From contig NZ_WAGX01000004.1 in assembly GCF_008830185.1 (NCBI RefSeq), forward strand, positions 372,001 to 436,000: a DNA stretch of 64,000 bases. Direction: 5' to 3'. The position numbers were made by a program, and so were the translations under genes. The notes under the pieces are model-generated. The model had not been told where the DNA came from. It did not search any database and worked only from the letters and a program-made list of their open reading frames with translations. Within the stretch, counting starts at the first letter, position 1. Each line of letters starts with the position of its first letter. The stretch is from Candidatus Galacturonatibacter soehngenii (GTDB taxonomy: Bacteria; Bacillota; Clostridia; Lachnospirales; Lachnospiraceae). Below, piece by piece: positions 1 through 64,000 of the stretch.

Positions 1-1
1 T

Positions 2-355
2 TTTGCTCAAGATAACGTATATGTAATTCCTTCTTGCTATGATGCTGAAAAAGCTTGGAAAATTGCTTTTGCATTTAACTTATACACAGATCCAGTTCCA
101 GGATATGAAGATTATGAAGGTTGGAAATCTGGCTACTATCAGTCATTTAGAGATACAGAGTCGGTAGATGAAACACTAGCCATTATGGTTAAGAGTGGCG
201 TTCCTATGTATGAAAAAGCAATTAATGGTATTTCTATGGGGGAAGATCTTTTATGGGGCATCAACGAGGATAATACGCCAGCACAAAAAGCAGAGGCTAT
301 TAGAAATACTTGGCAGTCATATATAGACCAAACCAATAGTCAGCAAATAAAATAA
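2..355 (+). CDS. ABC transporter substrate-binding protein, C-terminal part (cut by window edge)
   Basis: Open from base 2 to the TAA at 353-355, about 117 residues, with no start inside the window. Visible stretches such as AWKIAFAFNLYTDPVPGY, MGEDLLWGI and the C-terminal WQSYIDQTN resemble the final helices of extracellular solute-binding proteins of carbohydrate ABC importers. The lipobox and the N-terminal lobe would lie outside the window, so the family call rests on the tail alone. The next gene is an SGNH esterase, which fits a glycan-use setting. It could be another periplasmic-binding-protein-like lipoprotein; the ligand cannot be read. Confidence 0.55.
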   Translation, partial: FAQDNVYVIPSCYDAEKAWKIAFAFNLYTDPVPGYEDYEGWKSGYYQSFRDTESVDETLAIMVKSGVPMYEKAINGISMGEDLLWGINEDNTPAQKAEAIRNTWQSYIDQTNSQQIK

Positions 356-453
356 CAGAAAAAGTAAATAAAAGATACAGCAGTATATTTACGGGATGGT
401 ATACAAAAGATACCTTCCCGTACTTTGCTACTTGCATCAGAATGGAGGGAAAA

Positions 454-2181
454 ATGGAAGGACCAAAAGCACCAATGGATCCCCAAAAGAGACGACCGTT
501 TTTTTATATTATGCGAGAAAAAGAAGTTTTTGGGGCAAAGCAGATAGATGGAAAGGGAGTTTCCTTTATTTATCAAAATGATGGACGACTAATGAATAGT
601 GCTTTAATTGTTGGCAATATAACGGACAATAAGATTCTTAATTTATTAAAGACCACAGAAGGATTTAGAAAGTTGGTACACAGTATTGGCGTTTCTGTTG
701 AAAGCGATTGTAGAGAAGACAGCATTGAATTTGTATTCCAGATGTATGGAAAAAAGGATGTGTATGGAGGCGGCTCGCTACTTAAAGTAAAACTAAAAGG
801 GGATGGAGCTGAGAGTAGAATTAATCTATCTGATATAGAGCGGACAGAGGACGAATTTGAACCAGGACAGATTCGTTTTGTTTTTGAGGTTCCAGAAAAA
901 ATTGCAAGGGCTAGTGTCCGATTTTACCTAAATGATGGATATAGGGCACCAGAAGTGGCAGAGGAAGCAGAGATTGATTTTACTTCAAAAGATTATCAGG
1001 CAATGATTGAACGTTCCTTAATACAGACAGGAAATGCAGTCCGAACTATGAAAGCAATCAAAAAAGCTCGTGCAGGAGAAGAGGTAACACTTGCTTATAT
1101 AGGAGGCTCTATTACCCAAGGAGCGGGAGCGGTACCAATTAATAAAGAATGCTATGCATTCAAATCCTATCAAGCATTTGCAAGCAAATATGGAACAGGT
1201 GATAATGTGCATTATGTCAAAGCAGGAGTAGGTGGGACGCCATCTGAACTAGGAATGCTTCGTTTCGAACGAGACATATTACGAGATGGAATCCAGCCAG
1301 ACATAGTAATTGTTGAATTTGCTGTCAATGATGAGGGGGATGAGACAAAGGGAAAATGCTATGAGAGTTTGGTAAAGAAAATTTTATTGCTACCCAATAA
1401 TCCAGCAGTCATATTACTTTTTGCAGTATTTGCAAGTGACTGGAACTTACAAGAGCGTCTTTTTCCAGTTGGAAGGCACTATGATCTTCCCATGGTAAGT
1501 GTGTTGAATGCGGTAACTCCACAGTTTCAAATGAAACATGGTGAGGGAAGAGTGTTATCAAAAAATCAGTTTTTCTATGATGTATTCCACCCAAGTAATG
1601 TTGGTCATACCATAATGGCAGACTGTCTGACAAACTTGTTTTGTGTAGTAGAAAAAATGTTCTATGATAACAAAGATGAATTAGCAGTTGATCCAACATT
1701 CTCACTGTTATTACAAAAGGCAGTAATAGGAGATGAGTTTACTAAAGTAAAACTGATAGATAAAAGGATAAATTATGATATTTGTAAAATTACATCAGGT
1801 GATTTTACAGAGACAGATCGTGAATTGCAGTGTGTTGAAATGGATGAAAACCTAGAGGGAACACCTCAATTCCCATATAATTGGATGTATGATGGAACAA
1901 AGGGTGGCAAACAGCGACCTTATCTTGAAGTAGAGATAAAAGCAAAAGCATTTTTTCTCATTTTTAAGGATTCTGGGGCATTGGATGTTGGAAAAGTAGA
2001 TATTTATGTTGATGGTAGAGTGATACGAACAGCTGATCCTCATCAAAATGGATGGATTCACTGCAATGCAATTTTAGTTTTTAATGAAGCTGAAAGTAAG
2101 GAACATATCATTCGAGTGCAGATGAGTGAGGGTGATGAAGAAAAGAAATTTACCATTCTTGGCTTTGGTTATGTCGAGTAG
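454..2181 (+). CDS. SGNH/GDSL-type esterase, multidomain
   Basis: 575 residues. The start at 454 is preferred over the ATG at 442 because GGAGGG at 444-449 lies just upstream of 454. Residues about 60-165 form a beta-rich N-terminal part. The SGNH hydrolase core follows: block I GGSITQG with the nucleophile Ser, the glycine block AGVGGTPSELG, block III FAVNDEG with the Asn, and block V DVFHPSNVGH with the Asp/His pair. About 150 further residues form a C-terminal beta region, typical of carbohydrate esterases with accessory domains. There is no signal peptide, so it is probably intracellular and may remove acetyl groups from imported oligosaccharides. That substrate is inferred from the upstream ABC transporter fragment, not shown. 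Confidence 0.75.
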   Translation: MEGPKAPMDPQKRRPFFYIMREKEVFGAKQIDGKGVSFIYQNDGRLMNSALIVGNITDNKILNLLKTTEGFRKLVHSIGVSVESDCREDSIEFVFQMYGKKDVYGGGSLLKVKLKGDGAESRINLSDIERTEDEFEPGQIRFVFEVPEKIARASVRFYLNDGYRAPEVAEEAEIDFTSKDYQAMIERSLIQTGNAVRTMKAIKKARAGEEVTLAYIGGSITQGAGAVPINKECYAFKSYQAFASKYGTGDNVHYVKAGVGGTPSELGMLRFERDILRDGIQPDIVIVEFAVNDEGDETKGKCYESLVKKILLLPNNPAVILLFAVFASDWNLQERLFPVGRHYDLPMVSVLNAVTPQFQMKHGEGRVLSKNQFFYDVFHPSNVGHTIMADCLTNLFCVVEKMFYDNKDELAVDPTFSLLLQKAVIGDEFTKVKLIDKRINYDICKITSGDFTETDRELQCVEMDENLEGTPQFPYNWMYDGTKGGKQRPYLEVEIKAKAFFLIFKDSGALDVGKVDIYVDGRVIRTADPHQNGWIHCNAILVFNEAESKEHIIRVQMSEGDEEKKFTILGFGYVE

Positions 2182-2327
2182 AAGATAAAGCAATTGTAAA
2201 ATAGATTTCATGGCTCCTTTTGATATAAAAGTATTTGACAAATGAAAAACATTAATGTAATAATTTTGCATATACTAAAGTGAAATATCAATATTAGATA
2301 CTGAAACAGATTTATAAGGGAGGAAAC

Positions 2328-3053
2328 ATGAAAATCATAAACCTGGGCAATCGAATTGTTAATAATTTTATATATGAAACGAAAAAGGGTTATGTCTTAA
2401 TTGACACAGGATACGAAGGTGGTTATCCAGCATTTTTAAAAGCCTTGAATAAAAATGGATTAAAACTACAAGAAATCGCTTATATCTTTCTTACCCATGC
2501 ACATGATGATCATGCAGGCTTTCTTAATGAAATACTAGAACACAATCAAAAAGTAAAACTCATATTAAGTAAACATGCACTACCAATATTGCAAAAGGGA
2601 CAGCATAATTTTATTGGAGGATGTACGAGTGAACTCGCTGTACTTACTTGTAAAGTAATGGCGTATTTGGGAATGGGTGAACATCGATTTCCAAGATTGG
2701 AAGAAAAATATTTATCCAGATGCTTATTTGTTGAAGAAGACAATAGGAAGGAAATTGAATCTTATATTGAGGGAAAAATATATGAAACACCAGGTCATAC
2801 GAGTGATTCCCTTTCTTTGCTTTTAAGAAATGGTATTATGTTTGTAGGAGACGCTGCTATGAATGGCCTTCCAAGCCTACATAAAATAACCATTTGGGTG
2901 GAAAATAAAAAGCAATTTTATAAAAGTTGGTTAATCATTTTAAATGTAAAGCCAAGGAGAATATATCCAGGACACGGAAGACCTTTTTCACCGATTGTTT
3001 TATTTAAAAACCTGAAACATGTAAAGAAGATGAGACTTTATAATTTTAGTTAG
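2328..3053 (+). CDS. MBL-fold metallo-hydrolase
   Basis: 241 residues, RBS GGGAGG 9 bases upstream. Metal ligands of the metallo-beta-lactamase fold are in order: THAHDDHAG (HxHxDH) near residue 58, the GHTSDS histidine near residue 155, GDAAM as the bridging Asp near residue 174, and GHGRP near residue 220. This matches glyoxalase-II-like or general MBL hydrolases. The substrate is not apparent. It is transcribed alone: a strong terminator follows at 3078-3119. Confidence 0.8.
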   Translation: MKIINLGNRIVNNFIYETKKGYVLIDTGYEGGYPAFLKALNKNGLKLQEIAYIFLTHAHDDHAGFLNEILEHNQKVKLILSKHALPILQKGQHNFIGGCTSELAVLTCKVMAYLGMGEHRFPRLEEKYLSRCLFVEEDNRKEIESYIEGKIYETPGHTSDSLSLLLRNGIMFVGDAAMNGLPSLHKITIWVENKKQFYKSWLIILNVKPRRIYPGHGRPFSPIVLFKNLKHVKKMRLYNFS

Positions 3054-3077
3054 CCAACGAAAAATAATGTAAAACGC

Positions 3078-3119
3078 AATGGAGATACGCTAAGCTCGTA
3101 TTTCCATTTATTTTTTTCT
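3078..3119 (+). terminator. intrinsic terminator
   Basis: A 12-bp stem (3078-3089 with 3097-3108, one G-T pair) and a 7-base loop are followed by a T-rich tail. It ends the MBL hydrolase transcript just before the next promoter. Confidence 0.85.
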
Positions 3120-3148
3120 TGACGTTACACAATGTGTAATGTTACAAT
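3119..3148 (+). promoter_or_regulatory. promoter with a perfect palindromic operator filling the spacer
   Basis: TTGACG (3119-3124) is followed by TTACACAATGTGTAA (3125-3139), a perfect 7+1+7 inverted repeat, and then a TTACAA/TACAAT -10 at 3142-3148. A bound repressor would block RNA polymerase. The first gene downstream encodes an ArsR-type winged-helix protein, so autoregulation is the natural reading. Confidence 0.65.
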
Positions 3149-3174
3149 GTATGAAATGATAAAAAGGAGATTAT

Positions 3175-3744
3175 ATGAAACACATAAAATTAAAAACAAA
3201 GGAAGAATTAAATATTTATATGAACCCTATCCGTCAACAGCTTCTGCGCGAATTGGCAATTAACGCGATACCAATGACACCTAAAATGCTGGCAGATAAG
3301 CTATCGATTTCAGCTTCCAGTGTTTCTCACCACATTAAAAAGCTTCTTACAATAGGTGTGATTGAACTCGATCATCAAGAGATTATCAGAGGAATCAAAG
3401 CAAGTTATTATAAGAATGCAGAAGTTACCGTACAAATAGGATTGGATACCGAAGACGATTTTATGGAGGAGAGGGAAGTTTATTTACAAAATTCTTTAGC
3501 AAATGTATACGAAGGGTTTCGAACACAAATCAGCAAAGTAAAACAAAAGATCAATACAAAGGAAATAGATAAGAACATATGGGGTGATATTTTGACAGGA
3601 GTGCTTTATTTAGATGCAAAAGAATCAAGCGAGTTGTTAGAGATTGTGCAAACATACATTGAGAAACATGCAAAACCCCAAAAGGATAAAAATCCTTGGG
3701 AATATGCCTTAGTGCTTTATAATACGAAGGATATAACAGATTAA
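3175..3744 (+). CDS. ArsR-type winged helix-turn-helix regulator
   Basis: 189 residues, RBS AAAAAGGAG before the ATG. The N-terminal 80 residues carry a winged-helix domain: NPIRQQLLRELA leads into MLADKLSISASSVSHHIKKL (recognition helix) and a wing ending in SYYKNAEV. The remaining 100 residues are helical and may form a ligand-sensing or dimer region. No CxC metal site is visible, so it is not a classic metal sensor. It lies 26 bases before an MFS exporter and probably represses itself and the exporter through the palindrome at 3125-3139. Confidence 0.75.
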   Translation: MKHIKLKTKEELNIYMNPIRQQLLRELAINAIPMTPKMLADKLSISASSVSHHIKKLLTIGVIELDHQEIIRGIKASYYKNAEVTVQIGLDTEDDFMEEREVYLQNSLANVYEGFRTQISKVKQKINTKEIDKNIWGDILTGVLYLDAKESSELLEIVQTYIEKHAKPQKDKNPWEYALVLYNTKDITD

Positions 3745-3770
3745 TACAAAATGAAATAAGTGGAGGAAAC

Positions 3771-5012
3771 ATGATTAAAATTGGACAGATTATTTTAGCT
3801 CTCAACTATTTTTCATTGGGAATCATGGCACCTGTATTGAATCTTATATTACTTGATAAAGGGGCCACACTTCAGACACTACCCTTGTTATTAGCAGTTT
3901 ATTCTTGCACGGTATTCCTTTTTGAGTTACCAAGTGGGATATGTGCAGATACCTATGGAAGAAAAATTGTATTTATGCTCGCATGTGTGTTTCAAATATG
4001 CTCGAATGTCACTTTGATATTCACAAATCATATGATCTTGTTACCATTTGTAGCCATTATGATGGGATTTGGAAGAGCATTTTCCTCAGGAAGTCTGGAT
4101 GCATTGCTAATTGACGACGTTCTAGAATCCAAAGGAGAGACAAGTTTACCCTATATAACTTCAAAGTTAGCAATTGTAGAAGGTGCAGGCCTTACATTAG
4201 GCGGGATTACTGGTGGATTATTAACGCTTTTTCGTCCACAGTACCAATCTAATATGTTGGTGTGTATCATAGCAAACGGATTGGCTTTCCTTCTTTGTCA
4301 TTTCTTTATAAAGGAGAATCAGGTAGTTAAATCATCTAAACAGGTAGAGAATAATGTTGCGATTCGACTTCCAAATATAAAAAGCCTGATAACACAAAAT
4401 ACCCCTAGTAAATACTCCAATCGATTATGGTGGATTGTGTTTGGCATGTTTTTTACAGGAATTGCAATGAGTGTAACGGAAACATATTGGCAATCAGCTT
4501 TTCAAGAAATGCAGAACAATAGCGTTTGGCTACTGGGTGTTATTTCGTCCTTAGGCTTTGTTGCCTCAATGTTAGGTAATGTTATAGTGGGTAACATTCT
4601 TGCAAGGTTAGAGCAAAAGAGATGGATACTACTTTATGGATGTCGATTCATTCTGGCAATTGTTTTAATAATGATTGCAGTACAAAGAAGTCGGTTGGGA
4701 TTCATAATGGTTTATGCCCTGTTATATTTTACTCTAGGAACGAGTAGTGTAGTTGAAAACACACTGCTGCATCAATTGATACCTAGTAAGTTAAGAGCAA
4801 GCTTTTTATCCCTTACTTCTTTTGTGCTACAGATTGGGTTTTTCATTGCATCAGTTATAAGTAATATTTTTGTACCTATACTACATTTTAGTGGTCTATG
4901 GATTCTTTCTGGAATCCTTATGTTTTTATATACAATCATGATGATAGGCATTTCTTTTTTGTCCCTTCAGCGTAAAATTTATAAATCAGAATCAGCAAAA
5001 AAAGAAATTTAA
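3771..5012 (+). CDS. MFS transporter, probable drug/metabolite exporter
   Basis: 413 residues, RBS GGAGG. About 12 hydrophobic segments are split by a polar central loop near residues 185-215. The loop between TM2 and TM3 carries the MFS motif A variant GICADTYGRKIVF, in which D and R/K are kept. It follows the ArsR-type regulator as the second gene of the operon, the usual arrangement for an inducible efflux pump. The substrate is unknown. An intrinsic terminator follows. Confidence 0.75.
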   Translation: MIKIGQIILALNYFSLGIMAPVLNLILLDKGATLQTLPLLLAVYSCTVFLFELPSGICADTYGRKIVFMLACVFQICSNVTLIFTNHMILLPFVAIMMGFGRAFSSGSLDALLIDDVLESKGETSLPYITSKLAIVEGAGLTLGGITGGLLTLFRPQYQSNMLVCIIANGLAFLLCHFFIKENQVVKSSKQVENNVAIRLPNIKSLITQNTPSKYSNRLWWIVFGMFFTGIAMSVTETYWQSAFQEMQNNSVWLLGVISSLGFVASMLGNVIVGNILARLEQKRWILLYGCRFILAIVLIMIAVQRSRLGFIMVYALLYFTLGTSSVVENTLLHQLIPSKLRASFLSLTSFVLQIGFFIASVISNIFVPILHFSGLWILSGILMFLYTIMMIGISFLSLQRKIYKSESAKKEI

Positions 5013-5026
5013 AAGTATAATGAGAA

Positions 5027-5070
5027 AGAGAATGGGAATAAATAAACGTTGTATTCGCTTCTCTTTTTTA
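5027..5070 (+). terminator. intrinsic terminator
   Basis: AGAGAA (5027-5032) pairs with TTCTCT (5059-5064), GAATA pairs with TATTC inside, and T6 follows. It ends the regulator-MFS operon. Confidence 0.7.
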
Positions 5071-5123
5071 TTGCATTTTTTACAAGAGTGTGAAATATGA
5101 GAAAATTTAGAAAATAGTAAAAG

Positions 5124-5175
5124 TTATCATTATTAATATTGACAAGCAAAAAATAAAATGTTATGATAATCAAAA
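5124..5175 (+). promoter_or_regulatory. ahpC promoter with two PerR-like boxes
   Basis: TTGACA (5139-5144), a 17-base spacer and TATGAT (5162-5167) form a near-consensus promoter. Two AT-rich dyads match the PerR consensus TTATAATNATTATAA at about 11 of 14 fixed positions each: 5124-5138 upstream of the -35 and 5161-5175 over the -10. PerR control of ahpC is established in Firmicutes. Its action here is inferred. Confidence 0.6.
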
Positions 5176-5214
5176 GTTATACATAACTAACAATAATTAG
5201 AAGGAGGTAATTAG

Positions 5215-5778
5215 ATGTCATTAATTAACAATGAAATAGGAGATTTTTCAGTACAGGCGTTTGTAAATGGAGAGTTTAAGAAAATAACAAAAGAGGATGT
5301 GTTAGGAAAGTGGTCCGTTTTCTTTTTCTATCCTGCCGATTTTACCTTTGTGTGCCCAACCGAGTTAGAGGATTTGGCAAATAAATATGAGGAATTTAAA
5401 AATATAAATTGTGAGATTTACAGTGTTTCTTGTGACACACATTTTGTTCATAAAGCATGGCATGATACATCAAAGACCATTCAAAAGATTAAGTATCCAA
5501 TGCTTGCAGATCCAACAGGGAAATTAGCAAGAGATTTTGATGTTATGATTGAAGAAGATGGGCTTGCGGAAAGAGGAAGCTTTATCGTAAATCCTGAAGG
5601 AAAAATTGTTGCATATGAAGTAATTGCTGGTAATGTTGGTAGAAATGCAGATGAGTTATTTAGAAGAGTTCAGGCTTCTCAATTTGTTGCAGAACATGGC
5701 GATCAAGTGTGCCCAGCAAAATGGCAGCCAGGAGCTGAAACATTAAAACCAAGCCTTGATTTAGTTGGTTTATTATAA
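5215..5778 (+). CDS. ahpC: alkyl hydroperoxide reductase AhpC, typical 2-Cys peroxiredoxin
   Basis: 187 residues, RBS GAAGGAGG. The peroxidatic motif is YPADFTFVCPTELEDL with the catalytic Cys near residue 47. The resolving Cys lies in GDQVCPAKWQPG near residue 165. Both place it in the AhpC/Prx1 class, at full length. It reduces H2O2 and organic peroxides in the cytosol. The partner reductase is encoded immediately downstream, although a weak terminator-like hairpin separates the two. The PerR-like promoter suggests peroxide induction. Confidence 0.95.
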   Translation: MSLINNEIGDFSVQAFVNGEFKKITKEDVLGKWSVFFFYPADFTFVCPTELEDLANKYEEFKNINCEIYSVSCDTHFVHKAWHDTSKTIQKIKYPMLADPTGKLARDFDVMIEEDGLAERGSFIVNPEGKIVAYEVIAGNVGRNADELFRRVQASQFVAEHGDQVCPAKWQPGAETLKPSLDLVGLL

Positions 5779-5794
5779 AAATCATTGAGTTTAT

Positions 5795-5829
5795 TACCCC
5801 GTCTCTTATTTTGAGTCGGGGTATTCTTA
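5795..5829 (+). terminator. terminator-like hairpin between ahpC and the reductase gene
   Basis: TACCCCG (5795-5801) pairs with CGGGGTA (5817-5823), with CTC/GAG pairs inside. The T-run is short (TTCTT), so it may only partly terminate and set the ratio of ahpC to reductase transcripts. Confidence 0.5.
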
Positions 5830-5866
5830 AACTATATGAAGGTGAAAGAATTTAAAAGAAAGGAAA

Positions 5867-5908
5867 ATGCAAACATATTACTTTCATCTTTTGAGTTTGC
5901 AACTTTAA
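5867..5908 (+). other. possible 13-codon leader ORF before the AhpF-like gene
   Basis: An ATG at 5867 with a good AAAGAAAGGAAA upstream opens a 13-residue frame ending at 5908, 14 bases before the first possible start of the reductase. The larger gene itself has only a weak RBS. It could be a translated leader or chance. Confidence 0.25.
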
Positions 5909-5945
5909 TAAGCATGCAGGCATGTTTGTTGAGAATGGTATAAAT

Positions 5946-7592
5946 ATGAGCGAATTGAATGAATTATATGATTTGATTATTGTTGGAGCGGGGCCAGCGG
6001 GTTTATCGGCAGCAATTTATATGGCACGAGCAAAGTATCGGGTACTCGTTCTTGAAAAAGATAAAATTGGTGGTCAGATTACCATTACTTCTGAGGTGGT
6101 AAATTACCCTGGCATTGAAATAACTAGCGGAAACGAATTGACAGACGGTATGAAAAGGCAAGCCGACACCTTTGGAGCAGAATTTGTCAATGCCGAAGTT
6201 TTAGATATGGAATTGGAATCTGATATAAAGATTCTTCATACAACAAAGGGGAATTATAAGACATTAGGTGTTATACTGGCAGTTGGTGCAAATCCTCGCA
6301 AACTAGGATTTAAAGGGGAGAAGGAATTCCAAGGCAGAGGTGTGGCTTATTGTGCTACTTGTGATGGTGAATTTTTTACTGGCATGGAAGTCTTTGTAAT
6401 AGGTGGTGGATTCGCAGCCGTTGAAGAAGGAATTTTTTTAACCAAGTATGCCAGTCATGTAACGATGATCGTAAGAGAAGATGATTTTACTTGTGCAAAA
6501 AAAGTAGCAGATGAAGTTAAGGGTAAGGATAATATCACTGTTCATTATAATACTGAGGTGATTGAAGTAAGTGGCGAGGGAATGGTTAGCTTTGCTAAAT
6601 TTAAAAACAATCAAACAGGTGAAGAATGGACCTACGAAGCAGGAGCAGATGGGGCGTTTGGAGTCTTTGTATTCGCAGGTTACGTTCCCAATACCAAATG
6701 GCTTCCTTCGATTATTGAGAAAGATGAGCAAGGCTATATTGTTACGGATAGCAATCAAAAGACAAATTTGGATGGAGTTTTTGCGGCTGGAGATGTATGT
6801 GTCAAGAACCTTCGCCAAGTGGTGACTGCGGTATCAGACGGTGCAACAGCGGCTACTTCATTAGAAAAGTATGTATCAGATATGCATCATAAATTAAAGA
6901 TACCTGAACTAGTCGTAAACAGACAAAATCATGAGAGAGTAAAGCAAGTGAAAGAAAGCGTAGTAAGTTCAGGTGATTCTAGCAACGGCTTTTTAAGTGC
7001 AGAAATAAAACAGCAATTATCGGGAGTCTTTGCGAGATTTGAAAACAAGGTTGTCTTAAAGGCATGGTTAGATGATAGTTCCTTATCAGGAGAAATAAGA
7101 GGCTTTTTAGAAGAACTTAGTGAATTAACCGACCAGATTACGGTTATTGTACCAAAAGAAGAAGGCACACAACAACTCTTGCCTTCCATTGAAGTGTGTT
7201 ATCATGACGGCAAAAGCAGTGGAATCTCCTTTCATGGAGTGCCAGGCGGGCATGAGATAAATTCTTTTATCATTGCCTTATATAATGTTGCTGGGCCAGG
7301 TCAAGAGATAGATGCACAGATAAAAGAGAAGATAAAAGGTATTGATAAGCTGATTAATATAAAAATTATGGTGTCTTTATCATGCACAATGTGTCCAGAA
7401 ACGGTTATGGCTGCACAAAAAGCGGCATCTCTTTCCGAACATATTGAAGCGGAGATGATTGACTTGATGCATTTCCCTGAACTAAAAAAGAAATATCAGG
7501 TAATGAGTGTTCCTTGTATGGTGATTAATGATGAAGAGGTACACTTTGGTAAAAAAGGAATAGAAGAAGTGGTAAGCATTCTCACTTCATGA
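5946..7592 (+). CDS. AhpF-like disulfide reductase with C-terminal tandem thioredoxin module
   Basis: About 548 residues. The start at 5946 gives the usual short lead into DLIIVGAGPAGLSA; an in-frame ATG at 5922 is possible and neither has a strong RBS. Residues about 10-315 are thioredoxin-reductase-like: FAD motif GAGPAG, redox CATC followed by DGEFF, NAD(P)H site GGGFAAVEEG, and the second FAD motif GVFAAGDVC. Residues about 350-548 resemble the AhpF N-terminal double thioredoxin fold, with the active CTMC near residue 484 and a cis-Pro SVPCMV. E. coli AhpF has this module at the N-terminus, so the order is swapped. It probably passes electrons to AhpC. Confidence 0.85.
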   Translation: MSELNELYDLIIVGAGPAGLSAAIYMARAKYRVLVLEKDKIGGQITITSEVVNYPGIEITSGNELTDGMKRQADTFGAEFVNAEVLDMELESDIKILHTTKGNYKTLGVILAVGANPRKLGFKGEKEFQGRGVAYCATCDGEFFTGMEVFVIGGGFAAVEEGIFLTKYASHVTMIVREDDFTCAKKVADEVKGKDNITVHYNTEVIEVSGEGMVSFAKFKNNQTGEEWTYEAGADGAFGVFVFAGYVPNTKWLPSIIEKDEQGYIVTDSNQKTNLDGVFAAGDVCVKNLRQVVTAVSDGATAATSLEKYVSDMHHKLKIPELVVNRQNHERVKQVKESVVSSGDSSNGFLSAEIKQQLSGVFARFENKVVLKAWLDDSSLSGEIRGFLEELSELTDQITVIVPKEEGTQQLLPSIEVCYHDGKSSGISFHGVPGGHEINSFIIALYNVAGPGQEIDAQIKEKIKGIDKLINIKIMVSLSCTMCPETVMAAQKAASLSEHIEAEMIDLMHFPELKKKYQVMSVPCMVINDEEVHFGKKGIEEVVSILTS

Positions 7593-7615
7593 TAATTGCA
7601 TTTTGATTAACGTAT

Positions 7616-7649
7616 AGGCTGGTGTAGAAAAGACACTAGCCTTATTTTT
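7616..7649 (+). terminator. intrinsic terminator
   Basis: AGGCTGGTGT (7616-7625) pairs with ACACTAGCCT (7633-7642) with one mismatch, followed by TATTTTTG. It ends the AhpF-like gene. Confidence 0.75.
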
Positions 7650-8177
7650 GTGCAAGTAAAGGATAGGAGTTTTATATTTATTATCAAATGAATTCAGGAG
7701 CACAAGGAAGAAACAAAGATGAAGTGACTAACGAATTTGATACTATGCGTGAAAATGTAGAAAGAGATTAAAATAAGATAATTTTATGAAAAGCTTGTAG
7801 TGAATTACAGGATTTTTTTGTTGTAAGATCATTTTATGAGTTGATGCAAAGAACAATATATCCATATTGAAAAGCGATTAAAATTATAGTATAGTTAAAT
7901 CATCATGAAATGCATTAATAAAAACATATTAATTTTTTATTTAAGGAGGTGAGAATGTAATTTTATTAATACAAAAAACGAAAATGCTAAAAATGAAAAG
8001 AAAATTATCATTGTCTATTGCAGGTATATGTGTCCATAGTATTTTCCCAGTGAAATAAATGAACGAGAAAAATTCTCTTTTGAGGATTGCTCTCGTTTAT
8101 AAGTATTTAATAAACTAAACTTTTATATTAATTCTATATAAGAGAATTGTAATCGTAGAGAGGTGAGATAAGATAAT
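7650..8177 (+). other. gene-poor stretch with decayed or minimal ORFs
   Basis: No full gene is seen. It holds a 27-codon frame at 7687-7770 with no clear RBS. It holds a terminator-like copy at about 7789-7818 of the hairpin found after the VanZ-like gene. A strong AAGGAGGTGAG (7943-7953) is followed by ATG at 7955 and an immediate TAA. A 24-codon frame at 7984-8058 starts like a basic-hydrophobic signal sequence. A two-tier hairpin lies at 8062-8097. This looks like the remains of one or two small genes. Confidence 0.45.
8062..8097 (+). terminator. two-tier hairpin, possible terminator
   Basis: AACGAGA (8062-8068) pairs with TCTCGTT (8091-8097) and AATTCTC (8071-8077) pairs with GAGGATT (8082-8088), separated by a 2x2 internal loop. 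The tail is AT-rich but has no clean T-run. Confidence 0.4.
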
Positions 8178-8720
8178 ATGAAAATACCTTATATGTTGCT
8201 CATATCTAAAATACCACTTTTTATAGCAATAGCGCTTCTTAGCACATTATTCATATATATATTTATTTCTAAAGTACAAAAAAAGAAAATTGTAGCCTAT
8301 AAATATATACTATTAGTGGCATTTATATGTTATCTAATAATGCTATATGAGGTGTTAATAGGAATATCTGGCGGCTTAAAGTTTAATGAAATAAGACATC
8401 AACCCAACATAATACCAATTATTAGTTTGCTTGAGATTTACGATATGGGCATTCGTAATATGTTAAAACAAGTAATTCTTAATATTGTTATAATGATTCC
8501 GTTTGGTTTTTTGTTACCATGTATATTCAATTTTTTTCAATCAAATTGGAAGACTGTTGGAGTAATCATGGCAATATCTTTGCTGATAGAAATATTACAA
8601 TATTTTATAGGTAGAAGTGCAGATATTGATGATTTTATTATGAATACAATAGGTGCTCAGGTTGGATACTTGCTATTTTTATTTCTAAATAAAATAAAAA
8701 ACTTATATATAGAAGATTAA
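8178..8720 (+). CDS. VanZ-like membrane protein
   Basis: 180 residues, RBS GAGGTGAG about 10 bases upstream. There are about four to five membrane segments (near residues 10-30, 40-60, 92-115, 120-140, 155-172). Family hallmarks are visible: QPNIIPI after the second segment, MIPFGFLLP, and ADIDDFIMNTIGAQVGY before the last segment. VanZ proteins are associated with low-level teicoplanin resistance and envelope changes, but most homologues are uncharacterised. It appears monocistronic, with a terminator directly downstream. Confidence 0.8.
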   Translation: MKIPYMLLISKIPLFIAIALLSTLFIYIFISKVQKKKIVAYKYILLVAFICYLIMLYEVLIGISGGLKFNEIRHQPNIIPIISLLEIYDMGIRNMLKQVILNIVIMIPFGFLLPCIFNFFQSNWKTVGVIMAISLLIEILQYFIGRSADIDDFIMNTIGAQVGYLLFLFLNKIKNLYIED

Positions 8721-8730
8721 ATTTTGAAGA

Positions 8731-8760
8731 AAAGCTTGTAGTGAATTACAGGCTTTTTTG
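8731..8760 (+). terminator. intrinsic terminator
   Basis: AAGCTTGTA pairs with TACAGGCTT (one G-T pair) across a short loop, followed by T6. A near copy occurs at about 7789-7818. Confidence 0.75.
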
Positions 8761-8808
8761 CGTTCATGAGTATAAGTTCATGAAAAAGAAAATATTTTAA
8801 AAAATGGA

Positions 8809-8839
8809 TTGACTCTCCTCCTAGGGAAGCGTTTAGCAT
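8809..8839 (+). promoter_or_regulatory. MerR-type promoter with 19-bp spacer
   Basis: TTGACT (8809-8814) and TAGCAT (8834-8839) are separated by exactly 19 bases containing a GC-rich imperfect dyad centred on CCTAGG (8819-8824). MerR-family activators bind such overlong spacers and twist the DNA to align the two boxes. A MerR protein is the third gene of this operon, giving a closed autoregulatory loop. Confidence 0.8.
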
Positions 8840-8865
8840 AAAGTATGAAAAAGGAGGAATGTGAA

Positions 8866-9588
8866 ATGAATGCATGCATAGAAGTAAACCAGGTTTCAAA
8901 GAAATTTGGCTCAAAGCAGGTATTGGAGGATATTTCTTTTACCGTTGAAACAGGAGAGGTATTTGGACTCTTAGGTCATAATGGAGCAGGAAAGTCTACT
9001 GCCATTGATTGTATGTTAGGACTAAAGAAAATGGAAAATGGAGAAGTAAAGCTACTTGGTGAAAATCCAGTTAAAACACGTAAATCATTATTCGAACAAA
9101 TTGGGGTACAGCTTCAAGCCTCTAGTTTTCAAACGAATATTAAGGTATATGAGATATGTGAAGAAATAGCTGCCCTCTATAAGGAAACAACGGATTACAA
9201 TGAATTATTAACGGAATTTAAACTAATTGACTTAAAAAGACAGGCAGTTGAAAAATTATCTGGTGGAGAAAAGCAAAAACTTGCGGTTGTTTTGGCGCTA
9301 ATACCAAAACCAAAGGTTCTTTTTTTGGATGAACTAACTACAGGTCTTGATGTGGTAGCCAGAAGGCAAGTGTGGCAGACATTAAAGGCCTTAAAGAAAA
9401 ATAAAATGACAATCCTATTAACGTCTCATTATATGGATGAGGTGGAGGAACTTTGTGATAGGATTTGTATTTTAAAAGGTGGGAAAATTGTTGTAATGGG
9501 AAGGATTGATGAGATTATTAAAATGAGTCCTTACGAAAGTTTGGAGGAAGCCTATCTATGGCACTTAGGAGAGGAGGTAACAAAATGA
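8866..9588 (+). CDS. ABC transporter ATP-binding protein
   Basis: 240 residues from the ATG at 8866, chosen over 8845 because AAGGAGG (8850-8856) lies 9 bases before it. Walker A GHNGAGKST, Q-loop QIGVQLQ, signature LSGGEKQKL, Walker B VLFLDELTTGLD and the switch His in TSHYMDE are all intact. It belongs to the DrrA/CcmA-like class of exporters. Its stop overlaps the permease start by four bases (ATGA), so the two are translationally coupled. Confidence 0.9.
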   Translation: MNACIEVNQVSKKFGSKQVLEDISFTVETGEVFGLLGHNGAGKSTAIDCMLGLKKMENGEVKLLGENPVKTRKSLFEQIGVQLQASSFQTNIKVYEICEEIAALYKETTDYNELLTEFKLIDLKRQAVEKLSGGEKQKLAVVLALIPKPKVLFLDELTTGLDVVARRQVWQTLKALKKNKMTILLTSHYMDEVEELCDRICILKGGKIVVMGRIDEIIKMSPYESLEEAYLWHLGEEVTK

Positions 9589-10328
9589 AACGTTTTTTTA
9601 CAATACTTAAAATAGAAGGAAAGCTAACATTAAGAGGAGTAGAGAGTATTCTATTTGGTGTTTGTATGCCAGTAGGAATTATGATTTTGATTTGCCTCAT
9701 CGCAGGAAACAAACCTGCCTATGAGGGAGCTGATTATACATTTTTACAAGGCTCCTTTGGGTCTTTGATTACAGTTGGGATTTGCGCAACGTCTTTTATG
9801 GGACTTCCAATAACACTAGCCGATTACAGAGATAAAAAAATATTAAAGCACTTTTTTGTAACGCCAATTAGCCCCCTTATGTTATTATTAATACAAGTTG
9901 TATTAAGTATCCTCCTATCAATGGTATCCTCAATAGCCATTGTGTTGGTGGCAGTGTTTGCGTTTGGGTATTACATGCAAGGCTCAATAGTTTTCTTTTG
10001 TATGGCATATCTTTTGGTAATGATATCTATGTTGAGTCTTGGAATGGTAATTGCAAGTATTTGTAGGTCGGTTAAATTAGCAAATGTAGTTTCCAGTGTT
10101 GTTTATTTTCCAATGCTATTTTTATCTGGAGCTACGATACCTTATGAGATATTTCCTAAGCCATTGCAAAATGTATCCAATGTATTGCCACTTACGCAAG
10201 GAATAAAGCTATTAAAAGGCTTTTCTTTAGGAATGCCAGTGAATGGATTGATGACTTCCATTGTAATTATGTTTGCAGTTGCCGTAATCGGTGTTACCAT
10301 TTCAGTGGTTACATTTCGTTGGGAGTAA
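9585..10328 (+). CDS. ABC-2 type permease
   Basis: 247 residues from the ATG at 9585, chosen over 9558 because GAGGAGG lies just upstream and the start overlaps the ATPase stop. There are six hydrophobic segments, with a polar loop after the first and the ABC-2 signature region LSGATIPYEIFPKPLQNVSN before the last. It partners the preceding ATPase, probably to export a drug, peptide or lipid-like compound. The substrate is unknown, but MerR control suggests it is also the inducer. Confidence 0.85.
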   Translation: MKRFFTILKIEGKLTLRGVESILFGVCMPVGIMILICLIAGNKPAYEGADYTFLQGSFGSLITVGICATSFMGLPITLADYRDKKILKHFFVTPISPLMLLLIQVVLSILLSMVSSIAIVLVAVFAFGYYMQGSIVFFCMAYLLVMISMLSLGMVIASICRSVKLANVVSSVVYFPMLFLSGATIPYEIFPKPLQNVSNVLPLTQGIKLLKGFSLGMPVNGLMTSIVIMFAVAVIGVTISVVTFRWE

Positions 10329-10339
10329 AAGGAGAATTT

Positions 10340-11182
10340 ATGGGAAACGAATTTATGAATGAAGCGAAAGAGCAAGAGAGAATTTATAAAATCGGTGTAT
10401 TTTCTAAAATGAACAAAGTAACAATTAAAGCTCTAAGGCATTACGATAATTTTGGACTCTTGCATCCAGATTATGTAGATGAAACGAATGGATATCGTTA
10501 CTACACATCAAAGCAACTTCCGATTTTGCATCAGATTATAGCCTTAAGAGATGTAGGATTTTCTTTGGAAGAAATCAAAGAAATTCAAAATGGTACTTCG
10601 GAAAAATTATTGCTGGAACGTAAAAGAAATGAGATTCTTCGAAAAATAGGAGAGGAAACAATTAAGCTTTCGAGAGTAGAAAGTTATCTGACCAGCAAAG
10701 ATGGCGATTATGATTATCATGTGGTAATTAAGGAATTACCAGAAATAATTGTAGCATCGATGCGAACCATTGTACCAAACTATAATGCGTTGTTTGATGT
10801 GATTCCTCAAATGGGTTTAGAAATGGAACGTTTGGGATGTGAATGTGCTCAGCCTGAATATTGTTTTAATATTTATCATGATGGAGAATACAAAGAATGT
10901 GACATTGACGTTGAAATCTGTGAAGAAGTAACTGAAAAAAAACAAGATTCACAGTTGATTCAATTTAAAACATTGCCTGCCATACCTTTGGCTGCCTGCG
11001 TTCTTCATAAAGGTGATTATATTCATTTTCCAAAAGCATATCGTGCGGTCATTCGTTTTATTGAAGAAAACGGCTATGAAATCATAGGATTACCAAGAGA
11101 ACAATTTATAGATGGAGCGTGGAACAAAGATTCGGTGGATGAGTGGTTAACACAACTTCAATTCCCAATTCGAAAATATTAG
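10340..11182 (+). CDS. MerR-family regulator with GyrI-like ligand-binding domain
   Basis: 280 residues from the ATG at 10340 (AAAAGGAG upstream; an in-frame TTG at 10319 is less likely). Residues about 12-85 form the MerR DNA-binding head: YKIGVFSKMNKVTIKALRHY, then NGYRYYTSKQLPIL and GFSLEEIKEI. A linking helix of about 35 residues follows. Residues about 125-280 resemble the GyrI/SOUL-like effector domain of BmrR-type regulators (KELPEIIVASMR, GDYIHFPKAYRAVIRFIEENGY). It probably senses an exported compound and activates the 19-bp-spacer promoter at 8809-8839. Confidence 0.88.
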   Translation: MGNEFMNEAKEQERIYKIGVFSKMNKVTIKALRHYDNFGLLHPDYVDETNGYRYYTSKQLPILHQIIALRDVGFSLEEIKEIQNGTSEKLLLERKRNEILRKIGEETIKLSRVESYLTSKDGDYDYHVVIKELPEIIVASMRTIVPNYNALFDVIPQMGLEMERLGCECAQPEYCFNIYHDGEYKECDIDVEICEEVTEKKQDSQLIQFKTLPAIPLAACVLHKGDYIHFPKAYRAVIRFIEENGYEIIGLPREQFIDGAWNKDSVDEWLTQLQFPIRKY

Positions 11183-11332
11183 GGATAAAAAAAGCATTAT
11201 TTTGGTAAAGCTATCATTAAAGAATTATAAAATATTTGATTCAAAGGCTTATAAAATGTAGAATGTGGTATAATAACAATAATTATTTTGTGCGTAATAG
11301 AAATCCAACATATCTACATAGGAGGAGACTAT

Positions 11333-12577
11333 ATGAAAACATTTCAAGAGCTTTACCAATTTGCAATTAAGTCAACCATCAACGGAGAATTAGACCAACT
11401 AGAAGAGAATGCAAAAGACTTTGACCCACATCAATTAGATTGCCTTTTAAATCCAGCCAAACATCCTTTGGTAATTAAAACAGGTAAGTGTGAGTGTAAA
11501 GATGAGTCCCAAAGTGAATGTGTGAAACGTTGCCCCTTCGAGGCGATTAGCATAAGAGACGAAGGTGGAATTGCGATAGATCCTGAATTATGTATGGGAT
11601 GTTCGAACTGCGTGGACGGATGTGCAAATGAAAAACTGAAATCAAGTACAGACATTATTCCAGCCTTAAAGGCAATTCGTTCTTCAAAAGGCCTTGTATA
11701 CGCTATGATAGCACCTGCATTTTTAGGACAGTTTAGTGAGAATGTTACCCCAGGCAAGCTTCGAAGTGCAATGAAAAAGGTAGGATTTGACGGTATGATT
11801 GAGGTAGCGTTATTTGCTGACATTTTAACACTCAAAGAAGCACTCGAATTTGATAAAAATATTAATGACGAAAGTGATTTTCAGTTGACAAGTTGTTGCT
11901 GTCCTATGTGGATTGCAATGATAAAAAAAGTATATCATGAGTTAATGCCTCATGTTCCAGGTGCTGTATCACCAATGGTTGCGTGTGCAAGAACAATTAA
12001 GGCATTACATCCAGAAGCCTTGACGATATTTATTGGACCGTGTTTGGCAAAAAAAGCAGAGGCAAGAGAAAAGGATTTGGTAGGAGATGTGGATTATGTA
12101 TTAACGTTTCAAGAAATGCAAAATATCTTTGATGCCTTTGCAATTGATCCATCTAAAATGGAGGAAAGTGAAAAAGATCATTCCTCGAAAGCAGGAAGAA
12201 TCTATGCAAGAGCAGGAGGGGTGAGTGAAGCAGTCGAACATACCCTGAATTCCATTCGTCCAGATCGAAAGATTAAAATTAAGATTAAAAAAGCAGATGG
12301 TGTACCTGGGTGTAAAGCCATGATACAAGAACTTATGGAAGGAAAATCAAATGCGAATTTCTATGAGGGAATGGGTTGTAGAGGAGGATGTGTTGGTGGT
12401 CCAAAAGCAGTAACCAATGTAGAGGATGGAACGAAAGCGGTCAATGAATATGGTGAGGCGGCAACTTATCAAAATCCTGCCCAGAATCCATATGTAATAG
12501 AATTACTGCATCAGCTAGGATTTGATACGATCGAAAGTCTTTTGGAAAATTCAGAAATATTTACAAGACAATTTTAA
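11333..12577 (+). CDS. FeFe-hydrogenase-like protein with two ferredoxin-type clusters
   Basis: 414 residues from the ATG at 11333 (AGGAGG upstream; the GTG at 11288 has none). Near the N-terminus, Cys patterns CEC...C...CPF and CMGCSNCVDGC can hold two 4Fe-4S clusters. The H-cluster domain shows three loops: TSCCCPMW near residue 181, GPCLAKKAEA near 237, and EGMGCRGGCVGGP near 360. All four H-cluster cysteines appear present. L1 has an extra Cys and L2 has GPC rather than MPC, unlike prototypical catalytic enzymes. No PAS domain and no HydE, HydF or HydG is nearby. It may be a sensory or divergent hydrogenase. Confidence 0.82.
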   Translation: MKTFQELYQFAIKSTINGELDQLEENAKDFDPHQLDCLLNPAKHPLVIKTGKCECKDESQSECVKRCPFEAISIRDEGGIAIDPELCMGCSNCVDGCANEKLKSSTDIIPALKAIRSSKGLVYAMIAPAFLGQFSENVTPGKLRSAMKKVGFDGMIEVALFADILTLKEALEFDKNINDESDFQLTSCCCPMWIAMIKKVYHELMPHVPGAVSPMVACARTIKALHPEALTIFIGPCLAKKAEAREKDLVGDVDYVLTFQEMQNIFDAFAIDPSKMEESEKDHSSKAGRIYARAGGVSEAVEHTLNSIRPDRKIKIKIKKADGVPGCKAMIQELMEGKSNANFYEGMGCRGGCVGGPKAVTNVEDGTKAVNEYGEAATYQNPAQNPYVIELLHQLGFDTIESLLENSEIFTRQF

Positions 12578-12673
12578 TAATAGATTAAGAAATATGACAG
12601 ATAAGTGTCGTCTTAATAATGGTATAATGAATAAAGTGAAATGATTTCGTAATAAAAGAAGAGGAAAATAGAT

Positions 12674-12763
12674 ATGGATTTTATTCAAATTACCAAACAA
12701 AATCATGTTATGTACCAACCCCTTTTACGTCATTTTGTTTATTTTATAATGGGAATTTTGTAA
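12674..12763 (+). pseudogene. 29-codon ORF, possible N-terminal remnant of a GNAT gene
   Basis: ATG at 12674 with GAAGAGGAAA upstream and a TATAAT at 12623-12628. The peptide begins MDFIQITKQNHVMYQPLL, similar to the first strand and helix of many GNAT acetyltransferases, then stops. No continuation was found in other frames before the next gene. It could equally be an unrelated small ORF. Confidence 0.3.
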
Positions 12764-12830
12764 CCAACGAAATTTTAACAAAGAATAATTAAAAAATGAT
12801 TTAAGCTATGAATGACGGGGAAGACGTAAA

Positions 12831-13763
12831 ATGAAAACAAAAGGAAATACAGATAATTTAAAAAATACAAAAGACAGGTTACTTTTATTCGGACTGATTC
12901 TTGCTGGAATTATTTTCATTGCAGTTTTGAATTTTATAGTGTATGCAAATCTTGATGAAGCAGTTGCAAGTGACAAAGTAATAATTAGTAATGTAAGTGA
13001 ACTTGAAAATGGAAAAATATTTTTTACATTGGAATCCGATGATACAGTCTATGCAAAAGATTGTAAATGGCAAGAAAAAAATCAAGAAATTTATATTACG
13101 ATATATGCATCTCGTTATAATTTTTTTGGCAAAAAAAATATGAAATATGATTTTGGCATGAACACAGTGGCTAAAAACAATTGGTTATTTCAAGTTCGAA
13201 ATAATGGAATCACAAAGATTTATTATACGAATGCCAAGCGCCCAACAGAACATAACTCACAACTCATTTGGGAGCAGGATATGAATTTAACGAAGGTGAG
13301 TGACGAAGTTCGAACCTATGTTAAAACCTATCCTTGCTATGGAAATGATATTCCAGGTATGTTAGCTGAACAGTTATTTGAAGCCAAAAATCCTTATATC
13401 GGTGATATGCAAGCGAATAACAGATTAGCATCCGTAATTAATATAAAAAAGTATCTTGGAGATTATAAAGTTTCTCTACAAACAAAAGAGGAGCCATATG
13501 GATGGACCTTTGAGTTTATAGACAAAGTAGAGCAATTTAACCAAAAAGAATTCAATGAAACGATGCGAAACTATGCCTATGTATTAATTGCCTTGACCGA
13601 TAATTTAAGTCAAGTAAGCTGGACGTATCCAAGCGAGGATGGACAAGAAAAGCAGCATGTTAGCGCAAAAGAAGCAACTAAGGCATTGGAAAAAGAGATT
13701 AAAAGTTATAGTAAAAGTACAATTGCAATTCAAGAATTGCTCTATAAGACAGGAATAGAATAA
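12831..13763 (+). CDS. membrane-anchored protein with DUF4825-like C-terminal domain
   Basis: 310 residues. A short basic N-terminus is followed by one membrane segment at about residues 18-40, leaving the rest outside the cell. Residues 45-150 look like a beta-rich domain. Residues about 190-285 (NPYIGDMQANNRLASVI ... GWTFEFID ... ALTDNLSQVSW) match the DUF4825 pattern seen in Lachnospiraceae and other Firmicutes. The role is unknown; DUF4825 often sits beside regulatory membrane proteins. It is followed by a terminator and appears monocistronic. Confidence 0.65.
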   Translation: MKTKGNTDNLKNTKDRLLLFGLILAGIIFIAVLNFIVYANLDEAVASDKVIISNVSELENGKIFFTLESDDTVYAKDCKWQEKNQEIYITIYASRYNFFGKKNMKYDFGMNTVAKNNWLFQVRNNGITKIYYTNAKRPTEHNSQLIWEQDMNLTKVSDEVRTYVKTYPCYGNDIPGMLAEQLFEAKNPYIGDMQANNRLASVINIKKYLGDYKVSLQTKEEPYGWTFEFIDKVEQFNQKEFNETMRNYAYVLIALTDNLSQVSWTYPSEDGQEKQHVSAKEATKALEKEIKSYSKSTIAIQELLYKTGIE

Positions 13764-13786
13764 TAATATATGAATATAATAAGTTT

Positions 13787-13829
13787 AGGACAGTTTAAAG
13801 GTTAGCATTTAGATTGTCCTATATTTATA
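13787..13829 (+). terminator. terminator-like hairpin
   Basis: TAGGACA (near 13787) pairs with TGTCCTA (near 13815-13821), with a TAAA/TTTA inner pairing, followed by an AT-rich tail. It separates the DUF4825 gene from the gapN promoter. Confidence 0.55.
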
Positions 13830-13858
13830 TTGACAAAGTAGGAAATATTATATAATAT
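13830..13858 (+). promoter_or_regulatory. gapN promoter
   Basis: TTGACA (13830-13835), a 17-base spacer and TAATAT (13853-13858). The leader to the ATG is about 60 bases. Confidence 0.6.
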
Positions 13859-13923
13859 TGGTAATACAATAGTTGCATAACAATAACTAAAGTTAGTAGA
13901 AACAATTCAAAAGGAGGTAACGT

Positions 13924-15384
13924 ATGTTAAACATTATGAAAGATAAAGATAATCATTATAGAAACCTAATTAACGGAAATTGGGTTGAAAGTAAAGAAAA
14001 ACGTTATATTACCATTTATTCACCGATAGATAATGCAGAAATAGGAAGTGTTCCTGCCATGAGCAAGGAGGACGTAGACATAGCCATTGACACAGCAAAG
14101 CAAGCTCAAAAGTTATGGAAGAATGTCACCATTGATGAAAAAGCTGAAATCCTTTATAAAGCAGCTAATATTCTTGTTGCAAATAAGCAGGAATTGGCAG
14201 AATTAATGATGAAAGAAATTGCAAAGGATCGAAAAAGCTGTGAGAGTGAAGTGGATAGAACCGCAGATTTCATCCGTTTTACAGCGGATACAGCTAAAAA
14301 TATTTCAGGCGAGAGTATTCCTGGAGATAGTTTTCCAGGTGTGAAAAATAATAAGATTTCTATTGTACAAAGAGAACCTCTAGGAGTAGTACTTGCGATA
14401 TCTCCATTTAATTATCCAGTCAATCTTGCAGCTTCAAAAATAGCACCAGGATTAATGGCAGGAAATGCAATTGTACTAAAACCAGCGTCACAAGGAAGCC
14501 TTTGTGGTCTCTACTTAGCAAGAGTATTCCAAGAAGCGGGCGTTTTACCAGGAGTATTAAATACAGTAACGGGAAAAGGAAGTGAGATAGGAGACTATAT
14601 CACGACACATAGTGGAATTAATTTTATTAATTTTACTGGTAGTACCGAAGTTGGAAAGCATATCTCACAGATTACAAGTATGGTTCCATTACTAATGGAA
14701 CTTGGAGGTAAGGACGCTGCTATTATACTAAAAGACGCAGACCTTGATTTAGCAGCAACGAATATCGTTTCAGGAGGATATTCATACTCTGGTCAGCGAT
14801 GTACAGCAGTAAAAAGAATTCTTGTAATGGAGGAAGTTGCAGACGCACTGATTGAGAAAATTGTTGCAAAGATTGCTACACTCAAAGTTGGAAATCCATT
14901 AGAAGAAGATGTAGATATTGTTCCTTTGATTAGTGAAAAAGCGGCAGACTTTGTAAGTGAGTTAATGGAGGATGCAAAAGAAAAGGGAGCAAAGCTTTTG
15001 GTTGGTGGAACAAGAGAGGGTAATTTAATTGCTCCAACCTTATTTGATCAAGTAACCACTGAAATGCGCCTTGCTTGGGAAGAACCATTTGGACCAGTTT
15101 TACCAATCATTCGTGTGAAAGATAAAGATGAGGCGATTAAAATAGCAAATGACTCCGAATATGGATTACAATCTGCTGTATTTACCGAAAATATCAATGA
15201 AGCTTTTTATGTGGCAAATCGATTAGAGGTTGGAACTGTTCAAGTGAATAATAAGACTGAAAGAGGACCAGATCATTTTCCATTTTTAGGAGTTAAATCA
15301 TCTGGAATTGGTACACAAGGAATTCGATACTCCATAGAATCCATGTCAAGACCAAAGGCTACCGTAATTAATATTCATTCATAA
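13924..15384 (+). CDS. gapN: NADP-dependent (non-phosphorylating) glyceraldehyde-3-phosphate dehydrogenase
   Basis: 486 residues, RBS AAAAGGAGG. An aldehyde dehydrogenase fold with LAISPFNYPVN, cofactor region VLKPASQG, INFTGSTEVGKHI, the general-base Glu in MELGGKDA and the catalytic Cys in YSGQRCTAVKR. The close match of these segments to GapN, together with the length, favours this over generic aldehyde dehydrogenases. GapN oxidises glyceraldehyde-3-phosphate directly to 3-phosphoglycerate, giving NADPH without ATP. It has its own promoter and a strong terminator. Confidence 0.85.
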   Translation: MLNIMKDKDNHYRNLINGNWVESKEKRYITIYSPIDNAEIGSVPAMSKEDVDIAIDTAKQAQKLWKNVTIDEKAEILYKAANILVANKQELAELMMKEIAKDRKSCESEVDRTADFIRFTADTAKNISGESIPGDSFPGVKNNKISIVQREPLGVVLAISPFNYPVNLAASKIAPGLMAGNAIVLKPASQGSLCGLYLARVFQEAGVLPGVLNTVTGKGSEIGDYITTHSGINFINFTGSTEVGKHISQITSMVPLLMELGGKDAAIILKDADLDLAATNIVSGGYSYSGQRCTAVKRILVMEEVADALIEKIVAKIATLKVGNPLEEDVDIVPLISEKAADFVSELMEDAKEKGAKLLVGGTREGNLIAPTLFDQVTTEMRLAWEEPFGPVLPIIRVKDKDEAIKIANDSEYGLQSAVFTENINEAFYVANRLEVGTVQVNNKTERGPDHFPFLGVKSSGIGTQGIRYSIESMSRPKATVINIHS

Positions 15385-15391
15385 TATAAAG

Positions 15392-15445
15392 AATCAGAAT
15401 AAGAATTTATAACCAAAATTATAAAAACTTATTCTGATTTTTTTT
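15392..15445 (+). terminator. intrinsic terminator after gapN
   Basis: A perfect 12-bp stem, AATCAGAATAAG (15392-15403) with CTTATTCTGATT (15428-15439), is followed by a run of T. Confidence 0.9.
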
Positions 15446-15576
15446 GAGTCAATTTTATTTATGTGGGATTTTAATTTGATTTTAGAATCTACATATATTC
15501 TACATATGTGTGGTATAAGATAAAAGAAATCATTTGTTTTATATGATTGAATCATTTGTTTGAAAGGAAGATAAAA

Positions 15577-16113
15577 ATGTCAAAATCAAAAAACAAAAAT
15601 GTAAAGAAACCATCCCTATTGTATATAATTGCAGGACTTTTAGTAGTATTAGTAGTGGCAACATCCCTACTAAAGAATGCAAGTAACAAAAATGAAGCAA
15701 CAATCACAACGAAAGAAACGAATGCGACAAAGGGCCAATTATCAGAAACAGGAGATTTAATAATTCCGATTGCTGATATATCGGATCAGGCACAATTTTA
15801 TGAATATGATGCAGATGGTACCATGCTTGAGGTCCTTGCCATAAAAGCATCCGATGGCACCATTCGAACAGCATTTAACACCTGTCAGGTTTGCTTTGGT
15901 TCTGGAAGAGGATATTATGAACAAGTTGGTAATCAACTGGTGTGTCAAAATTGTGGGAATCGTTTTTCCCAAGATGATGTAGAAGTGACCAAGGGAGGAT
16001 GTAATCCAGTTCCGATTCAAGAGGCTGATAAAACGGTAGATAACACCAATATTACCATCAGTAAAGAATTTTTAAATAGTGCAAAAGAATTGTTTGACAA
16101 TTGGAAATTATAA
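15577..16113 (+). CDS. membrane-anchored DUF2318-like protein
   Basis: 178 residues from the ATG at 15577 (GAAAGGAAG upstream), preferred over 15547. A lysine-rich N-terminus precedes one membrane segment at residues about 15-33; the rest should face outside. The C-terminal domain has FNTCQVCFGSGRGYY, LVCQNCGNRFS and the end motif GGCNPVPI, a conserved set of five Cys typical of DUF2318, the domain also found fused to FTR1-like iron permeases (FtrD). Metal or iron handling is therefore possible. No permease is adjacent. Confidence 0.75.
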   Translation: MSKSKNKNVKKPSLLYIIAGLLVVLVVATSLLKNASNKNEATITTKETNATKGQLSETGDLIIPIADISDQAQFYEYDADGTMLEVLAIKASDGTIRTAFNTCQVCFGSGRGYYEQVGNQLVCQNCGNRFSQDDVEVTKGGCNPVPIQEADKTVDNTNITISKEFLNSAKELFDNWKL

Positions 16114-16205
16114 GTTCTAATCACATAGTTTTCCTATCCTTGGTGCATATTAGTAGGTGTAAGTAACCCGTAATTTGTATCAAGAAGAAAGTGTGAGAAA
16201 AGATC

Positions 16206-16364
16206 ATGTCAGAAAATAAGAATAAGAAACAAACGGATTGGGATGAAGAACAAAGAAAACAAGCCAGATTTAACAGTATTACTCAAAAAAGTGAACCAGA
16301 AAATCAAAATCAAACACATAACGTAAGGCGAGAAGGGATTTCTAAAATCAATCAAAACCGATAG
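16206..16364 (+). CDS. small charged hypothetical protein
   Basis: 52 residues, rich in Lys, Gln, Asn and Glu, with no hydrophobic segment (begins MSENKNKKQTDWDEEQ). The upstream region is purine-rich (GAAAGTGTGAGAAAAG) but has no clear AGGAGG. It is followed by a perfect terminator at 16411, which supports a real transcript. Function unknown. Confidence 0.5.
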   Translation: MSENKNKKQTDWDEEQRKQARFNSITQKSEPENQNQTHNVRREGISKINQNR

Positions 16365-16410
16365 ATAAGTTCCTCTAATTGGATGAAGATTCCTTCCAAT
16401 ATGGATGAAA

Positions 16411-16449
16411 AAGTGAAAGCAAACTATTATGCTTTCACTTTTTTCTTTT
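16411..16449 (+). terminator. intrinsic terminator
   Basis: AAGTGAAAGCA (16411-16421) pairs perfectly with TGCTTTCACTT (16430-16440) and is followed by TTTTCTTTT. Confidence 0.9.
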
Positions 16450-16510
16450 GACCTTAACCCCATAAAATGGTAGTATATCCTAAATAGGAAGTTGGAAGGA
16501 GAACGATTCA

Positions 16511-17272
16511 TTGAAAACAGGGAAAAAACATATAAATGGAAAACGAATCATTTTACTAATAAGTGTCATTGTATTCATTTTATTAATAGGAGTAATTAAA
16601 TATTTAACCTTTTCTTTACCTGCCAACGAGGAAGCTCTTTTGGCTATGAAATCGACAAGTGAGGTTACGGTGGAGGAAATTGGAAGTACAATTGTATTTA
16701 CGCCAACAAAGACTCTGCCAACCAAAGGGTATATTTATTATCCTGGTGGTCAGGTAGAACCAGAAAGCTTTGCCTATGCGGCAAGTGAAATCGCCAAAAG
16801 TGGAATTATGGTAGTAATCCAGAAGATGCCTTTTAACCTTGCTATGTTTGGATACAACCGAGCATTTCAGGTAATTGATACATACGAATCCATTGAACAA
16901 TGGTACATAGGAGGCTTTTCACTAGGTGGTGTATCTGCATGCATGGCAGCTTTTAAGCAACCAGAACCATTTCGTGGAGTTATCTTATATGCCAGTTATA
17001 CAACCAAAGGATACCCATTAACAGATCTTAATCTAGAGGTGCTAAGTTTATCGGGAAGTAACGATGGACTTGCAACAAAAGATAAAATAGAAAAGGCTAA
17101 ACCATATTTACCAAAAGATACTACTTATCTTGAGATAGAGGGAGGAAATCACACCCAGATGGCAATTTATGGTGGCGATAATCTGCAAAAGGGTGATAAT
17201 AAAGCAGAGATTAGTCGTATGGAACAACAAAAGATTCTGATAGAAAAAACGACTGATTTTATTTTAAAATAG
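16511..17272 (+). CDS. membrane-anchored alpha/beta hydrolase
   Basis: 253 residues starting with TTG at 16511, with AAGGAGA about 9 bases upstream. One N-terminal membrane segment (residues about 12-32) anchors an extracellular alpha/beta hydrolase of the fold-5 type. The nucleophile elbow is GGFSLGGVSA near residue 140, the acid is in SGSNDGLAT near 178, and the His is in EGGNHTQ near 210. The substrate is unknown. A terminator follows, so it is a single-gene unit. Confidence 0.75.
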   Translation: MKTGKKHINGKRIILLISVIVFILLIGVIKYLTFSLPANEEALLAMKSTSEVTVEEIGSTIVFTPTKTLPTKGYIYYPGGQVEPESFAYAASEIAKSGIMVVIQKMPFNLAMFGYNRAFQVIDTYESIEQWYIGGFSLGGVSACMAAFKQPEPFRGVILYASYTTKGYPLTDLNLEVLSLSGSNDGLATKDKIEKAKPYLPKDTTYLEIEGGNHTQMAIYGGDNLQKGDNKAEISRMEQQKILIEKTTDFILK

Positions 17273-17275
17273 ATA

Positions 17276-17312
17276 AAGTCTTAGCCCTTTTTTAGGACTA
17301 AGGCTTTTGCAT
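17276..17312 (+). terminator. intrinsic terminator
   Basis: AAGTCTTAG pairs with CTAAGGCTT (one G-T pair), followed by TTT. It closes the alpha/beta hydrolase gene. Confidence 0.75.
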
Positions 17313-17389
17313 TTACCTTATACGTATGATAGAATAAGAGGAGTTAAATTAATATGACATAACGTATGACACAATGAGGAAGGGTAAGC

Positions 17390-19228
17390 ATGACGACAAA
17401 AGAACAAGTACTGAAAAAGTATTTTGGATATACACAGTTTCGGAAAGGACAAGAGATATTAATTGATAGCATTTTAGAAGGAAAAGATACCTTTGGTGTT
17501 ATGCCAACGGGAGCAGGTAAATCAATCTGTTATCAAGTACCAGCACTATTACTAGAAGGCATTACACTTGTAATTTCTCCATTAATCTCACTTATGAAGG
17601 ATCAGGTACAGTCTTTAAATCAAGCGGGAATTCATGCCGCATATTTAAACAGTTCCCTTACAACAAATCAATATTATAAAGCCCTTGAGTATGCAAAACA
17701 AGGAGTCTATAAGATTATATATGTTGCGCCTGAGAGACTTTTAACAGGGGAATTTCTTTCGTTTGCAAAAAGTGTTACGATATCGATGATTAGCATCGAT
17801 GAAGCACATTGTATCTCACAATGGGGACAAGACTTTCGACCAAGCTACTTAAAAATAATTGACTTTGTAAAGCAATTAGAGAAAAGACCAATCATAAGTG
17901 CCTTTACTGCAACTGCAACAAAGGAAGTTAAAGATGATATTATTAGTATCTTAAATTTAAACAATCCAACTACGTTAACAACGGGCTTTGATCGAGATAA
18001 TTTATTTTATTCTGTACAAACGGTAAAAGATAAATTCAAAATAGTGGAACAATATCTAGAAGAAAATCCAGATAAAAGTGGAATTATTTATTGTCTTACT
18101 AGAAAAACAGTAGATGAAGTATATGAAAAGCTTTTAAAAAAGAAAATCGCAGTCACAAAGTACCATGCAGGACTATCAGATCGAGAGCGTAAAGAAAATC
18201 AAGATGCCTTTATTTATGATACAGCACCGATTATGGTAGCAACCAATGCATTTGGAATGGGAATTGATAAATCAAATGTTCGCTTTGTTATCCACTATAA
18301 TATGCCAAAGAACATAGAAAGCTATTATCAGGAAGCTGGAAGGGCAGGCAGAGATGGCGAAGCCTCGGAGTGTATTTTGCTTTATTCCCCACAAGATGTT
18401 GTTATGAACCAATTTTTCATTGATCATAACAATGAAAACAATGAATTAGAAGACGAACAGCTACAATTAATCAAGGAACGAGACTATGAACGTTTAAAGA
18501 AGATGACCTACTATTGTATGACCAATGAATGCTTAAGAGACTATGTCTTGCGTTATTTTGGAGAGTATGGTTCTAATTATTGTGGGAAATGTGCCAATTG
18601 CCTAACGCAATTTGAGACAATTGACGTAACAGATATAGCAAGAAACATCATTGGTTGTGTTGAACAGGTAAGACAACGATTTGGCATGACCACTATTATC
18701 GATACCGTGCACGGGAGTAATAACAGTCGCATCCGCCAATACCAATTAACGGAAAATAAATATTATAATACCTTATCAGGGGTTCCTATTTACCGTCTCA
18801 GACAGATTATGAATCATCTAATCTTGCAGGAATATTTAACGGTTACCAATGATGAATATCCAGTGGTGAAGTTGACAAATGAGTCTCAAAGAATACTATA
18901 TGGAGAAGAAATTCTTCACATGAAGGTAGCAAAAGAGCAAGAAAGGGTGAAAGAAAAGAAGGAGAAAAAAGCAAAGAAATTATTAGGAGTCATGAATGGA
19001 GACTTGTTTGAAATACTTCGAAAAGTCAGAATGGAAATAGCAAAAGAAGAGCATATGCCTCCTTATATTATTTTTTCTGATAAGGCTTTAAAGGATATGA
19101 GTGCTAAGATGCCAATGAATCGTGATGAATTCTTGCAAGTTTCAGGTGTTGGAGAAGTAAAGTGTGAAAAATACGGAAGACGTTTTATGGAAGTGATAAT
19201 AGAATATAAAGATAAAGAAAAGAAATAG
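17390..19228 (+). CDS. recQ: ATP-dependent DNA helicase RecQ
   Basis: 612 residues. Superfamily 2 helicase motifs: FRKGQEILI (motif 0), MPTGAGKSICYQ (I), IDEAHCISQWGQDFRPSY (II/DEAH plus the aromatic-rich loop), SAFTATAT (III) and YYQEAGRAGRDG (VI). A zinc-binding set lies near residues 375-410 (YYCMTNEC ... CGKCANC), then the winged-helix RQC domain. The last 70 residues have an HRDC-like LGVMNGDLFEILRKVRMEIA. It unwinds 3'-5' during recombination and fork repair. The yccF-like gene starts 11 bases after its stop. Confidence 0.95.
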   Translation: MTTKEQVLKKYFGYTQFRKGQEILIDSILEGKDTFGVMPTGAGKSICYQVPALLLEGITLVISPLISLMKDQVQSLNQAGIHAAYLNSSLTTNQYYKALEYAKQGVYKIIYVAPERLLTGEFLSFAKSVTISMISIDEAHCISQWGQDFRPSYLKIIDFVKQLEKRPIISAFTATATKEVKDDIISILNLNNPTTLTTGFDRDNLFYSVQTVKDKFKIVEQYLEENPDKSGIIYCLTRKTVDEVYEKLLKKKIAVTKYHAGLSDRERKENQDAFIYDTAPIMVATNAFGMGIDKSNVRFVIHYNMPKNIESYYQEAGRAGRDGEASECILLYSPQDVVMNQFFIDHNNENNELEDEQLQLIKERDYERLKKMTYYCMTNECLRDYVLRYFGEYGSNYCGKCANCLTQFETIDVTDIARNIIGCVEQVRQRFGMTTIIDTVHGSNNSRIRQYQLTENKYYNTLSGVPIYRLRQIMNHLILQEYLTVTNDEYPVVKLTNESQRILYGEEILHMKVAKEQERVKEKKEKKAKKLLGVMNGDLFEILRKVRMEIAKEEHMPPYIIFSDKALKDMSAKMPMNRDEFLQVSGVGEVKCEKYGRRFMEVIIEYKDKEKK

Positions 19229-19239
19229 GAGGTTTAAAA

Positions 19240-19599
19240 ATGGGATGCCTTGGTAATATTATTTGGTGTATCTGTGGGGGATTTTTATCCTGTATAAGCT
19301 GGCTATTAATTGGAGTATTGTGGTGCATAACCATTGTTGGGATACCAATTGGCTTACAATGTTTTAAAATAGCAGGTTTAGTTTTGTTTCCTTTTGGGCA
19401 AGAAGTGGAGTACGGGGGCGGAGTTGGCTCTTTTTTGTTGAATCTATTGTGGATCATTTTTTCAGGAGTTCCACTCGCTCTTGAATCCTTATTAATGGGG
19501 TTACTTTGTTGTATCACTATCATTGGAATTCCTTTTGGTTTACAGCATTTTAAAATCGCAAAGCTTGCATTGATGCCATTTGGTAGTAGAGTTGGATAG
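19240..19599 (+). CDS. YccF-like inner-membrane protein
   Basis: 119 residues, RBS AGGAGG. Two similar halves each contain a tryptophan-rich membrane segment followed by the pattern TIVGIPIGLQCFKIA / TIIGIPFGLQHFKIA and an FPFG/MPFG end. This internal duplication is the hallmark of the YccF domain. Four hydrophobic segments are visible. The role is unknown. It is probably cotranscribed with recQ. Confidence 0.8.
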   Translation: MGCLGNIIWCICGGFLSCISWLLIGVLWCITIVGIPIGLQCFKIAGLVLFPFGQEVEYGGGVGSFLLNLLWIIFSGVPLALESLLMGLLCCITIIGIPFGLQHFKIAKLALMPFGSRVG

Positions 19600-19716
19600 A
19601 ATTAAAAACTATACAAATGCAAGAAGAATAATAAGAAATTATTCGTTATTATAGATGAAAATGTAAAAAAACAGCACAATAGCTTGAAAAAAAGAAATAC
19701 GAGGAATAAGATGGAT

Positions 19717-19757
19717 AATAGATGCTTTGATCCGAAGGATTGAGGCGTCTATTTTTA
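19717..19757 (+). terminator. intrinsic terminator
   Basis: AATAGATGC (19717-19725) pairs with GCGTCTATT (19745-19753), with ATCC/GGAT inside, followed by T. It lies inside the longest possible SulP frame, which argues that SulP starts later, at 19818. Confidence 0.65.
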
Positions 19758-19817
19758 AGTCTATATAAGCTTCATACTTTATTTCGAATACGAATTACGC
19801 TGGAGGATAAAAAAGAA

Positions 19818-21494
19818 ATGGAAAAGATGAAACCAAAATTGTTTTCGGTTATGAAAGGTTACACAAAGGAACAATTTATAAAAGATGTTGTTGCAGGCAT
19901 TATCGTTGCCATTATTGCCTTGCCCTTGTCGATTGCATTGGCACTCGCTTCGGGAGTAGGACCAGAGCAAGGTCTTTATACTGCGATAACAGCAGGTTTT
20001 GTTATTTCTTTCTTGGGAGGTAGCAGGGTTCAGATATCAGGACCGACAGCAGCATTTGCTAGTATTGTTGCAGGTGTTGTTGCACGTGCTGGAATGGAGG
20101 GGCTTATCCTTGCCACCATTCTTGCTGGAATCATATTAATCTTGTTTGGTATCCTTCGTTTTGGAAGCTTGCTAAAATACATTCCCTATACAATCACAAC
20201 TGGCTTTACAGCTGGAATTGCGGTAACAATATTAATTGGACAAATAAAAGATTTTTTGGGCTTGCAGTTACATAGTACACCGATTGAGACATTAGAAAAA
20301 CTTCATGCCTGTTTTACCAGTATTCATACCTTGAATTATCAGGCTCTTTTTATCGGTATTGTAAGCCTGTTTATTTTAATTGTATGGCCTAAAATCAACC
20401 AGAAAATACCAGCTTCATTGACAGCTGTTATCATAGCGAGTGTGTTAGTAAAGTTCTTTCACATGCAAGTAAATACCATTGGCTCTCTCTATGAAATTAG
20501 TAACAAACTACCAACCATACAGCTTCCAGTCTTTTCCTTTAAAATGGTAAGGAATGTACTACCTGATGCTTTTACGATTGCTATTTTAGCAGGAATCGAA
20601 TCTTTGCTATCTTGCGTAGTAGCAGATGGCATGATAGGAAGCAAACACCGTTCGAATATGGAGTTGATTGCCCAAGGAGCTGGAAATATTACATCTGCTT
20701 TGTTTGGTGGAATTCCTGCAACTGGTGCGATTGCAAGAACTGCAGCAAATGTAAAAAATGGAGGACGTACCCCTATTGCTGGCATGGTTCATTCCATAAC
20801 CCTACTTTTAATCCTTGTAGTGTTAATGCCTTACGCCTCCTTTATTCCAATGCCTGCAATCGCTGCCATCTTGTTTGTTGTTGCCTATAATATGAGTGAG
20901 TGGCGAGTGTTTATAAAATTAGTAAAGACGGCTCCTAAGAGCGATATCATTGTTTTAGTTGCAACCTTTGTTCTAACCATTGTATTTGATTTGGTAGTTG
21001 CAATCGAGATAGGAATTGTACTAACAGCACTTTTATTTATGAAACGTATGTCAGATGTAACGCAGATTAATGGCTGGAAGTATATAGATGAGGAGGAAGA
21101 AGAAAATGAAAACGACCCAGAACGCATTCTACTTCGAGAAGTTCCTAAAAATACTTTAGTTTATGAAGTGGTAGGACCAATGTTTTTTGCAGCTGCTTAC
21201 AAATTCTTTCAAATTCCAACTGAAAAATCAGTCAATGCAATTATTCTTCGCATGAAGGGAGTACCAGCAATGGATGCAACGGCTCTTAAGACTCTACAAG
21301 AGATTCATCATAAATGTCAAAAGAACCATATAACATTAATCTTCTCACATATACAAGATCAGCCGTTATCCGTTATCAAAAAAGCTGGTTTTGATAAAGT
21401 TATTCAAGAAGAAAACATTTGTAGTAATATTGACATAGCACTAAAGCGCGCAGCCACACTTGGTAAGACAAAAGGTTCATCTGATTTGCAATAA
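19818..21494 (+). CDS. SulP family anion transporter with STAS domain
   Basis: 558 residues from the ATG at 19818, with GGAGG at 19802-19806. The upstream TTG at 19740 is rejected because a terminator lies in between. About residues 25-410 form the SulP membrane domain, with the family signature VGPEQGLYTAI, QISGPTAAFASIV and GGIPATGAIARTAANV. Residues about 430-550 form a cytosolic STAS domain (NAIILRMKGVPAMDATAL). Substrates in the family include sulfate, bicarbonate and dicarboxylates; the sequence alone does not decide which. Confidence 0.88.
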   Translation: MEKMKPKLFSVMKGYTKEQFIKDVVAGIIVAIIALPLSIALALASGVGPEQGLYTAITAGFVISFLGGSRVQISGPTAAFASIVAGVVARAGMEGLILATILAGIILILFGILRFGSLLKYIPYTITTGFTAGIAVTILIGQIKDFLGLQLHSTPIETLEKLHACFTSIHTLNYQALFIGIVSLFILIVWPKINQKIPASLTAVIIASVLVKFFHMQVNTIGSLYEISNKLPTIQLPVFSFKMVRNVLPDAFTIAILAGIESLLSCVVADGMIGSKHRSNMELIAQGAGNITSALFGGIPATGAIARTAANVKNGGRTPIAGMVHSITLLLILVVLMPYASFIPMPAIAAILFVVAYNMSEWRVFIKLVKTAPKSDIIVLVATFVLTIVFDLVVAIEIGIVLTALLFMKRMSDVTQINGWKYIDEEEEENENDPERILLREVPKNTLVYEVVGPMFFAAAYKFFQIPTEKSVNAIILRMKGVPAMDATALKTLQEIHHKCQKNHITLIFSHIQDQPLSVIKKAGFDKVIQEENICSNIDIALKRAATLGKTKGSSDLQ

Positions 21495-21531
21495 CGTACT
21501 TGAAAGTGAAAATAAATTAAGATAAAATGAT

Positions 21532-21578
21532 AAGGGACGTATACGATTAGAATTGTAGTTCTAATAGGTACGTCCCTT
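21532..21578 (+). repeat. two-tier perfect palindrome before mutS
   Basis: AAGGGACGTA (21532-21541) pairs with TACGTCCCTT (21569-21578) and ATTAGAA (21546-21552) with TTCTAAT (21559-21565). No T-run follows, so it is not a standard terminator. It lies 35 bases before the mutS start and resembles dispersed short palindromic elements of clostridial genomes. Confidence 0.6.
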
Positions 21579-21613
21579 ACAGTAATTACATAGAAAAGAA
21601 AGAGGAAAATACA

Positions 21614-24256
21614 GTGGCAGAATTAACTCCAATGATGAAGCAATACGTAGAGACGAAAAAACAATACAAGGATTGCATCTTATTTTATCGACTAGGTGAT
21701 TTCTATGAAATGTTTTTTGAAGATGCTGTTACTGCTGCAAGAGAGCTAGAAATTACGTTAACTGGTAAAGATTGCGGTCTTGAAGAAAGAGCGCCTATGT
21801 GTGGAATTCCTTATCATGCAGTAGACGGCTACTTAAATAAATTAGTATCAAAAGGTTATAAGGTTGCAATAGGCGAGCAGGTGGAGGATCCTAAAACTGC
21901 CAAAGGTCTTGTAAAGCGAGAGGTAATTCGCATTGTTACACCTGGAACCAATTTAAATACACAAGCCCTTGATGAAACAAAAAATAACTATATTATGTGT
22001 ATCGTTTACATAGCAGATCGTTATGGACTTTCAATTGCGGATGTAACAACAGGGGATTATTTTGTAACAGAAGTCGATTCAGACCGTAAATTAATTGATG
22101 AAATCAATAAGTTTGTACCTTCTGAAATTATATGCAACAACTCTTTCTATGTCAGTGGAATAGACATTAACGATATGAAAGAGCGTCTTGGCATTACGGT
22201 ATATTCTTTGGATTCTTGGTATTTTGAAGATGAGTTGTGTAAAAAAGCATTATTAGAGCATTTTAAGGCTGCGAGCCTTCAAGCAATTGGTCTTGAAGAT
22301 TATGATTGTGGCGTAATTGGTGCAGGTGCTTTGCTTCAATATCTATATGAGACTCAAAAGACCTCGTTATCGCATTTAACTACCATTCAACCATACTCAA
22401 CTGGTAAATTTATGTTGATTGATAGCTCTTCTAGAAGGAATTTAGAGCTGGTTGAAACGTTAAGAGAAAAAAATAAACGCGGCTCTTTGTTATGGGTGCT
22501 TGATAAGACTGAAACGGCTATGGGTGCTAGAATGTTAAGAAGCTATTTGGAACAGCCGTTAATTGATAAAGAAGAAATTGAAAAGCGTTTGGATGCCATT
22601 GAAGAATTAAATAAAAATGCAATATCAAGAGAAGAGATAAAAGAATATTTAAAGCCAGTGTATGACTTGGAACGATTAATTAGTAAAATTAGTTATAAAT
22701 CTGCAAATCCAAGAGATTTGATTGCATTTAGTAGCTCCTTATCTATGCTTCCTCATATCAAATACATACTCGGGACATTAAATTCTTCATTATTAAAAGA
22801 AATCCATGCGCAATTGGATCCTTTAGAGGATATTTTTAAATTAATTGATGATGCTATTGTAGAAGAACCGCCAATTGCAATCAAAGAAGGTGGCATCTTT
22901 AAAGAAGGGTTTCATGAAGAAATCGATAAATACCGTCATGCAAAAACGGAAGGAAAATCTTGGCTTGCTAATCTGGAAGCAAAGGAAAGAGAACGTACAG
23001 GAATCAAAGGGTTAAAAATAAAGTATAACAAAGTATTTGGATATTACCTTGAGGTAACCAATTCATACAAAGACTTAGTTCCAGCCGATTATACAAGAAA
23101 GCAAACCCTTGCCAATGCTGAACGCTATATTACTCCAGAGCTAAAAGAGTTGGAGGATATCATTCTTGGTGCGGAGGACAAACTCTTTTCTCTTGAGTAT
23201 GATTTATTTAGTGAACTGAGAGATTTGATAGCGAAAGAAGTGGTTCGTATCCAAGCAACTGCAAAAGCAATTGCAAAAATTGACGTTTTTACCTCCTTAG
23301 CATTAGTAGCGGAGCGAGGTAACTATTGTCGTCCAGTGATTAATAATAAAGGTGAAATTGATATTAAAAATGGACGTCATCCTGTCGTTGAGAAGATGAT
23401 AAGCAATGATATGTTTATTCCAAACGATACATTTTTAAATAATTCAAACCAAAGAATCTCTATTATAACAGGACCTAATATGGCAGGTAAATCTACTTAT
23501 ATGAGACAAACCGCCTTGATTGTTTTAATGGCACAAATCGGTTGTTTTGTTCCTGCATCCTCAGCAAAAATTGGAATTGTAGACCGCATCTTTACCAGAG
23601 TAGGAGCTTCGGATGACCTTGCATCGGGGCAAAGTACATTTATGGTAGAAATGACCGAGGTTGCAAATATATTACGAAATGCTACCTCAAACAGTCTTTT
23701 GATATTAGACGAAATTGGAAGAGGAACCAGTACCTTTGATGGACTTAGTATCGCTTGGGCTGTAGTAGAGCATATCAGCAATCCAAAGCTACTTGGAGCA
23801 AAGACGTTATTTGCCACACATTATCATGAATTAACAGAGCTAGAAGGTAAGCTTGATAGTGTAAATAATTATTGCATTGCAGTAAAGGAACAAGGCGATG
23901 ATATTGTTTTCCTTCGTAAAATCGTAAAAGGTGGTGCAGATAATAGCTATGGTATACAAGTAGCAAAGCTTGCAGGTGTACCAGATAGCGTAATTGCAAG
24001 AGCAAAAGAGATTGTAAGCGAATTAAATGAAGCAGACATTACGGCAAAAGTGAAAAATATTTCCGTTGATAATGTAAAGAAAACAAAGAGAACAAAGCTT
24101 GACGAAGTAGACTTAGAGCAAATGTCATTGTTTGATACGGTAAAGGATGATGATATATTAGAGGAGTTAAAGACAATTGACATTGGAAATCTGACACCAA
24201 TTGATGCTCTAAATACACTTTATAAGCTGCAAAATAAGATTAAAAATAGGTGGTGA
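21614..24256 (+). CDS. mutS: DNA mismatch repair protein MutS
   Basis: 880 residues, GTG start at 21614 with AAAGAGGA upstream. The mismatch-reading motif GDFYEMFFED lies near residue 32. The connector and lever domains follow, then the ATPase with Walker A GPNMAGKSTYMRQ near residue 623, FMVEMTEVANIL, Walker B LLILDEIGRGTSTFDG and the ATPase His in THYHEL. Length is normal. It binds mismatches and recruits MutL, which is encoded next. It has the MutS1 layout with no Smr domain. Confidence 0.97.
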   Translation: MAELTPMMKQYVETKKQYKDCILFYRLGDFYEMFFEDAVTAARELEITLTGKDCGLEERAPMCGIPYHAVDGYLNKLVSKGYKVAIGEQVEDPKTAKGLVKREVIRIVTPGTNLNTQALDETKNNYIMCIVYIADRYGLSIADVTTGDYFVTEVDSDRKLIDEINKFVPSEIICNNSFYVSGIDINDMKERLGITVYSLDSWYFEDELCKKALLEHFKAASLQAIGLEDYDCGVIGAGALLQYLYETQKTSLSHLTTIQPYSTGKFMLIDSSSRRNLELVETLREKNKRGSLLWVLDKTETAMGARMLRSYLEQPLIDKEEIEKRLDAIEELNKNAISREEIKEYLKPVYDLERLISKISYKSANPRDLIAFSSSLSMLPHIKYILGTLNSSLLKEIHAQLDPLEDIFKLIDDAIVEEPPIAIKEGGIFKEGFHEEIDKYRHAKTEGKSWLANLEAKERERTGIKGLKIKYNKVFGYYLEVTNSYKDLVPADYTRKQTLANAERYITPELKELEDIILGAEDKLFSLEYDLFSELRDLIAKEVVRIQATAKAIAKIDVFTSLALVAERGNYCRPVINNKGEIDIKNGRHPVVEKMISNDMFIPNDTFLNNSNQRISIITGPNMAGKSTYMRQTALIVLMAQIGCFVPASSAKIGIVDRIFTRVGASDDLASGQSTFMVEMTEVANILRNATSNSLLILDEIGRGTSTFDGLSIAWAVVEHISNPKLLGAKTLFATHYHELTELEGKLDSVNNYCIAVKEQGDDIVFLRKIVKGGADNSYGIQVAKLAGVPDSVIARAKEIVSELNEADITAKVKNISVDNVKKTKRTKLDEVDLEQMSLFDTVKDDDILEELKTIDIGNLTPIDALNTLYKLQNKIKNRW

Positions 24257-24261
24257 TACAT

Positions 24262-26244
24262 ATGCCAAACATTGCGTTACTTGACCAAAATACCATAGAT
24301 AAGATTGCAGCGGGAGAGGTAATTGAACGACCTGCCTCTGTTGTAAAAGAGTTAGTAGAAAATGCAATAGATGCCAAGGCTAGTGCGGTGACAGTAGAAA
24401 TAAAAGAAGGTGGAATCAGTTTTATTCGAATCACGGATAATGGTTGTGGAATCCCAAAAGAAGAAGCTGCACTTGCATTTCTTCGGCATTCTACCAGTAA
24501 AATAAAAAGTGTAGAGGACTTACTTTCTGTTTCTTCTCTTGGTTTTCGTGGAGAAGCTTTGTCAAGTATTGCTGCAGTATCACAAGTAGAGTTAATTACA
24601 AAGACAAAGGAAAGTCTGATGGGAGTTCGTTATATTATAGAAGGTGGTTTGGAAAAAGGACTAGAAGATATCGGTGCGCCAGAAGGGACGACTTTTTTGG
24701 TTCGAAAGCTTTTTTACAATACACCTGCAAGGAGAAAATTCCTAAAATCAGCTACCACAGAAGCATCTTATATCAATGATTTGATTGAGAGGTTGGCATT
24801 GTCACATCCAGATATTTCCTTTAAATTCATCAATAATAACCAGACAAAGATTCATACGTCAGGCAATACGAATCTAAAGGACATTATCTATAGTGTATAT
24901 GGAAGAGAGATTGCGGGTAATCTGATAGAAATTGACGCTTCCATGGAAGGAGTTAAAATAACAGGCTTTATTGGGAAACCTGTAATTTCTAGAGGAAATC
25001 GAAACTATGAAAATTATTATGTAAATGGCAGATATGTAAAGAGTGGAATTATTGCAAAAGCGATAGAAGAAGGATATAAGACTTTTATGATGCAACATAA
25101 ATACCCCTTTACCGCACTTCATTTTACGATAGATGGAGACTTGTTGGATGTAAATGTGCATCCTACCAAAATGGAACTTAGATTCAGCAATCAAGAAGAA
25201 ATCTATAAGTTTATTTTTCAAACCATTCAAAATGGACTTACGAAAAGAGAGTTAATCCCAAGCGTTAGTTTCTCTAAAGAAGAAAAAGAAAACGAAAAGC
25301 AAAAAGCGAAATTACCTCCGACACCAGAACCCTTTGAGACGAGTCGGTTAGTCAAAGAAATGACAACTTCTTATGTGAGAGAAGAAAAGCCTCTATCTAA
25401 AATAGATATGATGTTTAAAGAAGCAGCCAACAAATATGGTGGGAATAAGCAAATCGAAGGGCTTTCCATTAAAAATCCGTATGAATTGCAAGAAGAAAAA
25501 AAAGATGAGATTTCAAAGAAAAAAATAGTAGAATCAGACGATATACAAAAAGATAATACGAATACAAAAGAGCTTCATGAAAGTATATCTTTAGAAAAAG
25601 AAGAGGCTATAAAAAATGCACAGCAATTAGACTTATTTGAAGAAAAATTACTGACCAAAGAAGCCAAGTATGAACATAAAATAATAGGACAAGTCTTTGA
25701 CACCTATTGGATTGTGCAGTTTCATGATAAAATGTATCTGATTGATCAGCATGCCGCACATGAAAAGGTCTTGTATGAAAGAACCATGAAGTCTTTAAAG
25801 GAAAAGGAACACACGTCTCAATTATTAAGTCCTCCAATCATTCTTACTTTGTCGATGCAAGAAGAAGAACTGCTTAAAAAGTATATGGAGCATTTTACGA
25901 ACATAGGCTTTGAGATAGAACCCTTTGGTGGCAAAGAATACTCGGTACGTGCAGTTCCAGGGAATTTATTTTCCATTGCGCAAAAAGACTTACTAATTGA
26001 AATGATTGATGGTTTAAATGATGGGGTGAGTCTACATCAACCTGATATTATAGATGAAAAAATTGCTTTGATGTCATGTAAAGCGGCAGTAAAAGGAAAC
26101 AATAAGCTTTCCCATATAGAGGCAACGGCATTGATTGATGAGTTACTGACTTTAGAGAATCCTTATAATTGTCCTCATGGACGACCAACGATTATATCGA
26201 TGACAAAAGCAGAACTTGAGAAAAAATTTAAACGTATTGTGTAG
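24262..26244 (+). CDS. mutL: DNA mismatch repair endonuclease MutL
   Basis: 660 residues from the ATG at 24262 (AGGTGGTGAT upstream), preferred over the GTG at 24250. The GHKL ATPase has NAIDAKAS, DNGCGIPKEEA, LGFRGEALSS and the NTPARRKFLK loop in the first 330 residues. A charged, low-complexity linker covers about 335-455. The C-terminal dimer domain keeps the metal endonuclease motif DQHAAHEKVLYE (DQHAx2Ex4E) and CPHGRP near the end. It is therefore a nicking MutL, as expected in bacteria without MutH. It lies 5 bases from mutS. Confidence 0.97.
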   Translation: MPNIALLDQNTIDKIAAGEVIERPASVVKELVENAIDAKASAVTVEIKEGGISFIRITDNGCGIPKEEAALAFLRHSTSKIKSVEDLLSVSSLGFRGEALSSIAAVSQVELITKTKESLMGVRYIIEGGLEKGLEDIGAPEGTTFLVRKLFYNTPARRKFLKSATTEASYINDLIERLALSHPDISFKFINNNQTKIHTSGNTNLKDIIYSVYGREIAGNLIEIDASMEGVKITGFIGKPVISRGNRNYENYYVNGRYVKSGIIAKAIEEGYKTFMMQHKYPFTALHFTIDGDLLDVNVHPTKMELRFSNQEEIYKFIFQTIQNGLTKRELIPSVSFSKEEKENEKQKAKLPPTPEPFETSRLVKEMTTSYVREEKPLSKIDMMFKEAANKYGGNKQIEGLSIKNPYELQEEKKDEISKKKIVESDDIQKDNTNTKELHESISLEKEEAIKNAQQLDLFEEKLLTKEAKYEHKIIGQVFDTYWIVQFHDKMYLIDQHAAHEKVLYERTMKSLKEKEHTSQLLSPPIILTLSMQEEELLKKYMEHFTNIGFEIEPFGGKEYSVRAVPGNLFSIAQKDLLIEMIDGLNDGVSLHQPDIIDEKIALMSCKAAVKGNNKLSHIEATALIDELLTLENPYNCPHGRPTIISMTKAELEKKFKRIV

Positions 26245-26252
26245 GTGATGAT

Positions 26253-27197
26253 TTGAAAAAACCACTCGTTATATTAACAGGCCCTACTGCGGTAGGAAAA
26301 ACAGAACTTTCGATTGCGCTTGCAAAGGCAATCAATGGAGAGATTATCTCTGCTGATTCTATGCAAGTATATAAGCAAATGGATATTGGTTCTGCAAAGA
26401 TTAAAAAAGAAGAAATGGATGGTGTGAAACACTATCTGATTGATGAATTTGAACCAGATGAAGAATTTAACGTTGTTAAATTCCAAGAATATGCAAAAAG
26501 ATATATGAATGAGATTTATGAAAAGGGAAAGGTTCCCATTCTTGTTGGAGGCACTGGTTTTTATATTCAGGCAGTACTATATGACATTGATTTTACAGAG
26601 AATAAAGAAGATTTTACTTATCGAAAAGAACTAGAAGAAGTGGCTAAAACAAAAGGAGCAGAGTATCTTCATGATGAGCTTGCAAAGGTAGATTTAGAGG
26701 CTTCTAAACAAATTCATGCCAATAATGTAAAACGTGTGATTCGTGCATTGGAGTTCTTTTACCAAACGGGACAAAAGATATCGGAACACAACGAAGAACA
26801 AAAGAAAAAGGAATCTCCTTTTAATTTTGTTTACTTTGTACTAAATGATGAAAGAGATGTACTTTATGAGAGAATCAATCAAAGAATTGACCGTATGCTA
26901 GAAGAAGGCTTGCTTAAAGAGGTTCGTGAACTAAAGAAAAAAGGTTATACAAAGGACATGGTTTCGATGCAAGGACTTGGCTATAAGGAAATCTTAAGCT
27001 ATCTAGATGATGAAATCACATTAGAGGAAGCCATTTATATTTTGAAAAGGGATACCAGACATTTTGCAAAAAGACAGATTACATGGTTTAAGAGAGAGTC
27101 AGATGTAACATGGCTTCATTTACCAGATTATGGACACGACAGGCAAAAGGTATTGGAAGAAATGATAAAGAAAGTTGGAACGATTTATGAATTTTGA
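26253..27197 (+). CDS. miaA: tRNA dimethylallyltransferase MiaA
   Basis: 314 residues, TTG start at 26253 with AGGTGATGA upstream, 8 bases after mutL. The P-loop GPTAVGKTELS, SADSMQVYKQMDIGSAK, and GGTGFYIQAVLY match MiaA, and ITWFKRE near the end contacts tRNA. It adds a dimethylallyl group to A37 of tRNAs reading UNN codons. The order mutS-mutL-miaA is common. Its end overlaps the next gene by 11 bases. Confidence 0.95.
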   Translation: MKKPLVILTGPTAVGKTELSIALAKAINGEIISADSMQVYKQMDIGSAKIKKEEMDGVKHYLIDEFEPDEEFNVVKFQEYAKRYMNEIYEKGKVPILVGGTGFYIQAVLYDIDFTENKEDFTYRKELEEVAKTKGAEYLHDELAKVDLEASKQIHANNVKRVIRALEFFYQTGQKISEHNEEQKKKESPFNFVYFVLNDERDVLYERINQRIDRMLEEGLLKEVRELKKKGYTKDMVSMQGLGYKEILSYLDDEITLEEAIYILKRDTRHFAKRQITWFKRESDVTWLHLPDYGHDRQKVLEEMIKKVGTIYEF

Positions 27198-28473
27198 AAT
27201 GGATTGTATGTACAAGGAACTAGGAATTGAGGAAGCGGTTTATACCTTTGGAGAAACCATTCTAAAAGATTTAAAGGAAAGATTTGAAAAAATAGATGAG
27301 ACCGTTGAATATAATCAGTTAAAAGTAATTCACGCAATGCAAAAAAACAAAGTCAGTGACATTCACTTTGCGGCAACAACAGGCTATGGCTATAACGATT
27401 TAGGACGCGATACGCTGGAAGAAGTTTACGCGTCCGTTTTTCATGCAGAAGCAGCACTTGTTAGACCACAGCTTATTTGTGGAACACATGCACTTAATGT
27501 TGCGTTGTCTGCCAACCTAAGACCAGGGGATGAACTGCTTTCACCGGTTGGAAAACCATATGATACGTTAGAAGAGGTAATTGGAATTAGAGAATCCAGA
27601 GGTTCTTTAAAAGAATATGGTGTGAGTTATAAGCAGGTGGATTTGCTAGAAGATGGTTCTTTTGATTTTGAAAATATCAAAAAGGCAATCAATGAAAAAA
27701 CCAAGCTAGTAACGATACAACGTTCCAAAGGGTATCAAACCAGACCAACCTTGTCAATTGAAAGAATCAAAGAGTTGATTGCATTTATCAAACAAATCAA
27801 ACCAGAAGTGGTTTGTATGGTAGATAACTGTTATGGAGAATTTGTAGAAAGAATGGAACCAACTGATGTAGGAGCTGACCTATGTGTAGGTTCTTTGATT
27901 AAGAATCCAGGTGGTGGTCTTGCTCCAATAGGAGGATATATTGTAGGGAAAAAAGAATATGTAGAAAACGCAGCTTATCGTCTATCATCACCAGGACTTG
28001 GAAAAGAAGTAGGGGCAACCCTTGGCATTACACAATCTTTTTATCAAGGATTATTTTTAGCACCGACTGTAGTAGGAGGCGCACTAAAAGGAGCCATTTT
28101 TGCTGCAAATATTTATGAAAAATTAGGCTTTCAAGTAGTGCCAAACAGTACCGAGAGTCGCCATGATATCATTCAAGCAGTTACGTTTGGAACACCAGAA
28201 GGTGTGATTGAATTTTGTAAAGGAATTCAAGCTGCGGCACCAGTGGATAGTCATGTAGTTCCAGAGCCTTGGGCAATGCCAGGTTATGATAGTGATGTTA
28301 TTATGGCTGCAGGGGCTTTTGTACAAGGTTCTTCCATAGAATTAAGTGCTGATGCACCAATTAAACCTCCCTATAGTGTGTATTTTCAGGGTGGCCTTAC
28401 TTGGCAACATGCAAAGCTAGGAATTCTGATGTCATTGCAAAAATTAAAGAATGCAAGTATTGCGAAATTGTAA
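27187..28473 (+). CDS. PLP enzyme of the aluminium-resistance / methionine gamma-lyase-like (YnbB) family
   Basis: 428 residues from the ATG at 27187 inside the end of miaA; an alternative Met lies at 27208. The fold-type I PLP enzyme shows TTGYGYNDLGRD near the N-terminus, MVDNCYGEFVE with the cofactor Asp, and SLIKNPGGGLAPIGGY with the Schiff-base Lys. VVPEPWAMPGYDSDVIMAAG and the C-terminal PYSVYFQGGLTW are typical of this family, found after miaA in many Firmicutes. The physiological reaction is unsettled; Cys/Met metabolism is inferred from homology. Confidence 0.85.
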   Translation: MNFEMDCMYKELGIEEAVYTFGETILKDLKERFEKIDETVEYNQLKVIHAMQKNKVSDIHFAATTGYGYNDLGRDTLEEVYASVFHAEAALVRPQLICGTHALNVALSANLRPGDELLSPVGKPYDTLEEVIGIRESRGSLKEYGVSYKQVDLLEDGSFDFENIKKAINEKTKLVTIQRSKGYQTRPTLSIERIKELIAFIKQIKPEVVCMVDNCYGEFVERMEPTDVGADLCVGSLIKNPGGGLAPIGGYIVGKKEYVENAAYRLSSPGLGKEVGATLGITQSFYQGLFLAPTVVGGALKGAIFAANIYEKLGFQVVPNSTESRHDIIQAVTFGTPEGVIEFCKGIQAAAPVDSHVVPEPWAMPGYDSDVIMAAGAFVQGSSIELSADAPIKPPYSVYFQGGLTWQHAKLGILMSLQKLKNASIAKL

Positions 28474-28488
28474 AATTTTATATACAAT
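28460..28488 (+). promoter_or_regulatory. possible promoter for the DUF4321 gene
   Basis: TTGCGA (28460-28465), a 17-base spacer and TACAAT (28483-28488). The -35 overlaps the last codons of the preceding gene. Confidence 0.35.
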
Positions 28489-28580
28489 AAATTTGATTTA
28501 TGATACAATTAAAGTTGTTTGTTGTAAATACAATCAAGTTTACATAAGGTGGACTTTTACAAAAGCGCAGGGAGGTTTCT

Positions 28581-28841
28581 ATGAGTTTTAGTAGAAATAA
28601 AAATACATGGTCATTGTTTTTACTGATTTTAGCAGGAGTTGTTTTAGGTGGCTTTATTGGTTCTCTGGCTGAAGGCTTGACTTATTTAAACTGGTTAAAC
28701 TATGGACAAAGCTTTGGATTTGAAAGTCCAATTGTTTTGAATTTGGGAATATTAGTATTAACCTTTGGATTAAATATTAAGATTACGATAGCAGGTATTA
28801 TTGGGGTAATACTGGCAATTATGATATATCGTACATTGTAA
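28581..28841 (+). CDS. small membrane protein, DUF4321 family
   Basis: 86 residues, RBS GGGAGG. Two hydrophobic segments at about 11-30 (LFLLILAGVVLGGFIGSL) and 52-83 flank a short polar loop. The pattern and the location next to radC-mreB are typical of DUF4321 in Clostridia. Function unknown; the neighbours suggest an envelope link, but that is inference. Confidence 0.75.
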   Translation: MSFSRNKNTWSLFLLILAGVVLGGFIGSLAEGLTYLNWLNYGQSFGFESPIVLNLGILVLTFGLNIKITIAGIIGVILAIMIYRTL

Positions 28842-28961
28842 TTCAAAAAGACGTTACCTTATGTCTTATTTAAAGTTGGAGAGATGTTGTAAAGGATTAA
28901 TAGTTGCACTGGCTATAAAGTTTAGTTAGATGCGTAACCTCATATTGAAGGAGAATAATCT

Positions 28962-29672
28962 ATGAATAAACATCTTGACGAAATGACTCGTTTTACAATG
29001 AAACAAATACCAAAACAAGAACAACCATATGAAAAATTTTCACAATTTGGACCAGAATCATTATCAGATGCTGAATTATTGGCAATCATTATAAGAACAG
29101 GTACAAAAGAAGAAAAATCAATTGATTTGGCTAAACGGATATTAAACATATCAAGTGATGAAGGTCTTCTTGCTATCACTAGGTTATCACTAAAGGATTT
29201 ACAACAAATCAAAGGGATTGGAAAGGTAAAGGCAGTTCAAATTAAATGTATTGCAGAATTTTCCAGAAGGATTGCAAAAACGACTGCAAGAAGAAGATTA
29301 TGCATGAATAATCCAAGAACAATCGCAGACTATTATATGGAAGACTTAAGATTTGTAAACCAAGAAGTAACGTTACTTGTCATGGTTGATACAAAAAATC
29401 AATTTTTAAGTGACAAGGTGATATCAAAAGGAACTGTTAATGCTTCATTGATATCTCCAAGGGAAATTTTTCTTGAATCTTTAAATAATCAGGCTGTTTA
29501 TATTATTTTAATTCATAATCACCCAAGTGGAGACCCAACTCCAAGCAGAGAAGATATTCTTGCAACAAAACGAATTAAAGAAGCCGGAATGCTGATTGGA
29601 ATCATGCTTTTGGATCATATTATTATAGGAGACAAAAGATATATCAGCATGAAAGAACAAGGCATACTATAG
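28962..29672 (+). CDS. radC: RadC / JAMM-fold protein
   Basis: 236 residues, RBS GAAGGAG. N-terminal helix-hairpin-helix regions (ESLSDAELLAIIIRTG and LQQIKGIGKVKAVQIK) precede an MPN/JAMM domain with HNHPSGDPTPSRED as the zinc motif. Length is standard. Despite the name, a repair role has not held up, and the biochemical activity is unknown. It sits before mreB as in many Firmicutes, separated here by a palindromic repeat at 29707-29766. Confidence 0.93.
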   Translation: MNKHLDEMTRFTMKQIPKQEQPYEKFSQFGPESLSDAELLAIIIRTGTKEEKSIDLAKRILNISSDEGLLAITRLSLKDLQQIKGIGKVKAVQIKCIAEFSRRIAKTTARRRLCMNNPRTIADYYMEDLRFVNQEVTLLVMVDTKNQFLSDKVISKGTVNASLISPREIFLESLNNQAVYIILIHNHPSGDPTPSREDILATKRIKEAGMLIGIMLLDHIIIGDKRYISMKEQGIL

Positions 29673-29706
29673 TTTTTAATAATATTACAAAAACTGTATA
29701 AAATAT

Positions 29707-29766
29707 AACTTATCGGAAGAAAAACAAGCACGAACGAAGTGAGTATTTGTTTTTACCCGATAAGTT
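29707..29766 (+). repeat. palindromic repeat between radC and mreB
   Basis: AACTTATCGG (29707-29716) and CCGATAAGTT (29757-29766) form perfect arms, with AAAACAA/TTGTTTT pairing inside. The same arms and the following AGCGATA...AGCGAA occur in the tandem units at 40493-40862. It may end radC transcription or structure the mreB leader. Confidence 0.8.
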
Positions 29767-29821
29767 AGCGATAAAGCGAAAGAAAAATAAAGAAAATGCG
29801 AAGTAGAAGGGGGTCAATGAT

Positions 29822-30841
29822 TTGGCTAGTAATATTTTTGGAATTGACTTAGGAACAAGTAACATTAAGATATATAACGACGATGAGGAAACTATATTAA
29901 ACGAAAAAAATATAGTTGCCATTAAGAATAAAAATGTTTTTTTTGCAGTAGGTGATGAAGCTTTTGAGATGTATGAAAAAGCACCCGCTAACATTAAAGT
30001 TACTTACCCTATGAGTAATGGAGTAATTGCTGATATTAAAAGTATGCAACTTATACTTAAAAAGATGCTAGAAAAAGCATCCAAAAATAATTTAAAGAAT
30101 GCAGACTATTATATTGCAGTACCTACTGATATTACAGAGGTAGAAAAAAGAGCTTTTTTTGACTTAGTAGAAAACGCTAATGTAAAGGCAAAAAGAGTAT
30201 TTATTACAGAAAAAGCAATTGTAGATGCACTAGGTCTTGGAATTGATGTAACAAGTTCACAAGGTATTATGATTGTTAATATAGGTGCAGATACGACTGA
30301 AATTTCAATTGTTTCATTAGGTGGTATCGTAGTTAGTCGTTTGATTAAAATTGGTGGCAACAAATTTGACGAAGCAATCATTAACTATATTAAAAGAAAC
30401 TTTAATTTTATTATAGGTGATAAAACAGCAGAAGTGATAAAAAAGGAATTAGCCAATGCGCTTGAACCAGATGAATCCAGTGCTGGTGTATTTGGACGAG
30501 ATATTGTGACAGGACTTCCTTCTGAACTAACCATTAGTTCAAAAGTAATCTATGAAGCAATTAGTGAACCACTTCACAGTATTGTGGATGCAGCTAAAGT
30601 AATATTAGAAAGAACGCCACCAGAGCTTGGGGCAGATATCATCAGAGCTGGAATTTATTTAACAGGTGGCTCTTCCAGTATCAAGGGATTAGATAAAATG
30701 TTTAATCGAGAAACAGGCTTAAAAGTGAATGTATGCGATAAACCGTCCGAAAGCGTTGCAAGAGGCTTTAGTAAAATGATAAATGAGTCTGCTTATAGAA
30801 AACTTGCTTATTCAACTAAAAATTCTAATAATATCAGATAA
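29822..30841 (+). CDS. mreB: rod shape-determining protein MreB
   Basis: 339 residues, TTG start at 29822 with GAAGGGGG upstream. Actin-like ATPase with phosphate-1 FGIDLGTSNIKIY, phosphate-2 MIVNIGADTTEISIVSLGG, and adenosine motif GIYLTGGSSSIKG near residue 278. Length is normal. It forms membrane filaments that steer lateral wall synthesis by RodA-PBP2. It is first in a near-continuous run mreBCD-pbp2-minCDE-rodA-mgsA-dac. Confidence 0.95.
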   Translation: MASNIFGIDLGTSNIKIYNDDEETILNEKNIVAIKNKNVFFAVGDEAFEMYEKAPANIKVTYPMSNGVIADIKSMQLILKKMLEKASKNNLKNADYYIAVPTDITEVEKRAFFDLVENANVKAKRVFITEKAIVDALGLGIDVTSSQGIMIVNIGADTTEISIVSLGGIVVSRLIKIGGNKFDEAIINYIKRNFNFIIGDKTAEVIKKELANALEPDESSAGVFGRDIVTGLPSELTISSKVIYEAISEPLHSIVDAAKVILERTPPELGADIIRAGIYLTGGSSSIKGLDKMFNRETGLKVNVCDKPSESVARGFSKMINESAYRKLAYSTKNSNNIR

Positions 30842-30854
30842 ATAGAGGTATCTT

Positions 30855-31697
30855 ATGAAAAGAAAAACAAAATTTTCATTACCAAGTAAATACCTTTTAT
30901 TATTGGTCACGATTCTTTGCGTGGCAATGATATTCATCACTTTTACTACAGATTTAGCCACAGGACCGTTAAAAACGGTTTCTGGCTATGTTTTTGTACC
31001 TATACAAAATGGTATCAATTATATTGGACGGAGTATAAGCAGCCGAGCAGACCAACTACAAAGTCTTCAAAAGTTGATAGAAGAAAATAAGAGCCTACAA
31101 GCTCAAGTGGATGAGTTGACGATTGAAAATAGTACATTACAACAAGACAAATACGAATTGGCACGTTTAAGAGAATTGTATCAGTTAGATGAAAAGTATC
31201 CAAGCTATAATAAGGTAGCTGCAAGAGTTACAGGTAAAGACCCTGGTAACTGGTTTAGTACCTTTATCATTGACAAAGGTACGAATGATGGGTTTAAGGT
31301 AAATAATAATGTGATTGCTGGCAGCGGTTTAGTAGGTATTATTATTGATGTTGGACCAAACTGGGCAAAGGTTCGTTCTATCATTGATGATTCTAGTAAT
31401 GTAAGTGCAATGATTTTGAATACATCGGATCGGTGTATTGTGACGGGTGACTTAAAGCTAATGAGTCAAGGCATGATTCGTTTTAGTCAATTAAATGACA
31501 AAGATAACTTGGTTAGTGTAGGAGATAAGGTAGTAACCTCTAATATTAGTGATAAATATCTTCAAGGTATATTAATTGGATATATTAACGAAAAAATTAT
31601 GGATGCAAATAATCTAACTAGCTCTGGTTATATTACACCAGTAGTGGATTTTGAACATTTAGAAGAAGTGCTTGTTATTACCGATTTGAAGAAATAG
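30855..31697 (+). CDS. mreC: rod shape-determining protein MreC
   Basis: 280 residues, RBS AGAGG, 13 bases after mreB. One membrane segment at about 12-30, a coiled coil at about 65-105 (LQKLIEENKSLQAQVDEL), and two beta domains outside the cell, with RVTGKDPGNWFSTFIIDKG and VGDKVVTSNIS. It links MreB to PBP2 and RodA. Confidence 0.93.
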   Translation: MKRKTKFSLPSKYLLLLVTILCVAMIFITFTTDLATGPLKTVSGYVFVPIQNGINYIGRSISSRADQLQSLQKLIEENKSLQAQVDELTIENSTLQQDKYELARLRELYQLDEKYPSYNKVAARVTGKDPGNWFSTFIIDKGTNDGFKVNNNVIAGSGLVGIIIDVGPNWAKVRSIIDDSSNVSAMILNTSDRCIVTGDLKLMSQGMIRFSQLNDKDNLVSVGDKVVTSNISDKYLQGILIGYINEKIMDANNLTSSGYITPVVDFEHLEEVLVITDLKK

Positions 31698-31718
31698 GCA
31701 AGGAAAGGCGGGGTAGGA

Positions 31719-32237
31719 ATGAATCGAAAAATAGTATTGACTCTGCTTATCATTATATGTTTTTGTTTGCAATGTACATTATTTAAAGCTTTGTCTTTAG
31801 GTTACATTGCACCAAATCTTCTAATTATTATAACATCCTCTTTTGGTTTGATGAGAGGCAAGAAGGAAGGTTTAATCATTGGATTTTTTTGTGGTTTTTT
31901 AATCGATATTTTTTATGGTGATGTGTTAGGGTTTTATGCACTCGTTTATATGTACATTGGGTATGTCAATGGATTTTTTAATAAGATTTTTTATGACGAG
32001 GATATTAAGCTTCCTATTATATTAATTACACTAAGTGATTTCGTATATGGTTTTATTATTTATTTGTTTTTATTCCTTCTTCGAACCAGGCTTGATATCA
32101 TGTATTACATCGTTCACATTATCATTCCAGAAGTTGTGTATACCGTTGTTGTTACCATTGTTTTTTATCGGGTAATAAGAGCTATTAACCGTAAATTGGA
32201 GTCTAGAGAAAAAAGGAGTGCAAGCAAGTTTGTTTAA
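31719..32237 (+). CDS. mreD: rod shape-determining protein MreD
   Basis: 172 residues. About five to six membrane segments, with the conserved early stretch FKALSLGYIAPNLLIIITSS and GFFCGFLIDIFYGDVLGFYAL. It completes MreBCD. Its last codons overlap the region holding the RBS and start of pbp2, suggesting translational coupling. Confidence 0.88.
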   Translation: MNRKIVLTLLIIICFCLQCTLFKALSLGYIAPNLLIIITSSFGLMRGKKEGLIIGFFCGFLIDIFYGDVLGFYALVYMYIGYVNGFFNKIFYDEDIKLPIILITLSDFVYGFIIYLFLFLLRTRLDIMYYIVHIIIPEVVYTVVVTIVFYRVIRAINRKLESREKRSASKFV

Positions 32238-35082
32238 GAATATAAAAGAAGTAATAGCAAGCATAGTAAAATCAAGACTTTTTATATTAGCAATTATTTT
32301 TTGTTTTATGTTTGCAATTCTAATCCAGCGAATTTTTCAATTACAGATCGTTAATGGTGATACATATTTGGAGAATTTTACATTAACAATTAAAAAAGAA
32401 AAAACGATTCCAAGTACACGTGGAAGAATTTTTGATAGAAATGGAGAATTACTTGCTTATAGTGAATTAGCTTATGCGGTAACCATAGAAGATAATGGTA
32501 GCTATCCAAGTAGAAAGGTTAAAAACGAACAATTAAACGAAATTATTTATCGACTCATTCAAATTATTGAATCCCATGGAGATAGCATCATCAATGATTT
32601 TAATATTGTTTTGGATGGTTCGGGTAGTTTTACTTATACCGTAGAGGATACACAGTTAAAGAGATTTCTTGCTGACGTATATGGATATCGTAAAATAGAA
32701 GATTTTGAAAAGAAAGAAAATCCAAATGTTACAGCGAAGGAAGTAATTGAGTATCTAATGAATGAAAAAAATTATGGAGTCAGTGATAAGTATAGTGCGG
32801 AGGAAGCATTAAAGATTATAACCATTCGTTATGCTATGGCGGCAAATAGTTATCAAAAGTACTTGGCTACAACCATTGCATCTGATGTCAGTGACGAAAC
32901 GGTAGCAGTTGTTATGGAGAATCAAGATACCCTTACAGGCGTTAATATTGAAGAAGGCTCCGTTCGAAAATATGTAGACAGTGAATATTTTGCACATATT
33001 ATAGGTTATACAGGAAAAATATCACAAGATGAATTAGATGCATTAAAAGAAGAAAATGAAGATTATAGACTTACGGATGTTGTAGGTAAATCTGGTATTG
33101 AAAAATATATGGAACAACAGCTACAAGGTAAAAAAGGTAGTGAACAAGTCTATGTTGATAATTTAGGTAAAGTAATTAAAGTAGATTCTAGGACAGAACA
33201 AAGTGCTGGAGATGATGTATATCTTACCATTAACAAAAAGTTGCATATCGCAGTATATAAAATTCTAGAACAAAAACTTGCGGGAATTTTAGTATCTCGA
33301 ATTCAAAATATAAAAGAATATGTACCAAAAGCAAATGGGACGGCTAGTGATATTCAAATTCCGATTGATGATGTTTATTTTGCATTGATTGATAATAATG
33401 TCATTGATACCAATCATTTTTTTGCTGAAGACTCGAATGAGACGGAAGCTTTGGTGTATTCCAAATATGAAAATAAAAAAGCTTCGGTTATAGCAAATAT
33501 AGCCGCTCAGTTAAATGGTGATTCCATAGCATATCAAAACCTTAGTGATGAGATGAAAGATTATGTAAGCTTTGTTGTGAATTATTTAACCAATAACCAA
33601 GTATTATTAAAAGATTCCATTAATACGGATGATGATACGTACAAAGCTTGGAAAAATGAGTCGATTAGCTTAAAAGATTATTTGTCCTATGCAGTGGCTC
33701 AGAATTGGATTGACATCACAAAAATAAAAGTGGAAAGTCAATATGCAGATTCTACAGAGATTTTCCAGTCACTCATTACTTATATCGAAAGTAGTTTAGA
33801 AAGTAACGTTGATTTTGATAAGAAACTATACAAGTACATGATAAAAGAAAACTCTTTATCTGGACAAGAGATTTGTATGCTTTTATTTGAACAAGGCATA
33901 TTAAAGACAGAGGAAGGGAAAACACCAAGTGAAGAGATTTCGTCTGCAGGCGGAGCATATCGATTTTTAGTTGGAAAAATTAAGAATCTTGAAATCACAC
34001 CTGCTCAATTAGCTCTTTGGCCAAATTCTGGTTCTTGTGTTATTACGGATGTTAACACAGGCGAGGTTCTTGCGGCAGTTACTTATCCAAGTTATGACAA
34101 TAATAAATTTGCAAACAGCATTGATGCAGATTATTATAATAAATTATTAAATGATAAATCCTATCCGCTATTAAACAGGGCAACTCAACAAAAGACTGCT
34201 CCAGGTTCAACCTTTAAGATGGTGGCGGCTACAGCAGGTCTGGAAGAAGGAGTCATTGATCCTAATAGCATAATTGATGACCTTGGTGTGTTTGATAAAG
34301 TAGAGGAACAGCCAAAGGCACCAAAATGTTGGAGATATCAAAGTGGACATCTAACCCATGGAAAAATAAATGTTTCAGAAGCACTAAGAGATTCTTGTAA
34401 TTACTTTTTCTATGAGGTAGGATATCGACTAAGTACAACCCCTTCGGGACAATACTCAAACCAACTTGGTCTTGATAAACTCAAGCAATATGCAACTATG
34501 TTTGGTCTTTCAGAGACAAGTGGAATAGAAATAACTGAATCATCCCCTCAGATTACGAATGAAGATTCCATCCGATCCTCCATTGGACAGGGTACGAATA
34601 ACTTTACAAATGTACAACTTTCTAAGTATATAACGACGGTAGCAAATGGCGGAACTTGTTACAATTTGACACTTCTAAATAAACTTACAGATTCTAGTGG
34701 AAATGTTATTGAAGATTATCAGCCTACAGTATATAATACATTAGATGATATACAATCATCTACATGGACTGCAATACATCAAGGCATGCGTTTGGTAGTG
34801 GAAGAGTTAAAAGCATTTAAAGGAATTGACTTTCCTGTGGCAGGTAAAACGGGTACTGCGCAAGAGGTCACAACCAAACCAAACCACGCATTATTTGTAT
34901 CATATGCACCTTATGATAATCCAGAAGTGGCAATTACTGTTCAAATAGCAAATGGTTATACGTCAGGAAATGCAGCAGAAGTTGGCAGGGATGTGGTTAA
35001 ATATTATTTTAACCTTGCTGACGAATCGGAGATCATTACAGGTACTGCGACACCGCCAGATTCAGAAGTTGCAGGCGATTAG
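32230..35082 (+). CDS. penicillin-binding protein 2, enlarged by a large insertion
   Basis: 950 residues from the TTG at 32230, chosen because GGAG at 32215-32218 overlaps the alternative GTG at 32218. TM segment at about 12-35; non-catalytic domain with STRGRIFDRNGELLAYS and VVGKSGIEKYMEQQLQGKKG. The transpeptidase has GSTFK (Ser near 660), SCNYF and AGKTGTAQ. Between VYLTINKKLH (about 330) and GSCVITDVNTGEVLA (about 600) lie some 270 acidic, Asp/Asn-rich residues absent from standard PBP2 (about 600-700 aa). It crosslinks side-wall peptidoglycan with RodA. Confidence 0.92.
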   Translation: MFKNIKEVIASIVKSRLFILAIIFCFMFAILIQRIFQLQIVNGDTYLENFTLTIKKEKTIPSTRGRIFDRNGELLAYSELAYAVTIEDNGSYPSRKVKNEQLNEIIYRLIQIIESHGDSIINDFNIVLDGSGSFTYTVEDTQLKRFLADVYGYRKIEDFEKKENPNVTAKEVIEYLMNEKNYGVSDKYSAEEALKIITIRYAMAANSYQKYLATTIASDVSDETVAVVMENQDTLTGVNIEEGSVRKYVDSEYFAHIIGYTGKISQDELDALKEENEDYRLTDVVGKSGIEKYMEQQLQGKKGSEQVYVDNLGKVIKVDSRTEQSAGDDVYLTINKKLHIAVYKILEQKLAGILVSRIQNIKEYVPKANGTASDIQIPIDDVYFALIDNNVIDTNHFFAEDSNETEALVYSKYENKKASVIANIAAQLNGDSIAYQNLSDEMKDYVSFVVNYLTNNQVLLKDSINTDDDTYKAWKNESISLKDYLSYAVAQNWIDITKIKVESQYADSTEIFQSLITYIESSLESNVDFDKKLYKYMIKENSLSGQEICMLLFEQGILKTEEGKTPSEEISSAGGAYRFLVGKIKNLEITPAQLALWPNSGSCVITDVNTGEVLAAVTYPSYDNNKFANSIDADYYNKLLNDKSYPLLNRATQQKTAPGSTFKMVAATAGLEEGVIDPNSIIDDLGVFDKVEEQPKAPKCWRYQSGHLTHGKINVSEALRDSCNYFFYEVGYRLSTTPSGQYSNQLGLDKLKQYATMFGLSETSGIEITESSPQITNEDSIRSSIGQGTNNFTNVQLSKYITTVANGGTCYNLTLLNKLTDSSGNVIEDYQPTVYNTLDDIQSSTWTAIHQGMRLVVEELKAFKGIDFPVAGKTGTAQEVTTKPNHALFVSYAPYDNPEVAITVQIANGYTSGNAAEVGRDVVKYYFNLADESEIITGTATPPDSEVAGD

Positions 35083-35110
35083 TAAACTCTGGTAAAGGAG
35101 GAAATATGGA

Positions 35111-35779
35111 ATGAGCAATAACTCGGTAGTAATTAAGAGTAATAAGTATGGCATTGTAGTAAGACTAGATGAGACTACTCCATATGAAGAGTTATTAGAG
35201 GAAATTGCAAAGAAATTTAAAGAATCTGAAAAGTTCTTTAAGGATGCGAAGATGGTTTTGTCCTTTGAAGGGAGAAAGCTAACACAAGAGGAAGAGCAAG
35301 ATATTTTAGATGTGATATCACAAAATTCTAAAATTCATATAGTTTGCATTATTGATGAAGATGAAAAGCGTGAAGAGAGATTTAAGAAGACTTTAGAAGA
35401 CAAGCTAAGTGATATTAATTCACGTGACGGACAGTTCTACAAAGGAACCTTACGTTCGGGACAAGTACTGGAAGCAGAGACAAGCCTTGTGGTTCTTGGG
35501 GATGTAAATCCAGGAGCAAAAGTTATTTCAAAGGGAAATGTAATTATACTAGGAGCATTAAAAGGAAATGTATATGCTGGTGCTAGTGGTAATACTTCTT
35601 CTTTTGTAGTAGCGCTTGAGATGAATCCAGTACAAATCCGAATTGGAGATGTTATTGCAAGGAGTTCAGACGAAACGAAGAAAAATTTTGATAATGAGCC
35701 TAAAATATCATACGTGGAAGATGGAAACATCTATATAGAACCAATCACAAAATCTGTACTAAACGATATAAATTTATAA
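35111..35779 (+). CDS. minC: septum site-determining protein MinC
   Basis: 222 residues, with AAAGGAGG about 10 bases before the start. The N-terminal domain binds FtsZ. The C-terminal beta-helix is seen in the repeating GDVNPGAKVISKGNVIILG and LKGNVYAGASGN, followed by PVQIRIGDVIARS. It blocks Z-ring assembly when recruited by MinD, which is encoded next. Confidence 0.92.
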   Translation: MSNNSVVIKSNKYGIVVRLDETTPYEELLEEIAKKFKESEKFFKDAKMVLSFEGRKLTQEEEQDILDVISQNSKIHIVCIIDEDEKREERFKKTLEDKLSDINSRDGQFYKGTLRSGQVLEAETSLVVLGDVNPGAKVISKGNVIILGALKGNVYAGASGNTSSFVVALEMNPVQIRIGDVIARSSDETKKNFDNEPKISYVEDGNIYIEPITKSVLNDINL

Positions 35780-35817
35780 ACTAAACTTTAAGATTAATAT
35801 TTGGAGGGAAACATAGT

Positions 35818-36609
35818 ATGAGTGAAGTAATTGTAGTAACATCGGGTAAAGGTGGAGTTGGTAAAACAACCTCATCTGCAAATGTAGGAACAGGTCTTGC
35901 AAAGCTTGATCAAAAAGTTGTTCTTATTGATACAGATATAGGTCTACGAAATCTTGATGTTGTAATGGGACTTGAAAATCGTATTGTTTATAATCTGGTA
36001 GATGTAGTAGAAGGAAATTGTAGAATTAAACAGGCTTTAATCAAAGACAAAAGATATCCAAATCTTTATTTGTTACCATCTGCTCAAACAAGAGATAAAA
36101 CATCTGTTACACCAGAACAGATGAAAAAGCTCACAGACGAGCTTCGTGAAGAGTTTGACTACATAATTCTTGATTGTCCTGCAGGAATAGAGCAAGGATT
36201 TAAGAATGCAATTGCAGGTGCTGATCGAGCACTTATTGTTACAACACCTGAAGTTTCAGCAATTAGAGATGCAGATCGTATCATTGGACTTTTAGAAGCA
36301 AATAGTATGAAAAAAATTGATTTAATTGTAAATCGTCTAAGACCAGATATGGTAAAAAGAGGCGATATGATGTCGATTGATGATGTTGTGGATATTTTAG
36401 CAATAAACTTAATTGGTGCCGTACCTGATGATGAGGCAATTGTTATTTCTACCAATCAAGGAGAACCATTAGTAGGTTCTGACACATTAGCTGGAAAAGC
36501 TTATATGAATATTTGTCATAGAATATTGGGTGAAGAAGTGCCATTAATGGATTTTAGTACAGAAAATGGTTTGTTTGCGAAAATAGCGAATTTATTTAAG
36601 AAAAACTAA
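35818..36609 (+). CDS. minD: septum site-determining ATPase MinD
   Basis: 263 residues, RBS GGAGG. Deviant Walker A SGKGGVGKTTSSANVG, DTDIGLRNLDVVMGLENR, and the DCPAGIEQGFKNAI switch region. The C-terminus ends in an amphipathic helix (LFAKIANLFKKN) that anchors it to the membrane. Between minC and minE. Confidence 0.97.
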   Translation: MSEVIVVTSGKGGVGKTTSSANVGTGLAKLDQKVVLIDTDIGLRNLDVVMGLENRIVYNLVDVVEGNCRIKQALIKDKRYPNLYLLPSAQTRDKTSVTPEQMKKLTDELREEFDYIILDCPAGIEQGFKNAIAGADRALIVTTPEVSAIRDADRIIGLLEANSMKKIDLIVNRLRPDMVKRGDMMSIDDVVDILAINLIGAVPDDEAIVISTNQGEPLVGSDTLAGKAYMNICHRILGEEVPLMDFSTENGLFAKIANLFKKN

Positions 36610-36622
36610 GGAGGCAGTTAGT

Positions 36623-36895
36623 ATGAACATTATGGATTTTTTCCGGAAGAAAAATTCAAGCGATGTTGCAAAGGATCGCTTAAAGTTAGTGTTAGTATCA
36701 GATAGAGCTAATTGCTCACCAGAAGTCATGGAAATGATTAAAAATGATATCATTAAGGTTATATCAAAATATTTGGAAGTGGATGCAGAGGGATTAGATA
36801 TTCAAATTACCCAAACAGACATTGATGGTAGTAAAGGAATTCCTGCGCTATATGCAAATATACCGATTAAGAAGTTGAAACAGACTTCTGAATAA
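36623..36895 (+). CDS. minE: cell division topological factor MinE
   Basis: 90 residues, RBS AAGGAGG. The N-terminal amphipathic part is MDFFRKKNSS, then DRLKLVLVSDRANCSPEVME, the MinD-contact strand, and the C-terminal topological domain with YANIPIKKLK. Its presence means the Min system should oscillate as in E. coli rather than rely on DivIVA/MinJ. No divIVA is seen in the window. Confidence 0.93.
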   Translation: MNIMDFFRKKNSSDVAKDRLKLVLVSDRANCSPEVMEMIKNDIIKVISKYLEVDAEGLDIQITQTDIDGSKGIPALYANIPIKKLKQTSE

Positions 36896-36913
36896 AGAAA
36901 CTGGAGAATATTT

Positions 36914-38017
36914 ATGTTAAAACAGTATGAAATTAAAAATTACAATTTTAGATTACTTATTTTAATAATAGCGATTTCTGTCTTAGGAGTTCTATTTGTG
37001 GGAAGTGCAAGATCCTCTCTCCAGAACAAACAGATTATGGGACTAGCCTTGGGATTAGTGGCTTTACTTGTTGTATCTCTTATGGATTACTCCTATATCC
37101 TAAATTTCTATTGGCTATTATATATTGTAAATATTATACTGTTGCTTTTAGTTAAAGTTGTTGGTGACGATGCTGGTGGTGCAGTTAGATGGGTTGAAAT
37201 TGCCGGCATACGTTTTCAACCATCGGAGTTTAGTAAGATATTTTTAATTTTATTTTTTGCGAAGTTTTTTACCAAATATCAGGAAAAAATCAATACTGTT
37301 AGAATATTAGCTTTGACTGCAGTTTTGATTGGTGTTCCTTTGTACTTGATTGTATCCCAACCGGCGTTATCAACAAGTATTGTTGTAGCATTAATTTTTT
37401 GCGTACTCTTGTTTGTTTCAGGATTAAGTTATAAAATAATACTAAGTGTTGCAGCGGTTACGATTCCAATGCTTATCATAGGAATTAGCATTATTTTGCA
37501 ACCTGGGCAGAAGTTACTAAAAGGATATCAGGCTAACCGAGTATTAGCTTGGCTGCAGCCAGAACAATATTCTGATTTGGCACGCCAGCAATTGAATTCA
37601 AAAATTGCGATTGGTTCCGGACAATTATTTGGTAAAGGACTTAATAATAATATTATTTCGTCTGTTAAAAATGGAAATTTTATTTCAGAGCCTCATACAG
37701 ATTTTATTTTTGCAGTTGTAGGAGAAGAGCTTGGATTTATCGGCGGATGTGTTATAATAGTTCTATTATTATTAATTGCGTTGGAATGTCTTAGGATTGG
37801 TAGAAATGCAAAAGATTTTTCGGGGACACTTATTTGCTCTGGTATGGCGGCATTGATTGTTTGCCAAAGTTTTGTTAATATATGTGTTGCAACTGGATTA
37901 ATGCCAAATACTGGTATTCCATTACCGTTTGTAAGTTATGGATTAACATCTCTGGTCAGTATTTTTATTGGTATGGGATTTGTTTTTAATGTTGGGCTTC
38001 AGCCTAAAAAATATTAA
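36914..38017 (+). CDS. rodA: peptidoglycan polymerase RodA (SEDS family)
   Basis: 367 residues, 18 bases after minE, with TGGAG upstream. About ten membrane segments. SEDS hallmarks: RWVEIAGIRFQPSEFSKI, the long outer loop with KLLKGYQANRVLAWL, SEPHTDFIFAVVGEELGF with the catalytic-loop Asp, and GLMPNTGIPLPFVSYGLTS. It polymerises glycan strands together with PBP2 encoded upstream. An FtsW role is less likely given this neighbourhood. Confidence 0.9.
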   Translation: MLKQYEIKNYNFRLLILIIAISVLGVLFVGSARSSLQNKQIMGLALGLVALLVVSLMDYSYILNFYWLLYIVNIILLLLVKVVGDDAGGAVRWVEIAGIRFQPSEFSKIFLILFFAKFFTKYQEKINTVRILALTAVLIGVPLYLIVSQPALSTSIVVALIFCVLLFVSGLSYKIILSVAAVTIPMLIIGISIILQPGQKLLKGYQANRVLAWLQPEQYSDLARQQLNSKIAIGSGQLFGKGLNNNIISSVKNGNFISEPHTDFIFAVVGEELGFIGGCVIIVLLLLIALECLRIGRNAKDFSGTLICSGMAALIVCQSFVNICVATGLMPNTGIPLPFVSYGLTSLVSIFIGMGFVFNVGLQPKKY

Positions 38018-38028
38018 GGAGGTATTGT

Positions 38029-38424
38029 ATGAATATAGGTTTAATAGCACATGATTCAAAGAAAAAATTGATGCAAAATTTCTGTATTGCGTATCGCGGC
38101 ATTTTAAGTAAAAATGAGCTATTTGCTACTGGTACAACAGGAAGGTTAATTGAAGAAGTAGCAAATTTAAATATTCACAAATATTTAGCGGGGCATTTGG
38201 GAGGAGAGCAACAGTTAGGAGCTCAAATAGAGCACAACCAAATTGATTTGGTAATATTTCTTCGCGATCCACTAGCTCCAAAGTCACACGAGCCAGATGT
38301 AAATAATGTAATTAGATTATGCGATATGCATAATATTCCACTGGCTACCAATTTAGCTACTGCAGAATTATTGATCAAATCACTTGACAGAGGAGACTTA
38401 GAGTGGCGTGAAATGTACAAATAA
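38029..38424 (+). CDS. mgsA: methylglyoxal synthase
   Basis: 131 residues, RBS AAGGAGG, 11 bases after rodA. IGLIAHDSKKKLMQNF, the phosphate loop ATGTTGRLIEE, GHLGGEQQLGAQI, the catalytic Asp in FLRDPLAPKSHEPD and the His in CDMHNIPLATN are intact. It converts dihydroxyacetone phosphate to methylglyoxal and phosphate, relieving sugar-phosphate stress. Its place in a shape operon is a recurrent clostridial arrangement without a clear reason. Confidence 0.95.
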   Translation: MNIGLIAHDSKKKLMQNFCIAYRGILSKNELFATGTTGRLIEEVANLNIHKYLAGHLGGEQQLGAQIEHNQIDLVIFLRDPLAPKSHEPDVNNVIRLCDMHNIPLATNLATAELLIKSLDRGDLEWREMYK

Positions 38425-39388
38425 AGTAATTACTTCGTTAATTACGATACTAACAGTTTCTGTATTATTTACAGGCTGTGCAGATAAAAAATTTACAAAA
38501 GAATACGATATAACAAATAGTGATTATGCATATAACATAACAAATGTAGCTGAGAACTTAACATTAAAACCTTTTGCAGCTGATTTATGTGTTGTTTCGG
38601 ACAATGTACTCTCCGATGATATTGATGATTCTCTTTCGGAGGCAGCTGCTTTGTTTGGTGTGGACTCACGCCAGGTATTATATGCCAAAAATGTCAATGA
38701 AAAATTATATCCAGCAAGTATAACGAAGGTCTTAACCGCTTTGATAGCACTGGAAAAGGGCAAGCTAGACGATGTAATTACTGTTTCAAAAGATGCAGAA
38801 ATTAAGGAATCAGGTGCTCAATTATGTGGTTTTAAAGAAGGGGATAAAATTACGTTAGAACAGGCATTGCATGGTTTGTTGATGTATTCTGGAAATGATG
38901 CTGGTGTTGCTATCGCAGAATATATATCAGGAAGTGTAGAGGAATTTTCTGATTTAATGAATGAAACAGCCAAGAAACTTGGTGCTACAAACTCTAATTT
39001 TGTTAACCCACATGGATTATCAGATGAAAATCATTATACAACTGCATATGATTTGTATCTGATTTTTAATGCTGCTATGAAATATGATAAATTTGTAGAA
39101 ATTATTAATACTGATTCATGGACAACCTCTTATACATTAAGTAATGGTTCATCAAAAGAAATCACTTTTAAAACCACTAATTTATATTTAAAAGGCGATG
39201 AAAAGTCTCCAGAAGGAGTAACTGTTATTGGTGGAAAGACAGGTACGACGAATGCAGCGGGGTCTTGTTTGGTGTTATTAAGTAAAAATGAGTCAGGTAA
39301 CCCATATATATCAATTGTTTTAAAGGCTGGAAGTAGAAGTATTTTGTATACGCAAATGACTGACATTTTGGGCGAAATCAACAAATAG
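38408..39388 (+). CDS. D-alanyl-D-alanine carboxypeptidase, lipoprotein form
   Basis: 326 residues, GTG start at 38408 overlapping mgsA by 17 bases, with AGAGGAG upstream. The N-terminal signal ends in a lipobox LFTGC. The penicillin-binding folds are SITK (Ser near residue 99), YSGND and GGKTGTTNAAGS. It is a low-molecular-weight S11 enzyme that trims the terminal D-Ala from pentapeptides. The usual C-terminal amphipathic anchor is missing, which agrees with anchoring by the lipid. Confidence 0.88.
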   Translation: MKCTNKVITSLITILTVSVLFTGCADKKFTKEYDITNSDYAYNITNVAENLTLKPFAADLCVVSDNVLSDDIDDSLSEAAALFGVDSRQVLYAKNVNEKLYPASITKVLTALIALEKGKLDDVITVSKDAEIKESGAQLCGFKEGDKITLEQALHGLLMYSGNDAGVAIAEYISGSVEEFSDLMNETAKKLGATNSNFVNPHGLSDENHYTTAYDLYLIFNAAMKYDKFVEIINTDSWTTSYTLSNGSSKEITFKTTNLYLKGDEKSPEGVTVIGGKTGTTNAAGSCLVLLSKNESGNPYISIVLKAGSRSILYTQMTDILGEINK

Positions 39389-39391
39389 TAG

Positions 39392-39420
39392 TTGTTTTTT
39401 TCTCTTATTTAGGCTATAAT
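39392..39420 (+). promoter_or_regulatory. promoter for the small P-loop gene
   Basis: TTGTTT (39392-39397), a 17-base spacer and TATAAT (39415-39420), just after the carboxypeptidase stop. Confidence 0.5.
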
Positions 39421-39493
39421 GAATTAAATCATAAATCAATTAACGAGTGTTGTGTTTTTCTATTGGAACAATATGTCTAAGGAGGAGATTACA

Positions 39494-39913
39494 ATGATAA
39501 GTTTGATTGTAGGAAAAAAGGGTAAGGGAAAGACAAAGTTACTACTTAATTCAGTGAACAATAAGGTAAAAAGTACTTCAGGAAATATCGTCTACTTAGA
39601 TAAGAGCACAAGAAATATTCATGAACTTAGTAATAAAGTTAGATTAATTAATGTTTTAGATTATCCACTTGAAAATTGTGATGAATTTATTGGTTTTATT
39701 TGTGGAATTATTTCGCAGGACTATGATTTAGAAGAAGTTTACCTTGATAGCTTTTTAAAAATTGCACATATTGACAATTTAGAAATAGATCATGCGATTG
39801 AAAAACTATCAAAGATAAGTGAAAAATTCAAAGTGAATTTTACAATTAGTGTTTCAGATGATGAAAGTAATTTAACAGATATGGTAAAATCATATTTAAT
39901 TGAATCATTATAA
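39494..39913 (+). CDS. small P-loop protein of unknown function
   Basis: 139 residues from the ATG at 39494 (AAGGAGGAG upstream), preferred over 39452. The very N-terminus is a strand plus Walker A, LIVGKKGKGKTKLLL. A plausible Walker B-like strand is LEEVYLDSFLKI near residue 83. No other family marks were recognised. It sits between the wall block and a DUF378 gene and has its own promoter and terminator. It is too small for a standard ATPase engine and may be a nucleotide-dependent switch. Confidence 0.6.
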   Translation: MISLIVGKKGKGKTKLLLNSVNNKVKSTSGNIVYLDKSTRNIHELSNKVRLINVLDYPLENCDEFIGFICGIISQDYDLEEVYLDSFLKIAHIDNLEIDHAIEKLSKISEKFKVNFTISVSDDESNLTDMVKSYLIESL

Positions 39914-39969
39914 AAAAGACAAAAAGATAAATCTTTTCATAGATAAAAAGTTCTTAACATGAAAAATTG

Positions 39970-39998
39970 AGCTGTTGCCTAGAAGCAACAGCTTTTAT
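39970..39998 (+). terminator. intrinsic terminator
   Basis: AGCTGTTGC (39970-39978) pairs perfectly with GCAACAGCT (39985-39993), followed by TTTATT. Confidence 0.85.
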
Positions 39999-40069
39999 TC
40001 ATAACAAGAGCAACTTTTTGCATTCTAATTTGAAAGGTGCAAGTTGAATTATGTAATTGATTGGATTGC

Positions 40070-40103
40070 GATTAAAAGGAATACATTCGTATTCCTTTTA
40101 ATC
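40070..40103. terminator. perfect hairpin downstream of the DUF378 gene
   Basis: GATTAAAAGGAATA (40070-40083) and TATTCCTTTTAATC (40090-40103) form a 14-bp perfect stem. It lies after the minus-strand gene; neither side shows a long T-run, so termination is likely but not certain. Confidence 0.5.
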
Positions 40104-40116
40104 GATAATCATAAGT

Positions 40117-40329
40117 TTAAGCTTTGTTCATTGCACCAATTCTACCATATAAGCTAATGATATAAAGACCGGATAGCCCAACAATGCCGTATACGATTCT
40201 TGAAAAAACAGTCATTTCTCCAAAAAGAAATGCAACAAGATCGAATCGGAAAAATCCAATGAGGCCCCAGTTCACAGCTCCAATGATTGCAATTGTTAAT
40301 AATGTATAATCTAATCCTCTTGAATCCAT
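40117..40329 (-). CDS. DUF378 family small membrane protein
   Basis: 70 residues on the minus strand, with TAAGGAGG before the ATG at 40329. Two membrane segments (residues about 8-30 and 40-60) with the family stretch AIIGAVNWGLIGFFRFDLVA. Members are common in Firmicutes and uncharacterised. It is the only minus-strand gene for tens of kilobases. Confidence 0.85.
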   Translation of the reverse strand: MDSRGLDYTLLTIAIIGAVNWGLIGFFRFDLVAFLFGEMTVFSRIVYGIVGLSGLYIISLYGRIGAMNKA

Positions 40330-40492
40330 ATTTATTACCTCCTTAATATACTATTAGTTTGATGTTTTTTTATTTAATTATGAGTGGTAAAATATGTAAT
40401 TTTTATACGGCATTTATCTTCTTAGGTCTAATAAAAATACAATATTTAGAAAGCATTATTATTGATATAAAAGTACAAGTTGTATATAATGT

Positions 40493-40862
40493 AACTTATC
40501 GGAAGGAAAACAAGCGGCTGCGAAGCAGACATTTGTTTTACCCGATAAGTTAGCGATAGAGCGAAGCTCTAGAGCTACTACACGAAGGAACGAAGTTGCA
40601 GAGTGTAGGCTTATCGGAAGGAAAACAAGCGGCTGCGAAGCAGACATTTGTTTTACCCGATAAGTTAGCGATAGAGCGAAGCTCTAGAGCTACTACACGA
40701 AGGAACGAAGTTGCAGAGTGTAGGCTATCGGAAGGAAAACAAGCGACTGCGAAGCAGACATTTGTTTTACCCGATAAGTTAGCGATAGAGCGAAGCTCTA
40801 GAGCTATTACACGAAGGAACGAAGTTGCAGAGTGTAGGCTATCGGAAGGAAACAAGCATGAG
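40493..40862 (+). repeat. tandem array, about 3.2 copies of a 115-bp palindromic unit
   Basis: Units at 40495-40609, 40610-40724 and 40725-40838 plus a partial one to about 40862. Each unit contains three hairpins in order. The first has arms CTTATCGG/CCGATAAG, although units 2 and 3 lose a few bases of the left arm. The second is AGAGCGAAGCTCT. The third has CTACAC/GTGTAG arms (TTACAC on the left in unit 3). Units are nearly identical. There are no unique spacers, so it is not CRISPR. It lies directly before the TTG start of the HlyD-like gene. Related sequence occurs at 29707 and 48913. Confidence 0.9.
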
Positions 40863-40893
40863 TAAATCAAATTGAAATTGGGAGGAATTTTTT

Positions 40894-42279
40894 TTGGCAT
40901 CTAGAAATAATAAGGTTACAAAGTATCGCAGACCATTAAACATAAATATCGGTATAATAATCTTTGGTATTATTTTTATTTACATATTAATCAGTGTTTT
41001 TGTTTATATCGTTAATCCCAAGATTTCAGTATATGAAGTAAATAAAGGTTCTTTAGCAACAAATAATACCTATCAAGGATTGATACTTCGTAATGAGACA
41101 ATTGTCGCATGCGAGAAGGCTGGCTATGTTAATTTTTATGCCAGAGAAGGAGAAAAAATTGGAACAGGACAAACAGTCTATACAATTGACGAAACAGGAA
41201 AATTAGAACAGATTTTATCGGATACAACAGAAAGTGAAAGTACACTTACAGAGCAAGATATTAAATCACTTAAAACAGAAATTTCGAGTTTTGCAAATAA
41301 TTTTGATTCCAATAATTTTAAAAGTGTATATAATTTTAAATACGATATTGAAAATACAGTACTGGAACTAGTAAACATTAACTTGTTGAATAGTCTGGCT
41401 GATTTAAGTAGTGAAAATGCTGGTGTTTTTACCACCTATTCTGCTCCAACGGAAGGGTTGGTAGTATATTCGATAGATGGATATGAAGGTGTAACCATAG
41501 ATACACTTACAGAAGATATGTTTAACTACGAAAATTACAAAAAAACACCTGTTAAAACTTCAGATTTGGTTAATGCAGGTGATGTGGCGTACAAATTAAT
41601 TACAGATGAAGCGTGGTCGATTATCATACCATTGGATGAAGAAAAAGCAAATGAGTATGCTGAAAGAGAAACAATGAGAATTAAGTTTAAAAAGGATGGA
41701 GTAAAAGCCAACGCAGGTTTTAGTATTATTCGAATGAATAGTAAGCCATATGCAAAACTAGACTTAACCAGTTCTGTTATTCGCTATGCGACGGATCGTT
41801 TTATTGACGTTGAGTTTATGGTAAATAGTAAAGAGGGACTTAAGATACCATTAAGTGCTGTAGTTGAGAAAGATTTTTATACAATACCAGTAGAATATGC
41901 GACGCAAGGCGGCGACAATAAAAATATTGGTTTTCTACTTGAAACCTTTGATGAGAATGGTAAAAGTATGACACAATTTGTGCAACCAAACATTTACTAT
42001 TCAACGGATGAAGATTACTATGTGGAAAAACATGAATTTGAAACTGGTAATTATATCGTAAAAACAGATTCAACCGACCGATATCCAATTGGTAAAACAG
42101 ACAAGCTTACTGGTGTTTATAATATAAACAAAGGATATGCGCAATTCAAACAGATCAATATTTTATTTCAAAACGAAGAGTACTATATCGTGGAGGAAGG
42201 TACAACATATGGAATTGCTGTCTTTGATCATATTGTTTTAGATGGTAAAGCGGTTGAAGAAGATGACATTATATATTAA
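40894..42279 (+). CDS. HlyD-like membrane protein of the sepF cluster
   Basis: 461 residues, TTG start at 40894 with GGGAGGA upstream. One membrane segment at about residues 18-40, then an outer part with two biotinyl-lipoyl-like pieces: NEKAGYVNFYAREGEKI-type sequence near 75 and SDLVNAGDVAYKLI near 230. This is the layout of HlyD/RND adaptor proteins, but the helical hairpin is short and no ABC or outer-membrane partner is nearby. It heads a run with yggS, sepF and ylmH, suggesting an envelope or division role. Confidence 0.6.
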   Translation: MASRNNKVTKYRRPLNINIGIIIFGIIFIYILISVFVYIVNPKISVYEVNKGSLATNNTYQGLILRNETIVACEKAGYVNFYAREGEKIGTGQTVYTIDETGKLEQILSDTTESESTLTEQDIKSLKTEISSFANNFDSNNFKSVYNFKYDIENTVLELVNINLLNSLADLSSENAGVFTTYSAPTEGLVVYSIDGYEGVTIDTLTEDMFNYENYKKTPVKTSDLVNAGDVAYKLITDEAWSIIIPLDEEKANEYAERETMRIKFKKDGVKANAGFSIIRMNSKPYAKLDLTSSVIRYATDRFIDVEFMVNSKEGLKIPLSAVVEKDFYTIPVEYATQGGDNKNIGFLLETFDENGKSMTQFVQPNIYYSTDEDYYVEKHEFETGNYIVKTDSTDRYPIGKTDKLTGVYNINKGYAQFKQINILFQNEEYYIVEEGTTYGIAVFDHIVLDGKAVEEDDIIY

Positions 42280-42296
42280 GGAAAGTGAGTGTTTTC

Positions 42297-42989
42297 ATGA
42301 TTAAGGATAATTTAGATTTAGTAGAACATAAAATTACAAATGCATGTAAAAGAGCAGGTAGAGATAGAAGTGAAGTGACTTTAATTGCAGTTAGTAAGAC
42401 AAAGCCAATTTCTATGATTGAAGAGGTATTGGAAGAAGGAATCCTTCATTTTGGAGAAAACAAGGTACAAGAACTGTGTGATAAGTATGAGCAATTACCA
42501 AATCATATTAATTGGCATATGATTGGTCACTTACAAAGAAACAAAGTGAAATACATTGTTGATAAAGCGTGCCTTATTCATTCAGTGGATTCATTGAGAT
42601 TGGCTGAGACAATTAGTCAGGAGGCAGCAAAAAAGAACGTGACGGCTTCTATTTTAATCGAGGTTAATGTAGCGCAAGAGGAAAGTAAATATGGAATTCG
42701 TGTTGAAGAAGCCTTGCCATTTGTGGAAGAAATTTCAAAATTACCCAATATTTTGGTAAAAGGACTTATGACTATAGCACCATTTGTGAAAGATTCAGAA
42801 GAAAATCGGTATATTTTTCACAAATTAAAGCAATTATCTGTTGACATAAAAACAAAAAACATTGATAATGTTAGTATGAATATTCTTTCAATGGGAATGA
42901 CTGGCGATTATGAGGTTGCGATTGAAGAAGGTGCAACGCATGTTAGAGTAGGAACCGGTATTTTTGGAGAAAGAAACTATAATATTTAA
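42297..42989 (+). CDS. YggS/YlmE family PLP homeostasis protein
   Basis: 230 residues from the ATG at 42297 (AAGGAAAGTGAG upstream), preferred over the GTG at 42285. Single-domain alanine-racemase-like TIM barrel with the PLP Lys in LIAVSKTKP, FGENKVQEL, WHMIGHLQRNK and LSMGMTGDYEVAIEEG. It binds PLP and keeps vitamin B6 and amino-acid pools balanced. It precedes sepF as in the ylm cluster of Firmicutes. Confidence 0.93.
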   Translation: MIKDNLDLVEHKITNACKRAGRDRSEVTLIAVSKTKPISMIEEVLEEGILHFGENKVQELCDKYEQLPNHINWHMIGHLQRNKVKYIVDKACLIHSVDSLRLAETISQEAAKKNVTASILIEVNVAQEESKYGIRVEEALPFVEEISKLPNILVKGLMTIAPFVKDSEENRYIFHKLKQLSVDIKTKNIDNVSMNILSMGMTGDYEVAIEEGATHVRVGTGIFGERNYNI

Positions 42990-43020
42990 CATTAAGAAAA
43001 TAAATTCTGTACATTAGTTG

Positions 43021-43049
43021 TTGCAGTAAATGATAACATTTGCTATAAC
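43021..43049 (+). promoter_or_regulatory. possible sepF promoter
   Basis: TTGCAG (43021-43026), a 17-base spacer and TATAAC (43044-43049), about 55 bases before the sepF start. Confidence 0.45.
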
Positions 43050-43103
43050 AATTCTTTGCAGTATGCTTTGATATTGTAAAAGAGTGTTCAGATGGAGGTA
43101 AAT

Positions 43104-43622
43104 ATGGGAATAATGGATAAATTTTTGGATGTAATGCGTCTGAATGATGAAGATGATTATGAAGATGATTTCTATGATGACGATTACGATGATGTAAAAC
43201 CAAAGAAGAAAAATACAGCAAAAGATATAGATGATAGTTTTTATGAAAATGATACAAAATTCAAACCAAAAGCAGTGAAGACAAGCAATTCAAAAGTAAC
43301 ACCAATGCGACCTTCAAGAAAGCAGGTGGGCGGTATGGAAGTTTGTGTGATTAAACCAACATCAATGGAAGAATCAAGAGAAGTAACAGAGACATTATTA
43401 ACTGGACGAGCTGTTATTTTGAATTTGGAAGGACTTGATGTAGACATTGCTCAAAGAATTATTGATTTTACTTCAGGTTCTTGTTTCGCAATTAGTGGTA
43501 ATTTACAAAAGATTTCAAATTATATTTTTATTATAACACCACCAAGTGTTGATATTTCAGGTGATTTTCAAGATTTACTAAGTGGAGCCTTTGATGTACC
43601 AGCACTACATACTGAGATTTAA
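43104..43622 (+). CDS. sepF: cell division protein SepF
   Basis: 172 residues from the ATG at 43104 (GGAGG at 43094-43098, which rules out 43092). The N-terminal amphipathic helix MGIMDKFLDVMRL binds membrane. A very acidic Asp/Tyr-rich linker follows (about residues 14-35). The C-terminal SepF domain has VCVIKPTSMEESREVTETLL, VILNLEGLDVDIAQRIIDF and GSCFAISGNLQKI. It anchors FtsZ and shapes the septum. Confidence 0.93.
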   Translation: MGIMDKFLDVMRLNDEDDYEDDFYDDDYDDVKPKKKNTAKDIDDSFYENDTKFKPKAVKTSNSKVTPMRPSRKQVGGMEVCVIKPTSMEESREVTETLLTGRAVILNLEGLDVDIAQRIIDFTSGSCFAISGNLQKISNYIFIITPPSVDISGDFQDLLSGAFDVPALHTEI

Positions 43623-43627
43623 AAGAA

Positions 43628-44389
43628 ATGACAAAGGAAGAAACATTATTAAGTAAACGTTTTATTGAACTGAGTAACGTAGCCTTTCATAGAGGAATTT
43701 TGGTCTTTACAGATTTTTTAAATCTAAATGAACTAAATATTTTTTATGGCATTACCAAAGAGCTTCATACTGTAAGGTATCAAGCTTTTGGGGGCTATGA
43801 ATCAGCCGAGCGTCAGATGATTGCATTTATACCTGATGCTTTTTGTTATGATTATCAATCACATTATCCTATTGCAGTCATTAAAATCAAACCAGTTAAT
43901 CACAAATTTGCGGATACATTGACACATCGAGATTTTTTAGGAGCTATTATTAACCTTGGAATTGATCGTTGTAAAGTTGGTGATATTTTAGTGAAAGAAA
44001 ATGAAGCGATATTATTTTGCCATGAAAAACTAACAGATTTTTTTGTGGAACAACTAACAAAAGTAAAACATACTAATGTTTCAGTTACAGTTGAAACGCT
44101 TGGTGATTTTACTTATCAGCCTGAATTTAAAATGATAAAAGGCTCTATTTCATCCACAAGAATTGACAGTGTAATCGCTTTGTGTTGCGCAACATCAAGA
44201 AGTCAGGCGGTAGATTACATTCTTGGAAAAAAGGCTTTTTTAAATGGAAGACTGATAGAGGCAAACAGTGAGATAATAAAAGAAAATGATATTATTTCAA
44301 TTAGAGGTGTAGGAAAATTTGTTTTTACAGGTATTTTGTCACACACAAAAAAAGGTAAAGTATTTGTAGAGATTAAAAAATATATTTAA
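43628..44389 (+). CDS. YlmH-like S4-domain RNA-binding protein
   Basis: 253 residues, 5 bases after sepF; the sepF end supplies AAAAGAAA upstream, a weak RBS. The N-terminal two-thirds are YlmH-type (YGITKELHTVRYQAFGGYES, HRDFLGAIINLGI). The C-terminal S4 domain is SSTRIDSVIALCCATSRSQA and FLNGRLIEANSEIIKENDI. B. subtilis YlmH works on ribosome-bound nascent chain complexes; a similar role is likely here. Confidence 0.9.
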   Translation: MTKEETLLSKRFIELSNVAFHRGILVFTDFLNLNELNIFYGITKELHTVRYQAFGGYESAERQMIAFIPDAFCYDYQSHYPIAVIKIKPVNHKFADTLTHRDFLGAIINLGIDRCKVGDILVKENEAILFCHEKLTDFFVEQLTKVKHTNVSVTVETLGDFTYQPEFKMIKGSISSTRIDSVIALCCATSRSQAVDYILGKKAFLNGRLIEANSEIIKENDIISIRGVGKFVFTGILSHTKKGKVFVEIKKYI

Positions 44390-44408
44390 TTGAGAAAGGG
44401 ACGCGTAA

Positions 44409-45521
44409 ATGGGAAAGCGCTTAACAATTCACGGAAAAACAAAAAAGGTCAACTTATATGATATTGTGATTGAGTCGTCCTTTGACCAGCTTGCAAATGA
44501 GCTGAAGCTTTTTGCTTTGGAAAATCGGAAAATATGTATTGTAACAGATAGTAATGTAGAATCAATTTATTCAAAGCAATTAGAAGAGATACTAAAAGAA
44601 ATATTTAGCCAAGTAGTAGTATTTACATTTCCAGCAGGAGAAGAAAATAAGAATTTAGATACGGTAAAAGCTTTATATGAGAAGCTAATCCTTGAAAAGT
44701 TTGATCGAAAGGATATGTTAGTTGCACTTGGCGGTGGTGTGGTTGGCGATTTGACTGGTTATGCGGCGGCAACCTACTTAAGAGGAATTGATTTTATTCA
44801 GATTCCAACGACTCTTTTGTCACAGGTTGATAGCAGCATAGGTGGAAAGACGGGCGTTGATTTTGACTCTTATAAAAATATGGTTGGAGCGTTTCATCAA
44901 CCTAAACTAGTTTATATGAATTTAAGTGTACTAAAAAGTTTACCGGAAGTCCAGTATTATTCAGGCATGGGTGAGATATTAAAGCATGGTTTAATTAAAA
45001 ATGAAGGATACTATATATGGCTCATTGAACATTTATATGAGATTTATGAAAAAGATATGGATACCTTAGAGGAAATGGTATATGAAAGTTGTCTGATAAA
45101 GAGTGCTGTGGTAGAAAAAGACCCGAAAGAAGAAGGGGATAGGGCACTTCTAAATTTTGGCCATACCATTGGCCATGCAATTGAAAAGCTAAAGAATTTT
45201 GAATTACTTCACGGCGAATGCGTTGCGTTAGGAAGCGTTGCTGCTGCGTATATTTCATATAAAAAAGAATTATTAACAAAAGAAGAATTTTATGAAATTA
45301 GAGATATGTACGTAGCTTTTCATCTTCCAATTACTGTTTCAGGTTTGGATGCAAACCAAGTACTAGAGGCAACAAAACGAGATAAGAAGATGGACAGCGG
45401 ACAAATTAAATTTATTCTTCTTAAAAAAATGGGAAAAGCAATTATGGATCAAACAGTAACAGATGACGAGATACTTGAAGCAATTCAATTTATAATATTT
45501 GATGAGGATGAAAATGAATAA
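44409..45521 (+). CDS. aroB: 3-dehydroquinate synthase
   Basis: 370 residues, RBS GAGAAAGGG. NAD site PAGEENKNLDTV, ALGGGVVGDLTGYAAATYLRG, PTTLLSQVDSSIGGKTGVD, metal ligands in GEILKHGLI and LLNFGHTIGHAIE, and a second His in LHGECVALG. It makes the first ring of the shikimate pathway from DAHP. In many relatives ylmH is followed by divIVA or lspA; here aroB is inserted between them. It overlaps lspA by 8 bases. Confidence 0.95.
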   Translation: MGKRLTIHGKTKKVNLYDIVIESSFDQLANELKLFALENRKICIVTDSNVESIYSKQLEEILKEIFSQVVVFTFPAGEENKNLDTVKALYEKLILEKFDRKDMLVALGGGVVGDLTGYAAATYLRGIDFIQIPTTLLSQVDSSIGGKTGVDFDSYKNMVGAFHQPKLVYMNLSVLKSLPEVQYYSGMGEILKHGLIKNEGYYIWLIEHLYEIYEKDMDTLEEMVYESCLIKSAVVEKDPKEEGDRALLNFGHTIGHAIEKLKNFELLHGECVALGSVAAAYISYKKELLTKEEFYEIRDMYVAFHLPITVSGLDANQVLEATKRDKKMDSGQIKFILLKKMGKAIMDQTVTDDEILEAIQFIIFDEDENE

Positions 45522-46068
45522 ATCAAACAATAATAACAAAAGAATGATGTTTAATATTGCGGGTATTGTATCAATCATTATATTAATTGCATTTGATCAA
45601 TGGACAAAAATGCTTGCAGTTAACAAGTTAATGAATCAGGAGCCATTTGTTATAATAGAAAAAGTGTTTCAACTTCGGTACTTGGAAAATCGAGGAGCGG
45701 CTTTTGGTATCTTACAGGGACAAAAAGGTTTCTTTGTTATCACAGGCATCATTATCTTGGTTGCAATTGCCTATTTATACAATAAAATGCCATCTACAAA
45801 GAAATACCACCTACTTCGGATTTTGGCTATTCTAATGGCCGCTGGTGCCATAGGAAATATGATTGATCGTGTTAGTAAGAATTATGTAGTTGACTTTTTT
45901 TACTTTGAGTTAATTAATTTTCCGATATTTAATGTAGCAGACTGCTATGTAACTGTAGCCGCCGCGTTACTCATCATTTCCATAATGTTTATCTATAAAG
46001 AAGAGGACTTTAAGTTTATTGATTTGGGTTCTTCGAAACACGCAGGAGAAAATGATGACGCAAAATAA
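45514..46068 (+). CDS. lspA: lipoprotein signal peptidase (signal peptidase II)
   Basis: 184 residues from the ATG at 45514 (GAGG upstream). Four membrane segments. Catalytic motifs: AFDQWTKMLAV near the start, ENRGAAFGIL, the first Asp in GNMIDRVSKNYVVDFF and the second in FNVADCYVTVAA. It cleaves prolipoproteins after lipidation, for example the carboxypeptidase at 38408. Its end overlaps the next gene by 17 bases. Confidence 0.95.
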   Translation: MNKSNNNNKRMMFNIAGIVSIIILIAFDQWTKMLAVNKLMNQEPFVIIEKVFQLRYLENRGAAFGILQGQKGFFVITGIIILVAIAYLYNKMPSTKKYHLLRILAILMAAGAIGNMIDRVSKNYVVDFFYFELINFPIFNVADCYVTVAAALLIISIMFIYKEEDFKFIDLGSSKHAGENDDAK

Positions 46069-46969
46069 ATTTTTGGTGGATGAAAGCTATGTAGGAGAGC
46101 GAATCGATAAATACTTAAGTGAACTCTTGGAAAATCAAACTCGTTCTTATATTCAAAAACTAATCAAAGACAATCAAGTGCTTGTAAATGAAAAAATTGT
46201 GAAAGCAAACTATAAAATTAGTACGGGTGATGTAATTGTAATTACCATTCCAGATGCGATTCCACTTGAAATAAGGCCTCAAAATATACCACTTGATATT
46301 CTTTTTGAAGATGAAGATATATTAGTTGTCAATAAACCTAAGAATATGGTGGTACATCCAAGCGCAGGACATTACGATGGAACTTTAGTAAATGCAATTA
46401 TGTATCATTGTAAGGAGAACTTATCTGGAATCAATGGAGTACTTAGACCTGGGATTGTACATCGCATTGATATGGATACAACAGGTGCCTTAGTAATCTG
46501 TAAAAACGATAATGCTCATCTTTCGTTAACCAAACAGTTAAAGGTACATTCGATTACTAGAAAATATCGTGCAATAGTTTATGGAAATATAAAGGAAGAA
46601 GAAGGAACGATTAATGCACCAATTGGAAGACATCCAATTGAACGAAAAAAAATGGCAATCAATCACAAAAACGGCAAAGAAGCAATCACACATTATAAAG
46701 TGATAGAACGTTTTGGAAACTATACGTATATAGAATGTCAATTAGAAACAGGTCGAACCCATCAAATTAGAGTTCATATGGCTAGCCTTCAACATCCAAT
46801 TCTAGGTGATAGCGTATATGGACCTTCCAAGCAACGCTTTTCACTCGATGGACAGACGCTGCACGCGATGGTACTTGGGTTTCATCATCCAAGAACAGAA
46901 GAATACGTAGAATTTGAAGCACCATTGCCTTCTTACTTTGTTTCACTATTAGATAAGTTAAGAAGTTGA
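46052..46969 (+). CDS. RluD-family pseudouridine synthase
   Basis: 305 residues from the ATG at 46052 (GCAGGAG upstream, within the end of lspA). An N-terminal S4 domain (IDKYLSELLENQTRSYIQKL) and the RluA-type catalytic core with HRIDMDTTGALVICKN holding the active Asp, then GRTHQIRVHMA. The order lspA-rluD is widespread. It probably makes pseudouridines in 23S rRNA; the exact sites are not readable. Confidence 0.92.
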   Translation: MMTQNKFLVDESYVGERIDKYLSELLENQTRSYIQKLIKDNQVLVNEKIVKANYKISTGDVIVITIPDAIPLEIRPQNIPLDILFEDEDILVVNKPKNMVVHPSAGHYDGTLVNAIMYHCKENLSGINGVLRPGIVHRIDMDTTGALVICKNDNAHLSLTKQLKVHSITRKYRAIVYGNIKEEEGTINAPIGRHPIERKKMAINHKNGKEAITHYKVIERFGNYTYIECQLETGRTHQIRVHMASLQHPILGDSVYGPSKQRFSLDGQTLHAMVLGFHHPRTEEYVEFEAPLPSYFVSLLDKLRS

Positions 46970-47079
46970 TGAATTTACTAGCGAAAGAAGAAAGCAATTG
47001 TAAGCCGACTATAGGAATCGTATTTTTATAATTTATCATATATTTATTAAAAAATAGTATAATATTATAATTCAAAGGG

Positions 47080-47107
47080 GAATGTACTTTATAGTACATT
47101 CTTTTTA
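47080..47107 (+). terminator. intrinsic terminator
   Basis: GAATGTACT (47080-47088) and AGTACATTC (47093-47101) with a four-base loop, followed by TTTTTAT. A TATAAT lies just upstream at 47058-47063, so it could also act as an early attenuator for the serine dehydratase operon. Confidence 0.8.
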
Positions 47108-47184
47108 TATAATCGAAAAGTTCGTAGGTTTGTAAGGGAACTCTTTGTTGTTCGTTATAGTAATAGAAAAGAGAGGTTATTGCT

Positions 47185-47862
47185 ATGAGTATTTTTGATA
47201 TTCTGGGACCAATTATGGTTGGCCCTTCAAGTTCACATACAGCAGGAGCAGTAAAAATAGGTTTAATTGCTTCTAGAATGTTAAGCGTAACACCCCAAAA
47301 TGCAAAAATCTTTTTTCATGGTTCTTTTGCAGCAACAGGGCAAGGGCATGGAACGGATCGAGCTATTGTTGCAGGATTATTGGGAATGACACCAGATGAT
47401 ATGCTGATTCCCAAAAGCTTTGAAATTGCAAAGAAAAAGGGTATGGAGTTTGAAATTTCTGAAATAAATATAAAAGATGCGCATCCAAACACTGTGTTAT
47501 TACAGCTAACAGCAGATGAGGGGAAGGAATTAGAGATTCAAGCCTCCTCCATTGGTGGTGGCAGAATATTGATTAATAAGTTGGACGGTATCGATGTTAA
47601 TTTTACAGGAGATAGTCCAACGTTAATTGTGCATAATATAGATCAACCTGGTCATGTCGCAGAAGTAACGTCAACGTTGTCACATAAAGCGGTCAATATT
47701 GCGACCATGCAATTATATCGAGATAAACGAGGTGGTTATGCAGTTATGGTAATTGAGACAGACCAACCAGTTCCACAAGAGTCTATTAAGTGGTTGGAGC
47801 ATTTAGAAGGAATTATCAAAGTAACATATGTGAATGTTGAAGGAGAAACGTATGAGTTATAG
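47185..47862 (+). CDS. sdaAB: L-serine dehydratase, iron-sulfur-dependent, beta subunit
   Basis: 225 residues, RBS AGAGAGG. FDILGPIMVGPSSSHTAGAVKIG and HGSFAATGQGHGTDRA form the serine-deaminase beta fold. Residues about 148-220 form an ACT domain (TLIVHNIDQPGHVAEVTSTL). With the alpha subunit it converts serine to pyruvate and ammonia using an oxygen-sensitive 4Fe-4S cluster. It overlaps the alpha gene by 11 bases. Confidence 0.95.
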   Translation: MSIFDILGPIMVGPSSSHTAGAVKIGLIASRMLSVTPQNAKIFFHGSFAATGQGHGTDRAIVAGLLGMTPDDMLIPKSFEIAKKKGMEFEISEINIKDAHPNTVLLQLTADEGKELEIQASSIGGGRILINKLDGIDVNFTGDSPTLIVHNIDQPGHVAEVTSTLSHKAVNIATMQLYRDKRGGYAVMVIETDQPVPQESIKWLEHLEGIIKVTYVNVEGETYEL

Positions 47863-48727
47863 TGCATTGAAGGAGATTGAAGAGGTTTGTGAAACAGAAA
47901 AAATAGAATTTTGGGAAGCTGTACTGTTAGATGATATAGATTCACGTAAGGTTTCCAAAGAGGATTCCATAAATACAATGCAATCCCTCTGGGAGGCAAT
48001 GCAATTAGCAGGTGATAACTATGACAAAAATGAGAAATCTGCAAGTGGCCTGGTAGGTGGTGATGGTGGTCGAATGGAAAGCTATTATAAAGAAAATGAT
48101 ACCTTTTGTGGAAGTTTTATCTCAATGGTTATTGCACAGGCGCTGCAAATGGGAGAATCCAATGCTTGCATGAAGAGAATTGTAGCAGCTCCAACCGCTG
48201 GTGCCTGTGGAGTTTTACCTGCAGTCTTGTTACCTTTATTTCGTGAAAAAGGTATTGCGAATGAACGAATCATTGAGTCTTTGTATGTCACAGCAGGCAT
48301 AGGTGAAGTGATAGCAAAACGTGCTTTTATTGCTGGCGCGGCAGGAGGGTGTCAAGCGGAGGTAGGAACGGCATCAGCAATGGCTTCTGGAGCATTGGTT
48401 CATATCAAAGGTGGAAATGCTTATCAGATTTCAAATGCAGTAGCAATGACACTAAAAAACCTTCTTGGACTTGTTTGCGACCCAGTGGCGGGTTTAGTAG
48501 AGGTACCATGTATCAAAAGAAATGTAATAGGAGCTATGAATGCACTATCTTGTGCAGATATGGCATTAGCGGGTATTACAAGTAAGATACCAGCCGATCA
48601 GGTAATTGATGCCATGAGGGCGGTTGGAGAACGAATGGATGTTTCATTGCGTGAAACAAGTTTGGGAGGATTGGCGGCAACTCCATACGCGAAAGAGATA
48701 ACAAAAAGACTCGCAAAACAAAAGTAA
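47852..48727 (+). CDS. sdaAA: L-serine dehydratase, iron-sulfur-dependent, alpha subunit
   Basis: 291 residues from the ATG at 47852 (GAAGGAG upstream, inside the end of the beta gene). Cluster cysteines lie in APTAGACGVLPAVLLP, CDPVAGLVEVPCIKRN and nearby. AFIAGAAGGCQAEVGTASAMA is a family signature. Length is typical for the split enzyme of Firmicutes. A strong terminator follows. Confidence 0.95.
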   Translation: MSYSALKEIEEVCETEKIEFWEAVLLDDIDSRKVSKEDSINTMQSLWEAMQLAGDNYDKNEKSASGLVGGDGGRMESYYKENDTFCGSFISMVIAQALQMGESNACMKRIVAAPTAGACGVLPAVLLPLFREKGIANERIIESLYVTAGIGEVIAKRAFIAGAAGGCQAEVGTASAMASGALVHIKGGNAYQISNAVAMTLKNLLGLVCDPVAGLVEVPCIKRNVIGAMNALSCADMALAGITSKIPADQVIDAMRAVGERMDVSLRETSLGGLAATPYAKEITKRLAKQK

Positions 48728-48790
48728 TTCTTTTACTGTGTGATTTAAATGAGAGTGCTTGATTTTTAAATAACACGATTACTTATTCTG

Positions 48791-48820
48791 ACCTAGGCTA
48801 TTAGCTAGCCTAGGTTTTTT
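48791..48820 (+). terminator. intrinsic terminator
   Basis: ACCTAGGCTA (48791-48800) and TAGCCTAGGT (48806-48815) form a perfect 10-bp stem with a five-base loop, then TTTTT. Confidence 0.9.
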
Positions 48821-48912
48821 AAGAGAATTGTTAGACATATAAAAAAATTACCTTTAATTTTCACTATATTTGTAGTATAATATAATTATTAAAAAGGACA
48901 CTACTTTGTTGG

Positions 48913-48966
48913 TGATAGAGCTTTGCTCTTAGCTATTACACGAAGTAAAAGAAATATCGTGTAATA
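48913..48966 (+). repeat. degenerate copy of part of the 115-bp palindromic unit
   Basis: GATAGAGCTTTGCTCTTAGC followed by TATTACACGAAG and, later, TCGTGTAATA. This matches the second and third hairpins of the units at 40493-40862 (AGAGC...GCTCT, then TTACACGAAG) with a shortened third hairpin. It lies just before the cytidylate-kinase-like gene. Confidence 0.65.
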
Positions 48967-48991
48967 AAAATGGCAGAAAGGGTGATACATT

Positions 48992-49630
48992 ATGTCAAAT
49001 AACACAGTAATAACAATCGGAAGACAGTACGGAAGTGCAGGACGTGAAATAGGCCAATTATTGGCAAAGGAACTTGGAATTAATTGTTATGATAAAGAAT
49101 TATTAAAAAAAGCAGCAAAGGAAAGCGGATTATGTGAGGAATTATTTGAAAATCATGATGAAAAGCCTACAAATAGTTTCCTATATTCACTCGTAATGGA
49201 TACATATTCTCTGGGATATAGCTCTTCTGCATTTATTGATATGCCACTGAATCATAAAGTATTTCTAGCTCAATTTGATGCAATTAAAAAAATAGCGAAT
49301 CAAGAATCTTGTGTGATAGTAGGGCGTTGTGCCGATTATGCATTAGCAGATTATAAAAATTGTTTAAATGTATTTATTCATGCGAAATTAGAAGACAGAA
49401 TAAAAAGAATAGTAGAAAAATATAATTTAACCGAAGCAAAGGCAAAAGATTTAATACATAAAACGGATAAAAGTCGCTCTAGCTATTATAACTATTATAC
49501 TAGTAAAAGGTGGGGAGAGACTTCAAGTTATCATTTAGCACTTGACAGCAGTATTGTTGGTGTTGAAGGAGCAGTAAAAATTATAAGAGACTACTTGGAA
49601 TATATGCAAAAGGATACTCCACATATATAA
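48992..49630 (+). CDS. cytidylate kinase-like P-loop protein
   Basis: 212 residues, with GAAAGGGTG upstream. N-terminal VITIGRQYGSAGREIGQLLA is the variant P-loop of the cytidylate-kinase-like family, followed by INCYDKELLKKAAKESG. CVIVGRCADYAL and KTDKSRSSYYNYYT continue the pattern. True CMP kinases have a GPSGAGKST loop, so the substrate is probably different and unknown. It is common in anaerobic Firmicutes. Confidence 0.8.
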   Translation: MSNNTVITIGRQYGSAGREIGQLLAKELGINCYDKELLKKAAKESGLCEELFENHDEKPTNSFLYSLVMDTYSLGYSSSAFIDMPLNHKVFLAQFDAIKKIANQESCVIVGRCADYALADYKNCLNVFIHAKLEDRIKRIVEKYNLTEAKAKDLIHKTDKSRSSYYNYYTSKRWGETSSYHLALDSSIVGVEGAVKIIRDYLEYMQKDTPHI

Positions 49631-49647
49631 ATGAAATACCGTAATAG

Positions 49648-49687
49648 AAATCGAACAAATTCAATCGAAAATTTGTTCGATTTTTTT
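49648..49687 (+). terminator. intrinsic terminator
   Basis: AAATCGAACAAAT (49648-49660) and ATTTGTTCGATTT (49671-49683) form a 13-bp stem with T-run. The arms contain CGAAC/GTTCG half-sites but are too far apart for a LexA box. Confidence 0.85.
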
Positions 49688-49698
49688 ATTTTAAACTA

Positions 49699-49764
49699 TT
49701 GACAAACATCTGTTCGTATAATACAATTACAACATACAGAACAATTGTTCGAAAAGTATGTTCG
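49699..49764 (+). promoter_or_regulatory. SOS promoter with LexA boxes
   Basis: TTGACA (49699-49704), 17 bases and TACAAT (49722-49727). Box 1, CAAACATCTGTTCG (49703-49716), lies between the -35 and -10 and differs from CGAACATATGTTCG at two positions. Box 2, AGAACAATTGTTCG (49738-49751), has a perfect GAAC-N4-GTTC core. A weaker half match lies at 49751-49764. LexA binding here is inferred from the Gram-positive consensus. Confidence 0.75.
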
Positions 49765-49780
49765 ATTGGGAGGAGATAGT

Positions 49781-50113
49781 ATGAACAGACAATATAACCA
49801 AGCAGATAAGCAACAGTTTTATATTATAGTAATGACGCTATGTTTCGTGATAGCGATTGCAGTAACTTATGGAAGTTTTATTTCGTTAGCAAAGAGTAAT
49901 CAGTCTGAAGATCAAGTGATTAAATATTATACAAGTATTCAGATTCAAAGCGGGGATACGCTTTGGGAAGTTGCAAGTGCTTACATAACAGCAGAGTATG
50001 AATCAATTAGTGATTATATTAAAGAAGTGAAGCATTTGAATTCACTTGATGATGATAAGATACATGAAGGACAGTATTTAACGGTGCCATATTATTCCAC
50101 AACATTAAAATAA
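49781..50113 (+). CDS. YneA-like SOS cell-division inhibitor
   Basis: 110 residues from the ATG at 49781 (GGGAGGAG upstream). A short charged N-terminus, one membrane segment at about 12-36, then an outer LysM domain (IQSGDTLWEVASAYI to GQYLTVPYY). Size and layout match YneA of Bacillus, which stops division during DNA damage. The LexA boxes in front of it strongly support this. In Bacillus yneA is next to lexA; here lexA is not in the window. Confidence 0.82.
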   Translation: MNRQYNQADKQQFYIIVMTLCFVIAIAVTYGSFISLAKSNQSEDQVIKYYTSIQIQSGDTLWEVASAYITAEYESISDYIKEVKHLNSLDDDKIHEGQYLTVPYYSTTLK

Positions 50114-50283
50114 TTAATTGCTTCTTAATTACAATAGTTAGGATTGTCTTCTTTTCTTTTCATTTAGGAATTGTACCATATTCAACTTTATGTTACTATA
50201 TGTAACAGGTATGTGACGTGATAATTCACAATTTAATAAAAGATATAATTTTATATTACGAAAAGATTAGGAAGGTAATTTGA

Positions 50284-50847
50284 ATGGCTAAGTTATATTT
50301 TAGATATGGTGCCATGGGTAGTTCTAAAAGCGCCAATGCATTAATGGTTGAGTACAATTATAGAGAAAGAGGAAAGAAAGCTTTGCTTGTGAAACCTCAA
50401 TTAGACACCCGAGATGGGGATGCTTATGTATCATCCAGAATCGGTCTAAAGTGTAGATGTATTTATTTAGAACAATTAATACAGATGCAAGAACAGGAAT
50501 TAAGAGCTTATGATTGTATCATTGTTGACGAGGCACAATTTGCTACGAAGAATCAGGTTGAATTTTTAGTTCATCTTGTTGATGATTTAAAGATTCCAGT
50601 TATATGTTACGGGCTTAGAACTGATTTTAAAAGAGAATTTTTTGAAGGCAGCATGTGGTTAATGGCTTGGGCTGATGTAATAGAAGAGATAAAAACGGTA
50701 TGTTGGTGTGGTAAGGCAGCTACTTGTAACGCTAGATTTGATGAAGCTGGTAACATGATTCGAAGTGGAGAACAGATTGTTATGGGAGCTAATGACCGTT
50801 ACATTGCTGTCTGTAGAAGACATCATAGAAATGGGCATATCAAATAG
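50284..50847 (+). CDS. tdk: thymidine kinase (type II)
   Basis: 187 residues. P-loop RYGAMGSSKSANAL, strand with catalytic Glu IIVDEAQFATKNQVEFL, YGLRTDFKREFFEGS (lasso), and paired zinc cysteines in VCWCGKAATCNARF with the final Cys in VCRRHH. It salvages thymidine to dTMP. Length and motifs are normal for Firmicutes. Confidence 0.95.
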   Translation: MAKLYFRYGAMGSSKSANALMVEYNYRERGKKALLVKPQLDTRDGDAYVSSRIGLKCRCIYLEQLIQMQEQELRAYDCIIVDEAQFATKNQVEFLVHLVDDLKIPVICYGLRTDFKREFFEGSMWLMAWADVIEEIKTVCWCGKAATCNARFDEAGNMIRSGEQIVMGANDRYIAVCRRHHRNGHIK

Positions 50848-50953
50848 CTCGTTAAAGTACAAGAGTATAAGAGGTAATTTGCAAGCTTTTTTCTCTCAGG
50901 AGTAATGGGTGATGTATTGCTCCAATAAAGAATTCACTTGTCAAAAAGATGGA

Positions 50954-50982
50954 TTGACATTGCAGACTTTTTACAATATAAT
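50954..50982 (+). promoter_or_regulatory. promoter of the glycine riboswitch transcript
   Basis: TTGACA (50954-50959), 17 bases and TATAAT (50977-50982): full consensus. Transcription should begin just before the first aptamer. Confidence 0.8.
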
Positions 50983-51003
50983 GAGTAAGAATTAATCGGA
51001 AGA

Positions 51004-51196
51004 AGAGTTCGGGAGATACTGCAACAAGTGCATCTATCGAAGGTAGATAGATTTTTTGTGAGGCAGAGCCGAAGGTGAAGACGCAACAAACTCTCAGGCA
51101 AAAGGACCGAATTTGGACGATACTCTGGAAAGCATAGCACCGAAGAAGCAATCATAGCAAAAAATTATGAGAATCTTTCAGGTTAAAATACAGAGG
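51004..51196 (+). promoter_or_regulatory. tandem glycine riboswitch
   Basis: Two glycine aptamers in series. Aptamer I spans about 51004-51112, with the conserved GCCGAAGGTGAAGACGCAA and ACTCTCAGGCAAAAGGACCG. A short linker, TTTGGACGA, follows. Aptamer II spans about 51114-51196, with CTCTGGAAAGC, AGCACCGAAGAAGCAATC and CTTTCAGGTTAAAATACAGA. This is the classic glycine riboswitch pattern. P1 of aptamer II (CTCTG 51123-51127 with CAGAG 51191-51195) shares bases with the terminator stem that follows, so glycine binding should prevent termination (an ON switch). Confidence 0.9.
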
Positions 51197-51238
51197 CGTG
51201 TTATATTTATTTTTTAGGTATAATATGCCTCTTTTTTG
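51192..51238 (+). terminator. riboswitch-controlled terminator
   Basis: AGAGGC (51192-51197) pairs with GCCTCT (51227-51232); TGTTATA and TATAATA extend the stem inside with a wobble. T6 follows. The left arm overlaps the P1 3' strand of aptamer II, making the two folds mutually exclusive. Confidence 0.85.
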
Positions 51239-51272
51239 TGTGTAAAAATATGAAAGGTTACAGGGAAGTTAG

Positions 51273-51878
51273 ATGGAAGGAATTACATTTTTAGAATATA
51301 TCGGCGTATTTGCCTTTGCAATATCAGGTGCTAATACTGCTATGGAAGAAGAACTTGATTTATTAGGGGTATACATATTAGGAATTATAACGGCTATGGG
51401 CGGAGGAATCATAAGAGATATTGTTACAGGTGAAGGGATACCTATATTTTTCCATAGTTATAGTGCGATTGTTTTAATATTGATAGCTACAACACTTGCT
51501 ATATTTCTTAAGTGTAAATGGAAGAACCACAGTATGCTTGTGTTTGTTGATGCAATAGGATTGGCAGCGTTTGTTGTATCCTCTGGAATTAAGGCGATTG
51601 ATAACGAGTATAATTTTATACTATTTATATTTGTAACCTCTATAACAGGGGTTGGTGGGGGCTTGCTAAGAGATATTATTATCAATCGAAAGCCTGTTGT
51701 ATTTCAAAGTGATATCTATTGCATTGCAGGAATCGCTGGAGCAATTTTACTTCGCTTTTTATACAGTTATTGTGGCATGATAAATGCAGCATACCTTTCG
51801 TTATGCTTAATTGTATTAATTCGAATGTTTAGCTACAAATGGAATCTAAATTTACCAAAGATTAAATATTTATATTAA
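51273..51878 (+). CDS. TRIC/UPF0126 family membrane protein, probable glycine carrier
   Basis: 201 residues, AGGGAAG upstream. Six to seven membrane segments arranged as two repeats, each with the family motif: ITAMGGGIIRDIVTGE and ITGVGGGLLRDIIINR. Prokaryotic TRIC proteins form cation-permeable trimers, but many, as in Vibrio, lie behind glycine riboswitches, which points to glycine transport. Here the tandem riboswitch directly upstream supports that reading. Confidence 0.85.
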   Translation: MEGITFLEYIGVFAFAISGANTAMEEELDLLGVYILGIITAMGGGIIRDIVTGEGIPIFFHSYSAIVLILIATTLAIFLKCKWKNHSMLVFVDAIGLAAFVVSSGIKAIDNEYNFILFIFVTSITGVGGGLLRDIIINRKPVVFQSDIYCIAGIAGAILLRFLYSYCGMINAAYLSLCLIVLIRMFSYKWNLNLPKIKYLY

Positions 51879-52203
51879 AATTTCGCTACCAAGTTGGAGA
51901 GCAATCTTTGAAAAATAACTAGAATCGTTAAAAGTAACACTAATTACAATATCACAGATGGAAATATCCGAGTTAGCAAGGTAATAAAGGTACTAGTGAT
52001 TCCTATATTGAATTTGCAAAGCTATGTCGATATAATGAAAATAAATATTAAAATTAATCAAGATGCAGGAGATAAAACTCCTGCATTTTTAAAATTAAGA
52101 ACATTATTGACATAAAATAATTATGGTAAACTAAAGAATTTTTCCAAAAGATACAAAAAGGATATAATAACTTTTTATAATGGAAGCCTAAGGAGGAAGA
52201 GCT
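51879..52203 (+). other. intergenic region with terminator
   Basis: No ORF with an RBS was seen. It holds a strong intrinsic terminator at about 52063-52090 (ATGCAGGAG with CTCCTGCAT, then T5). A TTGACA near 52107 is a possible -35 for the two-component genes, without a convincing -10. The 180 bases before the terminator hold nothing recognised. Confidence 0.6.
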
Positions 52204-52878
52204 ATGAAATATCAACTTTTAATTGTAGAAGATGATTTGTTTTTACAAGAGGCGGTATCGGATTATTTTCAAGACAAAAATTGGGATGTTACATGTGTTA
52301 CAAACGGGAAAGAAGCAATAGAGGTTGCAGAGAATACTAACTTTCATCTGATTCTATTAGATGTGATGATACCAAAACTAGACGGTTTTTTGGTATGCAA
52401 AAAGATTCGCCAATCTAGCGATGTTCCGATTATTTTTATTACAGCAAGAATCTCAGAGGAAGATGAGCTAAATGGCTATTCAAAAGGTGGAGATGATTAT
52501 GTAACAAAGCCTTTTTCGTTACCAGTTGTTTATGCCAAAGCAATGGCCTTAATTGCAAGGGCTAGAGGTAGTTACATAATACATGAGTTAAAAATTGGTG
52601 ATCTTATGGTAGACACCAAAACAAGAAGAGTAAAGGCAGGTCAAAAAGATTGTTTTCTGCCACCAAAAGAATATGATATCTTATTATTTTTCATGGAAAA
52701 TCCAAGGCGGATTCTTACAAGAGAACAGATATTAATCCGCTTTTGGGGATATGAGTTTGATGGAAATGAAAGGGTGGTAGATAATCATATTAAAAAGCTT
52801 AGAAAGAATCTTGGGATATATGGAAACTACATAAAGACTGTCACAAAAGTCGGATATAAAATGGAGGTAGTGGATTGA
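52204..52878 (+). CDS. OmpR-family response regulator
   Basis: 224 residues, RBS AAGGAGGA. The receiver domain (residues 1-115) has the acidic pair IVEDD, phospho-Asp in LILLDVMIP near residue 53, Thr/Ala in FITARIS and Lys in VTKPFSLPV. The winged-helix output domain (about 125-224) has PPKEYDILLFFMENPRRILT and DNHIKKLRKNLG. Its stop overlaps the kinase start by four bases, so the pair is coupled. Target genes are unknown. Confidence 0.93.
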   Translation: MKYQLLIVEDDLFLQEAVSDYFQDKNWDVTCVTNGKEAIEVAENTNFHLILLDVMIPKLDGFLVCKKIRQSSDVPIIFITARISEEDELNGYSKGGDDYVTKPFSLPVVYAKAMALIARARGSYIIHELKIGDLMVDTKTRRVKAGQKDCFLPPKEYDILLFFMENPRRILTREQILIRFWGYEFDGNERVVDNHIKKLRKNLGIYGNYIKTVTKVGYKMEVVD

Positions 52879-54581
52879 AAAAAGGAGAAAAGAGAAGGTT
52901 AGTGTTAAAAATAAGTACTGGCTTTATGGTTTTGTATCTTGCAATGATGTGTATCTTTACGATGATTATAGAACATGAATATGAAAATAAGTTTGAAAAT
53001 GATTTACACACGAGTGTTGGCAATGTTTCTAGCATGTTATACGAGGTACAATCCAGATTGTGGTATTGGGAGAGAATGGATATTTATCAATCGCCAGACG
53101 AGTATTTGGACGAGTACTTTTTATACTATGATATAAAAGAGCCAGAAAGTGAATTTAATCAGATGAGCTATTTTATATATGATAAAAATAAGAATCTTAA
53201 GGATCAAACGAAGATTCAATACAGTTATTATGATGATACGTTAGAAGTTCAAGAAAACATATTTTTTGATTTGGATAAATTCCTAACCAATGAAGAGTTA
53301 AAGAGAGTGATGCAATACATAAGTAAGAATTATACAAATAATACCAGTGAAACATATCGCGTATTGATTGGAACGGTCGAAGAACAAAAAGAAATGATAC
53401 CAGCAAAACTTTATATAGAACGCGTGATATGGCATGAAGCCGATGGCACTTATCATTCGCAAATTGATCCCTTAACAAATCAAATGCATGCTATGTCTAA
53501 TCCAAGTATGGTTCAAATTGATAGCGAAATTGTCTGGGAATGGCATAATCAAGATATAAAAGAGGATACAAAAAAGCTTTGGGAGGTAAGTTTTACTATT
53601 CCGTATATGGAAAAAGGTTATAAAAACTGGGAAAAGTGGTATGATGATTCCTACTTACAGCAAGCAGATTATATTAACACAGAAGCACAAGATTATAAGT
53701 TTGTCATAAAAACACAAGGTATATGGGAAAAAAGAATGAATTACACGTCACTCGCCTCTTATCGTGATGATATATTCCAGATACAAATAAATGCAACGGC
53801 ATACCCATATCTGGCAGCAATCAATCATTTGAAATATATCTATATATTTGCTTTTGTTGCATGTACGGTTTGTGTAGTTTTAATTAGTGTACAGGTGATT
53901 ACCATGTATGATAAACGGATTGCTCTTGAACAAAATCGCAAGGATTTTACCAATGCGATGGCACATGAATTAAAGACACCTCTTAGTATTATTCGAAGTT
54001 TTAGTGAAAATATCAGTGAAAACATTAGAATGGATAAAAATCAATACTATGCCAAGACAATCATCAATCATGTAGATCATATGGATGATATCATTGTACA
54101 GATGTTAGAATTATCTAAAATGAATGCGGATGACTTTCATCTAATTATGGAATCACAGAATATAAATAAAATCCTACAAGGGTTATTAAAGGAATATGAA
54201 CCTTTCATAAAAGAAAAACAAATACATATTATTGTGACTTCAAATGAAAACATTAACATTATAGTTGATAAAAAGTACTTTACTATTGCGATTCGTAATC
54301 TGATTTCTAATGCTGTTAGTTATACACCTCTTAATGGAATTATTGAAATTCAATTGTCGCAATACCAATTTAGGATAGACAATACAGTACATGCTTCAAA
54401 AAAATTAGTGGAGTTAAATAAGATATGGGATATGTTTTATCGATTAGATGAAGAGGAGAATCAAAAAGAAAAACATTTTGGGATGGGATTATATGTTGTA
54501 AAACGAATTGCTGAGTTGCATCATATGAAATGTAGTGTGGAATATACAAAAAACGGAATTGGCTTTACCATTAAGTGGTAG
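52875..54581 (+). CDS. membrane sensor histidine kinase
   Basis: 568 residues, TTG start at 52875 within the regulator's stop. TM1 at about 13-33; a large outer sensor part of about 280 residues, rich in Tyr, Trp and acidic residues; TM2 at about 318-342. There is no clear HAMP domain, only a short linker. H-box AMAHELKTPLSII holds the phospho-His, then N-box IAIRNLISNAVSYTP. The DxGxG G1 box appears degenerate (FRIDNTVHASK), while the G2 region HFGMGLYVVKRIAE is present. The ligand is unknown. Confidence 0.88.
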   Translation: MKKGEKRRLVLKISTGFMVLYLAMMCIFTMIIEHEYENKFENDLHTSVGNVSSMLYEVQSRLWYWERMDIYQSPDEYLDEYFLYYDIKEPESEFNQMSYFIYDKNKNLKDQTKIQYSYYDDTLEVQENIFFDLDKFLTNEELKRVMQYISKNYTNNTSETYRVLIGTVEEQKEMIPAKLYIERVIWHEADGTYHSQIDPLTNQMHAMSNPSMVQIDSEIVWEWHNQDIKEDTKKLWEVSFTIPYMEKGYKNWEKWYDDSYLQQADYINTEAQDYKFVIKTQGIWEKRMNYTSLASYRDDIFQIQINATAYPYLAAINHLKYIYIFAFVACTVCVVLISVQVITMYDKRIALEQNRKDFTNAMAHELKTPLSIIRSFSENISENIRMDKNQYYAKTIINHVDHMDDIIVQMLELSKMNADDFHLIMESQNINKILQGLLKEYEPFIKEKQIHIIVTSNENINIIVDKKYFTIAIRNLISNAVSYTPLNGIIEIQLSQYQFRIDNTVHASKKLVELNKIWDMFYRLDEEENQKEKHFGMGLYVVKRIAELHHMKCSVEYTKNGIGFTIKW

Positions 54582-54719
54582 TTTACTATGCAAAATTGAA
54601 ATAAATAGTTTCAATTTTGCATTTAATTTACCTAGGATAAAAATAAAATCAATAAAATAAAAAATAACCGCACATGTCAATATGAAAATACGTTATACAA
54701 TTTGAAGGGGGGTTACCAT

Positions 54720-55055
54720 GTGCAGGCTGATATCCAGAATCAATATGATAAAATATATAGATATTGTTTTTATAAGGTTAAAAATGTGTCATTAGCAGAG
54801 GATTTGACACAGGAGACGTTTCTTCGATATTTGACACAGAATTCTTATGTTGAGCGTGGAAAGAAGCTTGCTTATCTTTATACCATAGCAAGAAATCTTT
54901 GTATGGACACATTTCGTAAAGCAAAGACACAAGAATTATGTACAGAGATTCCAAGTGAAGACTGTTTAGAGCAATTAGAGCTTAACATAGTCATAAAGGA
55001 TGCATTAAATGAGTTAACAGAACGAATCTCATTTTATATGATTTGTTTGGATTAA
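54720..55055 (+). pseudogene. truncated ECF-type sigma factor
   Basis: 111 residues from the GTG at 54720, with GGGGGG about 7 bases upstream. Region 2 is present: KNVSLAEDLTQETFLRYL and YLYTIARNLCMDTFRKAK. The region 4 helix-turn-helix that should follow DALNELTE is missing: after Glu the frame runs into unrelated codons and stops at 55053. Without region 4 it cannot read -35 elements, so it is probably inactive. The break point matches the start of a foreign open stretch in another frame (55013-55156). Confidence 0.75.
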
Positions 55056-55156
55056 TCGTGAAACCATATGTGTTTTTGCCAATGTTTTCAATTGGTGTAT
55101 GCACTATACTTACACCAATTGCTTATCATACTTTTAGAAAACATCAGGTTAGTTAA
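55013..55156 (+). pseudogene. C-terminal remnant of a membrane protein, probably an ABC-2 permease
   Basis: In the +2 frame, open from 55013 to the TAA at 55154-55156. Reads DLFGLIVKPYVFLPMFSIGV and TILTPIAYHTFRKHQVS, a last transmembrane helix plus a short basic tail. Joined abruptly to the truncated sigma gene. Sigma factor and ABC transporter genes often share an operon in Lachnospiraceae, so a deletion that removed the genes between them explains both fragments. Confidence 0.5.
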
Positions 55157-55201
55157 GTAAGATAAAGGCCAATCCACCAAAGAAGCAAGGTTCAAAGAAA
55201 A

Positions 55202-55720
55202 TTATTCAATTAAAACACCTGTTTTAGATACATCCATAATCGTACAACGTGAGCGATCAAAACAACAAGGTCTTTTATCACCTTTTTCTAATTTGGAACA
55301 TGCCACTTGAATTCGTTTATTACGGGTAGACAAATTATTAGTGGAACGAATCCAGCGAAGCCAATCCCACTTTGCTTTCGTCGTGACATTATTCCATTGC
55401 GATAAAAGTCCTGCACTTTTGATTGTATCCATTATGTCGTCTGGAATTTCTGGTTCAGGCCACTCATCAATGGATTCTAATTGAATGGTGAGGGTTTGAC
55501 CAATGACTAGCTTTAGTTCATTACATAAATCATCCTTTAACTCAAACCAATGACTTCCTTTGCCATCAGGCTCTAATGGTACGAGGAAGTCGATTTTATT
55601 AATTATAACCTTTGCCATTACCATGCCACGTGAGGGAAGTTGCCTGCTTTGTGCAAGAGGAAGTTTTATTATTTTTCGTTCGTTTACTTTTGCTAAATTT
55701 GTTTCAAATAATATGGCCAT
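55202..55720 (-). CDS. YdeI/OmpD-associated-like protein with DUF1905 domain
   Basis: 172 residues from the ATG at 55720 (AAAGGAG upstream on the minus strand); the longer frame runs into the AraC gene and is rejected. The N-terminal DUF1905-like beta barrel (SRGMVMAKVIINKIDFLVPL, GSHWFELKDDLC) is followed by a C-terminal YdeI part (WNNVTTKAKWDWLRWIRSTN, NKRIQVACSKLEKG). The last 20 residues hold three Cys. Family members have been linked to bacteriocin protection, but the function is unsettled. It lies 25 bases after the AraC gene and may be cotranscribed. Confidence 0.7.
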   Translation of the reverse strand: MAILFETNLAKVNERKIIKLPLAQSRQLPSRGMVMAKVIINKIDFLVPLEPDGKGSHWFELKDDLCNELKLVIGQTLTIQLESIDEWPEPEIPDDIMDTIKSAGLLSQWNNVTTKAKWDWLRWIRSTNNLSTRNKRIQVACSKLEKGDKRPCCFDRSRCTIMDVSKTGVLIE

Positions 55721-55745
55721 ATGAAGCTCCTTTCGGTGATTTAAA

Positions 55746-56597
55746 TCACTTGTGATATAACAAACGAGTGGCAAATGCATTTCTATATTCACTTGGTGTA
55801 AGACCAGTGTATTTCTTATAAGCTCTGGAAAAATTGTGGCTGTCAGCAAAACCAAGAGATTTTGCTATTTCTGCAATCGAAGTATTCGTATCCGTTAGCA
55901 TAAAATTTGCAGCTTCCATTTTTCTTTGCATAATCAACTGCTTCAATGAAATTCCAGATATCTCACTAAATAGATGAGATAAATATTTTTCATTATAACC
56001 AAAATTTGCTGCCACATCAGAAACTTTAATATTTTTTGAAATATTTAATTGAATAAAATCTATAATATCGGAATGAATTTGCTTTTGAGATACTGTTTTG
56101 GTTTGAATGGGAGTATTTAAACAAAGTTGGCCATATAGTTCGGTGATAATGCTAGTAGTCATTGCATTCAAAGTAAGCTCTGGATAATTGGTTTTTACAG
56201 AATCTTGTAACTGTTTCATCAAAACTACCATTTTTTCCAATTTCGGTATCGTTCCTGATTGTGGAAGGGTAAACGTGTGGTCGAAACCGATATCTGTATT
56301 ATTATCCGCAGATTTGCACGATTTAGGCAAAGAAAAATGCAACCAGTAAAAAGAACAATAGGATTCTTTAAATCCCTGTCTCCAAGAGTTGGCAGGTGGT
56401 AGTAAGAGGTATTCGCCTGCTTTAACGGTAAAGTTTTCTTCGTTATAACTTAAGTAAAGAACTCCTTCTGTCATAACAAATAATTCGTAATCCACTAGAT
56501 TAAATAATTCATGTTTCCATTCTGCGGAGGGCGCCTTGAATTTACCAGTAATTACATGTTGCAACATCTGATTGCTTGGAAGCGATAATATTCTCAT
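55746..56597 (-). CDS. AraC-family transcriptional regulator
   Basis: 283 residues, minus strand, GAAAGGAAA upstream of the ATG at 56597. The N-terminal cupin-like ligand domain (about 1-150) has VKAGEYLLLPPANSW. The two helix-turn-helix units cover about 180-275: VSDVAANFGYNEKYLSHLF and IAEIAKSLGFADSHNFSRAY, ending in KKYTGLTPSEYR. It is divergent from the GH127 gene, so it probably responds to arabinose-containing oligosaccharides and controls that gene. Confidence 0.88.
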   Translation of the reverse strand: MRILSLPSNQMLQHVITGKFKAPSAEWKHELFNLVDYELFVMTEGVLYLSYNEENFTVKAGEYLLLPPANSWRQGFKESYCSFYWLHFSLPKSCKSADNNTDIGFDHTFTLPQSGTIPKLEKMVVLMKQLQDSVKTNYPELTLNAMTTSIITELYGQLCLNTPIQTKTVSQKQIHSDIIDFIQLNISKNIKVSDVAANFGYNEKYLSHLFSEISGISLKQLIMQRKMEAANFMLTDTNTSIAEIAKSLGFADSHNFSRAYKKYTGLTPSEYRNAFATRLLYHK

Positions 56598-57004
56598 GTC
56601 AACATTTCCTTTCTGCCATTCGAAACGATGCTGTTAATAAATCAGTTGATAGCTTCGTCTGATAAAGCGATATGTGTCATTTTTATAGGTGCATTTTTCC
56701 TGTAATTATAAATATAGAACAAACAAAATGATAGTTTAGATGGAAAAAAGATAGTTTTGTTATATTAAAAATTACGACTTCTATGTACATAATATACAAT
56801 ATAAGATAGATAAAGTAAATAAAAATATACAGTAAGCTCAAAAGGATGGAAAAAATATCAAAAAGATAGAACATAAAGAGTCTAAAATGAATTTATAGAA
56901 TTTTGACACCTTTTCTATAGATGTGATATTTACCCAAAATATAGAAGGTGCTATAGTGTGAAAGTAATCAATGAGCACTATCCATGAATTAAAGGAGGAG
57001 AAAA
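56598..57004. promoter_or_regulatory. divergent control region between araC-type and GH127 genes
   Basis: A 407-base AT-rich region. For the plus strand, TTGACA (56903-56908) is followed after 16-17 bases by GATATT/ATATTT near 56925-56931. An inverted repeat, CACCTTTTCTATA (56907-56919) and TATAGAAGGTG (56940-56950), flanks the -10 and start site and may be an operator. No ORF with an RBS was seen. Confidence 0.5.
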
Positions 57005-59026
57005 ATGAATTATAATAGTTTTAATACCCCAGTGTCGCTTCGACAAATGAAAATTACAGATGTTTTCTGGAAAAAAGAGATGGAATTGGTACGAAATGAA
57101 GTGATTCCTTATCAGTGGGAAGCATTAAACGATCGTGTGGAAGGTGCATCGCCAAGTTTTTGTATGCGCAATTTCAAGATTGCTGGTAAGATGAATCAGG
57201 AAAAAGCTCAAAAAGGTGATAAATATGTAGAACCTCAGTATTCTTTTCGGGGATTTGAAGCCTTACCCGAAGACCCAAATCATTTAGAAGAAAAATTCTA
57301 TGGTTTTGTTTTTCAGGATAGCGACTTTTCAAAATGGATAGAGGCTGTTGGTTACTCACTCACACAACATCCAGATCCAGCGTTGGAAAAGATTGCAGAT
57401 GAAGCAATTGATATTGTTTGTGGGGCGCAGCAAGAGGATGGATATTTAGATACTTATTATATTATAAATGGTAAGGATAAGATTTTTAGTAACCTTAGAG
57501 ATCATCATGAGCTATATTGCTTTGGTCATCTTACGGAAGGAGCTGTAGCATATTATGAAGCAACAGGAAAAGATAAACTATTAGAAGCTGCGAAGCGTTT
57601 TGCAAATTATATTTATAATTACTTTGGCGAGGAAGAAGAAAAGTGTAAAGGCTATCCAGGACATGAGATAGCTGAAATGGCTTTGGTGCGTCTTTATGAG
57701 GTTACAGGAAATCGAAAGTACCTAGACTTAAGTAGTTTCTTTATTGAACAGCGAGGGACAAAACCGTATTATTTTGACTCGGAGAATCATCCAGATCAAA
57801 CCAGAAAAGAAGAAAATCACTTAAAATATTCTTATCATCAGGCGCATTTACCAGTAAGAGAGCAAAAAGAAGCTGTTGGGCATGCGGTTCGAGCCGTATA
57901 TTTATATTCAGGTATGGCCGATCTTGCACGTCTAAACGAAGATAAAAGTATGTATGAAGCGTGTGAATCTTTATGGGAGGACATGGTAGAAAAGAAGATG
58001 TATATCACTGGGGGAATTGGAAGTACTCATATGGGAGAAGCATTTTCATTTGCCTTTGACCTACCAAATGATACCGCCTATGCAGAGACATGTGCCTCTA
58101 TAGGCTTGGTATTTTTTGCGAGAAGGATGCTGGAAATTAAACCAAAAGCAAAATATGCTGACGTTATGGAACGAGCCTTATACAATGGCGTGCTAAGTGG
58201 TATGGCACTGGATGGCAAAAGCTTCTTTTATGTCAATCCACTGGAAGTCAATCCAATCGCCTGTTATAAGGATGAGAGAAAGCACCATGTAAAACCCATT
58301 CGTCAAAAGTGGTTTGGCTGTGCCTGCTGCCCTCCTAATTTGGCTAGACTATTAAGTTCGATTGGATCTTATGCATTCACAGAATCAGAGAAGACTTTAT
58401 TTGTCCATTTATATATGGGTGCATGTTTAACAAAAAAAATCGGTAATCAAGATATTGAGGTTACGATTCAATCCAAGTTTCCTTGGGAAGGGCATGTTGC
58501 AATATCCGTTCGTGCAAAAGATACTGATTTTGAATTAGCACTTAGAATACCAGGTTGGTGTAATGGATATCAAATTTCTGATTTGGAACAATTTGAAATC
58601 AGAAAAGAGGATGGTTACTTGTACCTTAAAAAAAATTGGTTAGAAGAAGAACATATCCAAATATCTTTCCAAATGGAACCAGTATTGGTTGCGGCAAGAA
58701 CAGAGGTTCGGGAAACGGTAGGAAAAGTAGCGTTGATGAGAGGTCCAATTGTATATTGTTTGGAGGAAGTGGATAATGGAAAAGATTTGCACTTACTTTC
58801 AGTAGAAGCTACAAAGTCAATTACTTTAATAGATAAAAAAATTGAACATGAGTCAGTAAAAGCAATTACTGCCTTTGGGAAGCGAACATTAAAAACTGAG
58901 GAAAATGGTTTATACCAGCCATTTAAAGAAAAGCAATCGAAAGAGGTATGTTTGACCTATGTTCCATACTACGTCTGGGCAAATCGTGGAGAAAATGAGA
59001 TGCAGGTTTGGACGAGAGTAGAATGA
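57005..59026 (+). CDS. GH127 beta-L-arabinofuranosidase-like protein
   Basis: 673 residues, RBS AAAGGAGGAG. An alpha/alpha barrel with GAQQEDGYLDTYY, AYYEATGKDKLLEAA, GHAVRAVYLYSGMADLA and TGGIGSTHMGEAFSFAF. The zinc/nucleophile site is in EVNPIACYKD and KWFGCACCPPNLARLL, the paired Cys plus upstream Cys known for GH127. C-terminal beta domains follow. No signal peptide, so it acts inside the cell on imported arabino-oligosaccharides. Length is normal. Confidence 0.92.
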   Translation: MNYNSFNTPVSLRQMKITDVFWKKEMELVRNEVIPYQWEALNDRVEGASPSFCMRNFKIAGKMNQEKAQKGDKYVEPQYSFRGFEALPEDPNHLEEKFYGFVFQDSDFSKWIEAVGYSLTQHPDPALEKIADEAIDIVCGAQQEDGYLDTYYIINGKDKIFSNLRDHHELYCFGHLTEGAVAYYEATGKDKLLEAAKRFANYIYNYFGEEEEKCKGYPGHEIAEMALVRLYEVTGNRKYLDLSSFFIEQRGTKPYYFDSENHPDQTRKEENHLKYSYHQAHLPVREQKEAVGHAVRAVYLYSGMADLARLNEDKSMYEACESLWEDMVEKKMYITGGIGSTHMGEAFSFAFDLPNDTAYAETCASIGLVFFARRMLEIKPKAKYADVMERALYNGVLSGMALDGKSFFYVNPLEVNPIACYKDERKHHVKPIRQKWFGCACCPPNLARLLSSIGSYAFTESEKTLFVHLYMGACLTKKIGNQDIEVTIQSKFPWEGHVAISVRAKDTDFELALRIPGWCNGYQISDLEQFEIRKEDGYLYLKKNWLEEEHIQISFQMEPVLVAARTEVRETVGKVALMRGPIVYCLEEVDNGKDLHLLSVEATKSITLIDKKIEHESVKAITAFGKRTLKTEENGLYQPFKEKQSKEVCLTYVPYYVWANRGENEMQVWTRVE

Positions 59027-59223
59027 GTCCTCGTTTATTCATAAAAAGTATGGTTTGTTTTTGCTTTATATAAAGAAATGTTGTTGATTTGTCGAAAACC
59101 TTACAAATAAAGTGTGGTATATTTTGGTAATTTGATTTAAAATAGGAATAGTATTAAAGTATATTAATACAACAAGGGGAGAGACACGGTTAAAAGAAAT
59201 AACTAATCAGGAGGTTTTATGCT

Positions 59224-59649
59224 ATGGATAATGAATTAAAAATCAAAATGTACTCATTTACGGTGGATTGCAAAGATCCACAAGAATTATCTAAATTTTA
59301 CGCAGCATTACTAAGCTGGGAGGTATTGGCTGTTGATGATGGATGGGCATACGTATACCCGCCAGGAACCAATCAAGGAAGCTATCCTTGTATACTGTTT
59401 CAACAAAATCCTGAGTATGAACCTCCTGTATGGCCAGGTGAACCAAAAGCGCAACAGCAAATGGCACATTTGGACTTTGCCGTGAATGACTTAGAAAAAG
59501 CGGTTCAACATGCAATCAAATGTGGTGCGATAATCGCAGAACAGCAATTTTCAGATGAATGGAGAGTTATGTTTGACCCTGCAGGACATCCTTTTTGTTT
59601 ATGTCAAATGAAAGCATTAATGGAGAGTCCAGATTTTGGATTGCTATAG
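59224..59649 (+). CDS. VOC (glyoxalase-like) family protein
   Basis: 141 residues, with AGGAGG about 9 bases upstream. Two beta-alpha-beta-beta-beta units: MYSFTVDCKDPQELSKFYAA with LSWEVLAVDDGWAYV, then MAHLDFAVNDLEKAVQHA with WRVMFDPAGHPFCLC. This is the pattern of the common Glyoxalase_6-like VOC group, many of which bind small molecules with no known reaction. The first of a close run of five genes (gaps 3-30 bases). Confidence 0.82.
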   Translation: MDNELKIKMYSFTVDCKDPQELSKFYAALLSWEVLAVDDGWAYVYPPGTNQGSYPCILFQQNPEYEPPVWPGEPKAQQQMAHLDFAVNDLEKAVQHAIKCGAIIAEQQFSDEWRVMFDPAGHPFCLCQMKALMESPDFGLL

Positions 59650-59679
59650 TAAAGAGGTAACTAACAAAGGAGTTATAAC

Positions 59680-60876
59680 ATGGAAACAATACAACAGCTC
59701 ATCAAATCGTACGATTTAAAAAAGGATAATCAGGTATATAAACAAATAATTGAGCGATTAAAAAGTGAAGAATCCATTTGGATTTCATTTATGCCTTACA
59801 CCAATAATTATTATTTAGATTATGAGAGTGGCAAGCCAGCTGGCTATCTCTTTTCAGAAAAACAATACTACGAAGAATATCAAGATTATATGTTACAACA
59901 ACAAATATTTGTAAGTCCATTAGAAAGCAAGAAAGAGCAAAGAATGTTTATGTTTGGTGACTTGTATCGGAGTGGTTTTGAAATGCTTGTAATAGACAAT
60001 GGTCAGACTCATTTGGTAATGAGTTTGTTAGATGTGATTGACGAGCCAGATTTTTCAAATGTCCCAGAGATAAACAAACCAATTATGAATCCAACATTAG
60101 TTTGTGCAGCTAACCATTTCTTTCAAGAACTGCGTAGCAAAAAAGCTACAAAAGTTTTGGAAGAAAATATGTTCAAAGAAATATATCATGCAAAATATCT
60201 AATGCCAATGGATGCTAGTAAATTGAATATGGAAAATAAAAATACGGAAGATGGGACTCGTGTAATTAAGGAAGATAGTATTATACAATTTCCTCTCGTT
60301 ACCAATAAAGAAGAGAAAAACTTTTATCCATTTTTTACTGACTGGAACGAATTTAAAAGATTTGATAAAGATCTAAAATATAGTGGTAACATTGTAGGGT
60401 TTGAAGAATTCAAAGCTTTTATTGAACAAGCAGATGGTATTACAATTAATCCATATGGTGTAAATATTATTTTAACAAAAGATATGATTGAGATCATTGA
60501 TGAGGTTGCAAACGGATTACCTCAAAAAATAGTGGTAAAAGAACAGGTAGCAAATAAGGATACGAAAGTTTTGCTTGGTGAGCCAGCAGAATACCCAAAT
60601 GCAATGATTGATGCAATTTGCAAATACCTTAAAACGAATAAGAAGATAAATGCAGCATATTTAAGATTAATGATAAAAGATGATGAACAAAGCTATCTTA
60701 TTGTTGTAGATTTTACTGGTGATATGAATGAAGTGTTTTCTAAAATAGCAAATGTGGGAACTCCTTTTTCAAATGGAAAATATCTTGATTTTGTTCCTTT
60801 GTCTAGTGACTTTGGTAGAGATGCCGTAAAAGATGTTGTGCCTTTTTATAAGAAAAAGAAGTTTGGTATTTTTTAA
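59680..60876 (+). CDS. SseB-like domain protein
   Basis: 398 residues, RBS AAAGGAG. The N-terminal half (about 1-180) is not recognised. Residues about 200-280 look like the SseB N-terminal domain (FYPFFTDWNEFKRFDK, VGFEEFKAFIEQADGITINP) and about 290-398 like the SseB C-terminal domain (AMIDAICKYLKTNKKINAAY, YLIVVDFTGDMNEVFSKI). SseB raises serine sensitivity in E. coli when overproduced and is otherwise unclear. In Firmicutes such proteins often sit beside secretion or immunity genes. Confidence 0.68.
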   Translation: METIQQLIKSYDLKKDNQVYKQIIERLKSEESIWISFMPYTNNYYLDYESGKPAGYLFSEKQYYEEYQDYMLQQQIFVSPLESKKEQRMFMFGDLYRSGFEMLVIDNGQTHLVMSLLDVIDEPDFSNVPEINKPIMNPTLVCAANHFFQELRSKKATKVLEENMFKEIYHAKYLMPMDASKLNMENKNTEDGTRVIKEDSIIQFPLVTNKEEKNFYPFFTDWNEFKRFDKDLKYSGNIVGFEEFKAFIEQADGITINPYGVNIILTKDMIEIIDEVANGLPQKIVVKEQVANKDTKVLLGEPAEYPNAMIDAICKYLKTNKKINAAYLRLMIKDDEQSYLIVVDFTGDMNEVFSKIANVGTPFSNGKYLDFVPLSSDFGRDAVKDVVPFYKKKKFGIF

Positions 60877-60904
60877 ATGGAAACAAAGTTAGGAGTAGAT
60901 AGAC

Positions 60905-61276
60905 ATGGAAAATTACTCACAAGAAGAATTAGATGCTGCAATACAACTTATTTCTTCTACCATTATCAATTGTGAAAAGATGCAAACAAAGTTTTTGGAA
61001 GGTACCTCTCAACATTCGCTCTTAAAAAATAGAATAAGAGCGTTGCAGATAGCAAAGGCATTGATAGCAAAGGATAGTAGTATTGATTTATATACACAGT
61101 TAGATATCGAAAAATCATTACAACCTATACTCTCTATTATACATAAAACAAAGAAAGCCCAAATGAAATATAAAGAGGATACCGTACAATATAAAAGAAT
61201 GAGTCCTATGATAAGTGCAATGTGTATTTCAAAAGCATTTATAGAAGCGGCAATAAAAAAACAACACAATAAATAA
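60905..61276 (+). CDS. helical hypothetical protein
   Basis: 123 residues, RBS GTTAGGAG, 28 bases after the SseB-like gene. It appears all-helical with an internal duplication: ELDAAIQLISSTIINCEKMQ then RIRALQIAKALIA, repeated as DIEKSLQPILSIIHKTKKAQ then MISAMCISKAFIEAAI. Each half ends with a similar helix-turn. No family recognised, no membrane segment. Probably a dimeric or bundle-forming partner of its neighbours. Confidence 0.65.
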   Translation: MENYSQEELDAAIQLISSTIINCEKMQTKFLEGTSQHSLLKNRIRALQIAKALIAKDSSIDLYTQLDIEKSLQPILSIIHKTKKAQMKYKEDTVQYKRMSPMISAMCISKAFIEAAIKKQHNK

Positions 61277-61288
61277 AAGGGAAAGGGC

Positions 61289-61723
61289 ATGCACGTTTTG
61301 AAGAAAAGAAGATATATTCCTATTTTACTAATACTTATTATTGTAATAAGTATTGTATTTTTCTTCCTGAAAAAAGACGTTGGGGATGTAAGTAACGTAA
61401 GCCGTAAGGTTACAGCATCCGAAGTGTACAGCCAAAAAGATATCAATGATGCGATGGATGCAGTGGTTAAATATTTTCGTAATCATTTTGAAGGTTGTAA
61501 ATTAACGCAATTATGTTATAAAGACAGTACGAGTGTAACGGAATCAGGAGGATGGGCAATCCAATATAATGCAGACCAAGCAATCGTTTTATTATCAACA
61601 TTTGATGTAGATGCAGCAGGAGGGGATGGTAGCTTTAATCCGAATGAAACGTATTCTGATTGGCAATGGATTCTCGTTCGTAACAAAGGCGGAGCTTGGG
61701 AAGTAAAAACGTGGGGGTATTAA
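61289..61723 (+). CDS. membrane-anchored DUF4829-like protein
   Basis: 144 residues, with AAAGGGAAAGG upstream. A basic N-terminus, one membrane segment at about 8-27, then an outer domain of about 105 residues: DINDAMDAVVKYFRNHFEGC, QAIVLLSTFDVDAAGGDGSF and the C-terminal WQWILVRNKGGAWEVKTWGY. The ending is strongly conserved in a family of small secreted Firmicutes proteins that I associate with DUF4829. Function unknown. Confidence 0.6.
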   Translation: MHVLKKRRYIPILLILIIVISIVFFFLKKDVGDVSNVSRKVTASEVYSQKDINDAMDAVVKYFRNHFEGCKLTQLCYKDSTSVTESGGWAIQYNADQAIVLLSTFDVDAAGGDGSFNPNETYSDWQWILVRNKGGAWEVKTWGY

Positions 61724-61726
61724 ATA

Positions 61727-62422
61727 ATGGAAACGCAGATAAAAGAAGTTGCAAAATCATATGATAAAGCAATTGATTTAGGACGAAAAGGTATTGATTT
61801 GTACAATGAATTACCAGAGTATATTACAAATCATCCAAACTATCCATTGTTTCAATCTTTAAGAAGTAAAGGATTGCTATCCGATAGCGCAAGGCAAGAA
61901 ATCAAAGACTATTTATCACCATTAAAAGATATGAATTTTATTGACCTTGGATGCTGCCTAAACCTTAAGTTTGCTGGATATGATAATTGGTCATCAACCT
62001 ATCATGGGGTAGATATAAGTAGTAAAACAATTGAGTTACTTAACGAATTTGTTGCAAAGAATAATATAAGTATTGGTTCATTGCATTGCACAAGTATGCA
62101 TGACACTCCTTATGAAGCAAACTTTTTTGATATCGGTGCATGTATAGGTTCCCTTGAGTATTTTGAGAGTGATTTTATTGAACAAGTAATCATAGAAGCT
62201 CATCGTATAATGAAACAAAATGGCAAATTTGTTTTTGATATTCCAAACATAGAAAGTCCAGTGTGCCAAATTACTATGATGATTGAAAAACACTTAGGTA
62301 GACCAGATTTATTTAATATGTCAATCCAATCATTTGAAGATATGTTAGAAAAATATTTTGTCATAGAAAAGAAAGAAGAAGTAGGGCCAATGATACAGTA
62401 TTTCGTAAAATGCCAAAAGTAA
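61727..62422 (+). CDS. class I SAM-dependent methyltransferase
   Basis: 231 residues, 3 bases after the preceding gene; the RBS is weak. Motif I-like FIDLGCCLNLKFAGYDN near residue 66, acidic loop YHGVDISSKTIELL, motif for the middle of the sheet FDIGACIGSLEYFES, and HRIMKQNGKFVFDIPN. Motif I lacks the usual GxGxG (it reads GCCLN), so cofactor binding may be altered. The substrate is unknown. Confidence 0.72.
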   Translation: METQIKEVAKSYDKAIDLGRKGIDLYNELPEYITNHPNYPLFQSLRSKGLLSDSARQEIKDYLSPLKDMNFIDLGCCLNLKFAGYDNWSSTYHGVDISSKTIELLNEFVAKNNISIGSLHCTSMHDTPYEANFFDIGACIGSLEYFESDFIEQVIIEAHRIMKQNGKFVFDIPNIESPVCQITMMIEKHLGRPDLFNMSIQSFEDMLEKYFVIEKKEEVGPMIQYFVKCQK

Positions 62423-62469
62423 AGTCATACCCGCAAATAACGTAATTCCAAAATAATAAGGAGACTAAA

Positions 62470-62635
62470 TGTTTCATTTATTTCATAGGATGCTTCTTTC
62501 TTACAAAATCTTGTATTTTACTTGCAATCATTATCATTTTTCAAATATCTGCACATTGGATTATTCTTGCAGAAGAAAGATGGTTATGGTTTAGAGTACA
62601 TAAGCTATAAAGAAAGAGTACGACGCTATATGTAA
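62470..62635 (+). pseudogene. frameshifted remnant of an isoprenylcysteine-methyltransferase-like gene
   Basis: One frame reads a hydrophobic stretch ending QISAHWIILAEERWL (to about 62585). A shift to another frame continues YGLEYISYKERVRRYM and stops at 62635. Together these match the C-terminal pattern of ICMT/PEMT-like membrane methyltransferases (EE...L...FG..Y..Y...V.R). The N-terminal part is missing. Clearly non-functional if this reading is right. Confidence 0.5.
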
Positions 62636-62680
62636 GATTGATTATAGCTAAGGCAACAAGTTAGAAAGAGGGAATGAAAA

Positions 62681-63229
62681 ATGGAGTTTGAAACCAAACG
62701 ATTACGACTACGTCCTTGGGATATCAGTGATGCAAAAAGCTGTTATGAATATGCAAGCGATCCTAAAGTTGGTCCAAGTGCAGGCTGGCCAATACATACC
62801 AGTATTGAACATAGCAAAGATATCATAAAACTTGTGCTAGCAATACCAGAGACCTATGCTGTCTGCCTGAAGGAGGATAATAAGGCTATTGGTTGTATAA
62901 GTCTTAGGATTGGAGAAAAAAGTAACATCGAGATTGCAAGTGATGAAGCAGAAATTGGATATTGGCTTGGCGTTCCTTTTTGGGGACAAGGCTTGATACC
63001 AGAAGCAGTTCAGTGCTTGATGGAATATGCATTTCATCAATTACATATGAAAAAACTTTGGTGCGGATATTTTGATGGCAACGATAAATCAAAGAGTGTG
63101 CAAGAAAAATGTGGCTTTCAGTATCAGTACACATTAAAAGACAAAGAATGGCCACTCATCAATGAGATTAAGACAGAGCATATTAGTTGTATTACAAAGG
63201 AAGAATATGAATTAATGGAAATAAGCTGA
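62681..63229 (+). CDS. GNAT N-acetyltransferase (RimJ/RimL type)
   Basis: 182 residues, with AAAGAGGG upstream. N-terminal FETKRLRLRPWDISDAKS is typical of the RimJ/RimL group. The core shows AIGCISLRIG, AEIGYWLGVPFWGQGLIPEA (acetyl-CoA loop) and VQEKCGFQYQYT. It probably acetylates an amine on a small molecule or a protein N-terminus; the substrate is unknown. Confidence 0.85.
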   Translation: MEFETKRLRLRPWDISDAKSCYEYASDPKVGPSAGWPIHTSIEHSKDIIKLVLAIPETYAVCLKEDNKAIGCISLRIGEKSNIEIASDEAEIGYWLGVPFWGQGLIPEAVQCLMEYAFHQLHMKKLWCGYFDGNDKSKSVQEKCGFQYQYTLKDKEWPLINEIKTEHISCITKEEYELMEIS

Positions 63230-63301
63230 AACAATTCGTTTCAAGAAAGGGATATATTATGATTAACTAGATTAAGTATGGAGAAGAGGAAGAAGCTAAA
63301 T

Positions 63302-63604
63302 ATGAAAAATGAATTATTACAAAATATTAACAAGCTCCATACTACCAAACTAGGTGTGACACGAATTCAGAAAAATCTTTCTCTTGATACAGAAGATGTG
63401 GTTGCATGGTGTAAAGAAAAGGCCTTATTGACAGAGTCATCCATAGAAAGAAGTGGGAAAAATTGGTATATTGCTACCAAGGATTGTATTATTACGGTAA
63501 ATGCGCATAGTTATACAATTATTACAGCACATAAAAAGAGAAAAATACTAAAAACAAGTAATATTGATAAGCTACATTTGAGTAAAAGGAAAGATAGAAT
63601 TTAG
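63302..63604 (+). CDS. DUF3781 family protein
   Basis: 100 residues from the ATG at 63302; the ATG at 63278 is less likely as nothing like an RBS precedes it. Contains NKLHTTKLGVTRIQKNLSL, DVVAWCKEKAL, GKNWYIATKDCIITVNAHSY and TIITAHK, a pattern I recognise as DUF3781. No function is known. It lies 8 bases before the next gene. Confidence 0.7.
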   Translation: MKNELLQNINKLHTTKLGVTRIQKNLSLDTEDVVAWCKEKALLTESSIERSGKNWYIATKDCIITVNAHSYTIITAHKKRKILKTSNIDKLHLSKRKDRI

Positions 63605-63612
63605 GTGATGAT

Positions 63613-64000
63613 TTGACAAATTATTTAAATGAATACTTTTATCTAGGAGGCTATTTTATTATAAAGCCGATAACGAGAGCTGAATGGATGAATCATGATG
63701 TACTGCCTGAATCACTACTTTCTGCAAGCAGTTGTATTTGTGATTTCTATCCGGATAGTAGTGTTGTTTTTAACAAGTCACGAAAGAAAAAGAAAGAGTA
63801 TAGGAAGGAAATTGGGGTAGATTTTTCTGACTATAATAAAATGGAAGATTGGTTAAATAAAGAATCTGAGAATCGCTTTGAATATCCGAATGTTTTTAGT
63901 AGCCTAAATAGTGCAAATGAGTTTTGCCAGAAGTTTTTATATAATCAAAGTGAACTGAAAATTATCGGAGTTGCTCTACCAAAGACTTATAAGAATTCTT
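63613..64000 (+). CDS. hypothetical protein, cut by window end
   Basis: TTG start at 63613 with AGGTGATGA upstream; open to the end of the window (129 codons). Begins MTNYLNEYFYLGGYFIIKPI and contains SSCICDFYPDSSVVFNKSRK and NVFSSLNSANEFCQKFL. Soluble, charged, no signal peptide. Not recognised. The close spacing suggests one transcript with the DUF3781 gene. Confidence 0.55.
   Translation, partial: MTNYLNEYFYLGGYFIIKPITRAEWMNHDVLPESLLSASSCICDFYPDSSVVFNKSRKKKKEYRKEIGVDFSDYNKMEDWLNKESENRFEYPNVFSSLNSANEFCQKFLYNQSELKIIGVALPKTYKNS

Follow-up and report, generated by a model that had tools for sequence, protein, structure and literature searches.

REP and BIME elements are short palindromes in single-stranded form, present in many copies between genes, and a Y1 transposase (RAYT) that is linked to REPs or co-occurs with them moves them. 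BOX elements of Streptococcus pneumoniae, in the part of the published account used here, are modular interspersed repeats near or upstream of genes that form hairpins if transcribed; amplification is confined to the middle module, boxB, which lies between boxA and boxC, and terminal inverted repeats and target-site duplications are reported (PMC3049150). Correia (NEMIS) elements of Neisseria are described, in the portion of the source drawn on, as MITE-like, lying mostly directly upstream of genes and giving hairpin transcripts that RNase III can cut; they bring their own promoters, and one case lies immediately downstream of the mtrCDE promoter (PMC10969869).

The repeats analysed here behave like BOX and Correia elements, lack one tested feature of each, and are without the linked enzyme of the REP/RAYT system. 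They share with BOX, to judge from the same part of that account, a modular build, tandem growth of modules, the lack of a transposase of their own, and a presence that varies, among strains in the case of BOX (PMC3049150). Unlike BOX, the whole 114-bp A-B-C unit is repeated, in other arrays as well, rather than a middle module alone. No target-site duplication was seen by eye. A fixed register to the -10 box was seen here and is not mentioned for BOX in the part of the account used (PMC3049150). The likeness to Correia elements, that of a short insertion before genes with hairpin transcripts, is one of description, as far as the portion of the source goes; unlike them, the copies in the window's genus appear not to bring a promoter along, TATAAT being kept there at 9 of 12 element-lacking places. 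A Correia-type feature does occur elsewhere in the family, in copies with a TATAAT at the far end. Short palindromes and many copies are common to these repeats and REP/BIME, but here there is neither linkage to a Y1 transposase nor co-distribution with one. No description of the family was found in the open-access literature searched, including the parts used of PMC8040213 and PMC2267715. In our assessment this is probably a family of short hairpin repeats, found in Lachnospiraceae, that has its left end fixed to the -10 box and spreads by insertion.

The array and its relatives in the window

Within the 64,000-nucleotide stretch of DNA that was analysed (the window), the array occupies positions 40497-40857, with a period of 114, 3.2 copies and 98% matches (Tandem Repeats Finder). 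A repeat search found the unit as 122-nt copies at 40490, 40605 and 40719 (96% to the first), with a partial fourth from 40833, so that the three near-identical tandem units and partial fourth of the original prediction were recovered. Each unit consists of hairpin A (about 60 nt), hairpin B (25 nt) and hairpin C (31 nt). A single unit folded as three hairpins, matching the three palindromes that had been proposed for it, at -45.2 kcal/mol compared with -25.4 ± 2.8 for 200 dinucleotide shuffles (z -7.1; none of the 200 was as low), and the fold of the whole stretch 40497-40910 had a z of -7.9. In the first copy, hairpin A (TAACTTATCGG ... CCCGATAAGTTA; located by fold and alignment) spans 40492-40552 and has a complete outer stem, and is followed by B at 40552-40576 and C at 40578-40608, both located by the fold. 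The outer stem of A is incomplete in unit 2 (40610-40723; A 40610-40667, B 40667-40691, C 40693-40723) and in unit 3 (40726-40837; A 40726-40781, B 40781-40805, C about 40807-40837). The partial fourth copy, delimited by the repeat searches at 40840-40857, is the 5' arm of A only (TATCGGAAGGAAACAAGC). All of these features lie on the plus strand.

The array stands directly behind a candidate promoter on the same strand, which the original prediction had overlooked, as it had the tandem relatives elsewhere in the genome. The order is TTGATA (40462-40467, five of six consensus letters), a 17-nt spacer, TATAAT (40485-40490), and then GTAAC, which is the foot of hairpin A. The TATAAT adjoins the first copy and is also present at the element-free hlyD place of two species of the same genus (G001 and G002), and the stretch TTGATATAA..GACAAGTTGTATATAAT, listed with the -35 hexamer, is shared with the element-free G001. 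Downstream is a gene of the HlyD family (PF12700; 40894-42279, plus strand). The array had been placed directly before the TTG start of this gene; it does precede the TTG, but the last partial copy ends at 40857 and the start is at 40894, which leaves a gap of 36 nt. An 89-codon frame crosses the array, yet a coding repeat was rejected because the unit lengths at other loci (98, 113 and 91 bp, for instance) are not multiples of three.

Both relatives that had been noticed in the window, at 29707 and 48913, are present. A single copy before mreB (29706-29779, plus strand) comprises hairpin A (29706-29767) and the start of B, and follows the -10-like hexamer TAAAAT (29699-29704, plus strand), which reads CAAAAT at the corresponding place of both G001 and G002, where the element is lacking. 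Before the cytidylate-kinase-like gene (cmk) there is a relic, at about 48911-48965 on the plus strand, with the B and C hairpins and no A, and TATAAT lies upstream of it at 48876-48881 (plus strand). The homologous place holds A and B in G002 and nothing in G001.

Elsewhere in the window, 51000-51195 contains tandem glycine riboswitch aptamers (Rfam RF00504, 51.3 and 38.6 bits), and these two were the only matches to Rfam 15 in the window at the gathering score. There was no Rfam match in 40300-41000 at E≤2, and eight related loci searched at E≤0.5 gave five matches, none of them in the element. A known RNA family was rejected for this reason: the element resembles the Rfam leader families in being a conserved structured leader, but matches none of them. 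Integron attC sites were also dropped, the orientation of the AAC/GTT ends being wrong for attC.

Dispersal of the copies and their register to the -10 box

When the whole genome was searched by BLAST with a single unit, 48 places matched at E≤1, made up of 15 loci plus weak matches. We also built a covariance model (R1) from 44 aligned A hairpins of several species, own copies included, and this gave 40 matches in the same genome at E≤1, 35 of them at E≤0.001, bringing the total to 17 loci. Since R1 takes in the -10 columns, its matches lean towards copies with TATAAT; the BLAST query and the 96-locus sample described below are free of that bias. Several loci have arrays with two to five copies of A, for instance five before ogg, three and a partial one before the radical SAM gene, and three full and a partial one before tRNA-Asn. 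The last of these (L036, C5:202722-203110) has a perfect TTGACA promoter, three full units and one partial, and then directly the tRNA; at 5986-6119 of the same locus there is a ribosomal L20 leader-like match under the gathering score (39.5 of 58.7 bits).

R1 also matched 10 of 61 relatives, 8 of 37 in the same family and, more weakly, 2 of 24 others. Matches at E≤1e-5 were found in 19 of 150 sampled Lachnospiraceae genomes, with up to at least 31 per genome, a lower bound because 31 candidates per genome were scored. The exact pattern of the apical loop occurred in at least 117 stretches elsewhere, and among the 80 matches listed 53 titles name Lachnospiraceae, other titles naming genera (for instance Roseburia, Butyrivibrio, Kineothrix or Acetatifactor) or only a higher rank. 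A match in Planococcus (L153), inside a frame, looks like chance, and L045, L046, L047, L048 and C8:130327 were dropped by eye as spurious, being terminators or coding.

The left end of the element lies flush with a -10 box. At 14 of the 17 own loci the six letters directly in front of the first copy read TATAAT, at one TAAAAT and at one TATGAT; at the exceptional locus, L031, the element begins at the stop codon of the gene before nifE. (This locus, at C5 near 870000, belongs to a nitrogenase cluster, with nifE at 617.9 bits, over the cut-off.) A BLAST query starting behind the -10 found 15 loci, 14 of which had a -10-like hexamer in register. When the best -35 match at a spacing of 16-18 was scored at 30 loci of three species (17 own and 13 of G001 and G002), the mean was 3.6 of 6 letters, compared with 2.62 ± 0.16 in mononucleotide shuffles, none of 2000 being as high. 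Because a copy begins directly behind the predicted -10, it must form the start of the transcript if the promoter is used. The suggestion of a transcribed leader is thereby supported, 16 of the 17 own loci starting directly behind a -10, at the junction of promoter and predicted transcript.

At all 17 own loci the next feature downstream is a frame or a tRNA on the same strand. The genes concerned are unrelated: they encode MreB, HlyD, NifE, a MATE protein, methionyl aminopeptidase, NAD diphosphatase, an RpiB-like protein, an amidase, Fe-ADH, DUF6062, Asp23, two proteins without a family and tRNA-Asn, together with radical SAM TIGR03279, ZapA and ogg, which were below the family cut-off. The original prediction that every copy sits upstream of a gene on the same strand thus held in the own genome and was less strictly followed in the family at large, the nearest downstream feature being a same-strand ORF start in 68 of the 96 loci of a wider sample.

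This wider sample was picked by the apical motif alone, and of its 117 contigs 96 were used, the other 21 having the motif too near an end. Exact TATAAT occurred 41 times in the 18-nt flush window and 16 times in the 340 nt of background (61-400 nt), a 48-fold enrichment. Sixteen ORF ends lay 12-24 nt from the core (a 13-nt flush window), seven of them at exactly 20 nt, and the following 376 nt held 45. Judged by a permissive list of -10-like hexamers, 51 of the 96 loci had one, and 33 had neither a -10 nor a flush stop. Many of these 33 follow, by eye, the T-run of a terminator (L101, L131, L142, L150, L151 and others), one (L148) follows a tRNA, and some have a reversed TATAAT (by eye). Nine copies lay inside a mechanical ORF on the same strand and 16 inside one on the opposite strand.

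Several variant types were noted in the family. Copies at L111, L112, L175 and L177 have a second TATAAT at the far end. Those at L083, L090, L122, L125, L171 and L180 have ATTATACCATG at the left, which is a -10 box facing away (the reversed TATAAT), and several of this type also carry TATAAT at the right end. A further type with the same apical loop (L106, L113, L119, L121) starts with GCGAACACAATGAGCC, and its end hairpin runs into a second -10-like box resembling the front one, like a direct repeat. At L184, copies of the post-terminator type are found at about 3911 and 5281, within and behind a ribosomal protein cluster (L1, L10 and L12, by eye).

Structure of hairpin A and comparison of filled and empty sites

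Covariation was examined in 28 aligned first copies of the genus type, using a structure derived from the same alignment, which favours it. Of 639 cells 98.9% were paired, and double changes were found in 11 of 23 pairs (66 cells). On four of five measures none of 500 shuffles reached these values; the fifth, further pair types, was reached by 78 of the 500. Sliding the structure along the alignment reduced pairing to 33-45%. One G-U pair is invariant in all 28 copies, and G-U is the usual one-sided change, indicating that the sense strand is the strand that folds. Nothing was seen in favour of a protein binding array, the alternative offered by the original prediction; with a G-U pair invariant on the sense strand, a single-stranded structure is suggested instead. 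Template switching within palindromes can produce paired changes without selection.

The five outermost pairs, TAAC N with N GTTA, adjoin the -10 box on its downstream side. All five are present in 33 of the 34 copies that were labelled as first and in 2 of the 23 labelled as inner. Each group includes one mislabelled copy, L074:2272 being really an inner copy and L205, with its hexamer further up, really a first one, and correction strengthens the contrast. The usual rule puts the start of transcription about at the base next to these pairs, and the inner units begin at that same base. The outermost pairs lie between the -10 and the predicted start, and the inner copies, which would be fully transcribed, have lost them. 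Since the pairs precede the predicted start of the transcript, folding of the RNA alone does not explain why they are kept. Copies behind stop codons also keep the outer palindrome (L031, and by eye L105, L087 and L146). This speaks for the palindrome having a function in DNA, for instance as the recognised end of a mobile element. The GAA triloops that the hairpins consistently have, a loop of great stability in DNA, may be a further lead. Two other explanations of the outer stem were considered. Copying of the outer arm from the target at each insertion was rejected, the copies of the genus being too alike (TAAC N TATC), and the idea that the transcribed 3' arm pairs with the promoter strand is weakened by the copies behind stop codons, which keep the same palindrome.

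Seven loci (mreB, hlyD, cmk, ogg, the amidase locus L042, zapA and tRNA-Asn) were compared by eye with their counterparts in G001 and G002. Five of them (mreB, hlyD, ogg, L042 and zapA) lack the element in both species, cmk lacks it in G001 and tRNA-Asn in G002, the tRNA-Asn place of G001 being left out. Exact TATAAT was kept at nine of these 12 element-lacking places in alignments made by eye; the other three are mreB in both species, with its CAAAAT, and ogg of G002, without a recognised -10. The length of the native leader agreed at three of the four loci measured: 43 filled compared with 44 and 45 empty at mreB, 34 compared with 35 at cmk, and 26 after the anchor used (31 after GTTAGC) compared with 30 and 32 at L042. 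At hlyD the filled leader is 36 and the empty one 47, a difference of 11. The kept -10 and leader length indicate that the hairpins were gained or lost exactly between the -10 box and the native leader. No target-site duplication was seen by eye at the seven compared loci; hairpin A has complementary arms. Presence and absence at homologous promoters of species of the same genus support the proposal of a MITE/REP-like mobile family, and the evidence supports taking this proposal and that of a transcribed leader as two sides of one thing.

Some places appear to record a loss. The zapA place of G002 holds TATAATGTAACTTAT and a scrap resembling a remnant, and its tRNA-Asn place holds TATAATGTAACTG; both keep TATAATGTAAC(TTAT) without the hairpin, which looks like the remnant of a loss. 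Other places are stable: the element is common to all three species before the MATE gene, and to G000 and G002 before the Asp23 gene. Before nifE, no more than the left 18 nt of A remains in G002, and behind it stand three copies of a different hairpin repeat. This second repeat family, with the core TTACTAAGTTCGAAAA..CCTCA..AAGTAAA and then ..AAGAGAG..CTCTCTAAG.., is found in or beside copies of the first at L031, L035, L215 and L216, and its three tandem copies in G002 stand between two nitrogenase-cluster genes.

Origin of the copies

We consider it likely that the repeats are a non-autonomous, hairpin-ended insertion family of Lachnospiraceae, similar in behaviour to BOX and Correia elements, that becomes a leader of mRNA. 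Copies are built of modules A, B and often C and point the way transcription runs; the left end abuts a -10 box, or elsewhere in the family a stop codon, the T-run of a terminator or the end of a tRNA, and the copy would thereby form the 5' leader of the mRNA. Copies would spread as a hairpin-ended intermediate, probably single-stranded, which an enzyme presumably encoded elsewhere would move and insert in trans. The host would mostly tolerate copies in leaders, and these may alter mRNA stability.

Arrays would grow and shrink through recombination between repeated A sequences. Most of the arrays examined end with a partial A, and in a wider set 23 of the 62 copies tested were followed within 420 nt by a repeat, at least 12 nt long, of the copy's 5' arm; the single copies at 29706, L039, L040 and L203 have no such repeat. 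Array growth needs no more than an ordinary tandem-repeat process, by recombination or slippage between copies of A.

A Y1 transposase (PF01797) was rejected as the mobiliser, being without linkage to the copies and without a matching distribution. The own genome has Y1 matches at C5:694308 and C7:173256, with the nearest element 13.7 kb away; Y1 is present in 36 of 61 genomes and the element in 10 of 61, and one genome (G024) has three copies and no Y1. The frames between neighbouring copies on four contigs appeared ordinary by eye, with no transposase apparent, and none was found near the copies, in agreement with the original prediction; nor did the search find an autonomous transposon partner. 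Phage or plasmid cargo was rejected, as there was no match in phage and plasmid collections; one viral contig (L237) carries the motif at its first bases.

Several points weigh against an insertion family: the search met neither a mobilising enzyme nor a target-site duplication, two places of G002 look like remnants of a loss, and 33 of the 96 loci of the wider sample have neither a -10 nor a flush stop. The stable places before the MATE and Asp23 genes also count against it, as a mere parasite need not show them. Together with a sense-strand structure conserved through compensatory changes, they speak for a functional structured leader RNA, whose 5' hairpins would be regulatory or mRNA-stabilising and selected gene by gene, with dispersal as a by-product; stabilising hairpins do act at the very 5' end of a transcript, which is the position of the element. 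Set against this are downstream genes without a common function, an array that leads a tRNA which is cut out of its precursor, the absence of the element at homologous promoters of the same genus at seven loci, and outermost pairs that are best kept where they precede the predicted start and are lost from the transcribed inner copies. We regard selection of a leader RNA as unlikely to account for the family.

Within the insertion reading, the element may join the melted non-template strand of an open promoter as single-stranded hairpin DNA. Such bubble insertion would account for the register being fixed, for copies always pointing in the sense direction and for perfect TATAAT boxes being preferred; we hold it to be a rather improbable, speculative form of the mechanism.

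A DNA structure linked to the promoter, in which the palindrome is extruded in hairpin or cruciform form and modulates the opening of the promoter or a DNA-binding protein, would suit an outer stem that is intact only in the promoter-proximal copy and whose arms reach the -10 box in the genus type and in other Lachnospiraceae. However, the palindrome is also kept by the copies behind stop codons, at L031, L105, L087 and L146, which have no recognisable promoter, and no partner protein is known, and this explanation seems very unlikely. Chance, or an ordinary tandem repeat (VNTR) without any special element, is scarcely credible, for although the array acts as such a repeat with a fractional last copy, the relatives dispersed over 17 loci, the fixed register to the -10 and the covariation refute it. 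The interpretation with which the analysis began is, overall, partly supported.

Short hairpin repeats are common in bacteria; for mobile DNA to be tied by its left end to the -10 box of promoters already in place would be a novel mode of target choice. If this is true, the element replaces the first nucleotides of many mRNAs and of one tRNA precursor, rewriting their 5' ends, and if bubble insertion is true, the transcription bubble itself would be the target of this mobile element. The annotation of leaders and predicted promoters is affected in a dominant gut family, in which close relatives provide a naturally occurring set of promoters that either carry or lack the same insert.
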